DNA of 64,000 bases from Tausonia pullulans (taxonomy: Eukaryota; Basidiomycota; Tremellomycetes; Cystofilobasidiales; Mrakiaceae), in NCBI GenBank assembly GCA_951802195.1, contig OX637633.1, positions 186,001 through 250,000 of the forward strand, in the 5' to 3' direction. Below the pieces are notes generated by a model, which searched no databases, was not told the DNA's origin, and was given only the letters and a program-made list of their open reading frames with translations. Positions 1-64,000 of the stretch are shown in pieces. The first letter of the stretch is position 1, and each line of letters begins with the position of its first letter. The translations under genes were made by a program, and so were the position numbers.

Positions 1-1381
1 GATTCATGACTTTATATATATATAAAACCAATTCGTACTTATTATTCTATCCAAGTTGATGGTTCGGCTTGAAATATCAGGAGGATGCATGTATAACTTC
101 GAGCGAGAGGCCTTGGAGTTGTTGAAGCCCGTGCTCATCTGGCTGGCGAGCCTGTGGACGCCGCTAACCCTTCTGCCGAGGGACGCAGCCTGGATCATTG
201 TTTTTAGCTGTCGCTTAATTTTCTCGGAGAGAGAGAGAACAGATATCACTGCCCTGCGGAAGAACTCGATGTCAGGCACGGCGTTCTCGAGAGGCCGAGC
301 CTCGATAGGTCTGTCCCAGATCATCATTTCCCCGCTTGCGCAGCCCAGTACTGCTGCTGCCGCCTTGTGGGATTGTCGAGCGACGTTGAAATGGTAGTAA
401 CAGATGCGTTCGCGCTCCTTCGCACTGTTATCAGGATCTGGTCCAACCATTGGATCTCGTTTCTACGGATTGCCGCCCTTCTGATTCATGGTGTGGCAGC
501 TTCGCCAAGTGGCCTTTTATGTCTCGGCGAAACTTGCTTCTGGAACGGTTGTTATTATTCTATCGAGACTGGGTCGACATGCCCAAGGCCCAGCCTGTGC
601 ATCCTCACCAACGTTGATGACAACGTCGTCCGGCGAGCGTATCCTGAATTCTCCGGTAGGATCTCTTTTCATCGCCGACTGCCTCTGTTTGATCAAGCTC
701 GAGTGAGATGGAGAGAAGGAAGTCGCGGATCCTGGGGTCCTCCGAGACACAGTCAGGATGCCTGAGAGCTGGAAGATCAGAGTGGGATCCCAATGAGACG
801 TGGACCTAGTAGTTGGAGGGGGTTACCGAGCTTGTACGATGCGGATCCTGAGGCATCCTTTCAAGACGAGACGGAAAAACACTACGCGCGCTGCTGAGCT
901 TGGAGCTCTCTACGAGCGAGTACCTTGAAACACGTTGGTGCTTCTTCCCTGGCCACTCCATAACACCATTGTCTATTGCCGACAGATTATGTTCTCTGCT
1001 TGCTCCCTCTTTAAGGCCCACTGGGGCTTGGACGAGGAATCCAAGCCCACCAAGCTCACCGTGACCTACATCGCGGCGCACCCCCCATCAACGTGGCAGC
1101 AGGGCGTGAGTATGATCTCCACCGTCTGGTTGAGGGTATAAAGGCGGTTCTCGACGACAGAAGATGACGCCATCGGACAGTGACGCCCAACAGACCCGCG
1201 TCTCAGCTCCAAGGATCATCATTGTTCAGAAAGGACAAAAAAAGATAATGACACCAATACAGCGACAGAGAAACTCATTAAAGGGATTCAAACATTCAGC
1301 GTCTTCATGGAATCCTCCCTGAAAATATGAATGGCGTCGTCAGCCAACATACGCCCTCTGAGCGAGACGACAACTAAAGAC
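1..1381. other. left-end region without a recognised gene
   Basis: This stretch precedes the 3' end of the kinase gene. Several short open frames occur on both strands, the longest on the minus strand at 4-450, but none matches a family I know. The part beyond 450 shows minus-strand fragments of plausible composition that I could not join with convincing splice sites. It could be the 3' part of a gene whose start I cannot see, or plain intergenic DNA. Confidence 0.4.
4..450 (-). CDS. uncharacterised open frame, possibly a terminal exon
   Basis: The frame gives 148 residues with balanced charged and hydrophobic composition and ends at the window edge. I do not recognise a domain. Base composition is less GC-rich than in the neighbouring genes, mainly in the last 50 bases, which are AT-rich as expected for a 3' end. 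Upstream continuation on the same strand is unclear. It may be a real last exon of an unknown gene or a chance frame. Confidence 0.2.
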   Translation of the reverse strand: MVGPDPDNSAKERERICYYHFNVARQSHKAAAAVLGCASGEMMIWDRPIEARPLENAVPDIEFFRRAVISVLSLSEKIKRQLKTMIQAASLGRRVSGVHRLASQMSTGFNNSKASRSKLYMHPPDISSRTINLDRIISTNWFYIYIKS

Positions 1382-3621
1382 TCACAAGTTCCCGCTCCCC
1401 TCGTCATCCTTGCCATGCATCATCTCCCTCGCGACTTCCTTGGCTTGCTTCCGCTCCTCCAACGCCGCGACCTCGTCTTCATCGGCCGTTTTATATGCGT
1501 CGCTCTCCTCGGATGACTTAGTAGACGTCGGTCGAGAGGAGCGACCGGCGGCGGTGAATCGGCGGGAGGCGGTGACGGCCTAGTATGTGGAAAGGAAAGT
1601 AGGTGTCGGTGACCCTGCAAGAAAAAGAGGACAGACAGGAATTTTATCGCACCCGGAACGCCGAACGCCATTTCGCCCGAGCAGCGAAGTTCTCCCGAAG
1701 ACCCTCTCCGATGTCGTGGTCATCGCCGACGTGCGTCGCAAGCCACTGTGAAGCACACATACGACGTCAAGTCAACCAACCTGCCAGCTAAGCCTGAAGA
1801 CGACATGCAGACGCACAGGATGTTTAGAGGCCTCTTCAGCCGTCGGACGCTTCGCGGGGTCAGTTTGGAGGAGGAGGCGGATGAAGTTCTTGGCTGCAAA
1901 CGTCGAACGAGACAAGTCAGCAAGAAACAAGGACTCAGGAGGCGAACATGAGGAGAGTGACTGACACTCCTTTGAAGGCTTCTTCCAGTAACGCTCGTGG
2001 AACTCGATTTTCTGAAAGGTCAGGTAAGGGTGTCAGATCGCGATGCGCATTGTTAAAGAGGAGGATGCAAGACCCACTCCACGAATGGTCTCTTGAACGA
2101 GTTCCTGCTGGTCCTCGGACCGGAAGGGTGAGTAGCCGCAAAGAAGGACATAGGCGATGATTCTAAGAGACCCCGATGACAATCAGTCGTGAGAGGCCAC
2201 AGGAATGAAACGGCGAGAGACACACCCGAGTGACCACACATCGCACGGCTTGCCATGCCCTTGGTTTGTGAGGACTTCCGGAGCGGCATAGCCGATGGAC
2301 CCAGCCGCCTGGTGGATCATCTCGTCTGTTGTGCTAATGTGCTTCGCACTGTTAGTGATCGAGCGCATGGAGGTCAGCAAGGAGGCGATGTGAGACGAGG
2401 CGGTTGTACGCGCGCGTAGAAAGAAGGACAGGCGGGCGAGACTCACATGCCAAAGTCGGCAATGACGAGCTTGGAGTGCTCGGATCTGTCAAAACAGACA
2501 GGTACATCCCACCTGTCAGTTCAGCCACTCCCGCGAACCCACAACCAGGGTCTTGGCCGCGCGTCTTGGCACGTGCAAATGCATGCGTCTGCTAGACGGG
2601 GAAGGGACAGGGACGCACTTGGAGTGGTACAGGATGTTCTCCGGCTTGAGATCGCGGTGGACAATGTTATGATTGTGGAGGTAGACGACGGCCGAGAGCA
2701 CAGAGCTGGGCGATGATCGAACGGATGAGGAAAACGAGAGGAGGGCGGGATCTATGATGAGTCGTCGTCCCGGAGAATGCCGACAGGCAGGCCTGTCGCT
2801 TTGCCGAGACTCACCGCATTACGTCCTGGGCGTCCTTCTCGCTAAACTTGCCACGGCTGGTGATGCGATCGAAGAGCTCTCCTCTGGATGGGAATGAATG
2901 AAGGAGAAACGAAAGGACGACGAGTCAGAAGGGAACGAGCATGCTGGAACAGCAGAGCGAGCGTGATCAAACGTCACGCACCCGACGGCGAGCTCGAAGG
3001 CGAGGTAGTCTGGTTTGACAACGTCAGTTGGACGTTCCTCCTCCAGTCGATAGAATACATCGACGTACATTTCTCTCGGGACTCGAAGAACTCCCAGAAC
3101 TTGACCTGTGAAAGCAGAATCGGTCAGTAATGCGAGCAAGGGCTTGGTGAGGAGACAATAGTGAGTGAGGACGGCGCCAGCCATCTAGCCCGTTCTACCC
3201 CCCTCTCAACACCCTCATCCTGGCCCTAGTATGGGAGTACACTGTCGAACTTGGCTTTGGACCATATAGAATACGTACAATGTTGGGATGGTCGAGATCC
3301 TTGAGGACCTCCATTTCAGACATGACGTCCGCCTCCTTCCCCTTGACGAGTTTCTTCTTGATGACCTTGAGGGCGACCTCTCGCTTGCTGTCGCCCGGGG
3401 GTGGGGCCTTCATCCAGGTTGCCTGGTACACGGAGCCGAAAGTGCCCTTGCCGAGGAGCTGTAGAGGAGCATTCGGGGTTGGGGTCGACGTCAGCCTCCA
3501 GCCCTGGTGAGTCGCAGTTGAGGCTGTAAAGGATAGGATCAGACCGCACCGCTCCGAGCTTATAGTTCTTCTTAAGCTTGTAGCTCTCCGGCTGAGGGAG
3601 TAGAGCGTCCTTGAGACCCAT
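1382..3621 (-). CDS. calcium/calmodulin-dependent protein kinase-like Ser/Thr kinase
   Basis: This is a CAMK-group kinase, expected to phosphorylate Ser/Thr targets in response to Ca2+/calmodulin in the cytosol. The start at 3621 opens with [15 protein letters not shown], which resembles the N-terminus of fungal CaM kinases. Seen in order over many exons: the ATP-site lysine in VALKVIKKK, the catalytic [10 protein letters not shown] (near 2650), the DFG motif in VIADFGM (near 2450) and the APE motif in GYAAPEVL (near 2290). The C-terminus is a charged helix-like stretch ending [18 protein letters not shown] before the TGA at 1382. A calmodulin-binding helix should lie between kinase domain and tail, but I did not resolve those exons. 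The gene lies in tandem with the oxidase upstream. The kinase call is firm; the CaMK subgroup is well supported. Confidence 0.85.
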
Positions 3622-4282
3622 GACGTGACGATAGTGCGAGGGTTGAATGGTGATTGTTAAGAGGGGAAAGGTAACCGGGATGAGGGCTGTCCACTGTCTC
3701 GCTTCCGCCGCCGGGCCTCGCGGACCCCTCTCTTCCACTGCCCTCCTGCTCTCCTGCCTTCATGCCTCGCTCTCCGCAGATCATCAACCTCATGACGCCG
3801 GTCGCGGCCGCAAGGAGAGGTCTGAGTAAGAGCTCCCCATGATGACCGAGGCCCAGAGCCCAAGTGAGGAAAGACACGGCAGCGATAACATGTTGGCTTG
3901 CTCGCGCATAGCCCCGCCTGAGCAACTATTCTAGGTACACAGCCGGTGTGGTTGCCCCTGAGAAGAAGTAGATGCTAAAATACACAGCTTACTTTGGCAA
4001 GCGCGCAAGAGAACCGGAGCAGGACTGCGCGCGAGGGAAGACAAATGGGCATACAATAGCAAACAACAGGGGACAAAAGCACAATTCTGGGCGATGGCGA
4101 AGATGGAGAGACAGGGCCAGCAGCGCTACGTGCCATGAGGAGGCGAGAGAGGAAGATATGTATTGCGGTTGAGATAGAGGCAGTGAGGGGACGAGATGGA
4201 GTGATGGAGAAGAAGAAGGACGAAGACAAACGCGATAGAAAGCAGCAGACCCTCCCCCTTCCCTCCTCCAATCCTCTTATCA
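3622..4282. other. intergenic, kinase promoter and oxidase 3' region
   Basis: The 661 bases separate two minus-strand genes. They should hold the 3' UTR of the oxidase and the promoter of the kinase. I see no convincing coding or RNA gene; open frames here are short and mostly of low complexity. Confidence 0.5.
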
Positions 4283-7262
4283 TCATGCAGTAGCGCCACC
4301 CGTGCTCAATTGCTCGCTAGCACTTGCGCCTACTTCCTGCTCGTTCACGATGCCATCCTCCGCGGCATCTTCCAGCGCGTCGCTCCCTCCTCCCAACGAG
4401 AACCGGAAGAGGTTATTGGGGTCGAGCTGCCGTTTGAGTCGCTGGAGGCGCGCCCAGTTGGTCGGGCCGAACGATTTGGCGACGTACTCAGCAGGCATGT
4501 TTTGATTGAGAAACTGGAGTGTCGCATCTGTCAGCAGTGCAGTTCAAGTGGCAAGGAAGCGTCCGCGACCCACACAAGGAATCGGTCCACCAGGCGAGCC
4601 CGGCGCAATGACCCTGTTGATCCAATCCTCGGCCGTAGAGATGCATCGCAGGTCCTCCTCGGCAGACTCATCGACCGGCCACTGATGCAGCGCAAGAAGG
4701 TTGAACTTTGCTTCACGGTGCGTCGCGGGAAAACAAGTTGAGCGGGTGTCTTCAATGGCGCCGCCAGAAAGCTCAAAGAGCCAGGCTGGAAAGAAAGAGG
4801 ACAAGATGTCGGCGAAGGATCCATAGAAAGACAAGGGCGAAGGGACTCACAGCATCCATCGGGGATATCCCGGAACATCCGGATGGTCTCGTGGATAATT
4901 TCATCCGTGAGTGAGTTGAGGAGCTGTGCGGAAGAGCGAAGATCAGTCGCGAGCGAGCGAAGAAAAGAGGCGACGCAGCTCACTTCGCCCTTGATGAACC
5001 ACTTCCTGCCCATCCCACCCCTCAGCACATTTGCGATCGAGTCCTGCTGCTCTAAGAACGACCTCTCCTCGACGTCCTTGAACACACACTGCTCCCCGCC
5101 CCATGCACAAATCGCCCTCACCCAATCCTGTCCCTCATGACTCGGCCCATTGTAGCAGATCTGCACGATCACCACAGACCCCCCACCTTTCCCTTTCCCC
5201 TTCCCATCAGCCATCGCTTCGAGGCCATGCTCGTCGTCCCGACCGCTGCTTGGGCCGGCGGTGAGGATGACATTGGCGTACAGCTTGCGCGGAGCCGCCT
5301 TGACACAATCGCGGAAATGCTTGAGTAATGAAGGCGCCGTAGCTCGGTTGAAGGGGAATATGATGTTGCCCGAATAGACAGAAGACACCGGGTACGCGAG
5401 CGCAATGTAGCGGGTGCAGATGCAGAGCGAGGGGCCAAAGCCGCGGATGCCCCACCAGAGCTCTATGGGGGAAGATGGCAAGGCATCAGCGACCGGGGCG
5501 AGAACGATAGATTTATGATGCTGGTATCACCTGGATCAGACTTCTCATTGACAATCTTGACCTCGCCGTCGGCAAGGACGACCTCGACCTCGACGAGGTT
5601 GTCCATGCTCAACCCGTGTTCACGGCTGAGAAACCCAAACCCACCCGAGATCATGACAGCTGTGCCGACAGGAAACGCCGCGAACGGGACGTGGTATGGC
5701 CCAAGGGAGGACCGTGAAGTGACAGTATCGATCTCCTTGGCTAGGCAGCCGGCACCGAACGTCGCGTACGCGTAGGGCGAGGGCGTCTGTCTTGGGCTCC
5801 AGCCTGATTGGACAGCTTGCGTCATCGTCAGAGGAGGGAAGACGGGTGAATGGGAGAATGAGGCGCCGATGCCGCTGCTAGAGGAGGAGGAGGTCGCGAA
5901 AGTCGCGGCGAGATCGGCGCCGCCGCCACCAAAGGATGAGCCGGTCACCGAGGAGGAAAGAGAGACTGAGGAAGACGGGGTGAGAGGGCCAGGAGGGATG
6001 ATTACGTTGGGCGAGAGGAATGAGTGACCAGACAAGGCCGACGAGGAGGCATAGGGTTGGGACGAGGTGTACCCCGATGGCGGAGGCGGGATCGAGTACG
6101 TTGGCGTGAACGCCGAGAACGAGGCATCGAAGTTGGGATTCGTCCAGGTCGTCGCCGGGAGGAAGCTTTGGATAGTTGGGACTGCATCTGTTGACGACTG
6201 CAGCTCGCTCGACCCCAATGCCGCCGTCATCGTCGAAGCTATCGTCCCCGGCGGTGGTGAGTCGTCCGAAGCTGCTCTCGCCTCGTCCTCGTTGCTACTA
6301 TCTCCTCTGCTGGGGCTCGACTCTCTGGACATCTTGCGACCCCAACCTGTGTCGTCCCGGACACGCTGGGTACTCTGCTTACCAGTACCAATATCGCTGC
6401 TACTCCCGCTTCCATCGCCTGTTCCGCTGCCCGAGCGGCCACTCGCACTCGAGGTCGAACCGCCAAGGTGGGAGCTCCTGCTACCGCCGCCATTCCCGTT
6501 AACGAGCCGGCCAAAAGCCTCCTTCCGAGAACGCTTATTGGACGACGAGTCCAAGGCGACGCGCTTGAAAACGCGCTCAGCGAGCGAGGTGTATGGAAGG
6601 GGCGCCGACGGGGCGTAAGGGAGGGAAAGGTCAACGGAGTTGAGGAGGGAAAGGTCAAGAACAACGTCTCCGCCAATCTGAGCGACCCAAGATGGTGGGC
6701 ACAAAAGAGGAGGAGGGCAGAGGCGGTATGAGCTCTCGTACAGTCACTGTGTGTAGCCCTCGAGTCCTCACCGCCCAACCGTGGGTTCCGAAGCCACCTG
6801 CCTTCACTGAAAGAGTGAGGGAGAGCCGGTTGCAGAACTTGACAACTCTGCGAGAAGTGCAGGCGGTCAGCTCTCCAACTCCAGAGGAAGAGAGAACAGA
6901 AACGGGAGCTGTAGAAGCTAAGGAGCGGGATGGCGAGGAGGGCGATTCACTTGCTAACGTCGTCAGCGCTCAGTGGGCGGACGACGAGCGCGGCATCTGT
7001 CCGGACGTTCGAGTTGAAGAGGGTTGTATATTGCTTGAACCTAGGAGCAAGCGAGCAAGGCGTTCTTTCAGCCTGGTGGTTCTTCCAAGACCGAAAGAGC
7101 TGTGGGGAGACGGGCAGCCGACGGGCCAAGCCCAATCAAGTGACGCGGGAGGGACACCAACCTCTCAGCGGACGGGATGAGGACCTCGCCATCGACAGCC
7201 TGACGGAGGGCGGAGATTTCTAGGCTTGGGATGCGCTGATCTGCTGGGACATCGTCGAGCAT
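4283..7262 (-). CDS. FAD-linked oxidase of the berberine-bridge/PCMH type with a long Ser/Gly-rich insertion
   Basis: Flavin oxidases of this family oxidise sugars, alkaloids or related small molecules, often in the secretory pathway. The N-terminus reads MLDDVPADQRIPSLEISALR; then comes a typical FAD-domain opening (YTTLFNSNVR, ALVVRPLSADDVSK) and KAGGFGTHGW, whose His sits where the family binds FAD covalently. An intron later IGGDVVLDLS follows. Between it and GAGCLAKEID lies about 330 residues rich in Ser, Gly and Pro (about 5800-6650) where relatives have only a short loop. The rest is conserved: ISGGFGFLSREHG, ELWWGIRGFG, and the C-terminal BBE segment NQNMPAEYV, TNWARLQRLKRQLDPNNLF. 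An upstream in-frame start at 7391 is possible. No clear signal peptide is visible. The substrate cannot be told. Confidence 0.8.
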
Positions 7263-8000
7263 GCCAGAGTGCTGGTCGTAATCAAGTGAGGCGTGGAGGG
7301 TTGTTGGTGTTTGTCGAGAGACTAAGACCGAGGCAGAGGGAAGCCGGAGACAGCAAGGGAAGGAGAAGGAACGCCTTTCCGGCTTTCTCAACTGCGCGCA
7401 ACGCCGAGGGCCTTTTCCCTGGTACCGCGCCCGCCAGCACTGTAGCTAGATTGCAATCCTCCTCGCCTCGTGTTGATGGGGCCCCAGGCCCCATAGACGA
7501 TAAAGTTGGACATCCAGCCGACTCTTGCCGACAGCAAGTGAGCCGAACAATCTGACGACGACGTTGTTGCCACCGCCGCCAACATCTCACAACTCTCGTC
7601 TCTTTTCTGCAGTTTCTTGCTGGACCAAAGGTGGAATCCGTGTCCCTGATGATCATCCTCTGCATAAGTCTGTTAGACATGTGGCATTGCCTGCGTTGTC
7701 AAGGCAAGCTCAGACGGCGGACCTCGGCGCGTTCGGAGAGGCGACGACGGGTCGACTCGGGCTTCTGCCTTGACCTTCCAGCACCGCCCAGCCTCTCGTC
7801 TCGTCTCTCTCACCCTTCGCCTCCGCCTTTTACCTTCTCGGCTCCTGTTCCTCAGCCCGTACGCGCAAACTTACGTCAAGGTTCAACGAGCCTGTGCGCG
7901 AAAGAGCTCCGCCTGAAGACGCCCTTCTGTGGTCTTTTCGAAGCAGGCCTTTCCCGTCTCTCTCTTTCGCCTTCGGCTCCGTCGCCTTTCTCCCACGAAG
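7263..8000. promoter_or_regulatory. divergent promoter region
   Basis: This 738-bp gap lies between the starts of the oxidase (minus) and mitochondrial uS13 (plus), so it should serve as promoter for both. The right part is rich in C and T tracts, typical of fungal 5' leaders. I see no specific operator. Confidence 0.45.
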
Positions 8001-9181
8001 ATGCTGCTGCTTGGCATGGCACTCCAGGACCGGCTGCTCCTTAAGGTGAGCTTTGCTACAAGGTTGTTTAAATCGTTCAGAGTAGGCGCAGGACGAGCGA
8101 GCGCGCGCTGTCAGCTGCCGGGCGGACGTCCGAGGAGACAGGCAGCACAGGCGACGTTGCCTGGCCTGTCCTCCGCTTTGTAGCTCCAGGCGTCTTCTCC
8201 AGGCTGGGATTAAGTTAGCAGCCAGCTGGAATCCGCCTGGTCAGGCTGGCTTGGAGTGTGCTGCTGCTTCTGGCCCCCCGTCTCTCACGCGCCGGTCGCT
8301 TCGACCTTGAACCACCTTCGACGCGCCTAGCCGCCCAGTGCTGACTACCGTCCGCCCTTTTCCTCGACAGAATGAGCTCTCCCGCGTCTTTTACGGCATT
8401 GGCCGGACCAACGTCCACCAGATCCTCTGCCGTCTCCAGATTCCCTACCGCTCTCGCGTTGAGCAGCTCACCGAAGCCCAGACCGCTTCCCTTGTCGCCT
8501 TCCTCTCCTCTCCCGCGACGGCCGACATCCCCTCCCCGACGCCCGTTGTCGACCCTCTCGGCAAGCGGGAGCTCCTCAAAGATGAACCCTCTGATCCCGC
8601 GCCGAAGGAGGCTCGGGAGAAGAAGGACTGGGGCAGAAGCTTCCTCTACGGGAACGAGATGAAGCGCTTCGTCAACGAGAGGATCATGCACCTCTATAAA
8701 ATTGGAACTTACCGAGGAAAGCGGTGCGTATGGCTTGAGTGCTTTGCAGGAGGCTGGAGGGGTGGAGAGAGACACAGTCTTGAGCGCGTGCGTATGTGCC
8801 AAGAGAGCGCTCATGTACTCGCATACTGCCCCTCCTGCTCGCCATGTGCCCCTGTCCTTCCTTATCTCAAGCTGCTGTTCTGGACAAATCTCAATATGTC
8901 TCTTTCCATCCCCTCAGGCACGCTCAGGGACGCCCGATCAAAGGCTCCGCCCGCCGCAACGGAGATTCAGCCAGGCGGCTCAACCGGCTCACCCGTTTCC
9001 GCATCAAGCAGTTCTCGACGTGTGTCTCTCTCCCTTTCTCTGCCCTTTGACGAAAGACTGACGTTGAGCTTCGTCTACCCACAGCTCGACGGGCTCGCCG
9101 TCTGCGTCGTCGTCTGGAACGTCGATGGGACCGTTGGCGCAGTACCGGGGTTTCTTTTCGGGTCGGTTCCAGGCGCTCTAG
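8001..9181 (+). CDS. mitochondrial small-subunit ribosomal protein uS13m
   Basis: uS13 sits in the head of the mitochondrial 30S-like subunit and contacts tRNA and the large subunit. Four exons (8001-8045, 8371-8723, 8918-9019, 9085-9181) give 198 residues. Exon 1 is MLLLGMALQDRLLLK. Exon 2 holds the uS13 helix-two-turn-helix, NELSRVFYGIGRTNVHQIL, then IPYRSRVEQLTE, and ends FVNERIMHLYKIGTYRGKR. Exon 3 holds HAQGRPIKGSARRNGDSARR, matching the conserved basic tail. A Pro/Ala-rich insertion lies around residues 60-90, common in mitochondrial forms. The last exon encodes a Ser/Gly-rich tail ending FQAL. Yeast has the homologue SWS2. All introns are GT-AG and phases agree. The call is firm. Confidence 0.9.
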
Positions 9182-9588
9182 AGGGGATTGATGGTTTCTG
9201 CGAACTGAAAGAATATAACGGAAAGCCAAGAAAAGCCCGAAGTGGCGAAGATGGCGGCAAAAAACGCTGTCATTCGGAACAAGTGGGAGGAAGCCTTTTT
9301 CGCCATCTTCTGACTGGCTAGAAAGAAAGAGCAATCGCAGTCTCTTGCGGTAGCGGCTCAACATCGCAAAATGTGCATCGATGGCCGCTGCGGATTCATT
9401 CCTGAGCGACCTTGTCTGATTCGCCGTCTGCAAGCGCGCGCGGCCGGTCGGGTCGGCCTCTTCCGGCCGGCTCCTGGGACTTCCGGCCTCTCTCCTCCCA
9501 ACTTCCACACTCTCTGGCCATCGCCAACCGCCAACTCACCTTCGCACATCCGCCCTAACTTTCCCTTCCCTCTCCGTCTCTTTTACCA
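9182..9588. other. short intergenic region
   Basis: About 400 bases between two plus-strand genes, ending in a CT-rich leader just before the next start. It should hold the uS13m 3' UTR and the TMEM14 promoter. Nothing else is seen. Confidence 0.5.
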
Positions 9589-10362
9589 TGGTCCGCCCTT
9601 CCCCCCCACCTCTCATTCAGCTAACCCACCCAACCCGCCCGTGCTGATTCGCTCGTCCGCCTGCCCGCCGCGTCTTCCCCATCCTTCCTAACCGTGGTCT
9701 TGCCCCACCTCCAGTCCCACCACCCCGCCTCAACCCTCTCCGGCCTCTGCTTCATCGGCGGCATTGCTGGTGCGCCCTTTTCTCTTCTCTCTGTCTCTTC
9801 CACCGCGGTTTGCTGACGGCCATCTCCACCCTGCCCAGGCTTCTCCCGAACGCGCTCCATCCCCTCCCTCATCGGCGGTTTTACCCTCGGCTCGCTCTTT
9901 GCCTTGAGCGCAATCCGGATCAAGGAGGGTCTTGATTATGGGTACGAGGGCGCTGGTGCGTCTCTCGTTTTGCAACTTGCTCGTCATGGAGCGCGTCTGC
10001 TTTCCTTTCGGTCCAACGGCTTTAGTCGCGTCGGCCCGCCTTCGACTCGGCTCGACTGACCCACCATGCCTCCGCTCATTTGTCAGCCGCCTCGTCTGTT
10101 CTGCTGGTCTGCGCCAGTGCTCCGCGCTTCAGGAAGGGACGTGTTCCTCAGGCTCTTAGTACGTCGCTCTGAAGTCTCTACTTGTTGCCAGCCTTGCCAG
10201 GTCTGGGTGTCGCTTCCGGCACGCACGCATCTAGCTCGTCCGGCGCTTGTCTTGTCATCAGCTCCGCTGACTCTTTCCAACAACGTCTGGTGATCGATAG
10301 CGACCGTTGGTCTCGCTGGCACGGCGTACTACGGTCGGCAGGTATACCTCTTCAGGCAGTAG
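9589..10362 (+). CDS. TMEM14-family small membrane protein
   Basis: TMEM14 (UPF0136) proteins are about 100-residue proteins with four short membrane helices; the animal TMEM14C works in mitochondrial porphyrin transport. The conserved part starts HHPASTLSGLCFIGGIAGF, continues SIPSLIGGFTLGSLFALS, then ASSVLLVCASAPRFRKGRVP and ends GTAYYGRQVYLFRQ before TAG at 10360. The first intron seems to begin directly after the ATG at 9589, so exon 1 may be the start codon alone, joined to TCCCACCAC near 9713. The donor GTCCGC is weak, so an upstream exon is an alternative. At least four introns split this tiny gene. Membership is well supported; the exact start is not. Confidence 0.75.
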
Positions 10363-10865
10363 GGGAACACAGAGAGGAAGATGCAGACTACTGTATAAAA
10401 CGAAACCCACCAGATCAGATTGTTTGCGTGTTTCATATGTTACAATTTGTGATTCGTTTGCCTGTGGGCGCGGGGCGCGGGGCTTTTTGTATGGCAAGTA
10501 AGAAAGAGATTGGGTCGGTACGAGTGTTAAAGAGCAGAAGCTCGAGCACGGGTGGATGATGAGCGAGCGAGCTCCACGGGGTGTGAGATCGCAATCGCGG
10601 CACGCCTGTCTAGCAGTCAGTCAGCCCATCACTCACCTACAATGTTTGAGTAGTGAACAACGAAGGGCTAGAGGTGTTCATTAAACTGGCCGGCTGGTCC
10701 GAGATGGCGATGCGATGTAACATCTCAAGCTGCGCTGCTCTTAAAAGGACTACAAGAAAACAACTGTCGTTACAAATTCGCATCAGGGAGAGAGACACCC
10801 CGTCTTGATTACAAAAATACAATAGGAGACGAAAGAAAGCACAACAAAGGACGAGAAACTACCCA
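10363..10865. other. convergent intergenic region
   Basis: Shared 3' flank of the TMEM14 gene (plus) and the W-motif protein (minus). It is AT-richer than its surroundings, as expected for 3' UTRs. No further gene is seen. Confidence 0.5.
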
Positions 10866-11968
10866 TCAGAATGACCACCTTGGCGCCGTCCACTGTCCCG
10901 CCACCCCTCCTTTCTCCTCCTCTTCCTCCTCCCCATCCTCCTGGTTCTCGCTCCTCTCTCCCTCCTCCAGATTGGTCCCTTCCTTGTCCTCCCCTCCCCC
11001 AGCAAGCGCGTCTCCAACGAGCCGCATGAACGCCCACATGGGTGGCAGCCACTCATCTCCGCCCGCGTGAGCCGCGGCAGCAGCGGGCGCCAACTGTTGC
11101 TGCAGCTGGTGGAGGAGTTTCAGGGCCTGCCCTCCTGCGGCCGATGGGTGGATGGTCGGGAGTTCGAACTCCCAGGAGGGGCCTGCCCAGGCTGGCCCCT
11201 CCTCGTCCTCTTCCTCCTCCATCTCCTCGGAGACGACAGCGTTCTCGAGTCGAGCTGCAGCAGAAGCTTGAGCGAACCCAGCCCACTTCGGTGGACTCCA
11301 AGCAGCGAAGTCCGGCGCGAACGACGCCGCTGGCGGGGATGGAATGAGGAGGCTCTCACTCTTCGACAACGATGATGAGACTGTCCAGGGGGGAGGAGAC
11401 CAGCCATAGTCGTTGTTGCTGACAGTGGATGCGAGGAGCGGGAGAGCGAGTCGGGTTGGCGAGATCGGCGGGCTCATAGGTGTCTGGGCGACGTGAGAGA
11501 GAGGGACACAGCCTCCTTCCGCTGACAAGGAAAGAGGCATGATGAGCTGCTCCCAGTCTCCATCCTCATCGCTCTCCTCCTTCAGAGTGGATGTCAGCAT
11601 GGTGGGAAAGTTGGAGACGGGGTGGAAGGACGGAAGGAGCCAATCACCTTGACGGAAAGGCGGCTGTGAGTGCCGGAGGAAGCCGATGAGGAGAGGCGGG
11701 CAAGGAGGGAGGCTCGGTCGGCGGAGGACGTTGCGTTGTTTGAGGAGAGGACATGGACGAGAAGCTGGGGGTTGAAAGCTTCAGGCTCTTGCAAATCTCA
11801 AGGAGAGCAAGGGAAGGGATGGAACCTTGAGACTACCTGGAGAGAGGGTCTGCTGGCTGATCATCCCAAGGAGAGGGAATCAATCAGCCGTTATTGAGGC
11901 TAGTGTCGCAGTGATGCGAGATGGAAAACTCACAGCTCGCAAGCGAGGTCGTCGTAGGAAATTAGCAT
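10866..11968 (-). CDS. unknown protein with five W-x-x-P-x-W motifs
   Basis: I do not recognise a family. The last exon (to about 11579) starts EESDEDGDWEQLIMP and ends with the motif WTAPRW plus SF. Within it the pattern W-x-x-P-x-W occurs five times: WSPPPW, WSPPKW, WAGPSW, WLPPMW and WTAPRW, spaced by acidic or Ala/Gln-rich stretches. An upstream exon ending at 11648 (NPQLLVHVLSSNN through SRLSVK) joins in phase 0. A possible first exon reads MLISYDDLACEL from 11968, but its phase does not clearly match, so the 5' end is unresolved. The short regularly repeated Trp motifs on a disordered background look like docking motifs (inference). Confidence 0.5.
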
Positions 11969-12675
11969 GATATGGAGGTCGTGATGATGGGTGTTGGATG
12001 ATGACTGGAAGAAGGGAAGGATCAACCCGTCGATCAGCAGAACCAATGGAGTCGCGGGCCGACGGGTGAGATGTCACCAGGCCATCGACTGGCTGTCTCT
12101 TCCTCCGTTGTTCTCCCGCCTTCTCCGATACGGTAGTCCAAGGCCGATGATATCTTCATAATTTGGAAGTGAAGGCGGAATGGCAGTCCACGGAAGCGAT
12201 CTTCAGCCGTAGAGTAGCAGCCAGGATCGAATCAAGAACGACTGCAAGTGATAGTCGTCTGCTCTTTATCAACGCAAAGATAACAAACAGCCTTTTAGCG
12301 TTCGCATCCTCTCCTTTCACTCGCCTTCCTGAGAGGCGAACCACTATTCCGAGATGCCACACCGCCGGATTCGAGACCCGGCGGTGTGTAGAGGTCCGGG
12401 CAAAATCATGGAGGAAAGAATGACGTATTCATGTGTTACCGTCGTCCTTTCCTTCATCCATTCACTTTGCTGTCTCCAGACCCTCATCGGCACGCGTACC
12501 TTCCCAGTTTATCCCAGCTGTGTCTCGTCTCTTTGCCCTCCTCGCTCCCGCCGCCCGCCGATCTGCACCCAAGCCGTCGTCGATCTGCACCCCTACCTGG
12601 CCCGCGTTTACCTCCACTTCTGCCCAACTCTCGATCCCGATCCGTCTCAACCTCGTCCTTCGGCGGACCACCAAC
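11969..12675. promoter_or_regulatory. divergent region upstream of UVE1
   Basis: It lies between the unknown minus-strand gene and UVE1. It contains a perfect 11-bp hairpin at 12358-12388 and, from about 12424 to the UVE1 start, a CT-rich leader open in the UVE1 frame but without ATG. Light-responsive motifs cannot be assigned by eye. Confidence 0.4.
12358..12388. other. perfect hairpin with tRNA acceptor/T-arm geometry
   Basis: The arms CACACCGCCGG and CCGGCGGTGTG pair over 11 bp around ATTCGAGAC. Read as RNA this equals a 7-bp acceptor stem stacked on a T-stem (with one A-C mismatch) and the T-loop TTCGAGA, and it contains a B-box-like string. No D or anticodon arm is present. It lies 45 bp before the open UVE1 leader. 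It may be a tRNA fragment, a cruciform, or a dyad protein-binding site. Confidence 0.4.
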
Positions 12676-15313
12676 ATGCCTCCCCGCCCAAGCAGACAGG
12701 CCTCGACGGTCGCCCGAGCCTCGTTTGCAGCTCAGATCGCACTCGATGCATCTGACGATGACGACAATTCTCCGTCTGGTCCTAAAAGGGCGGTACTCGC
12801 TCGTCGACCCGCTCGCGCCGCTGACTCGGACTCGGACGAGCATGCTCCATCAGCGAGCGAGGCAGAGGAGGATGAGTCGGACGACATCTCGATGGTCTCG
12901 GAGCAGGAGGATGAGGTGAAGGCAGCGCCGTCACCCAAGGTATCCAGGGCCAAGAAGGCAGCTCGGGCTACGCCGACCTCCCGGCCTTCATCCGCTGCCT
13001 CCTCCGTCAACGACCAAGTCTCCGATGCTAGCACGTCCTTGAAGACGCCCGGTTCTTCAGCTAGTCCAACGACCCAGCCGGTGGCAGCCCGCAAGAAGCG
13101 GACGCCCCCGGACGAGCTGAATGCCGACGGCAAATCAATGCTCGCCGGCGACAGCGAGCCTGTCAAGAAGAAGCGAGCGACAAAGAAGGCGACAGCGGCC
13201 AAAGTCGTCGATTATGAGCTTGGGATTGACGGCGAGCCAATCTTGGGGTCCGATGGGGAGAAGAGGGTGCTTCTCCCGCCGAAGAAGAGCCGGAAGAAGG
13301 TCAAAGAGGTGGTGATTTACGATGTGCCAGACGTTGCAAAGTTGGAGACGACATTCAAGGGTCGGCTAGGCTACGTGAGTTCGCAGGCGGACTCACTACT
13401 GGTACCTGCCGTGCGTTCGTGGATCTGATCGCTCGACCTCCAGGCCTGCCTCAACTCGCTCCTTCGAGAGCAGGACCCGCCCGTCTTCTGCTCGCGGACT
13501 CTCCGCCTCGCCTCTCTCCACGCCCCAGACGGTCCTCAGCGTCTCTCGGACCTCACGGAGCAGAACACGCTAGACCTGATCACGATACTCAAGTGGAATG
13601 CCGATAATGGGATCTACCTGTTCCGTCTAAGCTCGGAGGTGCGTACTATCGTTCGTTGGGAAACATGACACCGTGCTGATTATTACCGGACGGCGCAGAT
13701 GTTCCCCTTCGCCTCACATCCTCAGTTCGGATACTCGCTTAAGAAGCTTCCTCTAGCGATGGCCAACCTCGCCAAGGCTGGCGAGTTTGCGAGGGAGCAC
13801 AACATGCGAATCACCGTTCACCCAGGCCAATGGTGAATTGCCTCTCTCTGTCAAGGCGGACTGGCCGATCTCGACTGATCCCCAAAACGTGCTTTGTCAG
13901 GACCCAGCTGGCGAGCCCTCGGGAGAGTGTCTACGAGAACGCAGTCCTTGACCTTGTTTATCACTGCGAGATGCTCGACGCAATGAATGTAGGGCCTGAC
14001 GGGGTCATCAACATCCACATGGTGGGTCCGCATCGGTGAACTCAGGATACCATAGATGCTGATATATCTCTCTTCCAGGGTGGCGCTTACGGCGACAAGG
14101 CGTTGACCCTCGAGCGGTTCAAGACGAACTACGCCAAGCTGCCGGACAACGTCAAGGCCCGCCTTGTGTTGGAGAATGACGAGGTCCGTCCACTTCGCTC
14201 CATTCCCGCCCATCCACTCCTCCGCTAACAACGAGATGCTGCGCCCCAGATCTGCTATTCCGTCGAGGAGCTCCTCCCTGTCTGCGAAGAGCTCGGCATC
14301 CCCCTCACCCTCGACTATCACCACGACTGGATCAACCCATCCTCTCTCTCCCCTCCGGAGCTCATGCCCCGAATCCTCGCGACCTGGTCGAACAAGGGCA
14401 TCCGATGCAAGCAGCACCTCTCCGAAGTCCGCCCTGGAGCCGTGACGGTCTCAGAGAGGAGGGGTCACTCAGATAGATGCGCAAGGCTGCCAGTCGCGCT
14501 GGGGAAGGTGGAGGGGACGACCGAGGAGGAGAGGAAGAGGATGGAGGAGGCGGACCCGGTGGAGGGAGGTTTGAGGATGGGACTTCCCGATGACGTCGAC
14601 TTGATGATTGAGGCGAAGGGTGGGTTTGGTCGTGTCCGGCTTTCAACCACCTCTGTTTTGCTGACCCTTCGGCCCTTCCGTCCTGAACAGACAAGGAACA
14701 AGCTGTTTTGCACCTCTACAACGTCTACTCCATCACCCCCATCCACCGCGGATCCTACCTTCCTCCGAAACCCCCGACGGCGCCCGAGGAGCCGGAGGAA
14801 GGCGAGGACGCTGGAGCTGTCGAAGTCGACGAGAACGGGGTGCCCATCGCGAAGAAGGAGTTGACGCCCATGGCCAAGATCAAGCGGGCCAAGGCGAAGG
14901 CGAAGCAGTTGGCGCAGAAGAGGAAGGTGGCGAAAGAGAGAGAGAAGGAGGAGGAGGAGGAGCAGCGGGGCTTGACGCTCTCAGAGGGAGAGGGCAAGGG
15001 AGAGACGCCGGTGAAGAAAAAGAAGGCGACACCGAAGAAGGTGGCAGCGAAGCAGGAGATGAAGGGACCCATCGAGTGCGCCGAGGAGGCCGTCGCAAAC
15101 GGCACGCTCGGAACGCCGCTGCCGAAGAAGAGAAAGTCGGTGGCGGCCAAGGAAGGGGAGATGGAGACGTCGTCGCCGCCGCCGGCCAAAAAGCAGCGAT
15201 TGACCCAGGAGAAGAAGCTCAAGGCGAAACAGGCGGCGCGCGAGGCGGAGGAAGCCAAGCTGGCGGTCAAGGAAGAAATGGTTGATTCAGAGCTCTCGGA
15301 CTTGGGGGAGTGA
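12676..15313 (+). CDS. UVE1: UV damage endonuclease (UVDE)
   Basis: UVDE nicks DNA 5' to UV photoproducts and other distortions, starting an excision pathway separate from nucleotide excision repair. Seven exons join cleanly (ends 13374, 13638, 13832, 14021, 14183, 14619; last from 14691). The TIM-barrel domain shows LDLITILKWNADNGIYLFRL, PFASHPQFGY, ITVHPGQWTQLASPRE, INIHMGGAYGDKA, LVLENDEICYSVEELLP, LTLDYHHDWINP and DDVDLMIEAKDKEQAV; the His, Glu and Asp in these match the metal ligands of the family. A disordered acidic/basic head (about 230 residues) and a Lys/Glu-rich tail with likely nuclear signals flank it. The ATG at 12676 is the first in frame; an Arg-rich open frame precedes it. 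The call is firm. Confidence 0.93.
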
Positions 15314-16138
15314 GCTTTTTGCATTTATTTTCCTATTTATATCTGTATCTGCTCTTTGTATCAAAAGGATTAGACGCAGCTGGAAGGCACGGTGGCCACG
15401 GAGCTGGCGAGATTGATAGCAGAGCACTGGCTCAATATCGTCGAGGACATCGGCTTGAGACGAAAACCGAGCTTCGATTTTCCTCCCACGTAACACCCCA
15501 GTCCCCAATCCGTCCATCAAGAGAGAAACATTGCTCTGAAAACGAGAAAATGAGAGAGGAAACCCCCTAGCATGTTCAGTACGAACCGATGTTGGCCTTT
15601 CTGTCAGACCACTCGAGTCCCCTTCTCGAAAGAAAGCGTCAAGAGAAGCCTGATGACAAAAGGAGACAGAAGACGGAGGTGGAACTTGAGGTCATGTGCG
15701 CCGCTAGACTATGGACTGAGGAGGAGAGGCCGCAAAATAGAGTGGAAAGGCAGGGAGGTAATCTGCCTACCAGCGTAAGCGTGAATCGGACCCCTTGTCG
15801 GGTCGATCGTCGACCTTCGGCAAGTCGATACGGTGTCCCTGATTGTGAAGAAGATGATGCTCTTCGACATTGCCGAGATCAGCGAAGGCGCAAGCGGGCT
15901 GCGATGCACAGATGCAGGGCTCATGCGAGAAGACAGCCAGAGGACTGTCGAAGAGAAGACTGCCAGAGTCTTGAAATAGAGCGCTAGATCAGCGAGGAAC
16001 GTCCAGAGAATAAGCAATGGTCATTAAGAACTACAACGATACTACACAGATGGGGAGACAAGACGAGGGGTGAAAGTTCGATCGAGGGATGAGAGGCAGG
16101 AAAGCAATCTAAAGGTGAATAAGTCCCTCCGTGTCTAT
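15314..16138. other. convergent intergenic region
   Basis: Shared 3' flank of UVE1 (plus) and the metallo-beta-lactamase gene (minus). AT-rich just after the UVE1 stop. Short frames exist on both strands, but none looks like a gene. Confidence 0.5.
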
Positions 16139-18095
16139 CTAAGGGCAGCAGCACCTGCCCCGCTCCTCGAAGATCTCCTGAAGGCCCTCCCCATGAGCGA
16201 CCTCAACCTGTGCTCGCCGCTTCGCAGCTACCAACGCTCCACCCGTGGCCTCCGAGAGAGCAGTTGTCGTCGTACCCAGTTCAGCGAGCGACGGAATCGG
16301 CAGCGGCTCGATCTCCTCCTCCCTCACACCCAACACGTCGCACACGAGCCTCAAGCCATCGAACGCCGGTTGAACGAACGCGCCTTCAGCGCGACAAGCC
16401 TCACCAACCTCGCCAGCGAGACCCATCGCGCGATCGATGAACGCCTGCTCGTGGCCTACTGGGCGGACACCTGCCAGTTCGGCGCCAAGGGCGAGCCATT
16501 CGTCATGCGAGTGATGATGCGCGAAGCCGGTGAGGTACGTTCGGAGGGGTCGGAGGCGGAGAACGGTGCTGAGCGCTGAGAGAATGCCGAAGTGGGAAGG
16601 GTGAGTTTGGAGAAAGAGGCAGTCGAGAATGAGAAGAGGAACAGGGCGGTCGACAGCGCTATTGCTGGCGGCGGTTGAATTCGTTGACGAGGTAGGCGTC
16701 CTCACGCCCATCGTCCGCGAAGGGTAGGGCGTCGTCGGAGTCGGAATAGACGACGACGACGGCGAGGACGACTCGCTCAGGGCCGTAGACTCCTCCTCTC
16801 CCACGGCCGAGGGACCCATCGGTGGGCTGAGTGGCGGAGTCTGGAGCTCCGCAGCGGCTTCGAGGGCCCTCTGAAGCGTAGCGTCCTTGGTCTCGGAGAG
16901 CGGGCAGAGCTTGCCCCAGACTTGCTCGGGGATGTACGAGACGTCGGCGAGGTAGACGATGTGCGGGTGGAAAAGGAAGCCGAGGCAGTAGAAGGGCTTG
17001 ATCTCCTTAGGCAGCGACGGATCCACCGGCGGGTCGGTCGGGAGAGGCGGCGGGTCGAAGAAGCGGCCGTGGTGGACTAGCGCACGCGTAGAAAGCAAGA
17101 TCAGCCGCTCAATCCCCCTTCATTTCCAGAGGAAGAAAGCAGAAGCCTACCGTTCAGCGGGGTGACCTTAACGCCCTCTACCTCAAAGTCCTCCTCCTCG
17201 TCGATGACAACCCATTCGAACGCAGGTACATCGCCTCCACCCGTCGCCTTCCCCTGCTCGACCATGTATGGCCATGAGCGAGCGATCTCGGCAAGAGTGT
17301 GTGCGGACTGATAGGGGGAGGGAGGCAGCGGGATCGGGTGGATCGAGTATGAGCAAACAAATTGCCAGGGGTGGGCCGATCGGAGAAGGGCGAAAAGGCG
17401 TCATTCAGCGACAACTTACGAGGAAGACCTTGATGAACGGCTGGACAATGCCCTTGAGGGTCCAGCCTCGAAGGTCGTCGAGGCCGTTGATGGCTAGAAG
17501 GGACGTGAGCATGATGGGGGAAAAAAAAGTCAACCTTGCTGTGCTGACTGGCTGGCGGATGGGTCTCGATCGATCGGAAAGATCGAGAGCAGGACGAAGA
17601 CGAACCGTCGGCGTGCGGGTGGGTAAGGAGAACGGCGTCGATCTTGCGAAGCCCAAACTTCGGAAAGAACTCGAGAGCGGAAGGGAGGAAGCTCTTGCCA
17701 CAGTCGATGAGGATCGTCCTGGCGAGACGGCGTTGAGATCAGCCAATGTGCAAGGGCAGCCAGCCCAACGACGCTGATGCCGCCCGCGACTCACGACTTG
17801 GAGCCGTCTGGCCGCCTACTCCTGACGACCGCGGAGGTGTTGCGGCGGATGTTGTGCTTGCCCTGCGGGGTCAGCGTCGAGAGGCATGTCCGACAGGGGG
17901 GCAGGGGCTTCTCGGCCAGGTGGTTGACGAGGCAGGCGACGTTGGGGAGGGTCCCGCTCGTGCCTGTGGATAGCGTTGCGCGCGCGCGCCATGTCAGCAG
18001 GGGGGTGGGGCTGAGCAGCGAGCCGGCAGAGGAGGAAAAAGCGACGGACCGGTTCCAAGGAGGATGATCTCGAGGTCATCTGCTGAGGGCGACAT
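16139..18095 (-). CDS. metallo-beta-lactamase fold phosphodiesterase, PhnP-like
   Basis: The fold binds two metal ions and hydrolyses phosphodiester or related bonds; PhnP itself opens 5-phosphoribosyl 1,2-cyclic phosphate. The start at 18095 reads [16 protein letters not shown], continuing as [12 protein letters not shown], the GTGTS-type opening of this branch. A cysteine pair (CRTC) follows, as in PhnP-type zinc sites, then [20 protein letters not shown], and the metal motif LLTHPHAD with [10 protein letters not shown] after an intron. Later come [33 protein letters not shown] and a His cluster [12 protein letters not shown] Ser/Thr/Pro-rich insertion sits near 16670-16830. The C-terminus ends EERGRCCCP. 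About six exons. Fold and subgroup are well supported; substrate is unknown. Confidence 0.85.
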
Positions 18096-18772
18096 GTGCA
18101 GTCTATGGGTGGGCGAGGGTGGGAAAAGGAAGGGAGAAAGTGAGCGTTGAGCGAAGGAGGGAAACCATCGAGGCGAGGACGCGTGGAGCTGGCTGGGCTG
18201 GCGCCACTCCAGCCAGGCCAGCGGCCCCGCGGTCCCGACCAGCCCACGGGTGGAGCCGATCCAGAGCCAGATAGACACCCAAAGCGAGCGTCACCGCCGA
18301 TGACTCAGCATCCCTCGCAGGCGTTGCCCTTTCATCGTCGAGACCCCCAGAGCAAGCACGTCAGCGTGCTCGCCCTTGGACTACCTGGACCCGGCAAGGA
18401 ACCTCGATCCTTTGGATCGAAACAATCGAGATTCTTGGGCTAGCTTCAAACCGCTAACACATCATATAGACTCTCGCCTGCTCGCCTGAATGAGAAGGAG
18501 CAACCAGTCGTTTCACATCTGCTCGCGTGTCTTCTGGGATTCCTAGAACGTCGCTCTGGATCAGACACTCGTAGATCGAGCCAACCGACTTGCTGGCCTC
18601 ATCTCGAGATCGCCGGCTAGACCGAGTTGAAACAGGCGGGGGGAAGCTCGGTTTTGATCAGTCTGTCGAGATCGGCACTGGATCGAGGACGAATGTACTC
18701 TCAATAGACCCCCATAACAACAAGAAAAGAAAGAGCTAACAACAGGAAACCAAACGATGGCACGCCAAGCGT
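18096..18772. other. intergenic, tandem minus-strand genes
   Basis: About 680 bases between the guanylate kinase stop and the start of the PhnP-like gene. It should contain the 3' UTR of the former and promoter of the latter. No RNA gene or extra reading frame is convincing. Confidence 0.45.
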
Positions 18773-20131
18773 TCAAAGGTCGTTCGGGACCTTGTCGCCC
18801 TCGACAGCTGCCTCCCCGAGAGCGATCCGTTTGAAGACGGCGTAAGCCCGGTCGAGGTCGTCGTTGACGACGACGACGTCCGCCGAGTTGGGCTCAAGGG
18901 CATAGGCGAGCTCGCCCTCGGCAGCAGCAAGGCGGGCGGCGAGGGAGGACTCGCTCTGTGAAGGAGTGGGGCAAGAGATGTCAGGGGTGAGAGACAGAAT
19001 GCATGCACCACAGAGGAAACAGCAACGCTTACCTCCGTTCCGCGTGAGGTAAGTCGCTCCTTGAGCGATGCGAAGGACGGCGGCGAGATGAAGAGGTAGA
19101 CGGGGTTGAGATGAGGGTGGTTGGCCTTGATGAGCTTGACGCCCTATCAGAGAGAAAGAGACGATTTCAGAAATGGTACAAGAAAAAGAATGAGTGTCTG
19201 GCCGTCAGGACACGGAAAAAGGGAGACCTGATGATGTTTCGTAGCAATAGCGAGACTGCGCGTGCCTGTCTTCCAGCTGTCCTGGCTGCGACACGCCTCT
19301 CCACGCTCCTTCGGCACGCTGTCCCAACTCTCTATCATCTCCTACCCTGACAAGAACGCTTTTCCCCTGAACAGGTCTACCAAGCTAGGCCAGAATTCCC
19401 TAGCCTCCGAGTAACGCTGGATGGCGCAGAACGACCTCAACGGACCTGCATATCAATGTCGAGGAGGCACCGCTTGTTCGTGCCCTCAAAGTCACGGACC
19501 GCCTGAACGGAGGTGCCGTACCGGTTGCCGGAGAACTCGGCGTTCTCGATGAAGGCACCCTCGGCGATGAGCTTCTCGAACGAAGGTCGGTCGACGAAGT
19601 GGTAGGCCACGCCGTCCACCTCGCCGGCACGAGGGGCGCGGGTGGTGTCTGTTTGAGTGTGAGAGAGCGTTAGTGTGAGAAGAGGGGAGGGCAAGTCGGT
19701 CTGGGAGTCACTGCATGTGTCCTCGATTGACGTCCAGAGGACACATTGTCGCGACGACGGGCGCGAGGACAACAGGGCTCGACGCGCGTCCGGGCGAGCC
19801 AGAGAGGAAGCAAGGGCGAAGACTGCTACTCACGCGAGACGGAGAAGCCAAACTTGCCCGGGAACTCATCAAAGAGACGCTTTAGCAGCGTCGATTTTCC
19901 CGTGCCAGAAGGTCCAAAGAGGACGAGGGGCTGGAAAGGTTCCGGTCGCGTCGGTGAAAGAACGTGCAGGAGAATGAAAAGCCAAGGGAAGAGAGCGGAC
20001 GCGCGTCAGTCTCGCACTGGCTCCTCGACCGTACTCCCTACATTGGAGCACGAAGCGGGCTTGAGCGAGACAGGACTGACCCTATCGAAGTCTGGGCCGT
20101 TGACAGATGCGGAGGAGGCGGTGGTAGACAT
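18773..20131 (-). CDS. GUK1: guanylate kinase
   Basis: It converts GMP to GDP with ATP, an essential cytosolic step in GTP and dGTP supply. The first exon from 20131 reads [17 protein letters not shown]; after the intron comes [19 protein letters not shown] with the P-loop GPSGTGKST. Then [31 protein letters not shown] with the GMP-binding Arg and Tyr region, [32 protein letters not shown] and [20 protein letters not shown] close the domain. It ends GDKVPNDL. Size and order match the usual enzyme of about 200 residues; four introns. The call is firm. Confidence 0.93.
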
Positions 20132-20431
20132 GATGGAGAAAGTGGGGGCGACGAGAGCGCGACTAGAAAGGAGCGAGAGGTGATTGCGGAAAATGGTGGA
20201 AAGCTGCTCTCTGGATCGAGGCTTTTGGAGAACGAGACAACTTGAGGTAGAAAGATGATTGAGGGGAAGCTGAGCAAGAAAGTGTCTCTAACAAAAGGCT
20301 AGGCACCCCACCCCAACTTCGACCCGGTCGCGCATCGGCCGCCTGTTCACCGGAACTCGGCCCTCAACCTCCTGCTTTCAAACATCCTCTCGCATCCACA
20401 CCGGGGGGATAGTCAACTAGACTAAAACTAT

Positions 20432-20505
20432 AGACCAACGTGGGACTTGAACCCACAATCTCCTGATTCGTAGTCAGACGCGATAACCAATTTTGCCAGT
20501 CGGCC
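20432..20505 (-). tRNA. tRNA-Arg(ACG)
   Basis: The 74-nt gene on the minus strand folds as a cloverleaf: acceptor GGCCGAC with GTTGGTC, discriminator T, anticodon stem TCTGA/TCAGG around loop CTACGAA (anticodon ACG), and T-loop TTCAAGT in a GTGGG/CCCAC stem. There is no intron and no encoded CCA. The same gene occurs at 31009 and 44532 with different flanks, so this copy is not part of the inverted repeat. Confidence 0.93.
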
Positions 20506-20596
20506 TGGTTTCGAAGCAAAGAAGCTCCTTTCTTGTAGACTCAAAGCACCTCTCATACTATTCTATAGCTTTTTCCATAGTCAATGCTTGGTGTAT

Positions 20597-20615
20597 GACT
20601 TAAATACAAAAAAAA
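20597..20615 (+). mobile_element. minimal LINE 3' end with 7-bp target-site duplication
   Basis: The string GACTTAAATACAAAAAAAA, identical in form to the 3' tail of the LINE at 30068-30920, is flanked directly by GGTGTAT on both sides (20590-20596 and 20616-20622). This is what target-primed reverse transcription would leave if copying stopped almost at once. It starts about 85-91 bp upstream of the tRNA-Arg gene. Confidence 0.65.
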
Positions 20616-20628
20616 GGTGTATCTGGTC

Positions 20629-20796
20629 ATCTTAATATCTTACCTTTTCTGATGGGCCTATGTCCATGACCCATCTTTTGTTTTCCTTCCACCCCTACTT
20701 TCATTTTCGCTTTCTTTCTATCTAGCTACGAATCATCATCTCTCATAGGGTTACCTCGTTCTCTACGTATAACTCATGACTTAAATACAAAAAAAA
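20629..20796 (+). mobile_element. 5'-truncated LINE 3' end
   Basis: About 168 bp match, with a few substitutions, the last part of the LINE in the left arm (ATATCTTACCTTTTCT through ACTCATGACTTAAATAC and an A tail). No coding part is kept and a clear target-site duplication is not visible. It lies upstream of the tRNA-Arg gene in the same relative orientation as the other copies. Confidence 0.7.
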
Positions 20797-20818
20797 TTGA
20801 ACGTGAGAGGGGGGGGTT

Positions 20819-20958
20819 GGTCCACCATCCCCGGTGGTTCGACCAACCCTCTTCCGGCCAACCACCATCCCGGTGGTTCGACCCCCCCTCTCACGGCGCC
20901 CATCACGCCGTCCGGCCAACCATCCCCAGTGGTTCGGCCAACCCTCTTCCCACGGCGC
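20819..20958. repeat. three imperfect tandem units, each with a GGTGG hairpin
   Basis: The unit contains CCACC-ATCCCC-GGTGG followed by TTCGACCAACCCTCT and a CGGCC spacer. It occurs about three times with changes and spacing of about 40-65 bp. Units 1 and 2 can fold into a short hairpin; in unit 3 the stem is weakened. It lies between two LINE 3' ends and may be part of an element or a local minisatellite. Confidence 0.5.
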
Positions 20959-20996
20959 CTCGCCCGACGTTCTCGCGCTCGGTCATGTCCGCTCTC

Positions 20997-21075
20997 CCTC
21001 TATCTAGCTACAACTCGCTATCTCTCATAGGGTTACCTCGTTCTCCACGTATAACTCATGACTTAAATACAAAAA
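20997..21075 (+). mobile_element. second 5'-truncated LINE 3' end
   Basis: The segment from TCTATCTAGCTACAA to the tail GACTTAAATACAAAAAGA repeats the last 80 bp of the same LINE family. It is the third 3' end of the family within 500 bp and shows repeated insertion or local duplication. Confidence 0.65.
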
Positions 21076-23407
21076 GAACAAAAGTCTGACACCATTTTGA
21101 CATTAGACACCTTCGACCTCTGGTCCAGTGGCCGTATGGCGCCCCGCTGCCAGATCATCTTCAGCTGAGCGGACGTCTTCTTTCCCTCTCCCCCTTGCCT
21201 GCTCACTTTCTGCTATTATCATCTCTTTCGGAAGCGCGTGCGCAATAGCGCGCCTCTCTCGCCCCCTTCTGGCCTCCCACATTGACTACGATCGTTGGAT
21301 TTAAGTTGCGTCTGGTTTGATGGTTAGAACATCAATAAAGATTCCCGCACCCACCATCCCGCCGCACCTCCGTGTTAGTGCCATGGCCTCATCTACCAGC
21401 TGAGGTTCGCCCTTCCCGCGCCCTAACGCGACCGAGTACCTAAGCAGCTGGAACTAGGAGCTCTACCTCGACGGCAAGTACCGAATCGAACTGCTCTGGA
21501 TAAAAAGATAATATTATCATCTCGTGGTGCGCACCGTCTGGACCGGCGTTGAGTCCTCTGCAACGGGAAGGGCACCGGAGGAGGACAAGAAGATAGCTCT
21601 TCGACGACGTCTCTAGAAATGGTCCGAACAGGCGCTCGCGATGATGGAAATCAGGTTAACACGGCGGGCGTGAGTTACAATATCGGTCGGAAGGGCGACG
21701 CAGCGTCCCGGTCACTCGAGACACAACCATGCTAGCCCTTCCTCTCATAGGGGGTTTTGTTTTGTTTTGTTGTATTTACGGCATGGATCAGTGTGAGGAC
21801 GACATGACCCCATGCGAGGCAGAGAGAGGGAGGAGGGTCTGGAGGAGGAGTGTTCATCGGTGCTCACTCAGGGCGTCGTCGTTGACGGTCATGCCAGTCT
21901 CCTTGGGTTGTTCGTCATCGTCTGAGATGCCTTCTGGGCGCCTCGTTGCATATTTAAGAGCACGAGAACAGCTCTGGTACGCACGAAGATGATGCCGACA
22001 CTTTCGTTGACACAAGTGCTCCCCAGGCGGCGGCCACCTCCCAACATGCTACCATCCCTGCCGAGCTCTGTATGTATACCTACTCTCCGTACTTGGGGGG
22101 CGACCGCATGGCCAGTGCTCGCAGAGAGAGAACAAAGGAGATCGGTCCAGCTCGCCGCGAGACTACTGTGACACCCCCTCGCCTGACACGGCTCCACTCA
22201 CGCAACAGTTCGCCATAGACGACCTCTGGTCGGTGCTCCCAACCTTCTGCATCGTTCGGCCCACCGAGTCAACTTTGAGTTCCTGTACCTCGAACGAAGC
22301 AAGGATGACAGAGAGAGTGCTCAATGGGCGCTGGTCCTCCCGTCCGCCTGGGCCTGGGGTCGACTCGTCGTTGAGGGTCAGCTTGCGGCGCATGAGGGCA
22401 TGGATCTAGATCAGCTGGCCTGAGTGGTGACGGAGTGTAGTTTCGACTGAGCAGTGGACTTCGGACGATCATCAGGGGACTGACTTCTGGCCCCCTGTCA
22501 AACGCCGCCTTTCTCGCAATGCTTACCGTGTTCTTACTAGTTGGGATCGTCGTATTCATCAAGATCAAGTACTCAAATGAGCCCGATTGTTGTAGAATTT
22601 CTCTAGTTTTGTACGCATATGGTGTTTAGCGTTCGAATGCAAACCCTCGACCGTGAGCGCGCGTTGGCACTTGGCAGACTAACTCTATAGCTGGATATCC
22701 TTGATGCCATCCCACTCATTCAATCCGGAAGTCGTGTTCACCAGCCGATCCTTAACACACGAGCTCGGTCCCCCAGGTCCTTGCTTGTCCCGCGCGTGCT
22801 CTTGAACTGAACGATTCTTTCCTACTCCAATCACGGCCGGCAGGGCACCATCAATAATATCACAGTATCCTTTCCCGGCGATTCTGAAGATTCTGACGCC
22901 CCGCTCATTCAATTTCAAGTCTCTCGTCTCGATTAGTACAACGGTGTCAGCCCTTGCCATGCTACCGCTTCAGGATTCCACACTCGGTCTGGGTGACCGT
23001 ACAGAGGAGCTTTGGAAGAACTTTGACGCCTTACCGCTGAATAAGCGGGCTACACTGGAAAAGAGACGGTGAGCAAATCCTCCCTTCGTACGAAGAGAGT
23101 TCGCAATTATCGAACCTTGCTCTTCTTCTGATGGGCCAGCTGGCTCACCCCTCAGTTACTGAGTTCCCTGGCAGGAATGTATTATATCCCTTCACTGGTC
23201 ATAAGGCTGACTTTGGTATTTGGAGAAAGGATAGCGCCCCTGTTTCTTCGATGAAGGCATCCTTCGCTGACCGTGCGCTTCTGTCCTGTCCTCTTGTTGC
23301 AAAGATTGGGCGGAGATGGAGCCGGATGTGAGTGAGAGCGTGCCCTTTTCTGAAGAATGTCCTCAAACAAAATCCATGCGATCTCTAACGAGGATGACAA
23401 AAATGAT
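21076..23407. other. gene-poor region with possible relics
   Basis: Some 2.3 kb between the LINE cluster and the PheRS gene. Composition in parts is coding-like, for example the minus frame at 22685-22960 and a plus stretch at 22959-23070 (MLPLQDSTLGLGDRTEELWK), but I recognise no family and cannot build a gene. Part of 21.4-21.7 kb weakly recalls gag-like protein sequence of copia-type elements; I do not claim this. It is probably decayed DNA. Confidence 0.35.
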
Positions 23408-26372
23408 CTAGAGGAACGGCTCAAGATCGAACTCCAACGCCGAGCACGGGTACTCAATCTCGAACTTGGAGAGGACGTCCGGGTGGAGGATACCGAGGAC
23501 ACCGATCTCGACGTCGCCGCCCGTCGGGAGCGCGGCCGTGAGGGCGGCCTTAATGTTGTCGAGCGCACCACCAGCGGGGGGAGTGCTGGGGTCCGGGTCG
23601 AGATGGTCTTGAGGAGGTGCGGGGTGCGACGAAGCCGGGGGGGCGGGCCGGTAGAAGATGGAGGCCGCGCGGCCGGGGAAGAAGGTGTCGTCTAGAGCAA
23701 GGCTCTGTCAGCAGCTGGTCACTGCTTGTCGGTCTGAGACGACAATAACTCACCTGACGTCGCCTGGATGTAGTAGCCTGTCAGGGCCGTCGAAGCCTTA
23801 GTCTCGATGAAAGGGATGCCAAGGATCTGCATGATGCGATCGAGAAGACCGTGAACGACCTCGAACCCAGCGGTCTTATTGGACCAAACACCCGAGACCT
23901 TGCGAATATTACGGGATCGACGCTCCTGGGCCATATCGACGATGGCGATATCCGAGACCTCGAAGATGGAGACCGGGAGAGGGAGCTTCTTGTTTTCTCG
24001 GACCGTCTTGAGGAGACCCGGAAGGAGCGAGGTCCGGACGACCTGGTACTCAACCGTCTTGGGGTTGGCGAGCGTGACGGCATAGTTGCCTGGATCCTTG
24101 CGGTTGAGCCAGGCAAAGTTCTCGTCATGCGAGCACTGTAAAAAGCGGGATAGTCCTGGGTCAGAGAGAGAACCGCCTTGAGGCGTCGAAGAACGAACGA
24201 TGGCACTCACGAGAATGTAAGGGAGGACCTCAACCCAGCCGGCCATCGCGCACTCCTTGCGGACAATGTCGGCGAGCTTGTTGATCGGTAGCGGCCGAGC
24301 GATCGTGTTGGCCCGGGGGAAGGTCTTGGACAGGTTGTTGAAGCCGTAAGCGACGGCGGCGTCCTCCATAATATCGCACTCATGGAGAATGTCCGGCCGG
24401 GTGGCGGGGACATCGACGATGATTTCGTCGACGTTGGAAGGGTCAACGGTTGCGTGGAGCGACATGCGCTTAAGGAGATTGGCGATCTCCTCGGGGGAGA
24501 GAGCCGGGGTGAAGCCCGTCGCCGAGTTGATGTAGGACGGGCGGGCGCTCGTCCGGCGGGGGGTAATGTCCGGAGTGACGCGCAAGGTGCCATCGGCGAG
24601 GACGACGTTCACAGGTTCGATGCTGTAGACAAAGGGGGTAAACAGAGAGACAATGATGCGATGAGTAGAGACAAGGAACGCACGTGAAGGGGACCTCGGA
24701 ATACTCGGAGAACATGGTCGTCATCATACACGCGACGATGTCCAGCTTGGTCTGGTCGGTGGCGGTCATGTCGATGAAGATGTTCCGGGTTTGAAGGGTG
24801 ATCTTCGAGCCTGCGAAGATCGGAGGGACGCATCAGTCTCGCCATTGGACGAACATCAGCGAAAAAGCGAGGCACGAACGGTTTGAGTTGATGATGGGAG
24901 GAAGAGAAAGGACCTGATCGTTCGAGTCGTAGATGATCGGGTAGACCGGCGAGTCCCGAATAAGGGGAAGATACTTGGAGAGGTGGCGGTCAGACTGACA
25001 CGGGAAGACGTATAACTCCATAGGTCAGTCAATAACCCCAAGCAGGGCGCAGCATTTTTTTTTATATAGAAACAAACTAAAACTAGACGCACATCGTAGA
25101 GCTCCATGAGCTCCTCGCCGTTGTACTCAATCTCCTTGTTAAGAGGAGCGAATTTGATGTCCTTGGGAGGCCTGGCATCGTAGCTGCTCGAGCGAAGTCG
25201 CAATGGGGTCTGATCAGTCTTCGCCTTGCCTCGCGTGTCGCCACCCGCAAGAGCACGCACAGGAAGGGCCCCTTGATGGTGTCAAGATCATGCGTTCCGA
25301 TAGCGACAAACTTGCGATTCCGGCAAAGGTTGGCGTGAAGCTTGTCTTGAAGGTCAATGAAGCTCTTGTAACTCTGCTCGGTGAACGACTCCTTGAAGCG
25401 GAGGACCGCGCCAGCAAAGAAGGGCCGGATGGCGGCGACTGCTGGGGTGACCTTGATAGTGAGGAGCTCGGCGGGCTGGGTGAGGGTGTATGAGGGCGAA
25501 GTCTCAAGGTTCAGAAAGACGCGAAGGGCGCGGGCGAGACCCTCGAGGCAGAGGAGGTCGTAGCTGGAAGACGGGCGTGTCAGAGACGGGCTGTGAACGC
25601 CGGGTTTCTAGTTCTCTCAAGACTGACCGGTTGGCGGGGATCTCAATCTTGAGAACCTAGAGAGAGAGCAAACCAAGGGGCAAGGTAAGGTCAGCGGACA
25701 GATCAAGCGAGAGAACGCGTCGATGAGTCTCCTCGTCGAGGCAATTAAGAGCCGGCCGACAAAGTCAGAGACTCCTCTTCCATCTATATATCTGTAGCAC
25801 ATCCCGCTCTCTGATGGGCTGGCTTGCTGCTCGATTGAGGAGCTCAGCGCTAGGGAGAGCAAGACGTCCGTCCGACAGGGATGCGCCAGCGCGCGGTTCG
25901 CGACCGCGACCGGACCTCTACTCTTCTTACACGCGTCTGAATGACCCAGATATGAGCCTACTCGCTAACACTCACAGGCTCCTCCGTGGGCTGACCGGCC
26001 TTCTTGGCCTTCTCGACCTCCTCGGTGGTCTGCAATGACGCGACAAGACACCCAGCGCGTTAGTCTTGGACGGGCTTCCTCCTAGACGGGTCGCCTCCTC
26101 GCGTAATGGTATGTAGGCAGCGGTGAGAAAGGGAGGGCCGCGGTAAACGGACGACGCACATCCTCGTCGAGCTCGATTCCAAAGTCGAAGCAAAGCTGGT
26201 CGAACTCGGTCTGGGCTGCATGTCACAAGGCGAGAGAAGCGCGACACGAGTTGAATGCAGTCGAGTCAGTCGAGAGACGGGAGGTACCAAAGGGCCAGTC
26301 GAAAAGGACCGCACTGTACTCCTTCTCCAGCCGTTTGTAGAGTTCAGCCTTGGGGACAGAGATGGTGGGCAT
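23408..26372 (-). CDS. FRS1: phenylalanyl-tRNA synthetase beta subunit, cytosolic
   Basis: With the alpha subunit it charges tRNA-Phe in the cytosol as an alpha2-beta2 enzyme. The start at 26372 reads MPTISVPKAELYKRLEKEY, then AVLFDWPFG, EFDQLCFDFGIELDED, VLKIEIPANRYDLLCLEGLA (the B3/4 editing side), RPFFAGAVLRF, GTHDLDTIKGPF, the B5 part SPEEIANLLKRM, VDVPATRPDILHECDIMEDA and AYGFNNL, then NKLADIVRKECAMAGWVEV, VSDIAIVD, and the end KFEIEYPCSALEFDLEPFL before TAG at 23408. At least nine short introns. Length of about 600 residues fits the eukaryotic beta subunit. The call is firm. Confidence 0.93.
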
Positions 26373-28092
26373 GGCAGGGGGACGAAAAGAGGGACGAGAA
26401 GGGAGACGAGAAGGGGGACGGAGGAAGGGCGGAGGGTGATGGTCGTTTGGGAAGGCTCACAAAAAAGGGTCCTGCCGCGGGCAGCAGGCGGACAGACTTG
26501 GAGATACGTCGCGGAGTAATGGCACTTTCTCATCTTCATAACGAGCCCATCTCGAGTATCTCAGTCTGTCAGAGAAGAGTTTATTTGTCTCTCGGACAGA
26601 CACGAGCCCTGGAGAGGAGCCATTGGGTTACACCGCAAGCACGTCAAGAGAGCCTGGGCGATGGCGCGCGGTTGCATTCTCACGACGAAGTTCGACATCC
26701 TACTTCAAGATGACGGTATGCCGCGATTTACAAACATAAATCACTGATATCGGCTTGCTGCATAGACCAGTTCTAGCCTGGGACTCGTAGTCCACACCTG
26801 CCATCGAGATCTCTGCCCCTCCTTCATGACGGCGGTCTGAGCACATGCCTGGAGGACGAGTAGAGAGACGCTTCCACCACTGGTCTTGACTTCATTAACC
26901 ACCAGCCTTACTTCCTTGCAGGTGCTTTATGTACCCAGGTCTTCTCCGCCGGTCTCAACAATTCCTGTTTTCCTCAACAATGCTATCGCCACAGACGGCT
27001 ATCTCTCTGCCCCAGCGGCAGCCAGTCCTACGAGGTCGTGCGTTCTCGCTCGTTACTTCACTCGATCGGCCCATCATCATGGGTTAGATGAGCAATTTGA
27101 CTGACTGGCGATGTTTCGTGGCATCTTGGGCTCATCCAGACTCATGATCGCCGCTTACGCTCTCCCCGACGACCGCGACAGATTCTCCCTTTGGTCCGCG
27201 GACGACCGTCTGCTTCCGGGATTGCAACTACAAGGACAATCCATTTGGGCAGAGGGGGCAGACTTGAACTTTGCGGCACTGCGGGGAGGGTGAAGGTGAG
27301 CTGGCGATCGAGAATGGATGGCGGAGATTGGCTGGATGGACGGCCCTCACTTTGTCGTCACTCGTTTCGAGGACGGCAGCGGAAGGACCCCCGTCCAACT
27401 GAAGCTGAGAGAGCAGGGAGGTGAAGTGCAGGCGAAGATGGATGGGCCAAGAAGGGGATCTTCCCTCTCAGTCTCTTCATCAGGTCTAAAATCCCAGCAC
27501 AGATCAAGGCGAGGCTATCATATCATGCTAGGCGGCCGAAGTGTTTCAGAGCATTTCTCGCGCGAGTCGATGGTCACCAAACTCAGAGGAGTACACCAAA
27601 GCAGAACTGGAGGATATCAAATGTCAAAAGTATGAGGAGCCTGGGGAGTGGGTGGGAAAAGCGGAGGGGGTGGGCGAGGCATGAGGCGGGTGGAAGAACA
27701 AGGGAGGGAGAAGTAGAGCTTGAGCTGTTCAGACCGAGAGGAGCGGATGTGGTGGTTGATGGTATGGACATCTCAGGATGATCCGGCGATCCGTTACGGT
27801 TCAGCCCAAACACGGCCGGACAGGTGACACGCTGAAAATTCATTGGGAGATACCGCAGCGATGCTTGGGTGGATGGCTGCGCAGGTATCTTCGCGACAGA
27901 TGCGCGGCGTGGGTAGGCGGTTTGAAAGGGTCATGCAAAATTATACCTGTGATATGTCACAGACCGAGTTCACAGGACGATCTCAAAAGTTGATGTTAGA
28001 GCAAGAAACTCATTGACCAGGCAAAGGCGAGGTCCGATACACCGCGAGCAAGAGAGAAAGAAAGAGACATAAGGTATTCCATGGCATAGTGG
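26373..28092. other. intergenic region of 1.7 kb
   Basis: It lies between the PheRS start and the 3' end of the DUF1295 gene. The left part should be the PheRS promoter. Between about 26.9 and 27.6 kb there are plus-strand frames of coding-like composition, but no known domain and no gene model that I can support. Confidence 0.4.
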
Positions 28093-29501
28093 TTAGATTT
28101 TGGATCCCGGCCAGGCAAAAAAGACGGGTACCTTGCTGCCCGAAGCAACGAATGGATAAAATCAGCAGGATAATCGATCAAAGGAGGAAGAGAATAGACA
28201 ACCATTACGTACGCCTTGTACTCCTTCCACTTGGGGTCGTCGCCATACTTCCTCTCGCTTGCGCTCTCGAGGAGAGGGACGCCACTCGCCTTAGTAAGGA
28301 GGAGGTACTCGAAGAGTGGGCTGGCAACCGCTCCGCCGAGGGCCCACCAAGGAAGGAGAGCCGGAGCAAGTCCAACTGTCTGAGTGGCGGCGTGGATGGC
28401 ACGGAGAGAAAGGACAGAGACGCCGGCCCAAAGAGTGACCTCTCCGACGTAACTGGTGGAGGGGATATCAAAGAGAGAGGCATCAGCAAGGGAATAGGAT
28501 TGCATTGAAGGTGAAACAACGGACTTGGGGTGGCGCGACCAGGACCAGACACCGCTCGAAATGAACTTCTCAGTGTGCTTTTTCTCGTTTTTCTGTTTGC
28601 GCCATGCGCTCTTTTCTGTTGCATTGACGGCGAAAGCGGTGAGGATGGTGCAACAGGCGCATGCAGGTAGACATATCATCGACTCACGGTTGTCTGCAGT
28701 GACCTCGAGGCCAATACCGAGGGCCCAGATGCCGAGCCCGACAAAGTCGAGGAGCGCAAGGCGAGGCTGGCGAGCCTTGGGGATGGCTGATTGATGGAAG
28801 AAGAGGAAAATCAACGACTGAGAGGATCGGCGAGCGAGCAACCACAACCAACCGTTGACGAGGTAGACAGGGAGGGCGGCCGTGCAAACCCAGATGGCTT
28901 GGCCCGCCCAAGCGCCGGCGAACTTGGTTGGACTCTTCTTTATCTCGTCAAATCGCGAGTCCTTCTTCTCAGGATGGTTATGGATTCGCTGATGAAGAGA
29001 GATCAGTCAGTGCAGGCGACGTGCTGCGGGCTTGCCGCGACGTCCCACTTTGGCGAGGAACATTCCCAGCCGACCGGCCCAGAGCGTCGTCATCGCGCTC
29101 AGAAGTAGACCGCGAGGACCGAGGCTCCGCAGACCAGCGGAGATCCCCCTTGAGTGCCGTGAGGCAGGGAGGTAAAGTGAAAGCGCGATCGAAGAGAGGA
29201 AGCCGAGCGAGCCAGCGAGCTGTTTTATCCGACGTCGGGCGTCAGTCACAGGCACAAGCAAGAGGAGGGCGCGAAGGAATGGAGGAGACAGACGTCGTAG
29301 TAGGCCTCCGTCTCCTTGATGATGGCCGGGACTGCCCAGGCGCCCTGGAAGGCGAAGCTCCAAGCCTAGCAAAGATGAAGTGGACGTCAGAGGAGCCAGG
29401 CAGCAGCAGAAGCCGAGCCGATGACAACAATAAGGACACACGACAACCGGGAGAAGGGTCTTGACGACCGGGTTAGCGGACGAGGTGAGAAAAGACGACA
29501 T
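28093..29501 (-). CDS. DUF1295 / steroid 5-alpha-reductase-like membrane protein
   Basis: The family (PF06966) has several membrane helices and resembles NADPH-dependent steroid and ergosterol reductases; its own substrates are mostly unknown. From 29501: MSSFLTSSANPVVKTLLP, then AWSFAFQGAWAVPAIIKE, LLLSAMTTLWAGRLGMFLAK, RIHNHPEKKDSRFDEIKKSP, AIWVCTAALPVYLVN, LLDFVGLGIWALGIGLEVTA, KFISSGVWSWSRHPNYVGE (the ISSG...RHPNYxGE signature), PLLESASERKYGDDPKWKEY, and after the last intron KVPVFFAWPGSKI before TAA at 28093. Roughly 310 residues in about eight exons, normal for the family. Its start lies only 154 bp from the outer edge of the left repeat arm, so the promoter may include repeat-arm DNA. 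Confidence 0.87.
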
Positions 29502-30062
29502 CGGGGTGGGGTGGAAGGTGGCTGGAAGACGATCGTCAGAATCGTCGATCTCGATGAGGACGGCGCGCGAACAGATCCCAGACCTCGGCGTTCTCGCTCG
29601 GTCGGCGTTCCCTGACCTCGTCATCGAGCCCCACATCGAGAGCAACCACTTGGCTACCGCCTCTCGCCCTCCGCTGTCCTCCCTCCCTCAGCCCGGTGAG
29701 AGCTCTCTCTCTGCGACTTTGTCTAGAGCAAGGCACAAGGTCTGACAGGTCTAAGAGCCGTTCTTCTGTCCAACTGCGCGCGCGCAGGCAAGGACGGCCC
29801 GCGCTTTCCTGCGTGTTGACTCGGAATACCATCCTCTAGCATGTCTGCCGGTTCTACACCCTTTGTCGGTGCAAAAGAACCCACGTGAACGAACAGCCAT
29901 TGCGCGCGCTGAGCAGCAACAGGGCGGGACAGCCGCCTGTGGGTGGGAAAGGGCTGGGACGGGGGGACCGTGACAAACGAAGGTCGTCAGGAACAGACCG
30001 AGCGAGTGGAAAAGCAGGAACGACGACAAAAGTCTGGATCGGAATTCAGACCAAGGGTCCTA

Positions 30063-30067
30063 TAGTG
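30063..30067. repeat. target-site duplication TAGTG, distal copy
   Basis: TAGTG at 30063-30067 is repeated at 30921-30925 on the other side of the LINE. The right arm has the site once, within CCTATAGTGAGG read in the same direction, which proves the empty site. Confidence 0.9.
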
Positions 30068-30920
30068 ATTTTTTTTTGTATTTAAGTCATGAGTTATACG
30101 TAGAGAACGAGGTAACCCTATGAGAGATGGTGATTCGTAGCTAGATAGAGTGAGAGCGAAAATGAAAGTAGGGGTGGAAGGAAAATCAAAGATGGGTCAT
30201 GGACATAGGCCCATTAGAAAAAGGTAAGATATCAAAATGTCCGGCCAATTCAAGCGGTGGCTATGGTCTATAGTCTAGCCATACTTCTCCACCCCTGACC
30301 TGCTGTTCACCCAGGATCGATGGCGGCACCGAGGGCAGTACCAGCCATCTGGCCACTGCCAGCCATCCACCTCGTACTCGACTGCCAGAGTGTCCGTCGG
30401 ATTGTGGACGCGATCTTGCGGATTTCCTCGTCCGTGACAGGATCGAGGGCTGGGATCTTGCTGTACCTCCGCCTCCGGACGAATCGCCATGTCCGGGCTA
30501 CAAAGATGCAGTGGAAGAGGAAGACCGCCCTCGGCGGCGACGGTGTCGGGCAGACAAGCGTCTGGAGAGAGGGAGGATGGGAGGGGAGTGAAGGCGAGGC
30601 ACGTGCAGCAGCAGCAGCCGACCAGATAGCGCGCACGACGGGACACGGCTCGTCGAAGAGGTGGAAGAAGGACTCAACAGGGGCCGTCAGGCACAGCGCA
30701 CATCGCTTGGACCTGTTGTGCGGTGTAGCGGTTCCGTCGGCGAGGAATGGCGCAGCAGTGTGCTTTCCTGGGTGGAGGCTGTACAGCGAGAAACGGTGGG
30801 CCAAGTCGACGTCTTCGGGCGACGCTTGGGACACGGCCTTGAGCAAGCACCACTGACGCTTCCAATCGATCTTGGTAAGCGCCGGGAAGTGGTCCTGCCA
30901 TCCGAGGAACGTTCAGCCGG
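30068..30920 (-). mobile_element. 5'-truncated non-LTR retrotransposon (LINE)
   Basis: The 853-bp insert reads on the minus strand, ends in GACTTAAATAC plus an A tail, and is flanked by a 5-bp duplication. Its 5' end keeps only the C-terminal part of the reverse transcriptase ORF, open from about 30889 through LTKIDWKRQWCLLKAV, DVDLAHRFSLYSLHPGKH, and a zinc-binding motif of zf-RVT type (CALC, then H and C in HLFDEPC), to the stop at 30307. The remaining 240 bp are the 3' UTR. It is absent from the otherwise identical right arm, so it arrived after the duplication. The element's 5' end faces the tRNA-Arg gene 88 bp away. Same family as the 3' ends near 20.6-21.1 kb. Confidence 0.88.
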
Positions 30921-31008
30921 TAGTGAGGACGGAGGGCAACTCCCATCGCTTCTCTCTCTTCCCTCCCCTCATTCCTCCCTTTCCTCCCCCGGTGCCCCCT
31001 TCCCCAGC

Positions 31009-31082
31009 GGCCGACTGGCAAAATTGGTTATCGCGTCTGACTACGAATCAGGAGATTGTGGGTTCAAGTCCCACGTTGGTCT
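31009..31082 (+). tRNA. tRNA-Arg(ACG), left arm copy
   Basis: It has the same 74 nucleotides as the genes at 20432 and 44532, with full cloverleaf and anticodon ACG. TTTT follows 5 bases after the 3' end, a Pol III stop. The LINE at 30068-30920 lies just upstream. Confidence 0.93.
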
Positions 31083-31098
31083 AAGATTTTTCCTCTCT

Positions 31099-31174
31099 GG
31101 GATGTGGGATGTGGGATGTGGGATGTGGGATGTGGGATGTGGGATGTGGGATGTGGGATGTGGGATGTGGGATG
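31099..31174 (+). repeat. heptamer tandem repeat (GGGATGT), about 11 units
   Basis: An uninterrupted tract of GGGATGT starts 17 bp after the tRNA-Arg gene. The right arm has about 9 units at the matching place, so the tract changed by two units since the duplication. This is typical of replication slippage. Confidence 0.95.
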
Positions 31175-31833
31175 CAGGATCGCGATCTGAGCAATGAGGC
31201 GCGCGCCCATCTCATGACACCCTCCTCCCCTCTTCGGCGGTCGCTCATCTCCTTTTTGCCTTGCTCCCCTCCTCCCCCATCTCCCCACCCCTCCTTCGCC
31301 TGACCAAGTCGAGGGGTTCATGCAGGCGGCTGACGCGACGTCTCTTTCCCCATGGAAGACATCGTCTCTGGACTATCGTGCGATCTGGAGCAAAGCGGTG
31401 GCTCCGCGCGGGCTCTTTCTCTTTTCGCGTCCATCTTTGGCTGGTGTCGTCACGACGGTCATAGAGTCGAACGACGTCAGGGTGGAGGCCCAGTCATCTT
31501 CGAAGTTGCGTGAGATATTGTGGCCAGGAAGCTCCAATGGAGGCGTGAGGAGGGCATGGCGGCGAGCAGGATGATCTTGAGGCGAACAAGATGGGAGATT
31601 GTCTGCTCCATCCCTCACTTGATTGGCGTTGACAATGTAAGGAAGCCGCCAGGCCGGCGCCGCCGAGCTCTGAGGCTCGCCCATCCGCTTGCTCATCGCT
31701 CGATGGTCTGTCAACCCCCCTGTCTCATTGCCCCTTTTGCTCTTCCTCGCAAGACAATGGCTCTAGTAATGAGATCCGAACTGACTCCAATGTGGACGAA
31801 CGACAATAAACTGGCGCAAAATCCCAGCCCCAG

Positions 31834-31840
31834 TAATATA
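31834..31840 (+). promoter_or_regulatory. possible TATA-like element of the permuted tRNA gene
   Basis: TAATATA lies about 50 bp before the 3'-half of the permuted tRNA. TATA-like boxes upstream help Pol III initiate in several lineages. Because the A box lies far downstream in the permuted order, an upstream element could matter here. Inference only. Confidence 0.3.
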
Positions 31841-31889
31841 CTGATCTGCGAGCCTATCCTTTGTCGCCGAACGAGCGTCCACTCTTGAT

Positions 31890-31966
31890 ACCCGAAGGTT
31901 TCCAGATCGAAACTGGAGCCCGCAACTAACTGCGGGCTGGCGCAATGGTAGCGTGTCGGGCTCATA
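31890..31966 (+). tRNA. circularly permuted initiator tRNA-Met(CAT), left arm copy
   Basis: The order in DNA is 3' half, spacer, 5' half. The 3' half (31890-31925) has A38, anticodon stem CCCGA, T-arm TCCAG-ATCGAAA-CTGGA, acceptor strand GCCCGCA and A73. The spacer is CTAAC (31926-31930). The 5' half (31931-31966) has acceptor TGCGGGC, TG, D-arm GCGC-AATGGTA-GCGT, and TCGGG with CTCATA. Joined, all stems pair: acceptor 7/7, anticodon stem 5/5, T-stem 5/5, 72 nt in total. Initiator marks are the three G-C pairs of the anticodon stem, T-loop ATCGAAA (A54, A60) and a U1-A72 pair as in fission yeast. Leader CGTCC (31876-31880) and GAAC (31869-31872) can pair with trailer GGACG (31971-31975) and GTTC (31977-31980). 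No matching half lies outside to make an ordinary gene. TTTT and TTTTT follow at about 31981 and 31990. Confidence 0.85.
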
Positions 31967-32134
31967 AGCAGGACGTGTTCTTTTCTGACTTTTTGGCCAG
32001 CAGCCGACCAGGGATCCGATTGCTTGAACTGGGCACGGAAGGCTCTATTCTCAAATCGCGCGCTCGGGAAAAAGAAACGCATCGATTAGTCTCTCCATAC
32101 AACGCGACGCATGGCACCCTATTGCATCACTTTA

Positions 32135-32674
32135 TTAAGCCCGACCTTCCTCTCCAGCCTTCTCGTCCTTCTCAGGCCCGCGCTGGATCCCGAACCGCTT
32201 CTCAAACTCCTCGATCCCCTTCGGTCCCGCTGAACCATATGCGTACTTCTCTGGCTCGGGTCCGTCCTCTGACTCAATCCACTTGAGGACAGGAGAGAAG
32301 ATCTTCCAGCCAGCAATGAGCTCGTCCTCGCGGACGAAGGACGAGTGCTCGCCCTTGAGAATGTTAGAGATGACGACCTGTTGCGGAGCGGGCGGCCAGT
32401 CAGTCAGTTGGCGACTCGCAAGAAGAGAGAGCGGGGTTACCCACCTCGTAAGCCTTCCTGTCACCAGGGACCTTCTTGCCCGGGACCGTCCACTTGATCT
32501 CTTCGCGTGACGTCTCTGCTGTCATCGATCCAGGCTTGAGGAGGTTCGTTTCGAAAAAGATGGCTGGCTCCGGGTTGAGTCGGACGACGAGCGCCGCGGG
32601 GGAAGAAACCTTGAGAATGTTGTTGGGCGCGTGCTTGAAGTTGAATCGCATCTCCATGAGGCCCTCGTCGAGGG
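32135..32674 (-). pseudogene. headless copy of the G6PD 3' end
   Basis: These bases are the reverse complement of 42954-43493, the last two coding exons of the G6PD gene with stop, beginning ALDEGLMEMRFNFKHAP. The NADP site, active site and first two thirds are missing, because the repeat edge (32680) falls four to six bases before the exon, inside the intron. The copy keeps an open frame and intact splice sites, so it is young. No start is evident; upstream sequence belongs to the MSY 3' flank. Confidence 0.9.
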
Positions 32675-32680
32675 CTTTGA

Positions 32681-33426
32681 CTTTCGGGTCGAGATGGAAG
32701 AAACGAAAGAGATGGATGGTACAGGAGAAACGAATACAAAACAAACACAACCTCGAGGCTGAGGACCGGGGACACATCAGAGCTGCTTGAAATGAGAGTG
32801 GACCTTGGGGAGTGGGCTAACGAAAAGCGGATAGGTCATTCGATATGCTTTTGGGTCGAACCATCATAATGCGGACTGTCGTCAGATGCAGCTGTGCAGT
32901 CGATGCGATGGTAGAGCAACTGAACGGAAGAGCACCGTACATGGACGCGTGTCACAGAGGGGGTGCGACGGTCAGGAACCGGCCAAGAGGGATGACGAAG
33001 TTGTAGTCGAGCTGAGAGTAGGGCAGCGGATGGAAGTGAGTCGTCCGAGGGCTGGCCAGACAAATGTCATCAAACAGGATGTTTTGTCAAAGTAAGAAGA
33101 GGCGACGATGCGAGGTCATGGATTGGGTTAAGAGACAATAGTGCAAGTTAAGCAGAAAAAGGAGTGGGAGAGCGAGCTCGATCTTGAGGGGCTAGAGAGA
33201 CGACCACCCGTCATCTGATCAATCGAAACAACCCTGGGGCTCTTGAGCTTAGAGTCCTTGTACCCGCCTTTTCTTTGCGGAGAGACCAAGAGATGCCATG
33301 CATAATGAATGTCCGTTTTTATGAAAGTGAACCCAAAGAGAAGGGACTCTGCGAAAATCTGCACATCCTGTAATCAATCATTCCTACCGGCCTTCCTCCT
33401 ACCGACACGCCACGCATGATCCTTTT
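32681..33426. other. spacer between left arm and MSY 3' end
   Basis: About 750 bases, unique to this side of the junction. No gene is recognised. It should include the MSY 3' UTR. Confidence 0.45.
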
Positions 33427-36400
33427 TCACTCCCCACCCGTCATCGCCAGCAGGTGCTTCTTACTCCTCGTCTTCCTCCTCCTCGTCGACCCAGCCAACA
33501 GGGCCGCCGCTGCCGTACCCCTCTCGTCTGGAGGAGGGAGGAATCCAAGAGCCTGCTTCATCGGCTCCACAGGCGCTTCAGCCTCCCCATCTTGCGGCTG
33601 GGGCAGAGACGTCGGCGAGGGTTGGCGAGAGAACTGTGAGCGGGAGAAAGGCGTCGCTGGGGAGCGGTTCTCGATAGCTGAGAGGAGAGGGTAGCCTGCA
33701 TCGGCGGCGGAGACCTGGAGAGGCAATCGGAACGAGGTGATCAGCTGGGCGAGCAGACAAATGTGCGTCAGAACGAGAGCGGATGCACAAGCTTGATCGG
33801 CTGGGGCGAGTTGACGCATGTGATCTCAAACTGATCCATGTAGAACTGTAGGAGACGATGATGGTGAGCGAATGAGCCAGGGTCACTGAGATCAAAGGCC
33901 TGCACGTCTCACCTTGACGGCAGCGTGAAACCGGGTCCTCCGAGCCCACCGCGCACCCCAGTCTTGCCAATTGGAAAGATGGGCGATGCCGACGGTAAGG
34001 TCGACTATTGAGTCGAGACATCAGCGGTGGGTTGCGAGAGACTTTAAGCAGGACGAACTGTGCTGCATAAACTCGATCTGCTGGAACTAATCGGTGGCGT
34101 GCATGTATCGTCAGTCTCTATTCGTCCGTCTTTTCGGCGGTGCATGCGTTTACTAACAGCGATGGCTGTCGAGGAGCTAATGTCGCGCTGTGGAAAGACA
34201 AGGTTCTTAGCATCGTTTCGCAAGAAGATCTCTAGTTCATCCTTACGTTGGAGTCTGTCTCGAGCCAGCGGCACATGGCCTTCTCGAGCGCGTCGATCTT
34301 CTCGAGGGGAGCTGGGGAAGAGCTCGTCAGACATGGTGGTTTGGTTCTATGACTCGTCCTGCTCACTATCCCAGCCAACTTGGATCTGAGATCAGGTGTG
34401 AAAGATGCTCAGTTAAACCGTCCACAGCTGATCCGCACTGCAAAGAATCACCGGCATGCTTTCAAACATTCCTCCCGATCGACGGACGTTGATGATATTC
34501 ATGCCAAAGAGGACACTGGCAAATGCTGCGTATTAGACTGAGAGCTCACACAAGCGAGCCAAATTTCGCGTACCTGTTGTAATCTAAAAATGAGGATAGC
34601 TCGCGTCAGCCGGGAGCATTGGCCCAGATGGGCAGGAGAGAACGTAGGATGTACAGTATGCTTCGGTTCCATCAGACCGTGTGAAGCCAGTCGAGAAAAT
34701 GCCTAATTGCGCGCGAGTCAATATTGCTTTTTCGAGGGACGAGCAGATCTCGCGACACACCCATCTTCTTGACGATCATGTTCTCATTGCCGATGAAGCT
34801 AGTTGAACCCAATGAGCGTCAATGAAGCCTTGGACTGGACGTCTGCATCTGGAGTCGGCGCTTACACTCGGTCTCCTGTATCAAAGCTGGAGTGACAAAG
34901 GTAGGTGAGTCGCAGAGCGAATAACGCTTGGGTACATAAGGGACGCACGGGTGAGTTACAAAGAGGAAGATAATCGAATCACTACAGGAAGCCGAGCGAG
35001 TCCGTCGGTTAGTTTTCTGAGAGATCACTCAACTAGAATACGCACAAGGCAGCCGACGCAGCGCCCTTGAAGATGCTGCAGAAAACGCGAGTCAGGTCAA
35101 TCCTGGCACCAGAGACTACGGTGAGAGATCGGCGCACAAGGAGAGGCCGAGAAGGATAGTGTACAGGGAGGCGAGTTCGGTACCAATCTTGACGCCAAAA
35201 ATCTGGAGGGCGATGAAGAAGAGAATGACGGCGCCGATGGTGAGGAAAACGGCGTTGAGCGAGCCGACAGCCTGATCGACGTCCCTAAGAGACAGGTGCG
35301 GTCAGCGGGAGACTGAACGAACATGGAAAAGGCGCGGACAAACTGCATCGACCGAGCAAGAAAGCGGCGCTCTTTGTAGGTCTTCATAACGACCGTCTTA
35401 ATCTCACTTCGGGTGATGTCGTCTTGACCGTCCTGGAGAGCACCCAAGAAACAAAGGGGTCAGTGGTCAGTCTAGCTGGCTTGCTTGTCCCAGAGCGAGC
35501 TTTACACGCACTCTGTCAAACACCTTCGTCATTCGATCGAGAGGCAGGAGATCGAGTGTCAGCTGAGATATGAGAGTTTGATTCATCACATCCGTCGCAC
35601 CTTGAATGCCTTCTTTGCCTCCGCCTGAGTGTCGAAAGCGCAGTAAAAGTCACTCGGGATAAGGTAGGACCGCTTAGCAGTCCCCTTGTATGACCGATAA
35701 ATGACCTTTGCAAGTTGCTGTTCGAGTGTCGAGCGACATCAGCTCGACTCGAATGAGCACTTGGTCAAAGGCGCCGGTCTGCCTACCTTCGCAGCATGCG
35801 GGCTCGATACGCTCAAGCTTGCCGCGAGCTCCTGGGTATCGTGAGGAGCTTTGCGCTTCACATTGCGCGCGTCATGGAGGACAACCTTCTTGATGCCTTT
35901 CGCAGCAACCTTGGCACCCGTGAGGAATCCGCCCGCTTGGGACTCCTCCTCGGCGAGATCTCGACGCGGTGGGTACGACGACGCCGTACTGTAGCCGGCC
36001 GAGAAGATCTCGCTGCTGTTCATGCCGCGGGTCGTCGTAGTGTCAAATTTGGAGGCGGGATCTCCGGTATTTTGCTCTTGCTCATCACCCGGAAAAGGTG
36101 TGGCAGGGATTATGCTGGGCGTTGCGGGTCGCAGGCCAAGGGTGGAGGGTGTTGCTGGACGAGAGCCGAATTGTGTGGGCGTCCAGGTTCCGGAGCGGGA
36201 GGCCGTGCCGCTGGGGCGCAGTTTAGGGCGGTAGAGGTGGAGTCGGTCGAGGACTTTGCTTATGTACTGGGGTGGGAGAAGAGAAATTGAATCAGGGGGA
36301 TGCGGCTCGAGGGGCGGGCCGGAGTCCACTCACGGTGATCTCAGCGAGACGGTCGGCGAACGCGACGCGATGGAAATTGAGAGCTGGTGGAGGAGCGAGG

Positions 36401-38061
36401 CCGTCAACAAGGGTGGCTGGTCATCGTCATCGCTAACACGCACCGATGAACTGGAGCAGAATCTTGGCGACGCAGTAAATCAGCCAAAGGAAGAAGAAAA
36501 GCATGATGAATTGATAGACCTTGTGTGGACGGGTGGTGTCAATGTGATAGGACCGTCGCCGAGGAAAGGGAATGGTGCTCACGCGAGGAGTGTAAGGGGC
36601 GCGACTATTCTTGGGATCATCCGGGTTGTAGAGGTGGAAGATCTGGCCAAAGACGACAGCCCACGAACCCCAGAGAGAAGCGGCGTAGAGAATTGGCTTG
36701 ATCCAGCCCTTAATGACGTTATACCTGTGATGAGGAAAGATGGTCAGCCATGTCCTCCTAGAGAGTGTCGATTTTGCACTCGCGTCTCTACGTGGACCTT
36801 GAGGCTTTCCTGGACTTGGCCCCAGACGATCTGGATAATACCAATAGCCACGGCCGGGAGTATGTCGATCTACGTATGGATGAGCAGTCATCAACCCTCT
36901 GTCGACCACTCTGTTAGCCAGAGGAGCGCGGACCCACGAGGAAGGCGAGGTACCACGAAACGAGCATGTTGAAGGCTGCAAAGTAGAACCACCCGCCGAT
37001 GTTTTCCTTTTGAGACAGTTCAGTCGAATGAGGAAAAGAATGAGGCGAATCAGGAGAGAACTCGACTCACGTCGATGTACTTGCGGTGGTCGTCCGGCTG
37101 CAGCTTGTACCAGTAATGATGAACGAGCTGGGGCACAATCACGAGACAAGCCGAGATAAAAGTCGAGCCGATCAGGGAAGAAAAGAGGAGAGTGAGGATC
37201 CTGGCGCGCAGCGTCAGAGAGGGCGTGTTGATCTCGTCCATCATCCCACCCCACCATCTCCACTCACCGCTTGAATCCCCACGGTTTCTGGCGCTTATTG
37301 ATCCCTAACCGCTCCTCAAATCTCGCCTCCGAGTCGAGGAGGTCTTCCTCATCGCTCCAGTCGTAGAGTGCGTCGTCTTCGATGTCCCGCTTGTCTTCCT
37401 CGGCGTCGCTCGCTGCGCTATACTCGGATGGCGTCCTCGAGATGGACGGTCTGCGGCCATACTGGCTGCTCTTCTTCCCGTCAAAGTCATAGTCACCGAT
37501 GTCCTCCAAAGTTGAGAGCTGCTGCCTCTCGCCACCGGGCCCATCAGACCCGAGCTCAGCCCATGACTTGATTTCGTCGCCGCCGTCGTTGCCAGCTCCT
37601 CCCCCTCCTCCTCCTCCTGGCTCGAGCACGGTGACTGTCTCATCGAACCTGGCGCCGTGAGAGTGGCCGCTGTGATTCTCATTTTTCCTGATGGTCGGAG
37701 GCGGAGGCGGGGGTGGAGCCAGCGAGGTCCCTTCCCGAAGAGCGAGCCGATGTGACGGCGGCGATGTCAGTCGCTCAAGGTTGACCTCCTCGAGCGGCGA
37801 CTCGGGCGTCACCTTAGGGGAGGTCTGCTCGGGGCGAAGCGTCTGCATGAGCCGGTCGGCATCCTTGCCGGGCTGGTGGAGTGAGTTGTCAGGTTCTGGC
37901 TCATGCTGGGTGGCGGCGGTCTTGCTATCGTCGAAAGGCGACGACGGCAAGCGAGGACGGGTGGAGCCCTCGAGCGAGCTGATGCGGTAAGCTGCTGCTG
38001 CAGGAGCGGCGGTCTCGCCCGGCGAGCGACCGGTCGACAAGGAGGGGAACGAGGGGGCCAT
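33427..38061 (-). CDS. mechanosensitive ion channel, MscS family with EF-hand (Msy type)
   Basis: Fungal Msy channels are EF-hand MscS homologues of the endoplasmic reticulum membrane that act in calcium control under osmotic shock (family knowledge). From 38061 the first exon encodes about 265 mostly disordered acidic residues (Pro and Gly runs), ending INKRQKPWGFKR. Membrane exons follow: SLIGSTFISACLVIVPQLV, ENIGGWFYFAAFNMLVSWYL, VIKGWIKPILYAASLWGSWA, QFIMLFFFLWLIYCVAKILL. An EF-hand loop with DRDGQDDITRSE (near 35400) precedes DVDQAVGSLNAVFLTIGAVI, the pore helix KGAASAAFDSIIFLFVTHPF, DTGDR and FIGNENMIVKKMG. The tail has LEKIDALEKAMCRWLETDSN, GIAHLSNWQDWGARWARRTR and NSPQPIKL. It ends KKHLLAMTGGE. 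About 15 introns. It lies wholly between the repeat arms, divergent from RTT109. Confidence 0.9.
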
Positions 38062-38903
38062 GCGAAGGCAGAGGTAGGCGGAGACAAGCTTCAATGATGG
38101 GTGAGTCGCCAGTAACCAGCTGGAGACAAAGGGAGAGAACGAAGGGAGGAGAGAGAACAAGCGGTTGGCGAGGAGGAGAAGGCAGGGAGCTAGCTTTGGG
38201 GTGAAACAGGAACAAGGAATCGTCTCTTCGCCTCCTCTCGCTCTCTTTGACCTTTGGCCTCTGGAACATGGCTTTTCGACCTGGGCCAGACCAACCCGGA
38301 CGGAATCGCGCGGGCAGCCGGGGAGGTCGGTCGGCCTGCGCCGAGGGCTGGCCCAGGGGGAGGGGTTTTGGCTAGCGCCGCCTTGACGGCGGCCAGCCAT
38401 TTTTCCAATTTTGGGTGAATGTGATTGAGCTCTCGTTCCTTCTTGCTTTTCTCCACAGCCAGGAATGTCTATGAAGGCGAGAGATGAAGCGTGAGGGACC
38501 TTCTGCAGAATTCGGCTGTGTCCGACGCCACCTAGGAGCGGCCGCCTGTACAATTCGCAGTTGATCAAAGATTGCTTCCTCCGAACTCAAGCTCAAAAGA
38601 TCATCTATTGTTGATTGGAATCAGCGCGCGATGGCAGTGCCTTCATTCGAGATTGGATCCCTTGAAGAAAGCGGGCAGGCGGAAAGCAGGATGTCAAGTT
38701 GCCGCTTTACTTTCCCCGTCGACGCGTTGGCTCGAAAAAGACGGAGGACGCGTCGATGCGGGCTGATCTTCAACCATCCCTCACCCAGTCGCCCGCCTCA
38801 CTTCTCCATCGTGATCTCCCTGACAACCTTGTATCAAGCGTGCACCCAAGCTGAACCGAATATCACCCCTTTCTGCGACAGTCAGCGCGAGGCTCTCTTC
38901 CTA
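38062..38903. promoter_or_regulatory. divergent promoter region of MSY and RTT109
   Basis: 842 bases between two start codons on opposite strands. The RTT109 frame is open back to 38631 without need, since MSAKLSASV at 38904 is a better start. No defined motif is called. Confidence 0.45.
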
Positions 38904-40613
38904 ATGTCCGCCAAGCTCTCTGCCTCGGTGCCGCCCTCCGCTTCTCTCCCCCCCCCGACCTCTCTCCTCTCCACCATCCGCTCCGCCCTTACTGCCCTTG
39001 CTCCTCCACGCCCGCTCATCGTCCACGTCTTCAAGTCCGCCCCGCGCCGTGTGACTTCCATCTACCCGCACGCCGTTCACCCACCGAAAAACGCAACGGT
39101 CGAGGACATCCTCGTTCACCTCTACATCCGTCTGACACCCGAGGATAAGGACTCGCTCGTTCGCATTGAGAAGAGCGAGCTTGAAGGAGAGGAAGGGAGT
39201 GCTGGAGTAACCAAATCGTCGCCGTCGCTCCCGCCCACGTTGACACCCGTCCTTCTCGTCGCGCTCGAAGCCAACGTATACACCGTCCCAACGACCTCGA
39301 CGACGCTCATCTACATCTCCAAGATGGACACCACGGGTTTTCCGGCTCCCACCCCCTCTCGACCGTACGCTAAGACGGTTGTTGCGAGCTTCCTCGCGCA
39401 CTACCTCGCCGAGGAGACGCGGCCGACACGCGCGGTCCAGGTCCACCTCTTCGCGCGCGCTCAGCCACAGTACCTCTTCCCAGATTCGGGAACCGAACCG
39501 GGACGGAAGAAGATGCTCGGCAGCGGACAGCTTTGCAAGTGGTGGCGGACTGTGCTAGAGGAGGTCGCCCCGGACCCGTTAGCAGCAGCTGCTAGCGATG
39601 GAACCACCGTCCGGGTGAGAAGACAGTACATTCTTCCGGGTCTGATGGAGCAAGAGGTCGCTGTCATGTTTGGCGTACCGAAGGAGTCATGGCTCTACGA
39701 GTTGGTGTCGGTGCCCTCGGCGCTCTTGCCCTTGCCGTCGTCTTCAACGCGGTCGTCGTCGCAGTTGAGAGACGGCGAAGGAGATACCATCACCAACACC
39801 ACCATGAGCAACAGCACCACTTCTCTTCCACCTCTTGTGCTGATCCCAACGTTCCCGGATGACCCACGGACTCGGTTCTTGGACGAGCTCGCCCTCGGGA
39901 GCTCGCCATCCATCCCCGCGGCCAAGTCTTCATCCTCCTCATCAACCCACCACGCCCCTTTCACCTCGTCTTCGTCGAATCCAACTGAAACTCACGCAGC
40001 TGCCCAGCACGCCGCTTCTCACGCTGTCCGGACGAAAGCCACCGCTCAACTCGCCAAAATCCCTATTGAGGAGTTTTACGAGCGGCTCGCATTCCGACAA
40101 GAGTGTTCGCTGGGGGCGACGGTCGGGTTCTTTGCTGTGTCATCGACATCAGAGGACTCGAAATATGGTGGGGGGGCTACCACTTTGACCCTCAAGCCCA
40201 CCTCATCTGCGTCTTCCTATCCAGGCCTGTCAAAGGATCTCTGGCTCCGCCTGTACTCGACGATGCTCAACCAGTCGTTCGCGACCGACACGCTGACGAT
40301 AAAAGGTCCGTAACTCCCTTTCTCTATCTCTATTTTTCTGACGCTCCTTTCCGCCCTCTTAGCGAGCGCCATGTGCTGGGATGCCAGTCGCGCCCTCCTC
40401 GGCGGTGGAGGCGGAGGTGGCGATACAACGACAGATCAGCTCGCAAATGTGGAAGCGGGCATCGAGGCGGACCCATCTGCAGTATTGTTGTCAGGCTTAG
40501 GGAAGCGGAAACTGGAGGGAGCAGATGAGGTAGGTGGGGAGGCGCCAAAGGCGGCGGTGATGGCGCCGGTGGTTAGTGTGCTGCAGGTAAGGAAGAAAAA
40601 GAAGGTCGAATGA
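38904..40613 (+). CDS. RTT109: Rtt109-type histone acetyltransferase
   Basis: This fungal enzyme (KAT11) acetylates newly made histone H3 at K56 and K9 with chaperones Asf1 or Vps75, protecting replicating DNA in the nucleus. Two exons (38904-40305, 40363-40613) encode 550 residues. Visible signatures: PRPLIVHVFKSAPRRVTSIY, LLVALEANVYTVP, IYISKMDTTGF, VHLFARAQPQYLFPDSG, GQLCKWWRTVLEEV, RRQYILPGLMEQEV, PTFPDDPRTRFLDEL and EFYERLAFRQECSLGATVGF. Low-complexity insertions (Ser/Thr/Ala) sit near residues 280-380. The C-terminus is basic, ending QVRKKKKVE, a likely nuclear signal. It lies between the repeat arms upstream of G6PD. The call is firm. Confidence 0.92.
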
Positions 40614-41114
40614 GAGATGGAACTGTTTGCATCAACTGTTGGGTGGAGAGATGATCACATACAGTAAGCGAGAGAAAAAATGCTGATGGTCAACGCTCCC
40701 TACTGACAAGGCGTCGGTAGTAAGCGGAGCGAGAGATGGCCCTCCTCCACCCAGCGCGTCATCGCAATCAGTCCGGGAGAGATGCCAATCTTTCACGAGC
40801 ATATCCCGCCGCCAAACGATGAGCGGGGACAAAGCCTCTCTGTCGCGACCCTCGTCGACTCGCCCTCTCCTGCTCTTGCCTATATGTTAGCCTGGATCGC
40901 CCGACCTCTACGTCGTGTTGTCGCTGTCGCCGTTAGAAGTGGAGGACGGACCGGGCCGGAGCGTTGGTGACTCCTCACCGGCGGGCGTCGTTATGACGTC
41001 GGCCCACGTCCTCTCCACTCCTCCAATTCAGCGGACTCTCTCCTCCGATTCTTCTCCAACAACCATCCCTGCCCAACCTCGCTTCGATCCATCCTTTCCA
41101 TACCTACATTCAAT
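40614..41114. other. intergenic, G6PD promoter region
   Basis: Five hundred bases between two plus-strand genes. The last 100 are C/T-rich, as in fungal leaders. No other gene is seen. Confidence 0.45.
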
Positions 41115-43493
41115 ATGCCTGCAAAGGACGACAACAAGCAGCTCAAGGACAACACCGTCATCGTTGGTACGTGGTCGCCTCGCTCGTTCACTCGTTTCCC
41201 CTCCGCTATAGCTCTTCCTAGGCACTTCAAAGCAGCTACTGACTGACCTATGCAACATCCACAAGTCTTTGGAGCTTCCGGTGACCTCGCGAAGAAGTCG
41301 GTCAGTCAAGTCGCATTCAGCCAGGGTTTCCTCGTCTTCAATCCGTGTTTCGAAACGGACTGCTGATCTTTAGTCGACCTTTCATCACAGACCTTCCCTG
41401 CTCTCTATTCGCTTCTCCTTGATGGAGCTCTCTCTCCTTGTGAGTCTCTGACCTTGAGCTTCTGGTGATGCCAAGAGAGGACAAAGGGAGGAGCGCTAGG
41501 CTGGCCGACCAGCGAGTTCGCTATCGGCCGCCCTGTTTGGTTGTTGCGTACGACGGCCCTTCGTTGCCTTGCAATTCATCTCTCCCCCTATCCCCTTAAC
41601 GTCATTGAAGACGACGGCTGAAAAGAGTCTGCTCGCTCCTTCGCCTCTCCAGCTGCCAAAATCATCGGCTACGCCCGCTCAGAGATGTCTCGCGCCAAGT
41701 TCGAGAAGCAGCTCCTCGGCGGGATCGAGGAAGACGAAACAGCCAACGCCGGTGTCCCAACGGGCGGCGTCGTCGAGACCATTTTCAATGCAGTTACGAG
41801 CGCAGTGGGCCAGGGAAACTCGGCGAAGAAGGAGGAGTTCCGCAAAATGGCGCAGTATGTCCAGGGGAAGTATGATGAGGATGAGGGGTTTGAAAGGCTT
41901 GAGAAGAAGATTGGGGAGATTGAGAAGGAGGACTTTGGGGGAAAGAAGGCGGACAGGGTCTACTACGTGGGTGGTGTAGCACCTCTCTTGGTCTGTGTCC
42001 GACCTGAGCTAATAGACGAATACTTCTTCAGCTCGCCCTCCCGCCGTCGTCGTTCGTCGAGGTCGCTCAGCGGCTCAAGAAAAACAATTACGCAAAGGAC
42101 TCGGTTAACCGGCTCGTCATCGAGAAGCCCTTCGGCAAGGACACCGAATCTTGCCAGGAGATGATGGACCACATCACCAAGGACTGGCAGGAGCATGAGA
42201 TCTACCGCATCGTGCGTTGTTGTGCTCGCCCCGTATGCGACTGAGCTCTGAACCCCACCCTCTCCCCTGCCTCCTCCCGCCCAGGACCACTACCTCGGCG
42301 AGGAGATGATCCGCATGCTATATCACCTCCGGTTCGCCAACGCCTTTGTCGACCCAATGCTCAACCACCAGCACGTTGAGTCGATTAGCGTCGTCATGAA
42401 GGAGATGTTTGGCGCCGAGGGCCGAGGAGGTAGGCGTTGCACTCTCTCGATGTACTCGAACGGGCGCTGATTGACATCTGTCTTCTCGCCAGGCTATTTT
42501 GACGAGTTTGGCATGATTCGCGACGTGGCCCAAAACCGTCCGTTGTTTTTCTTCAACTTATTGCACGACCAGCCTGACTGACGCCCTCTTCACATCCTCG
42601 CAGACCTCCTCCAGGCCATCTCAATCATCACCATGGAGCTCCCCAAGGCGCTCGACAACGATGAACTCCGACAAGCCAAGGTCGAACTCCTCGAGTCGAT
42701 CCCGCCGATCAAAAACGAAGATGTCCTCCTCGGTCAATATGAATCTCACCCTTCAGACTCGAACAAGAAGGCGTACGTCGACGACGAGACGGTACCGGAT
42801 GACTCGAAGACTGCCACGTTTGCCGAGTTTGTGATCAAGGTGGACAACGAGCGGTGGAAGAGCACGCCGATCGTCGTTCAATGCGGCAAGGGTGGGCCTC
42901 AATTCGCTAGTCGCGGCGACATGGCCAAGCTGATTCTGTGTTTTCGTTCAAAGCCCTCGACGAGGGCCTCATGGAGATGCGATTCAACTTCAAGCACGCG
43001 CCCAACAACATTCTCAAGGTTTCTTCCCCCGCGGCGCTCGTCGTCCGACTCAACCCGGAGCCAGCCATCTTTTTCGAAACGAACCTCCTCAAGCCTGGAT
43101 CGATGACAGCAGAGACGTCACGCGAAGAGATCAAGTGGACGGTCCCGGGCAAGAAGGTCCCTGGTGACAGGAAGGCTTACGAGGTGGGTAACCCCGCTCT
43201 CTCTTCTTGCGAGTCGCCAACTGACTGACTGGCCGCCCGCTCCGCAACAGGTCGTCATCTCTAACATTCTCAAGGGCGAGCACTCGTCCTTCGTCCGCGA
43301 GGACGAGCTCATTGCTGGCTGGAAGATCTTCTCTCCTGTCCTCAAGTGGATTGAGTCAGAGGACGGACCCGAGCCAGAGAAGTACGCATATGGTTCAGCG
43401 GGACCGAAGGGGATCGAGGAGTTTGAGAAGCGGTTCGGGATCCAGCGCGGGCCTGAGAAGGACGAGAAGGCTGGAGAGGAAGGTCGGGCTTAA
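41115..43493 (+). CDS. ZWF1: glucose-6-phosphate dehydrogenase
   Basis: It oxidises glucose 6-phosphate with NADP+, the entry step of the oxidative pentose phosphate pathway in the cytosol. The start MPAKDDNKQLKDNTVIV is followed by VFGASGDLAKKS (NADP-binding GASGDLA), TFPALYSLLLDG, AKIIGYARSEMSR, LALPPSSFVEVAQ, RLVIEKPFGKDTES, and the active-site DHYLGEEMIRML with catalytic His. Then GAEGRGGYFDEFGMIRDVAQ, LLQAISIITMELPKAL, CGKALDEGLMEMRFNFKH, and GSAGPKGIEEFEKRFGIQ at the end. About ten introns; intron 3 (41440-41652) is longer than the rest. The last two exons lie inside the right repeat arm and occur again, inverted, at 32135-32674. The gene itself appears whole. Confidence 0.94.
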
Positions 43494-43661
43494 TAAAGTG
43501 ATGCAATAGGGTGCCATGCGTCGCGTTGTATGGAGAGACTAATCGATGCGTTTCTTTTTCCCGAGCGCGCGATTTGAGAATAGAGCCTTCCGTGCCCAGT
43601 TCAAGCAATCGGATCCCTGGTCGGCTGCTGGCCAAAAAGTCAGAAAAGAACACGTCCTGCT

Positions 43662-43738
43662 TATGAGCCCGACACGCTACCATTGCGCCAGCCCGCAGTT
43701 AGTTGCGGGCTCCAGTTTCGATCTGGAAACCTTCGGGT
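43662..43738 (-). tRNA. circularly permuted initiator tRNA-Met(CAT), right arm copy
   Basis: This is the exact reverse complement of the gene at 31890-31966, including leader, spacer and trailer. On the minus strand the 3' half is 43738-43703, the spacer 43702-43698, and the 5' half 43697-43662. It lies about 170 bp past the G6PD stop, convergent with it. Two identical copies of a permuted gene argue for function, though they also follow from the recent arm duplication. Confidence 0.85.
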
Positions 43739-44453
43739 ATCAAGAGTGGACGCTCGTTCGGCGACAAAGGATAGGCTCGCAGATCAGTATATTACTGGGG
43801 CTGGGATTTTGCGCCAGTTTATTGTCGTTCGTCCACATTGGAGTCAGTTCGGATCTCATTACTAGAGCCATTGTCTTGCGAGGAAGAGCAGAAGGGGCAA
43901 TGAGACAGGGGGGTTGACAGACCATCGAGCGATGAGCAAGCGGATGGGCGAGCCTCAGAGCTCGGCGGCGCCGGCCTGGCGGCTTCCTTACATTGTCAAC
44001 GCCAATCAAGTGAGGGATGGAGCAGACAATCTCCCATCTTGTTCGCCTCAAGATCATCCTGCTCGCCGCCATGCCCTCCTCACGCCTCCATTGGAGCTTC
44101 CTGGCCACAATATCTCACGCAACTTCGAAGATGACTGGGCCTCCACCCTGACGTCGTTCGACTCTATGACCGTCGTGACGACACCAGCCAAAGATGGACG
44201 CGAAAAGAGAAAGAGCCCGCGCGGAGCCACCGCTTTGCTCCAGATCGCACGATAGTCCAGAGACGATGTCTTCCATGGGGAAAGAGACGTCGCGTCAGCC
44301 GCCTGCATGAACCCCTCGACTTGGTCAGGCGAAGGAGGGGTGGGGAGATGGGGGAGGAGGGGAGCAAGGCAAAAAGGAGATGAGCGACCGCCGAAGAGGG
44401 GAGGAGGGTGTCATGAGATGGGCGCGCGCCTCATTGCTCAGATCGCGATCCTG

Positions 44454-44515
44454 CATCCCACATCCCACATCCCACATCCCACATCCCACATCCCACATCC
44501 CACATCCCACATCCC
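44454..44515 (-). repeat. heptamer tandem repeat, about 9 units
   Basis: The tract ACATCCC (GGGATGT on the minus strand) corresponds to that at 31099-31174 but is 14 bp shorter. Confidence 0.95.
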
Positions 44516-44531
44516 AGAGAGGAAAAATCTT

Positions 44532-44605
44532 AGACCAACGTGGGACTTGAACCCACAATCTCCTGATTCGTAGTCAGACGCGATAACCAATTTTGCCAGT
44601 CGGCC
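44532..44605 (-). tRNA. tRNA-Arg(ACG), right arm copy
   Basis: It is identical to the left-arm tRNA-Arg. Here the upstream DNA has the uninterrupted target site (CTCACTATAGG around 44691) where the left arm has the LINE. Confidence 0.93.
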
Positions 44606-45335
44606 GCTGGGGAAGGGGGCACCGGGGGAGGAAAGGGAGGAATGAGGGGAGGGAAGAGAGAGAAGCGATGGGAGTTGCCCTCCGTCCTCACTATAGGACC
44701 CTTGGTCTGAATTCCGATCCAGACTTTTGTCGTCGTTCCTGCTTTTCCACTCGCTCGGTCTGTTCCTGACGACCTTCGTTTGTCACGGTCCCCCCGTCCC
44801 AGCCCTTTCCCACCCACAGGCGGCTGTCCCGCCCTGTTGCTGCTCAGCGCGCGCAATGGCTGTTCGTTCACGTGGGTTCTTTTGCACCGACAAAGGGTGT
44901 AGAACCGGCAGACATGCTAGAGGATGGTATTCCGAGTCAACACGCAGGAAAGCGCGGGCCGTCCTTGCCTGCGCGCGCGCAGTTGGACAGAAGAACGGCT
45001 CTTAGACCTGTCAGACCTTGTGCCTTGCTCTAGACAAAGTCGCAGAGAGAGAGCTCTCACCGGGCTGAGGGAGGGAGGACAGCGGAGGGCGAGAGGCGGT
45101 GGGCGAGAGGCAGATGTTATACCGTCGACACGGTGGGGTAGAGCGCGAATGAACGCTGAGCTCTTGCCCTCGGTGCTGCACTCATGGGACATCCTCGCGA
45201 GGTGCGTCCAAGGGACTGCTCAAAAGAGAGCTATCGTCATTGAGAGAGGGAGGCGGGAGCGAGAAACCGGGCCAAGACGAAAGAGAGGAAGAGTGAACGA
45301 GCGACTCGCTCGAACAGATAGACTCGCCCGCGTGC
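44606..45335. other. outer part of right arm and unique flank
   Basis: No coding gene is recognised from the tRNA-Arg gene to the 3' end of the next gene. Bases to 45100 belong to the repeat arm; the remaining 235 are unique. Confidence 0.5.
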
Positions 45336-46761
45336 TCAGATGCCGAGGAGCTCCTTGAAGTCAAGGTTCATCAACACGCCGACGTCAGTAAAGTCGTCTT
45401 CCATCGAGACTTCGTACTTGCTAAACCCAAGCGAGCTGAGCACTGTGCGAGGTCGGAAGAGGTCGACGAGTGGCATGCTCATTGAATCCATGCAGATGGT
45501 CATCGGCATCTCCTTGAGCCTGGTGTGATAGACGCGATGGGCTAAACCGTTTGGGCACGCACTAGAGGACGCTGAAGGAAGAGATCGAGGTGAAGAAGAA
45601 GGCAGAGGCAGCACAATGGATGGGTCCAGTCAGGGCACCACCCGATGAAAGGACACCCCGAGGAGCATACCGCTGACTTTCTGAGAATTCAGTCACTCAT
45701 GACTGGCCGCTGACCTTGACGTCGATGAAGCAAAGCCCGACGGGGTGGAGAGCGGGGGGAAACAGCTGGAGAGCGGCGACAAAGCGGATCTGGGCCTGGG
45801 CATGAGTGAGCGGTTGATGCCGAGCGAGCGAGAGATCGTCGTAGATGTCGTTGCCCGCAACGTAGCTAATGATGGACCCAGCTCCTCGAGGAGCTGGGGG
45901 ATGGCGAAGACAAGAGTCGATGTGTGCACGTGATGGTAGCGTGAGTCGGTATGAAGCCCACTCACGCTACCCCATAATCGGGAAATCGCGAGGATTGGCG
46001 AGTGCAACGCGACAAAACACCAGCCAATCTACCAGACCACGATTGGTTTCCTCGAGCAGCAGCAGTTGACAACCAACTTTGACCACAGGGATCGAGATCT
46101 TGGCTTGCACAGGATGGGTTCGAGTGATCGTCTTATTAACGAACTGGCGACGGACGCATGTCTCGGGCGCACGATATCGCGGTCACCTGATCTGAGATCG
46201 CGTCCTTCGCAGAGCTGCGGCTTGCTTTTTGATAGCCCTTCTATATCCGAGGGAGCATAGACAACCAGCCACCCTTGTAGGTCTTGACTGGACTCAAAGT
46301 TTAGCACATGCGGCGAAAGTATCTGTTCGAGCTTGCCGGCGATCTCGTCTGGGCCTCGACCACCGCTGGCTTCCACCTCCTGGGAACCGATCAAATGATA
46401 TCTCGGTGTGATCGCACGTTACCCCAGATAGTTGGGCGAGATGGCGCTTTGAAATTACTGCCGAGACTAGGCGAGACATGCCCACACCCACGCACTCTCG
46501 GCTGAAGACATCGATCCTTCGGGACCGTCTCTCATGTGAGACATTCCAGAACCTCAGAGCGAGGCCTTCCGCCCCCCTATCATGAACGTGGACCAAGCGA
46601 ACCCACCCGGGGAGATCGACAGCGCCCTGGCGCTCCTCTTGAACGTTTCTCCTCTCCGAGCCAACCGAGGTTCTCTTCAAACTACTTCTTAGCCCTCTAA
46701 TCCCTCTCTCAACCCAAGCACCTCGCACCTTCTCGGCAGCCTCAGCCGTCACACTCTCCAT
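45336..46761 (-). CDS. unknown protein with possible C-terminal SAM-like segment
   Basis: I do not recognise the full protein. An ATG at 46761 starts MESVTAEAAEKVRGAWVERG with coding-like composition, and exons follow with QDLQGWLVVYAPSD (near 46280), SKLVVNCCCSRKPIVV (near 46060), SIISYVAGNDIYDDLSLAR (near 45850) and LQLFPPALHPVGLCFIDVK. The last exon, RLKEMPMTICMDSM through VLSSLGFSKYE and VLMNLDFKELLGI, loosely follows the SAM domain pattern. Exon phases in the middle are not all resolved. The start is 73 bp from that of the divergent secreted-protein gene, so the two must share a very short promoter or overlap in 5' leaders. A relation to DUF1308 proteins crossed my mind, without support. 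Confidence 0.45.
45935..45971. other. perfect 12-bp hairpin over a candidate 5' splice site
   Basis: GGTAGCGTGAGT and ACTCACGCTACC pair perfectly around a 13-nt loop. On the minus strand the stem contains GTGAGT, which looks like a donor site of the gene at 45336-46761. Folding could hide that site in the transcript. Confidence 0.55.
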
Positions 46762-46834
46762 ATCCCATCCCTCAACATCACTGTCTTCTCGCTTTCAACA
46801 CCGCGGCCGCTCATTTCATAGGAAACCACCCATC

Positions 46835-47531
46835 ATGCTTGCCTCCTCTCTGTTCTTCTCGACACTTGTTCTCTCGACCGTCGTCTCAGCTCGGCCGGTC
46901 AAGAAGCATGCATGCCCGACGGTAGACCTCATCATATCGTGAGTCTCTTTTCTCTCCATACAACCTTCCTTTATCCCAACGCAAAGACAGAGAAACGGGA
47001 GGTGGTGCTCTCGGCTTCGGCAGGGCTGAACGTGGGCGCGCGGAGATAGTCCAAGATACTGACCGCCGCCTTCCCTCCCTTGCCCATTGTCTCGGACCCA
47101 TCCTCACTGTTTTTTTCGCTCCTGTCCGCCACCACTGTCCTCCATCACACTCAACTCTTCACTCCTTCTCGTGAATGCATGTTTATCGTTATCAGGTATG
47201 CCTGCCCAAGAGGTTATGTCCACCGGGAGTCTGCCGGTGACGCCTCGTACCTGGTCTGCGATAAGTGAGTGTTTATCGTTCGCTGTCGCATGCACGTGTG
47301 ATGTGCTGCTGCACGTGTGTCAACTCTCACTAACGCACGCAACCCACCTCAATCGTTTTATTGTTGTATTTTTTTAGGGAGGACTCCGAGCTCCCGGAAG
47401 CGTATGCCTCTTCATGTCACTACGTCGGCAACGAGCTCGAGATGGACTGGTCCCACGCCGGGTCCATATGTCCTTCGGAGCCCATTGAGATCGCCATTTG
47501 CCCGGTGGTCATTGAGACGCAGCAGGCATAA
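46835..47531 (+). CDS. small secreted cysteine-rich protein
   Basis: Three exons (46835-46938, 47196-47264, 47378-47531) encode 108 residues with matching phases. The N-terminus MLASSLFFSTLVLSTVVSA is a clear signal peptide, likely cut before RPVKK. The mature part of about 89 residues has six cysteines (in HACP, YACP, YLVC, SSCHY, SICPS, IAICP) and an acidic character. It fits no family I know; such proteins in fungi may be effectors, wall proteins or antimicrobial peptides. Function is not assigned. The RPVKK segment could be a propeptide site. Introns are long compared with exons. Confidence 0.75.
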
Positions 47532-47851
47532 ATTCTCAGGTCAGTCACCATGTCATCTCTGTTGCCCAGCGAATGCTAGTGTTGAACGTGTTTGGTTGCT
47601 TTTGATAACAGTATTGCCGCACGTTCGTCGAGTTTCAGTCCAAGGGAGAACACGGTCGCATACATTTGTTGCCTACAAGCCCGCACCACCTCCTTCCGCC
47701 TTTCCCAATTCTGTTCCTTCCGTTGTTAATTGTTCTACCAGTCTATATATTCCGCCACTGTCTCTTTGCATTGCCCGCTCCCATTCTCTCTATTATGTCA
47801 CCTGGTATCTGAAGTTTGTCAATGTCCAGAGGAAAAACAATGAACGAGTCA
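47532..47851. other. convergent intergenic region
   Basis: About 320 bases shared as 3' flank by the secreted-protein gene and the TFIIIC gene. T-rich, with nothing else visible. Confidence 0.5.
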
Positions 47852-49522
47852 TCAATCGCTGTCCCATTCCATTGTCCGCAGCCCCTCCTCGGTTGGGACA
47901 GCACCAGCCGCAGAAGGCTCCTCAGTCTCCAGTACACCGTCCCCCGCGCCTACTGCTCCCTCTCCGGCAATTGACAGACCCTCCATCGGCCCTCCCTCCT
48001 CAACGATTCCAGTCATGTTGTCCTGCTGTTCACCTCCAGCGCCACCATTATCAATCGCCCGCTCCTTGCCTTTCCCCGTCGCGCCCCTCGTCCTCGTCCC
48101 TTTCGAAGAATAAACCTTCTCGCTCCCCAAACCTTCACTTCCATCCTCCTCCCCCGACTGGCTGCTCCCAACGCCTGAGATTGACTCATCGTCGTCCTCG
48201 TCGTCGATGTCTTCTTCCTCGTCGTCGTCGCTCCCACCCCAACCACGACCTGTCCCACCAGGCACACCACTTCCCCTCGCCCCCCTGCCTCTGCTCCTCC
48301 CCCTTCCCCCGCCCCGCCCTCTGCTTGGATGCGGTCGGATCTTTCCTCCTCGGGAGCCGGGACCTCGAGCGGGGCGAGGTATCGCATCTTCCAGGCCGAC
48401 AATGGCACTTGCGCTGGCGTTCGCCATGGCCGAGGCGGATGCCCCTCCCCTAGAAGATGTACCACCGCGGCCTCTTTTGGAACTTGGCCCTCCTCCACGT
48501 CTGGAGGAGGAGGAGGGGAAGGGCGTCGACCGTCGGGATTCGGGGGAGAAGGCACTGCCACCACGCCCGTGCTGCTGGTGCTCGGGATGGGGGTCGTCGT
48601 CGGAATAGAGGTCGTCGCCTTCGGAAGGAGTGTAAGTTTGTGGGTGGAAGGCGAGAGAGAGGGGGGCAGAGACGAGGGGGGCGGGTGGGACTGGGGATGA
48701 GGACATCAGGGAGAGTAGAGGGAGAGAGCTATATGATGTTGCGGCACTCACGAGGCCGCTCATCCTCCCCCTGACGAGGTTGCGTAAGCTCCCATGTGAG
48801 GTCGGTCCCGATGAGCTCAACAACAGTGCCCCTGAGGATCTGGTTGTTGACCTTGAGGTAGGGCGTCGGCGTGTTGAGACCCTGCGAGCGATGAGAGGGC
48901 CTGTCAGTCTCGAAACGTCTTGTGGCTGGACGCGTGTCCGTCCTCCATCCTCCTCATGTTAGACCATCCAAACTGAGAGCTGGCTCAACTCACTATAAGC
49001 GACCACCGATGCTGCCTGTTCAATGCTCCTCCTGATGCAGTCCCTTCCCCTTCCTCTCCCCTGCTACCTCCAGCCCCACCGCCGGTGCCGCCGTTCATCT
49101 TTGAGTGACCCAGGCCCTGACTCCCCTGGGGCCCAGTCACCTCGCCTCCTTCTCCCTCATCCTCTTCGTCAGCTTCCCCTCCTTCCTTGCGCTGCGGCTG
49201 TTTATGCTGTTTGGCGATTCCAGCGCCAGACGCAGGAGCAGAGTCCGCCGCCCTTCCTGCGTTTGCGGGAGTGTGAGGCCGCTGAGGCGGCGCGTTGATG
49301 AACGTCGCGGTAGAGAGGCAGCGGGACAAGTTGAGCGTGATGATTTCTTCCTACAGGTAAAACACATGGTCGTCAGAAGACGAGCGACAGGTCGGAAAGG
49401 AAGGGAGAGCAGGGAGTAACCTCGATCTCAGAATCCCACTCTTCGCCTTCGGCGAGACCCTCGCGGGAGGTTTCGTCGAAGTAGGCGACCTCCCTGAAAG
49501 TCGAGGGGACGATGGAAGCCAT
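47852..49522 (-). CDS. transcription factor TFIIIC subunit 6-like (Tfc7/Sfc7/GTF3C6 domain)
   Basis: TFIIIC binds the A and B boxes of tRNA genes and recruits TFIIIB for RNA polymerase III. The short beta domain of this subunit is recognisable: EEIITLNLSRCLSTATFINA (after MASIVPSTFREVAYFD from 49522), then HRWSLIGLNTPTPYLKVNNQ, ILRGTVVELIGTDLTWEL, matching the 'GLDTPxPxL...GxxxxxxGTxLxF' pattern. A Gly/Glu-rich insertion of about 85 residues splits it near 49000-49240. After SDDDPHPEHQQHG the C-terminus is long, disordered, RG-rich (RGRGGGRGRSRGRG) and acidic, ending MEWDSD. About three introns. The domain call is good; the exact yeast orthologue is inferred. Confidence 0.8.
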
Positions 49523-50512
49523 GTCTAGCCGTGGATGGATGGAGATTGAGGGTTGGTGAAGAGGACGAGACAGGCGACCGGAAGCGGTTGAGCTCGCGTC
49601 GTCGAGGCGCGTCAACAGCACGGGCGGTTGTCGTCTGGAATGATTTTCCTACTCTCAGAGTCTTAAAGATGTTGAAAGAGTCTGAAGATGTCCTATGCAT
49701 TCAAAAGAAAGACACTACGACCACCCCCATCTCGACAGTTGAAGACGGTGCGGAAAGGTTACGTACCTTGGCGCGTCCTCAGAGCGAGGCTATATTCGCC
49801 GGGATTTTCAATGAGGTTTCCCTTGACCATCATCTCCTCTCCTTCTTGTGGCACTCACTGCTCAAATTCTACCCCAGGTCAGTGTCTGATGTTCTGTTTT
49901 TACCCTCTTTTCACTGCTGTTACTCCTTCGTGATGTATCGTATGCCGAAAGGCATCAAACATGTTAGACTACCGAACTAAATTGAGGATACTTTATTTTT
50001 CTGAAACCTCTCTCCTCGACTCCTCTCTGCCTCGGCCTTTCATCGCACCCGGGGCGTATGCTGACTCTTCTGTCTTGCTTGGACATTCACAGCTCTTTCC
50101 GTAGTGTCCCCACATATATCTATCTGTGCTCTTGATCTTGTGAATTCCGTCGAGACCTCTGAGCAGCGCAAAAGTCGTCCATAGGCACCTTGGTTACGAC
50201 GTGTTTCGAGATTCAAACGACTTGTCTGTTCCCTTGCCGGATTGCTAATCAGACTGAAACTCTCAACCAACAAGAACTAAGACTATTTCATCTTCGTACC
50301 AAAATATTAGCTTTGAGAGTCCCTGGAAACGAAGTGTCGGGAGAGGCTCGGCCCGCTTCAGACCTCCGGACCAACAACTTGACTGCCAACGACCATCACT
50401 TCCGGCGTCCCAACCCCTCCTACTCATCTCCTTCTTCCCCGGACTGCCACCTTCTCCGCGGTCCTTCAACACCCCTCCTCCTTCTTGCACCCCATCCTCC
50501 CGCCCGCCCAGC
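49523..50512. promoter_or_regulatory. divergent region between TFIIIC6 and USO1
   Basis: Nearly 1 kb between start codons on opposite strands. A plus frame of 149 codons at 49531-49980 overlaps the TFIIIC leader; I see no family in it and treat it as chance. The USO1 side ends in a CT-rich leader. Confidence 0.45.
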
Positions 50513-53500
50513 ATGAACCTCGACTTGTTCTCTCGGTCGATCCTCTCCAACGCCTCGGCCGCTTACACGGCCCTCCAGGGCAATCTCGCGGCGACCCAGA
50601 CGGCCAATGACACGATCGACAAGCTTGTCGACCGGCTCCAGAATGGCCAGCTCATGGAGGACCGGAGAGCAAGCTTGTTGGGTCTCAAGGCGCTCGCGAG
50701 GGACTGGAAGGCGGTGAGTGGGGGCTCGTAGTCTTCTGCCGGGCCAAGTCTCGGGCATGCTTGTAGAGAGATGTTGAGAGGGTGCCAGGTTCGGGCCGCC
50801 TGCTCGATGGATAAGAAGCAGCGCTAGAGCTCTGTGTATGAACGATTTGGCCAGGATCTCTCGTTCTTGCGATCCAGGCGGGTGGGCAAGCTGGCCGTTA
50901 GTTCGCCCATCCCATGCAACCTGACGCGCCTGCTGGCCGTCCTTGCATCATCCCCACTATGGTCGGAGATGGGCAAGCATTGCTAGGTTTGATTTGTTCC
51001 TTAGGACGTGATGCTGAGTTCGTGCATCCAGAGTCTTGGCCGATAGACGCGAGATCAGAGAGCGAGACACGTGCTGTGATCTCGAGTGTTCCTCCCCGCT
51101 TGCGTCTCGACGCGGCGGTCAGGCATATCCGCCCTCTCGATAGCCGATGCCTCAACCTGAGCAGCTGCTCTTCCCGTTCAACCGACGTTCAAGCACTGAC
51201 ATGCCTTACCTCGCTTGTCAGGATGTGGCCAAGCGCGCGTTCCCTTCGCTCCTTACTGTCCTAGTTCAGGACGCGCCTCAAGACGTTGAGTGCGCCAAGG
51301 CGTGTCTCGAAACGCTCATCGTCCTCTGCGAGTCGGACCTCATCGAGGAGGAGGGCCAGCACAAGGTTTGTGGGCTTATTTCATTGCATGGTTACCCATG
51401 ACCGATGAGAAGGGCTGTCGCTTATCAGCACTTCGTCAGCCCCCGCCTCTTCCTAAGGGTCAGCCCGATGTCGGGCTCGTCAACACCGATCTGTTCCTCG
51501 CCAACCCAGAACCGCTACATTCGCTGCTCGCCCTCCTTTCCGTTCAGCACTTCTACGTCCGTTTCTTTACACTCCAGATGCTCTCGACGCTGCTTCAGAA
51601 CCGTCCGCCTAAGGTCCAGGACTATGTTCTCACGAGCCCCGGCGGCGTCCGGACAGTGATGGAGTGTCTGGAGGAGAAGCGAGAAATCCTGAGGAATGGT
51701 CCGTTATGTCCTGATAGGACAAGGAAGGGAGGAGAGGCTGATCTCCACACGCCTATACAGAGGCCCTTCTACTGCTCCACAATCTTACGGTCACCAATGG
51801 CGACCTGCAAAAGATTGTAGCTTTTGAAGGCGCGTTTGAGCGCCTTTTCGACATCGTCTTCGCTGAGGGAGGAATCGAAGGAGGCGTAGTCGTCCAGGAC
51901 TGTCTCGCCGCCATCGGCACGCTCCTCCGCTTCAATAGCTCCAACTCGGTAAGAGCTGGTTTGACTCAACGTCCCATTCTTGTACCTCAAAGCGCTGATT
52001 ACGCCGCTTTCTTCCTAACAGAACTATTTCCGGGAGCTTTCTCAAATCCCCCGGCTCCCTCCTCTCCTCTTCTTCCCATCTCCTCCTCCGCCGTCAACTG
52101 TGCCTGCCCCGGATGAATTCGCTCTGCAGTATTGGCCGGAGCAGAAGGTAATCAACGCCGGTCTCGTTATCGGCATCGCCAAGCTTCTCGTCATGGGCGG
52201 CAACCCTGGTGGGAACCAGCAGGCGATGCTCTCGAGCGGCATGACCCGATGTCTCCTCGAGTTGGCCATGTCGTCCAATGCACCTGCGGTGCTCAAGGCT
52301 CAAGCCCTGAGCACACTCACCTCCATTCTCCACTCGTCCCGGCCTAACCAGGATCTTCTCTCAACGCTCATCACCGCCCCGCTCGTCCTTCTCCCTCCCG
52401 ACGAGTCCGAGGGTGCCGCCCCGCCCGAACATGGCCCTGGCTACACCCGTCTTTCTCCCCGACCCGCAACGGTGATCCTCGTCTCGCTCGCCGTCCACGG
52501 GGAGCACCCCACTGGGTCCGCCGCCTCCTCGGAAGGTTGGAGCGGCGTCGGCCTCCGATTGCGTAAGGCCGCCGTCGGGTGCTTCGAAGCCTACCTCAGC
52601 TCAAACCGGGAAGGAGCCGAGGGCATTGTCGGCACGATGCGACCTCCTCCCGAGAATAACCCGAACGACCCAACAGGGGACGTAGAGACACCTCAGTCTG
52701 CGGGTTCCCTTCTCCTTTCGGCGTTGACGGACTTGCCAGTATCGGGCGAGCAGTACGACCCGTACCGACCGATCTTGGCGTCGCTGCTCTTCGCGCACTT
52801 GCTGAGAACGACAGAGACGATCAAGAAGATGGCGAGGGCCATCACATTTCCCTCGGCCGACGAGGACGATGATGAGGACCCGCAGACGCTTGTCGGTGTC
52901 GTTGTGGGGAACCTCGTCATGGCTGCGCGAGAGCAGACGGAAGTTGCGAACCGCGAGGCGAAGGACGGCGTCCCGGCTGGCGGGAGGGAGATGACGGGGA
53001 GGGACTGGAGCAGGGCTCAGGTCGGATGGCTGCTTATACTCTGCCAGTGGCTTTGGGATAGCCCGAAGACGGTCAAGGAGTTCCTTAGCGAAGGGTCGCA
53101 CCTCCAGGTTGTGAGTTCGCTTTCCCTTCGACAGACACTTTCGGGCGCAGCTAACTCCGCTCTCACCCTGCCCCCAATAGCTCATTCAGCCGATCGTTCA
53201 GTCCTCGGGCGTTGACCCTCTCATCCAGGGCCTCTCCGCTTTCCTTCTCGGCGTCTGCTACGAGTTCAACCGCGAACCAGGGGAGATCACCCGGTCGACG
53301 CTCCACCCAATTCTCCATAGTCGGATCGGGCCGGACCAGTTTGTCAGCCGGATGGCAAGGCTTAGGGACGATCCGAGGTTCAAGGCTGTTGGACCCGAGC
53401 TCGTTGAAGAGGATGACGTCGATGACTCTGGCCTGGGTCTCAGCGCGGAGGAGATGGGCGAGGTCTGGTTCGACTGGGCGTTTGTCGAGTTTTGGAAAAA

Positions 53501-54196
53501 CACCTACTGTACGTCTTGCTCGTCACGACTCTCTCTCGACGTGCTCCCTTGCTGAGGCCCCCAGCTACTACTGCCCAACAGACACCATCCAGCGCTCAAT
53601 CAACGCCGACCCGGAATCATCAACCCGACCGGCCGACGCCGATTCCGAATCCGCGGCACTCATCAACTCCCTTCGCGCTCGCGTCAAGTCTCAGGCTGAG
53701 GAGCTTGAGGCGCTCCAAACCAAGCTCGGCGAGTTGACGACCAGCCACGCGACGACCGTTAAGGAGCTCACGAATAAGCACGACGAGACGCTCGCGACGC
53801 TGACGTCAACGCACGACTCAAAGCTCGGGTCGGTCACGAAGGAGCTCGAGGACAAGGTTGCCTCGCTGACAAAGGACCACGAGGACGAGGTGAGTTTAGC
53901 TGCTGTTCAGCTTCTAATTCCTCTTCTGATGTTATTTCCCCCTGTAGAGCAAGTCGATCGCCGACGAGATCTCATCACTCAACCTTTCCGTTGCGACCCT
54001 CACCTCGTCGCTCGCTGCCGCCCAGAAGAAGCACGCCGACGACGAGAAGGAGCAGGAGGATCTCCTCGTCCTTCTCGAGGAGCTCTCCGCCAAGCGCAAG
54101 CGCGACAAGGCACGCATGCGTGAGGCTGGCCTTGACGTCAGTGAGGATGAGGAGGACGGTGGAGATGACGATGAGGAAGATAGCGAAGAAGAGTGA
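50513..54196 (+). CDS. USO1: vesicle tethering protein Uso1/p115
   Basis: Uso1/p115 tethers ER-derived COPII vesicles to the Golgi. The start MNLDLFSRSILSNASAAYTA is followed by an Armadillo-type head: KLVDRLQNGQLMEDRRASLL, DVAKRAFPSLLTVLVQD, AKACLETLIVLCESD, LVNTDLFLANPEPLHSLL, VQHFYVRFFTLQMLSTLLQN, REILRNEALLLLHNLT, VQDCLAAIGTLLRFNSSN, NYFRELSQIPRL. A second head region runs to WFDWAFVEFWKNTY. Then a coiled coil of about 130 residues (RARVKSQAEELEALQTKLGE onward) and an acidic tail, SEDEEDGGDDDEEDSEEE. The coiled coil is far shorter than in budding yeast, as in p115. Intron 1 (50714-51221, 508 nt) is much longer than the other introns. The call is firm. Confidence 0.93.
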
Positions 54197-56298
54197 GCAA
54201 GCGGGCCTTAGGGGGGTAGGTGGGTGTAGATAATGAGTGTGATTCTGTTTGTGCACACACGCTGGTTGGTTTTTCGGAAATGACATGATGATTCGGGATC
54301 TTGCCGACCATAAAACCCGTCACGTGTTTCTCTGAGCGTGCGGTAGCTCACCGATCCGAATCGCCCGCTTAGCGGATGTGTTTCGTTGGTCGTGCCGGAG
54401 AAGAGCTCAAGACAGTGGCTATGAGACCGCCGAAAGCATTTGCACGACGCAGTAGGCCATAGGCAACACAGTCAAGTTCCTCGCTCTTGGCCTTTCTCCG
54501 CTGGACGTCGCTGCCATCTCCGTAGTGTGATTGGACTTGAAACGCCCGCACTGCTGCAGCATAGACGATGATCTTGCCTCACCGCGCATGGTCGAATATG
54601 AACGCTACAAGATCTACCTGATCATCAACGCTCTCTGGGCCATCCTCTTCATCCCTCAGACGGCCAATCCCACCTTCAGGGGCGTCCTGACCGTAAATAC
54701 CTCTAGGTGACGTGAAGAAGAGTTGGTATTCCCATGGTCGAAGGCACGGTAAAACTTGTCTCTAAGGGTGAAAGAGCGGCCCCCACCTTCCAGTCCATCC
54801 TCATCGGCGTCTGATTTCTCAATTAATACTTCGTGCTCGTTGAGATACGCGGCTTTATGCTTCTGTCTCGAAAGGTGGCGAATCTTCCCAGGTTCACAGA
54901 GAAGCTGCACTCTGCTTCTTCGGGCGACAAGGCGGAGGGCGATGTTCAGACACTCTTTCGGGCATCCCTTACGCGGCTCTAATTCATTTCTTCATCGAGC
55001 TCATCACTCTGGGCATCAATCTCTGAGTCGCCATTGTATGAGGCGTTCTCTACATCTTCATCAGTTCACGAGCTCGACCTCTGGGTACTGTTATTAGTAA
55101 TCTTCAGCTCTCTGGGATGAAGGAGGGCCCATCGTTGAGTTGTTTTCCCCTTTACTTTTTCAGGCTTAATAGCACCAGAGAAGTCGGTTTCGGGCTCATA
55201 TCCATCCTATATCTCCTAAACCCAATCCAGGATTGTCACGGCGCTTCAACTCGAAATGGTTCTAGAACAAGCGGCTTCAGTTGAATGGTTCAACAAGGTG
55301 AGGAAGTAAGAAACGAGACTGGTTTCATGAGAGAAAAAGTTGTCGGCGGTCGTCTAGATTGAGGATGCTCACAAGAGAGCAGGGTTCCGGTCAGACCTTT
55401 TCACTATATTTTTGTCTCCACTTTACAGACCGAAAGATGTTCCTGTCAACAGATGCGGAAGGCCATACCATAGCTGGGCCCCTTTCGGCTTGTTCCCTCT
55501 CGATGTCCACCATTGCAGCTCTCTTGTTTCCTTCCTTTCTGTATGCACTCTACCAAGCGGAAGCACGAAAGTGATATCCGATTCCCGTGAGGTTCTTCGA
55601 AGTTAATATCGCCCTCGTCAAGTTCCCTGTCTGTTCTGTTCAGGCGATCTTCCTTGCGTTTTGTTTTCTCGCTCCATGCCTTTGTGTCGTCTTAGTGCTT
55701 TGAAGTTCTATCTTTATGGCTCTTAGCCTAAATCAGGCTCTGTGGCAGGACAAGTCGAGACGACTGCCAGAGATGGTCAAAACACACACCGCTGAAATGC
55801 GTTCGCCACGGCAATTATTCGTTGTCCTGCCACAACTGAGCATCGTCCTAGTCCAATTGACCCTGCCCGCCACAGAGAGGATGATGCGGCTGCGTCAAAT
55901 TGTGGAGACCAAGGCGACGGCGACAACCTTGGTTGGCTTCGTGCGTGGCTCAGGAATGTTCGAAGCTGCTCTCTGATGACCCAGTTTGTAAGCGCCTCAT
56001 GAGATGGCAAAATTCAAGTCCAAGGAGATCCTTTTGGTCTCTCTCTTTGTTCGGCTTTTGGTGGTACGGCGCGCGCGAGCGAATATCTTCCCGGCCGGGG
56101 AAGAGGGGGATCGCTAGGTAAGAGTGCGGGCTCCTTGCCGAGGAGGTCCCCAGGTTCGTGCCGAACGACGCCGGCCGGCTTGGTCCGCGGCGGCTTTGAC
56201 TACGAGTTGACCAGTCAAGTCATGCAGAGTCTTCACGCCCTCCCCTTGTTTCTCACATCAACCTCCACCTCATCCCACTCTCACTCCTCACCGCTGCC
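54197..56298. other. intergenic region with transporter relic
   Basis: 2.1 kb between USO1 and the MFS transporter. Apart from the transporter-like fragment near 54.6 kb I recognise nothing. Composition is AT-richer in 55.1-55.9 kb. The last 200 bases are the transporter's leader. Confidence 0.5.
54605..54692 (+). pseudogene. fragment of an MFS transporter like the downstream gene
   Basis: The segment translates as IYLIINALWAILFIPQTANP, close to IYLVTSALSAILFIPQAATP in the transporter at 56299-59034, and bases are also similar (GCCATCCTCTTCATCCCTCA shared). Neighbouring parts of the transporter are not seen, so this is an isolated remnant of an older duplicate. Confidence 0.7.
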
Positions 56299-59034
56299 AT
56301 GGCAGACCACGAGGACTTCCTGGCGCGCTCTGCGGTTCCCTCAGCAACCCCCACACTCCTTGACGTGCCGCTGTCGTCGCCCAAAGGTGAGGCAGCCCAG
56401 CAGCTGCCCAACAAGTCCAACTCGCCGCCGGCCTCATCCTTCACCTCTTCAATCCCCGACCAAGGCGGCTATGCGCCGCCTATCATGCGGGCGAAGACAA
56501 TTGAGCTCGCTGGAACGCTCTCCATTGTCCGGGAAGGGCGTGGCGACGCGTTTGGCGAGCCGCTTGAGTGCCGAAAGACAAGGGAGGAGATTGTATACCT
56601 TGAATGGGCCGAGGGTGACGTAGAAGTTCGTCATCCTCTTTCACTCTGCCTTCCCTTGGCTTGGTACTTACTGAGTGTCATTCCTTTCCTTAAGAATCCC
56701 TTCAATTTTCCAAAACGACAGAAGTGGGCTATCGTCGTGACTTGTACGTGTCTCCATGAGCGTGCGAGAGACAGACAGGTCCTCGGTGGCCCGTGCTCTC
56801 CCCCTCACACGACCGACCATTCGAGTCAGAGATCTCTGACTCAGTTCTGGCTCATCGCCCCCCTCTCAGGCATCACCATCACGGCCCTCACGGCCCTCAA
56901 TGCGACGGCCTACTCTTCGGGCTACGAGTCTGCTCACGATGCATTTGGCGTGTCTTCGACGGAATGGGTTCTAGGCAACACCCTCTACTTCATCGCAATC
57001 GCTTTGACACCCCTGGCTCTCGCTCCCCTCTCCGAAGTGTAAGCACCTATAATCTGGGTGTATTAATCTGGTTCTAAATCTAATATTCCCCTCCTGGGCA
57101 GCTTCGGACGGAACACCATTTACCTCGTGACGAGCGCCCTCTCGGCCATCCTCTTCATCCCTCAGGCCGCCACTCCGGCCATGAGCGGTATCCTCGGAGC
57201 CCGATGGTTCCAGGGAATGATGTCGAGCGTTGGAAATAGCATGGTACGTAGGGAAAGGATGTGGCAGCTCCTACGCTTTTAATCTAATTGTGCATTGTCG
57301 CTTTTTCTTGTAGGTCGGAGGCACAGTTCGTTGTTGTCCATCTGTTGCGAGCCTCAATCAACAGAAGTGCTGATACGATGTGGATCCTCCAGGTTGCTGA
57401 TCTCTTTGAAGCAAGAGAACGCGGCTTCGCCATGTCACTTTACTCGGTCTGGGTTTTTGTTGGACAGTCCCTCGGCCCCGTCGGTGAGTTTTCTGTCTGG
57501 TAGAAAGTCGCTCTCAAGGCGGGTCATAGAGCTGACAGAACCTTTCCTTTTGTTTCAGCTTTTGGCTATCTCAACCTCAACTTGGGCTTCCGCTGGATGT
57601 TCTGGATCCAGGCGATCATTGGCGGCATCTCCTTCCTCATCAACTGCTTCGTCCTCGTCGAGACTCGAGGCTCGACGCTCCTCTCCCGCCGAGCCGAAAA
57701 GCTTACTGAGCTCACCGGCAAGCTGCACGCCGCTCCAGGTGACAAAGAGAAGGGGGACCTCGGAACTCTTCTTCGCGTTTCTCTCACGCGGCCCATCATT
57801 TTCCTCTTCACGGAACCCATTGTTGCTGGAGTCAGCCTTTGGGTTGCGTTCGTCTGGGGGACGCTCTTCCTTTTCATTCAATCGGCCAGCTTAATCTTTG
57901 AACAATACAGTCAGTCCGAGTCCAGCGCTAATCTTTTGACAAGGAACCCAATTTTGACCTCCCCGTTTCTTTCTCGCCAGACTTTAACCTTGGAGAGATC
58001 GGTCTTGCCCTCCTGTTCGCCGTCCTCTGCCCTTATAGCGCGCTCTTCTTCTAACGCTCTTTGTCTTTGCCCGTCACAGATCCATTGGTGTCGGAGGCAT
58101 ACTCGGTTTCATTGCCAATTACTTAGTGCAAGACCGTCTCTATCTTCGCGCTGGAGAGAGGACTGGCGGCAAACCTGAGCCTGAAGCCAGGCTCTACCTC
58201 GCTTGCGTCGGCAGCTTGATGTTCCCCATCGGTGAGCATGGGGGCAACTCAGTCTCTCGTTCTTGACTCAGAGCTGACATTCTTACCCATCATAGGCATG
58301 TTCTGGTACGGATGGACTGGGACAGGTAAGGTCCACTGGGCTTCGCCTGTGATGGCGCTCGTCTTCACCAACACGGGGTCAGTTTGATTATTATTCTGCT
58401 AGTCGATGTGGTCTGACATTCGGCCCTTTTCTCCAGAATCTTTATGATCTACAGCGGTGTTTTCAACTTCTTCGTGAGCCTACATATCTCACGCGTGCTT
58501 TGGAATACATCATAGCTGACAACGCGTGCCTGTACAAATCCTTAGGCCGATGCCTACGAGCGATACTCTAGCTCAGCCCAAGCTTCTCAGAGTCTCCTTA
58601 GAAACATCTTCGGTGAGCTGCATCGCACGACGAACGACTTAAGAATGCTTGTCTGACCATCCAATCTTCGCACAGCTGGAGTCTTCCCTCTGTTTGCCAA
58701 AGCGCTCTACCGTAACCTGGGCTACCCTTAGTGAATCGAGTTTATCAGAGCCTCCTGATTCCCTAATATCTGACCATCTTCTCCCAACAGCGCTTCGACC
58801 CTCCTTGCATGCATCGCTTTCGTCCTTGGCTTTTGCCCGTTCCTCCTGTTGTTCTACGGCAAGAAGCTCCGTGCCAGGTCCAAGATTGCCACTGCGCTCA
58901 AGCTCGAGGCCGAATTGGATGAGGCGGCTCGGGCTGAGCGACTCGCTCTGGCAAGAGGGAAAGCAGAGACGAAACTCGTTGCGGATGGTGTCGCGGGGGT
59001 GAAGATCCCGCCCATATCCAGGTTGGCAGTCTAG
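56299..59034 (+). CDS. major facilitator superfamily transporter, DHA1-like
   Basis: Proton-driven exporters of this kind remove drugs or polyamines across the plasma membrane (family knowledge; substrate unknown here). A cytosolic head of about 115 residues starts MADHEDFLARSAVPSATP and ends in NPFNFPKRQKWAIVV, the typical NP-x-N(F/W)-P-x-x-(R/K)-(R/K)-W entry. Helices and loops follow: GITITALTALNATAYSS, STEWVLGNTLYFIAIALTPL, the motif-A-like FGRNTIYLVTSALSAILF, VADLFEARERGFAMSLYSVW, GFRWMFWIQAIIGGISFLI, then after a long loop RPIIFLFTEPIVAGVSLWVA, GIGLALLFAVLCP-like exon ends, SIGVGGILGFIANYLVQDRL, GVFNFFADAYERYSSSAQAS, RNLGYPYASTLLACIAF. About 12 helices and 10 introns. It seems intact. 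Confidence 0.88.
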
Positions 59035-59115
59035 AAGGGGCTCTCATTTGAGAGCAAAATTTATGAAATGTCATAGATGGAAGGGTGTCGTTTTCGTTGT
59101 GCATGGGACGATAGT

Positions 59116-60713
59116 CTAGTATCCTCTCTTCAGTCTCCTGCCCCTCTGCTCCTCTTCTTCAGTACCCTTGCTCGACAAGGACTCCTCCGTCTTCGTCGCC
59201 TCACTCTCTTGCAGCCCAGTCTCCAAGTCGACCCACTCCCCTTCATCGCCAAGCCCCTCCTTCTCTTTCACCGCACCTCTCCCCCCTCCTCCTTTGGGCG
59301 AGCCACTCTGGCTTCTCTTCCCCACCGCTGCTCTTGACCTCGATTTCGCCTCCCTTGCGGCCCTCACAACGACGTTGGGGATCCACTTCGACTCCCCGCC
59401 GACAACGACTTTCTTGTTGCCCGGTCCCGGGTCGAGGGAAAACCAGTACCGGCCTTTTGAAGCGTCGGGCGGTCGCCACCAGTAAAGAGGGTAGCGCCGG
59501 CGGGTGAGATTGGTGCTGATGAGGGCGACGGTGAGCTGGAAAGAAAGCGAAATCAGAGAGAATTCGCGAGCTTGGAATCAAGAGTTCGAGGGGCGAGGGG
59601 TTTACCATGATGATGGAGGAGATCATGACCATGGGGATGTAGTAGAAGTGGATCCGCAGGACTTGAGACGATGTAACGGCCAAAAGAGCAGTCGCTCCTG
59701 AGTCAAAAAAAAAAACACAGTTGTCCGTCAAACTCTTCCATGAGTATCGTCGGGGTCTCTTCTTGCCATACTAACCTCCTGGAGGGTGTGTCGTCCCCGT
59801 AGCCATCATAGCTAGTAGCGCGAGTGCCATCGCAAACCCCCCAACGAAGAAGACGACCGACCCGGACCCGTCCGCTCTCGCGAGGTTGAACCGCTCCGGC
59901 GAGCAGTACTCAAAAATTCGAGCAATGGAACATCCAATGACGGCCGAGATGACCTGTCCGAAGAAGACGTTTTTTGGTTGGGCCAATGGCGAGGTGGGTG
60001 TCCCAGAGAGGAGGACGGCGGTTGCTCCAAAGGAACCGACAATGAGGACTCTCTCGGACCCGGTCCCGCCGTTCTGAAGGAATGGGGTCTTGGTGAAAAG
60101 GAGAAGGACGAAGAGAAGGGAAATAAGGGCGCTGCAGAAGGCAGAGAGATAGGTTTCGGCCTGAGGGAGGAGCAAAACATCTCCTTAGTAAGCACAAAAG
60201 GCTTGACATGCGCCGTCAACGCCCAGGTCGTACCTGAAGAGAGAGATAGTTCAGGGGACGAAACAGCGCCTTGGGCTCCTTCGCCTGCAGTTCTTGGGGG
60301 GTTCTGTATCCAAGGAGATGCCGTAGGAAATGCGGTCGGACCCTCGCCAAGAGACCATAGGCATCAACTGGCGGTGGTATTGAAACAGCAGACACAGCGG
60401 CCGTCTCTGCGGGGCTTGGAGCCGAGAAGGTGCTCGAGCTCGTACTGTTGCTTCCCTTGACCGACGACGTTGGGCAGTGCGGCGAGTCGGCACCATTCGC
60501 TGCCGCCGACTCTTCGATGGTCGGCGGGTGTCTTTGTCGGTGAAGGAAATATGGGTACGCAGAGGGAGGAAGCAGCGACCTTCGGGTAGTCGACCGGGAC
60601 CGGGACCGGCTCGAGCTGCTCGTCGTGCTGTAGATGGTCGAGGGGGGTCGAGTGCGGGTGCTCCCGGCAGGCGAGGAGGTGGGGGAGGAGGAACGGCCGC
60701 GAGAGAAGTTCAT
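59116..60713 (-). CDS. HPP-family integral membrane protein
   Basis: HPP proteins (PF04982) have four membrane helices and a conserved HPP; a plant plastid member carries nitrite, others are unknown. From 60713: a Ser/Arg-rich head (MNFSRGRSSSPTSSP), RPHFLRHLLGYRTPQELQ, then QAETYLSAFCSALISLLFVL, LIVGSFGATAVLLSGTPTSP, LAQPKNVFFGQVISAVIGCS, VVFFVGGFAMALALLAMMAT, GTTHPPGGATALLAV (the HPP motif) and IHFYYIPMVMISSIIMLT. A cytosolic tail with KKVVVGGESKWIPN and Glu/Lys-rich sequence ends KRGY. An alternative start lies at 60794. Three introns. It is tail to tail with the MFS gene, 82 bp apart. Domain call firm. Confidence 0.88.
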
Positions 60714-61014
60714 CTGGTGCGCGGAGTTCGCTCGGTGCTGATGTTGCGCGTGGCTTCGATGTTGGGAGGAGAATGAGTGCGAAAGTTCTAGCAAGCGTCG
60801 AGGTTGTCGTTGTTGAAAGGAGGAGAGTCATCCCTGTCGAGCCGGGCTTGCCGACCCACCGGTCTCAAGACTTGCTCTCAAGGTCCGGCCTCATCGGACC
60901 TGCCGTCACCTCTCTAGCACTGCGCGTCTCTCGTCTGCCATTTTAGGCTCCAAAACTCGTCTGTGATCTGTGAGCCGTGAGGGGAGGTCCATAACATCCC
61001 TGGCTGTCCAATTC
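60714..61014. promoter_or_regulatory. promoter region of the HPP gene
   Basis: About 300 bases up to the stop of the next minus-strand gene. No motif is called. Confidence 0.4.
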
Positions 61015-63742
61015 TCAGAACATCCGACCCCGTCCACCCATCTCTCCGACCGCGCCCTCAAGATCATGCAACGCCGACATAAGCTGGCCGTCGGCGGCCT
61101 GAGCCCAGACCTTCGTTTCTCCGTCCTCTGAAAAGAGCTCGATGTCGGTCTTGCAGACAAGGCCGTTCTCGGGAAGCTTGCTCTTCTCGGCGAAGTACTC
61201 GCGGATGGCCTTGGCTGTGCACAGGGAGGGCATGGCGCTCGAGCAGTGCTTTGGAAGGATGAAGTGGGAGGGGGCATCAGTCAGTGGTAAGGATGAAGGT
61301 CAAGGGAAAGGGAGACGACGCACTCCGAAGCCGTCGTGGTGGATGAGCCGGGTCATAGGCTGAATCTTATTGACAAGCTTTGCGTGCGTGAGACTCGTGA
61401 TAGGGTCTGCTGTGTTGCCAATGACGAGCATCGTGTTGGAGAGGGAGGCGTTAAATCTGGAATGCAAGCGAGATTCTAAAGGTAAGTCTAGGCCACACGG
61501 CATGCAAACAGCCCACTCACGGTCCAGTGAACTAAAATGAAAAAGAAGCGCATAAGTCAGCTATAGCTTCAGTTGTGACGAAGAAGAAAAGGGCGGTAAC
61601 TTACCCGGCTGGGCTCGCGCATGCCGCCCCATCGCGGGCACATCGTCGACGAGAGTCCGGCAAAGTGTCGGGAGACGTGCTTGACTTGGTAAAGGTTTTC
61701 CTCTGTGATCATCTCAACAATCTCCTCGTTCGTGAGGCTTTCAGGGTAAGCTCGGGAGTCGGAGCACTCGACTGCAGAGCTGCTGGAGAAGGGGAGCCTG
61801 TCAGCTTTGGCTAAGAGTGACGAAGACAGGATCCGGACTTACGACATCGTTGTTGAGGCCGGGACTGTGAGATTCTTCTCGATGGTGAGCTTGGTGGCGT
61901 CGTAGATCTGGGTGCCGTTGCCGTCGATGAGGGAGCGAAGGCCCTGAGCAAAATCTCCCCACCCGCGGGGACGATAAAGTTGCATAAACACCCATTCCTT
62001 GACCTGCAGCGACGAACGGAAGAGTCAGTCGTCGTTCACACCGCCTTTAGAGAAAGCAGCTAGCGCTCGTACAGCCGTTGGTCTGAGCTTGGCAGGAATG
62101 CCAAAGGTCCCTGCACCAGGGATGACAAGTGGGTGCTCGAGCAGTGCGTCGAGCGCGGCATCGACCTCCTTGCCGAGCGACTTGGCCGTCGAATTCATGG
62201 ACGCAAGAGCGCAACGCTGGGGCCCGGCCTTGAAAAATCCTGGTAGGTGAGCATTTGCTTCGTTCGAGATATCTATAGGAGAACTTACATCTGCGCAGGC
62301 GCCGAGAAAGGCCTCATACGTCTTCTCTGAGTCGAGGTAGTCCTTGAGGAATGGTAGAATGTCAAGCGGGCCGACTAGGATACAGCAAAGGGACACAGCT
62401 CACGCTTCGACCCCACATGTGGTGTTCGTTCTCAACCCAATTGATCGGATCACATACGCCATCGATGACGACACGGCCAATCTTGTCAGGGAAGATGCCC
62501 ATCCTGCAGACCAACCATCGTAAGCAAGGCTCAACTAGAAAACTTGAGAGGAGAACCACGCACAGGTACTGGCCAACGACAGTGCCGTACGACCAGCCGT
62601 AGAAGTTGCTGTCGGCCGACAGGGCAAAGGATCAGCTAAGGGTCGGTGGCAAAAACAGCCTGGAGGACTCACATAAGGCTGTCCTCGCCCTCAATGACGC
62701 GGTTGAGGAGCTCAATGTCCCTGACGACGGTGCCGGTGCCCATCTATTGCATTTTCATCGAATTAGTATCTCTCTTTCCCTTCCTTCAAGCGAACGGAGA
62801 GACACACTCACGTGGCGACCAGCCGTGCCCGCGACACCCTCACAAAGCGCCGCGTTAACGCGGTTGTACCCATCGGCCTTGGCGACCTGATGCTTGTACT
62901 CTTCCCGCGAGCGCTCCGGTTGGAGACCAGGTCCAAACTCGAGCGATTGTGCCAGGGTCTCCGCAGTCCTGGATGGGAAGCAGCGCATCGCGGGATTGGT
63001 GAGGTGGATGCCGCGTGGGTCGAAGCCGATCTTGATTTAGCCCGGAAGAGAGCGGTCAGACGGAGCGGTCAGACGTGTCCACGTCGAGGCTGGAGACGAG
63101 GAATCGGCCTCTCACGATGTCGTACTGGCCCTTAACGATGACTGAAAGAGGAGACCCTGCACGGAAGGTGTAATCTATCAATGCCACAGAAGATTTCTGT
63201 CAGTCAGCCAAGCGACAAACGAAGCGAGGGGCGAGGCATCGAAGAGGACTGACCGAATCCGCTTCCTCCAGGGCCGCCCTGATCGAACCTCCACAATTGT
63301 CAGATGCTGAGCTTGCTCAGACAACGTCACGACTCACAGGGTTGATAAAAATGCTCCCCAGCCGCTTGACTCCCTCGTCGGCGCTGTACTTGCTCAGTGC
63401 GATGCTAGCAACTCCACCCTCGAAGCCCTCGGCGTGGTCGAGAGGGACCTCGTAGGAGCCGCATGAGAAGCGGATCTCGTCCTCCCTTCCCGGACAGGGT
63501 CCCCATTCGACGGAAGGGAGCGAAGACGTGACGGAGGCGTCTGGGAAGGAGGTCGCCGTAAAGATTGCAGGCGCCGTCGCGCTCGAGGATCGAGCGACCT
63601 GGTTGTTCTTCGAGACGACGTGCTGATGTCCGGTGAGGCCGACAAGGAAGACAGCGAGCAGGATGAGCTTCTGCTTGCCAGAAACCGCAGGCCGAGGCTT
63701 CTGAGGCGATGTGTTAATGGGGAGGTCTGCTTTTTCGCTCAT
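61015..63742 (-). CDS. alpha/beta-hydrolase with TAP-like C-terminal domain
   Basis: Relatives are secreted or membrane-bound serine aminopeptidases and related hydrolases (AB hydrolase plus PF08386). From 63742: MSEKADLPINTSPQKPRPAV, then one hydrophobic helix KLILLAVFLVGLTG (membrane anchor or uncleaved signal). The domain starts VEWGPCPG and CGSYEVPLDHA, and after an intron has GGPGGSGF (oxyanion part), YDIVSFDPRGIHLTNPAMRC, the nucleophile elbow NFYGWSYGTVVGQYL, VIDGVCDPINW, a helical lid (PLDILPFLKDYLDSEKTYEA), and the TAP-like part MLVIGNTADPITSLTHAKLV with the Asp and HHDGFGHCSSAMPS with the His. It ends GEMGGRGRMF. About twelve introns. Triad complete. Substrate unknown. Confidence 0.88.
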
Positions 63743-64000
63743 GTCGAGGGGGGAGATGACAGTGGTTAGGGATCAAGTTGAGCGCCGTTTCGGACAAGGC
63801 CGCCGGATGTCGTCGCTTCCTGTATGTAGCTACGTTCAAACCATGCGACCCCTCTTACTGCGGCGGCGATCAAGCGAGACTGGGTGATCCGCACGATGGT
63901 GCGTTGAGGTGAGCTCAGTCGCTCCCACAAGTCCTGTCCCTAGTTCGCACCTCATCAAAGCACCCTCCACGTATACTCTCTCCACCTAGATCTGGCGCCT
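63743..64000. other. right-end upstream region
   Basis: Promoter side of the hydrolase gene up to the window end. Nothing else is recognised. Confidence 0.4.

Follow-up and report, generated by a model that had tools for sequence, protein, structure and literature searches.

Permuted tRNA genes, in which the 3′ half of the tRNA precedes the 5′ half, have been reported in red algae, green algae, a nucleomorph and a single archaeon (PMC3978253, PMC4090602, PMC4033280), and for the algal tRNAs a precursor and a circular intermediate have been demonstrated biochemically (PMC3978253). In the initiator tRNA (tRNA-iMet) genes of the green algae Micromonas pusilla and Micromonas sp. RCC299, which belong to the prasinophyte type II, the 3′ half, an intervening sequence and the 5′ half follow one another and the halves meet at position 37/38, as in the genes described below, although the linkers of the algal genes measure 47 and 12 nt as against 5–8 nt here, and the host here is a fungus with 14 dispersed genes of a single isotype (PMC3978253). 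The red alga Cyanidioschyzon merolae likewise combines an upstream TATA-like sequence, a T-stretch and a splice motif at the transcript ends, tRNA-iMet included, but 11 of its 43 tRNA genes are permuted with four types of junction, and its tRNA-iMet linker is 74 bp long (PMC3978253), whereas only tRNA-iMet and only the 37/38 junction were seen here within the part of the genome that was searched. The archaeon Thermofilum pendens shares with this fungus the initiator isotype as well as the permuted order (its tRNA-iMet and tRNA-Tyr genes are permuted), while its junction lies at 59/60 and is served by the archaeal machinery (PMC3978253). The same order is found in the green alga Auxenochlorella, where the discovery started from a tRNAscan-SE set that was incomplete (PMC12636532). 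Elsewhere one or two permuted genes per anticodon are tabulated (PMC3978253), compared with a set of 14 initiator genes here. A search of open-access literature, PMC3978253, PMC12636532, PMC8450103, PMC4090602 and PMC4033280 among it, turned up no permuted tRNA gene of a fungus, although the body of a paper or a subscription article may mention one; for a Mrakia genome tRNAscan-SE was run at its default settings, and the word "permuted" does not occur in that paper (PMC12749792).

The genes reported here came to light in a stretch of 64,000 nucleotides from the cold-tolerant basidiomycete yeast Tausonia pullulans (contig OX637633.1, positions 186,001 to 250,000), referred to as the window. Its features are as follows, in window coordinates.

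31835–31840, plus strand: TATA-like element AATATA, 55 bp upstream of A38
31869–31880 (31869–31872 and 31875–31880), plus strand: 5′ leader arm, which pairs with the trailer according to folding and a swap test
31887, plus strand: G at −3 of the 3′ splice site, the expected A-I partner of C32 (31961); G in 14 of 14 genes
31890–31925, plus strand: 3′ half of tRNA-iMet (A38 to A73), with the 3′ strand of the anticodon stem, variable loop, T arm (ATCGAAA) and 3′ strand of the acceptor stem
31926–31930, plus strand: linker CTAAC between A73 and U1, 5–8 nt long across the 14 copies
31931–31966, plus strand: 5′ half of tRNA-iMet (U1 to A37), with the 5′ strand of the acceptor stem, D arm, 5′ strand of the anticodon stem and CAT
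31971–31980, plus strand: 3′ trailer arm, which pairs with the leader according to folding and the swap test
31981–31984, plus strand: first T-run, TTTT, a likely RNA polymerase III terminator; a second, TTTTT, lies at 31990–31994
43662–43738, minus strand: second, identical permuted tRNA-iMet (3′ half 43703–43738, linker 43698–43702, 5′ half 43662–43697)

When the halves are joined in tRNA order they form a 72-nt molecule with 7 bp in the acceptor stem and 5 bp each in the anticodon and T stems, carrying U8, A14, A21 and A73 and the anticodon loop CTCATAA. ARAGORN calls this joined form tRNA-Met(cat) and makes no call on the genomic order; across the window, ARAGORN and Rfam report three tRNA-Arg genes only, and both miss the permuted locus. 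The order of the halves, the CTAAC between A73 and U1 and the 72-nt cloverleaf with a CAT anticodon are thus as the original prediction, which had proposed a circularly permuted nuclear initiator tRNA gene in a fungus, described them. That prediction is supported for this one gene and is borne out at the level of the genome, where 14 permuted genes and no conventional initiator gene were found, although it had overlooked the second copy in the window, the 12 further genes, the pairing of leader with trailer and the U:A pair at 1:72.

Which tRNA these genes encode can be judged from several residues. The CAT anticodon together with G29-C41, G30-C40 and G31-C39, which are initiator features (PMC6412873), is present in all 14 sequences, as is the T loop ATCGAAA with A54, also an initiator feature (PMC3978253), and A60. 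The A1-U72 pair said in a review to occur in all eukaryotic and archaeal initiators (PMC6412873) is replaced by U1:A72 in 14 of 14, and the label "initiator" therefore rests on the remaining features. Position 60 is likewise an initiator feature of the T loop when occupied by A, and A20 is usual in eukaryotic initiators, a pattern from which the U20 found here departs. Initiator traits hold for the anticodon, the T loop and the three G-C pairs of the anticodon stem and fail at U1:A72 and U20.

When the joined tRNA served as a DNA query against the full genome (23,855,473 bases, 21 contigs), each half matched 14 times. The matches pair up in 14 loci on seven contigs, and at every one of them the 3′ half comes before the 5′ half with an intervening sequence between 73 and 1. 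The halves are identical in 13 loci; in the remaining one (L044, on contig C1) two bases differ, and the change is compensatory, converting a T-stem pair from A-U to G-C. The linkers read CTAAC, CTAAAC, CTAAAAC, CATAAC, CTTAAC or CTAAACAA. Recent duplication accounts for three pairs of loci (L032/L033, L037/L038 and L039/L040), and apart from these no 16-mer is shared between loci in the 200 bp to either side of them. By eye the leaders of L039 and L041, and less clearly those of L036 and L037, appear distantly related, and the resulting 11 contexts are therefore an upper estimate of independence: the permuted genes sit in at most 11 independent settings. A perfect inverted repeat of 1569 nt carries the first window copy in one arm and the second in the other.

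A misassembly that swapped the halves, the error that the original prediction had named as able to undo it, is next to impossible. Nothing was found in its favour; the two window copies do lie within the perfect 1569-nt inverted repeat. Against it stand 14 loci on seven contigs, which represent no more than 11 independent contexts, and a published HiFi coverage of 458x with QV 71.1 (PMC11803393). A local assembly error is untenable on these grounds. The assembly, gfTauPull1.1 (GCA_951802195.1), comprises 20 chromosomes and a mitochondrion of 18.82 kb in 23.9 Mb (PMC11803393). The species name is the one given by the depositors, and the best named protein matches, Phaffia rhodozyma (37%) and Mrakia frigida (52%), are in keeping with its order.

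Signals for transcription by RNA polymerase III surround the permuted units. Ten of the 11 non-duplicate loci, all but L035, have a TATA-like hexamer (at least five of six bases matching) at −54 to −61, while random windows of the same loci contain a mean of 0.85 and none of 2000 draws reached 10. TTTT occurs no more than 35 nt after A37 in all 11 non-duplicate loci (14 of 14 with the duplicates), against a random count of 0.93 that likewise never reached the observed value in 2000 draws. If initiation takes place some 25–30 bp below the TATA-like box, the leader would be about 30 nt long, which is the length of the leader that pairs with the trailer. Judged by these signals together with the flank pairing, the A-I base and the splicing-enzyme genes described below, the permuted tRNA-iMet genes look functional.

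In the minimum-energy folds of 13 loci, leader and trailer pair with each other around the anticodon stem; the fourteenth locus, L035, prefers a different fold, and its two flanks are still able to pair as a duplex. The pairing sequences differ from locus to locus. When leaders and trailers were exchanged among the 11 non-duplicate loci, own pairs had a mean of −17.9 kcal/mol and foreign pairs −11.0 kcal/mol, and the own mean was reached by none of 200,000 permutations; eight settings of this swap test differed in the number of loci (11 or 9), the length of the leader (30 or 34 nt) and the trailer (complete or ending ahead of the T-run), and in each of them either 0 or 1 of 200,000 permutations reached it. 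The flanks of 29 ordinary tRNAs have a mean of −10.5 kcal/mol and differ from those of the permuted loci (Mann-Whitney p 1.3e-4). Several results count against the pairing: two of the 29 ordinary flank duplexes match the median permuted locus in strength, only 6 of the 11 leaders in the swap test pair best with their own trailer, and L044 pairs weakly (−8.7 kcal/mol), with 6 of 10 foreign trailers pairing better than its own.

The last three bases of the leader are GAC, GCC, GGC or GAT. In eukaryotic tRNA splicing the A-I pair joins position −6 of the 5′ splice site to −3 of the 3′ splice site, and 3′ cleavage by the Xenopus and human enzymes requires it (PMC8479045); with G at −3 in 14 of 14 leaders, an A-I pair with C32 is possible throughout. 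A splice motif at the 37/38 transcript ends, judged by pairing and the A-I base, is thus present, L044 pairing weakly, and the flanks appear to behave like an intron at 37/38.

These observations also bear on whether the loci might be dead copies, left by a tRNA-derived SINE or by reinsertion of a circular tRNA through reverse transcription. The family is dispersed and multi-copy, and reverse transcription of a circular tRNA has been proposed as a source of permuted genes (PMC3978253), but there is no common element body, 16-mers in the 200-bp flanks being shared by the three duplicate pairs only; the halves are nearly invariant, the flank pairing is kept with different sequences, the transcription signals are present, and a parent gene was not found. 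Such an origin is very improbable, and the SINE and pseudogene readings were rejected on the lack of a shared flank body, the invariant halves, the maintained pairing and the missing parent gene.

A second question is whether a conventional initiator gene exists beside the permuted ones, as the original prediction had said should be checked. The intact anticodon arm, GGGCTCATAACCC, occurs with at most one mismatch at 19 sites in the genome, one of which is a permuted copy and nine of which belong to one repeat family, and neither ARAGORN nor inspection by eye found a conventional tRNA at any of the 19. A degenerate pattern of the initiator 5′ half with up to three mismatches, which could also catch an intron-containing copy with the usual initiator D arm, matched the genome 15 times, in the 14 permuted genes and at one three-mismatch site that lacks the CAT anticodon. 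By the joined-tRNA, anticodon-arm and 5′-half searches, that is, by DNA similarity and pattern over the whole genome, no conventional initiator gene was found. Queries with yeast initiator and elongator tRNAs gave zero matches, missing even the permuted genes, and carry no weight.

Covariance models were applied to a part of the genome. The first (R1), a permuted model that includes initiator rows, was run on 60 of 112 loci and the window (253,714 bases), where the tRNA-iMet genes score 75.7–88.6 bits and everything else at most 26.1 bits, so that in this set no permuted gene of another isotype rose above 26.1 bits. Since R1 contained initiator rows, a second model (R2) was made without any, using seven other tRNAs of the genome that had been permuted in silico. 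Applied to the window and to 20 of 114 loci (21 sources, 143,648 bases), R2 gives the 14 genes 55.8–69.2 bits, and all 14 can in this respect, as the window copy can by ARAGORN once joined, be read as complete tRNAs. The best of the other 47 rows reaches 39.2 bits and comes from dense arrays of ordinary tRNAs in two public contigs (L113, L114), and the best non-initiator score in this genome's other loci of the same scan is 26.3 bits. The two public contigs, which serve as the negative control, are the single matches of a gapped pattern in each of two public collections (a contig of a viral collection and a bacterial MAG), and both are arrays of ordinary tRNAs. The score gap of R2 puts the permuted loci far beyond chance.

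It could still be that the permuted genes are real and expressed while a divergent conventional gene supplies most of the initiator tRNA. The atypical U1:A72 of the permuted genes would fit this, and so would the scope of the model searches, the covariance models having covered a subset of loci and the Rfam tRNA search of the genome having scored 63 of 897 candidates; yet the 19 anticodon-arm sites hold no conventional tRNA, the only other 5′-half match is without a CAT anticodon, and 14 copies under selection would be superfluous. This arrangement is quite improbable. The favoured reading, to which we assign a probability of about 0.93, is instead that the loci are functional type II (37/38) permuted nuclear tRNA-iMet genes and that this basidiomycete yeast very probably has no other initiator tRNA genes.

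Genome matches above the curated family cut-off exist for a Sen2/34-type subunit, Sen54, Trl1 and Tpt1, and a route from gene to tRNA can be proposed with them. RNA polymerase III would start downstream of the TATA-like box and stop at the T-run, giving a transcript of leader, 3′ half, short linker, 5′ half and trailer in which the leader-trailer duplex would stand in for a 37/38 intron. The Sen endonuclease, guided by the C32:G(−3) A-I pair, would cleave after A37 and before A38, Trl1 would ligate A37 to A38 to form a circle of 77–80 nt, and Tpt1 would remove the 2′-phosphate at the junction, after which RNase P and tRNase Z would excise the linker and CCA would be added. The start tRNA is thus probably produced via a small RNA circle, where transcription, circle and order of steps are inferred from the anatomy of the genes. 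A different order is conceivable, in which the linker would be excised first, by RNase P and tRNase Z, and the paired half-molecules would then be spliced in trans with no circle; folding of the transcript already forms the acceptor stem, with A73 and the 5–8-nt linker closing it, but the circular intermediate found biochemically for algal permuted tRNAs (PMC3978253) speaks for the circle, and this order is unlikely. The broader proposal, that every initiator tRNA of this yeast, and probably of its family, passes from permuted genes through an obligatory circle, making initiation dependent on Sen and Trl1, with the conventional gene lost and the first pair switched to U1:A72, is reasonably likely. 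The Trl1 ligase gene (G000:C6:341837–342704) is situated about 2.5 kb from the permuted initiator gene at C6:345176–345252, which is probably a coincidence.

Because the linkers are similar in all copies, the gene set suggests a single permutation event that would have been followed by duplication, loss of the conventional genes and a period long enough for the flanks to diverge with pairing kept. Relatives in the Mrakiaceae should therefore share the permuted tRNA-iMet. A fungal case extends permuted tRNA genes to the opisthokonts, and does so with the most essential tRNA, present as a permuted set of 14 genes of which no conventional copy was found. It also adds a fourth lineage with a permuted tRNA-iMet and raises the question of why the same isotype recurs, while the differing leaders and trailers provide natural experiments in the compensatory evolution of a splice substrate. 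This yeast can be cultivated, so direct tests of the circle, of the enzymes behind it and of how U1:A72 affects eIF2 are feasible. Genes of this kind will escape standard tRNA annotation, as they did with ARAGORN and Rfam here.

Several further observations were made in the genome. The window contains three pairs of inverted repeats (31112–32680/42948–44516, 1569 nt, 100%; 29646–30068/44688–45110, 423 nt, 99%; 30921–31166/44448–44693, 246 nt, 99%); both arms contain a tRNA-Arg as well as the permuted gene, and the arrangement is a recent inverted duplication. The repeat family among the anticodon-arm sites is a dispersed repeat with nine closely similar copies (L063–L068, L071, L076 and L077, on C4, C5, C7, C17 and C19) that contain TGGCTCATAACCC, and ARAGORN finds no tRNA in it. 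At L025 743–827 and L028 915–999 ARAGORN calls a tRNA whose anticodon has four bases (caag), which may be a degenerate copy or a tRNA-Leu that contains a small intron. The published BUSCO completeness of 29.9% contrasts with QV 71.1 and a k-mer completeness of 100% (PMC11803393, Table 1) and is perhaps due to very intron-rich or divergent genes. The mitochondrial genome (L081, C21) is compact at 18.8 kb (18,821 bp), and none of the 120 matches listed for its cytochrome b exceeds 67% identity; the named ones among them are nearly all basidiomycetes.
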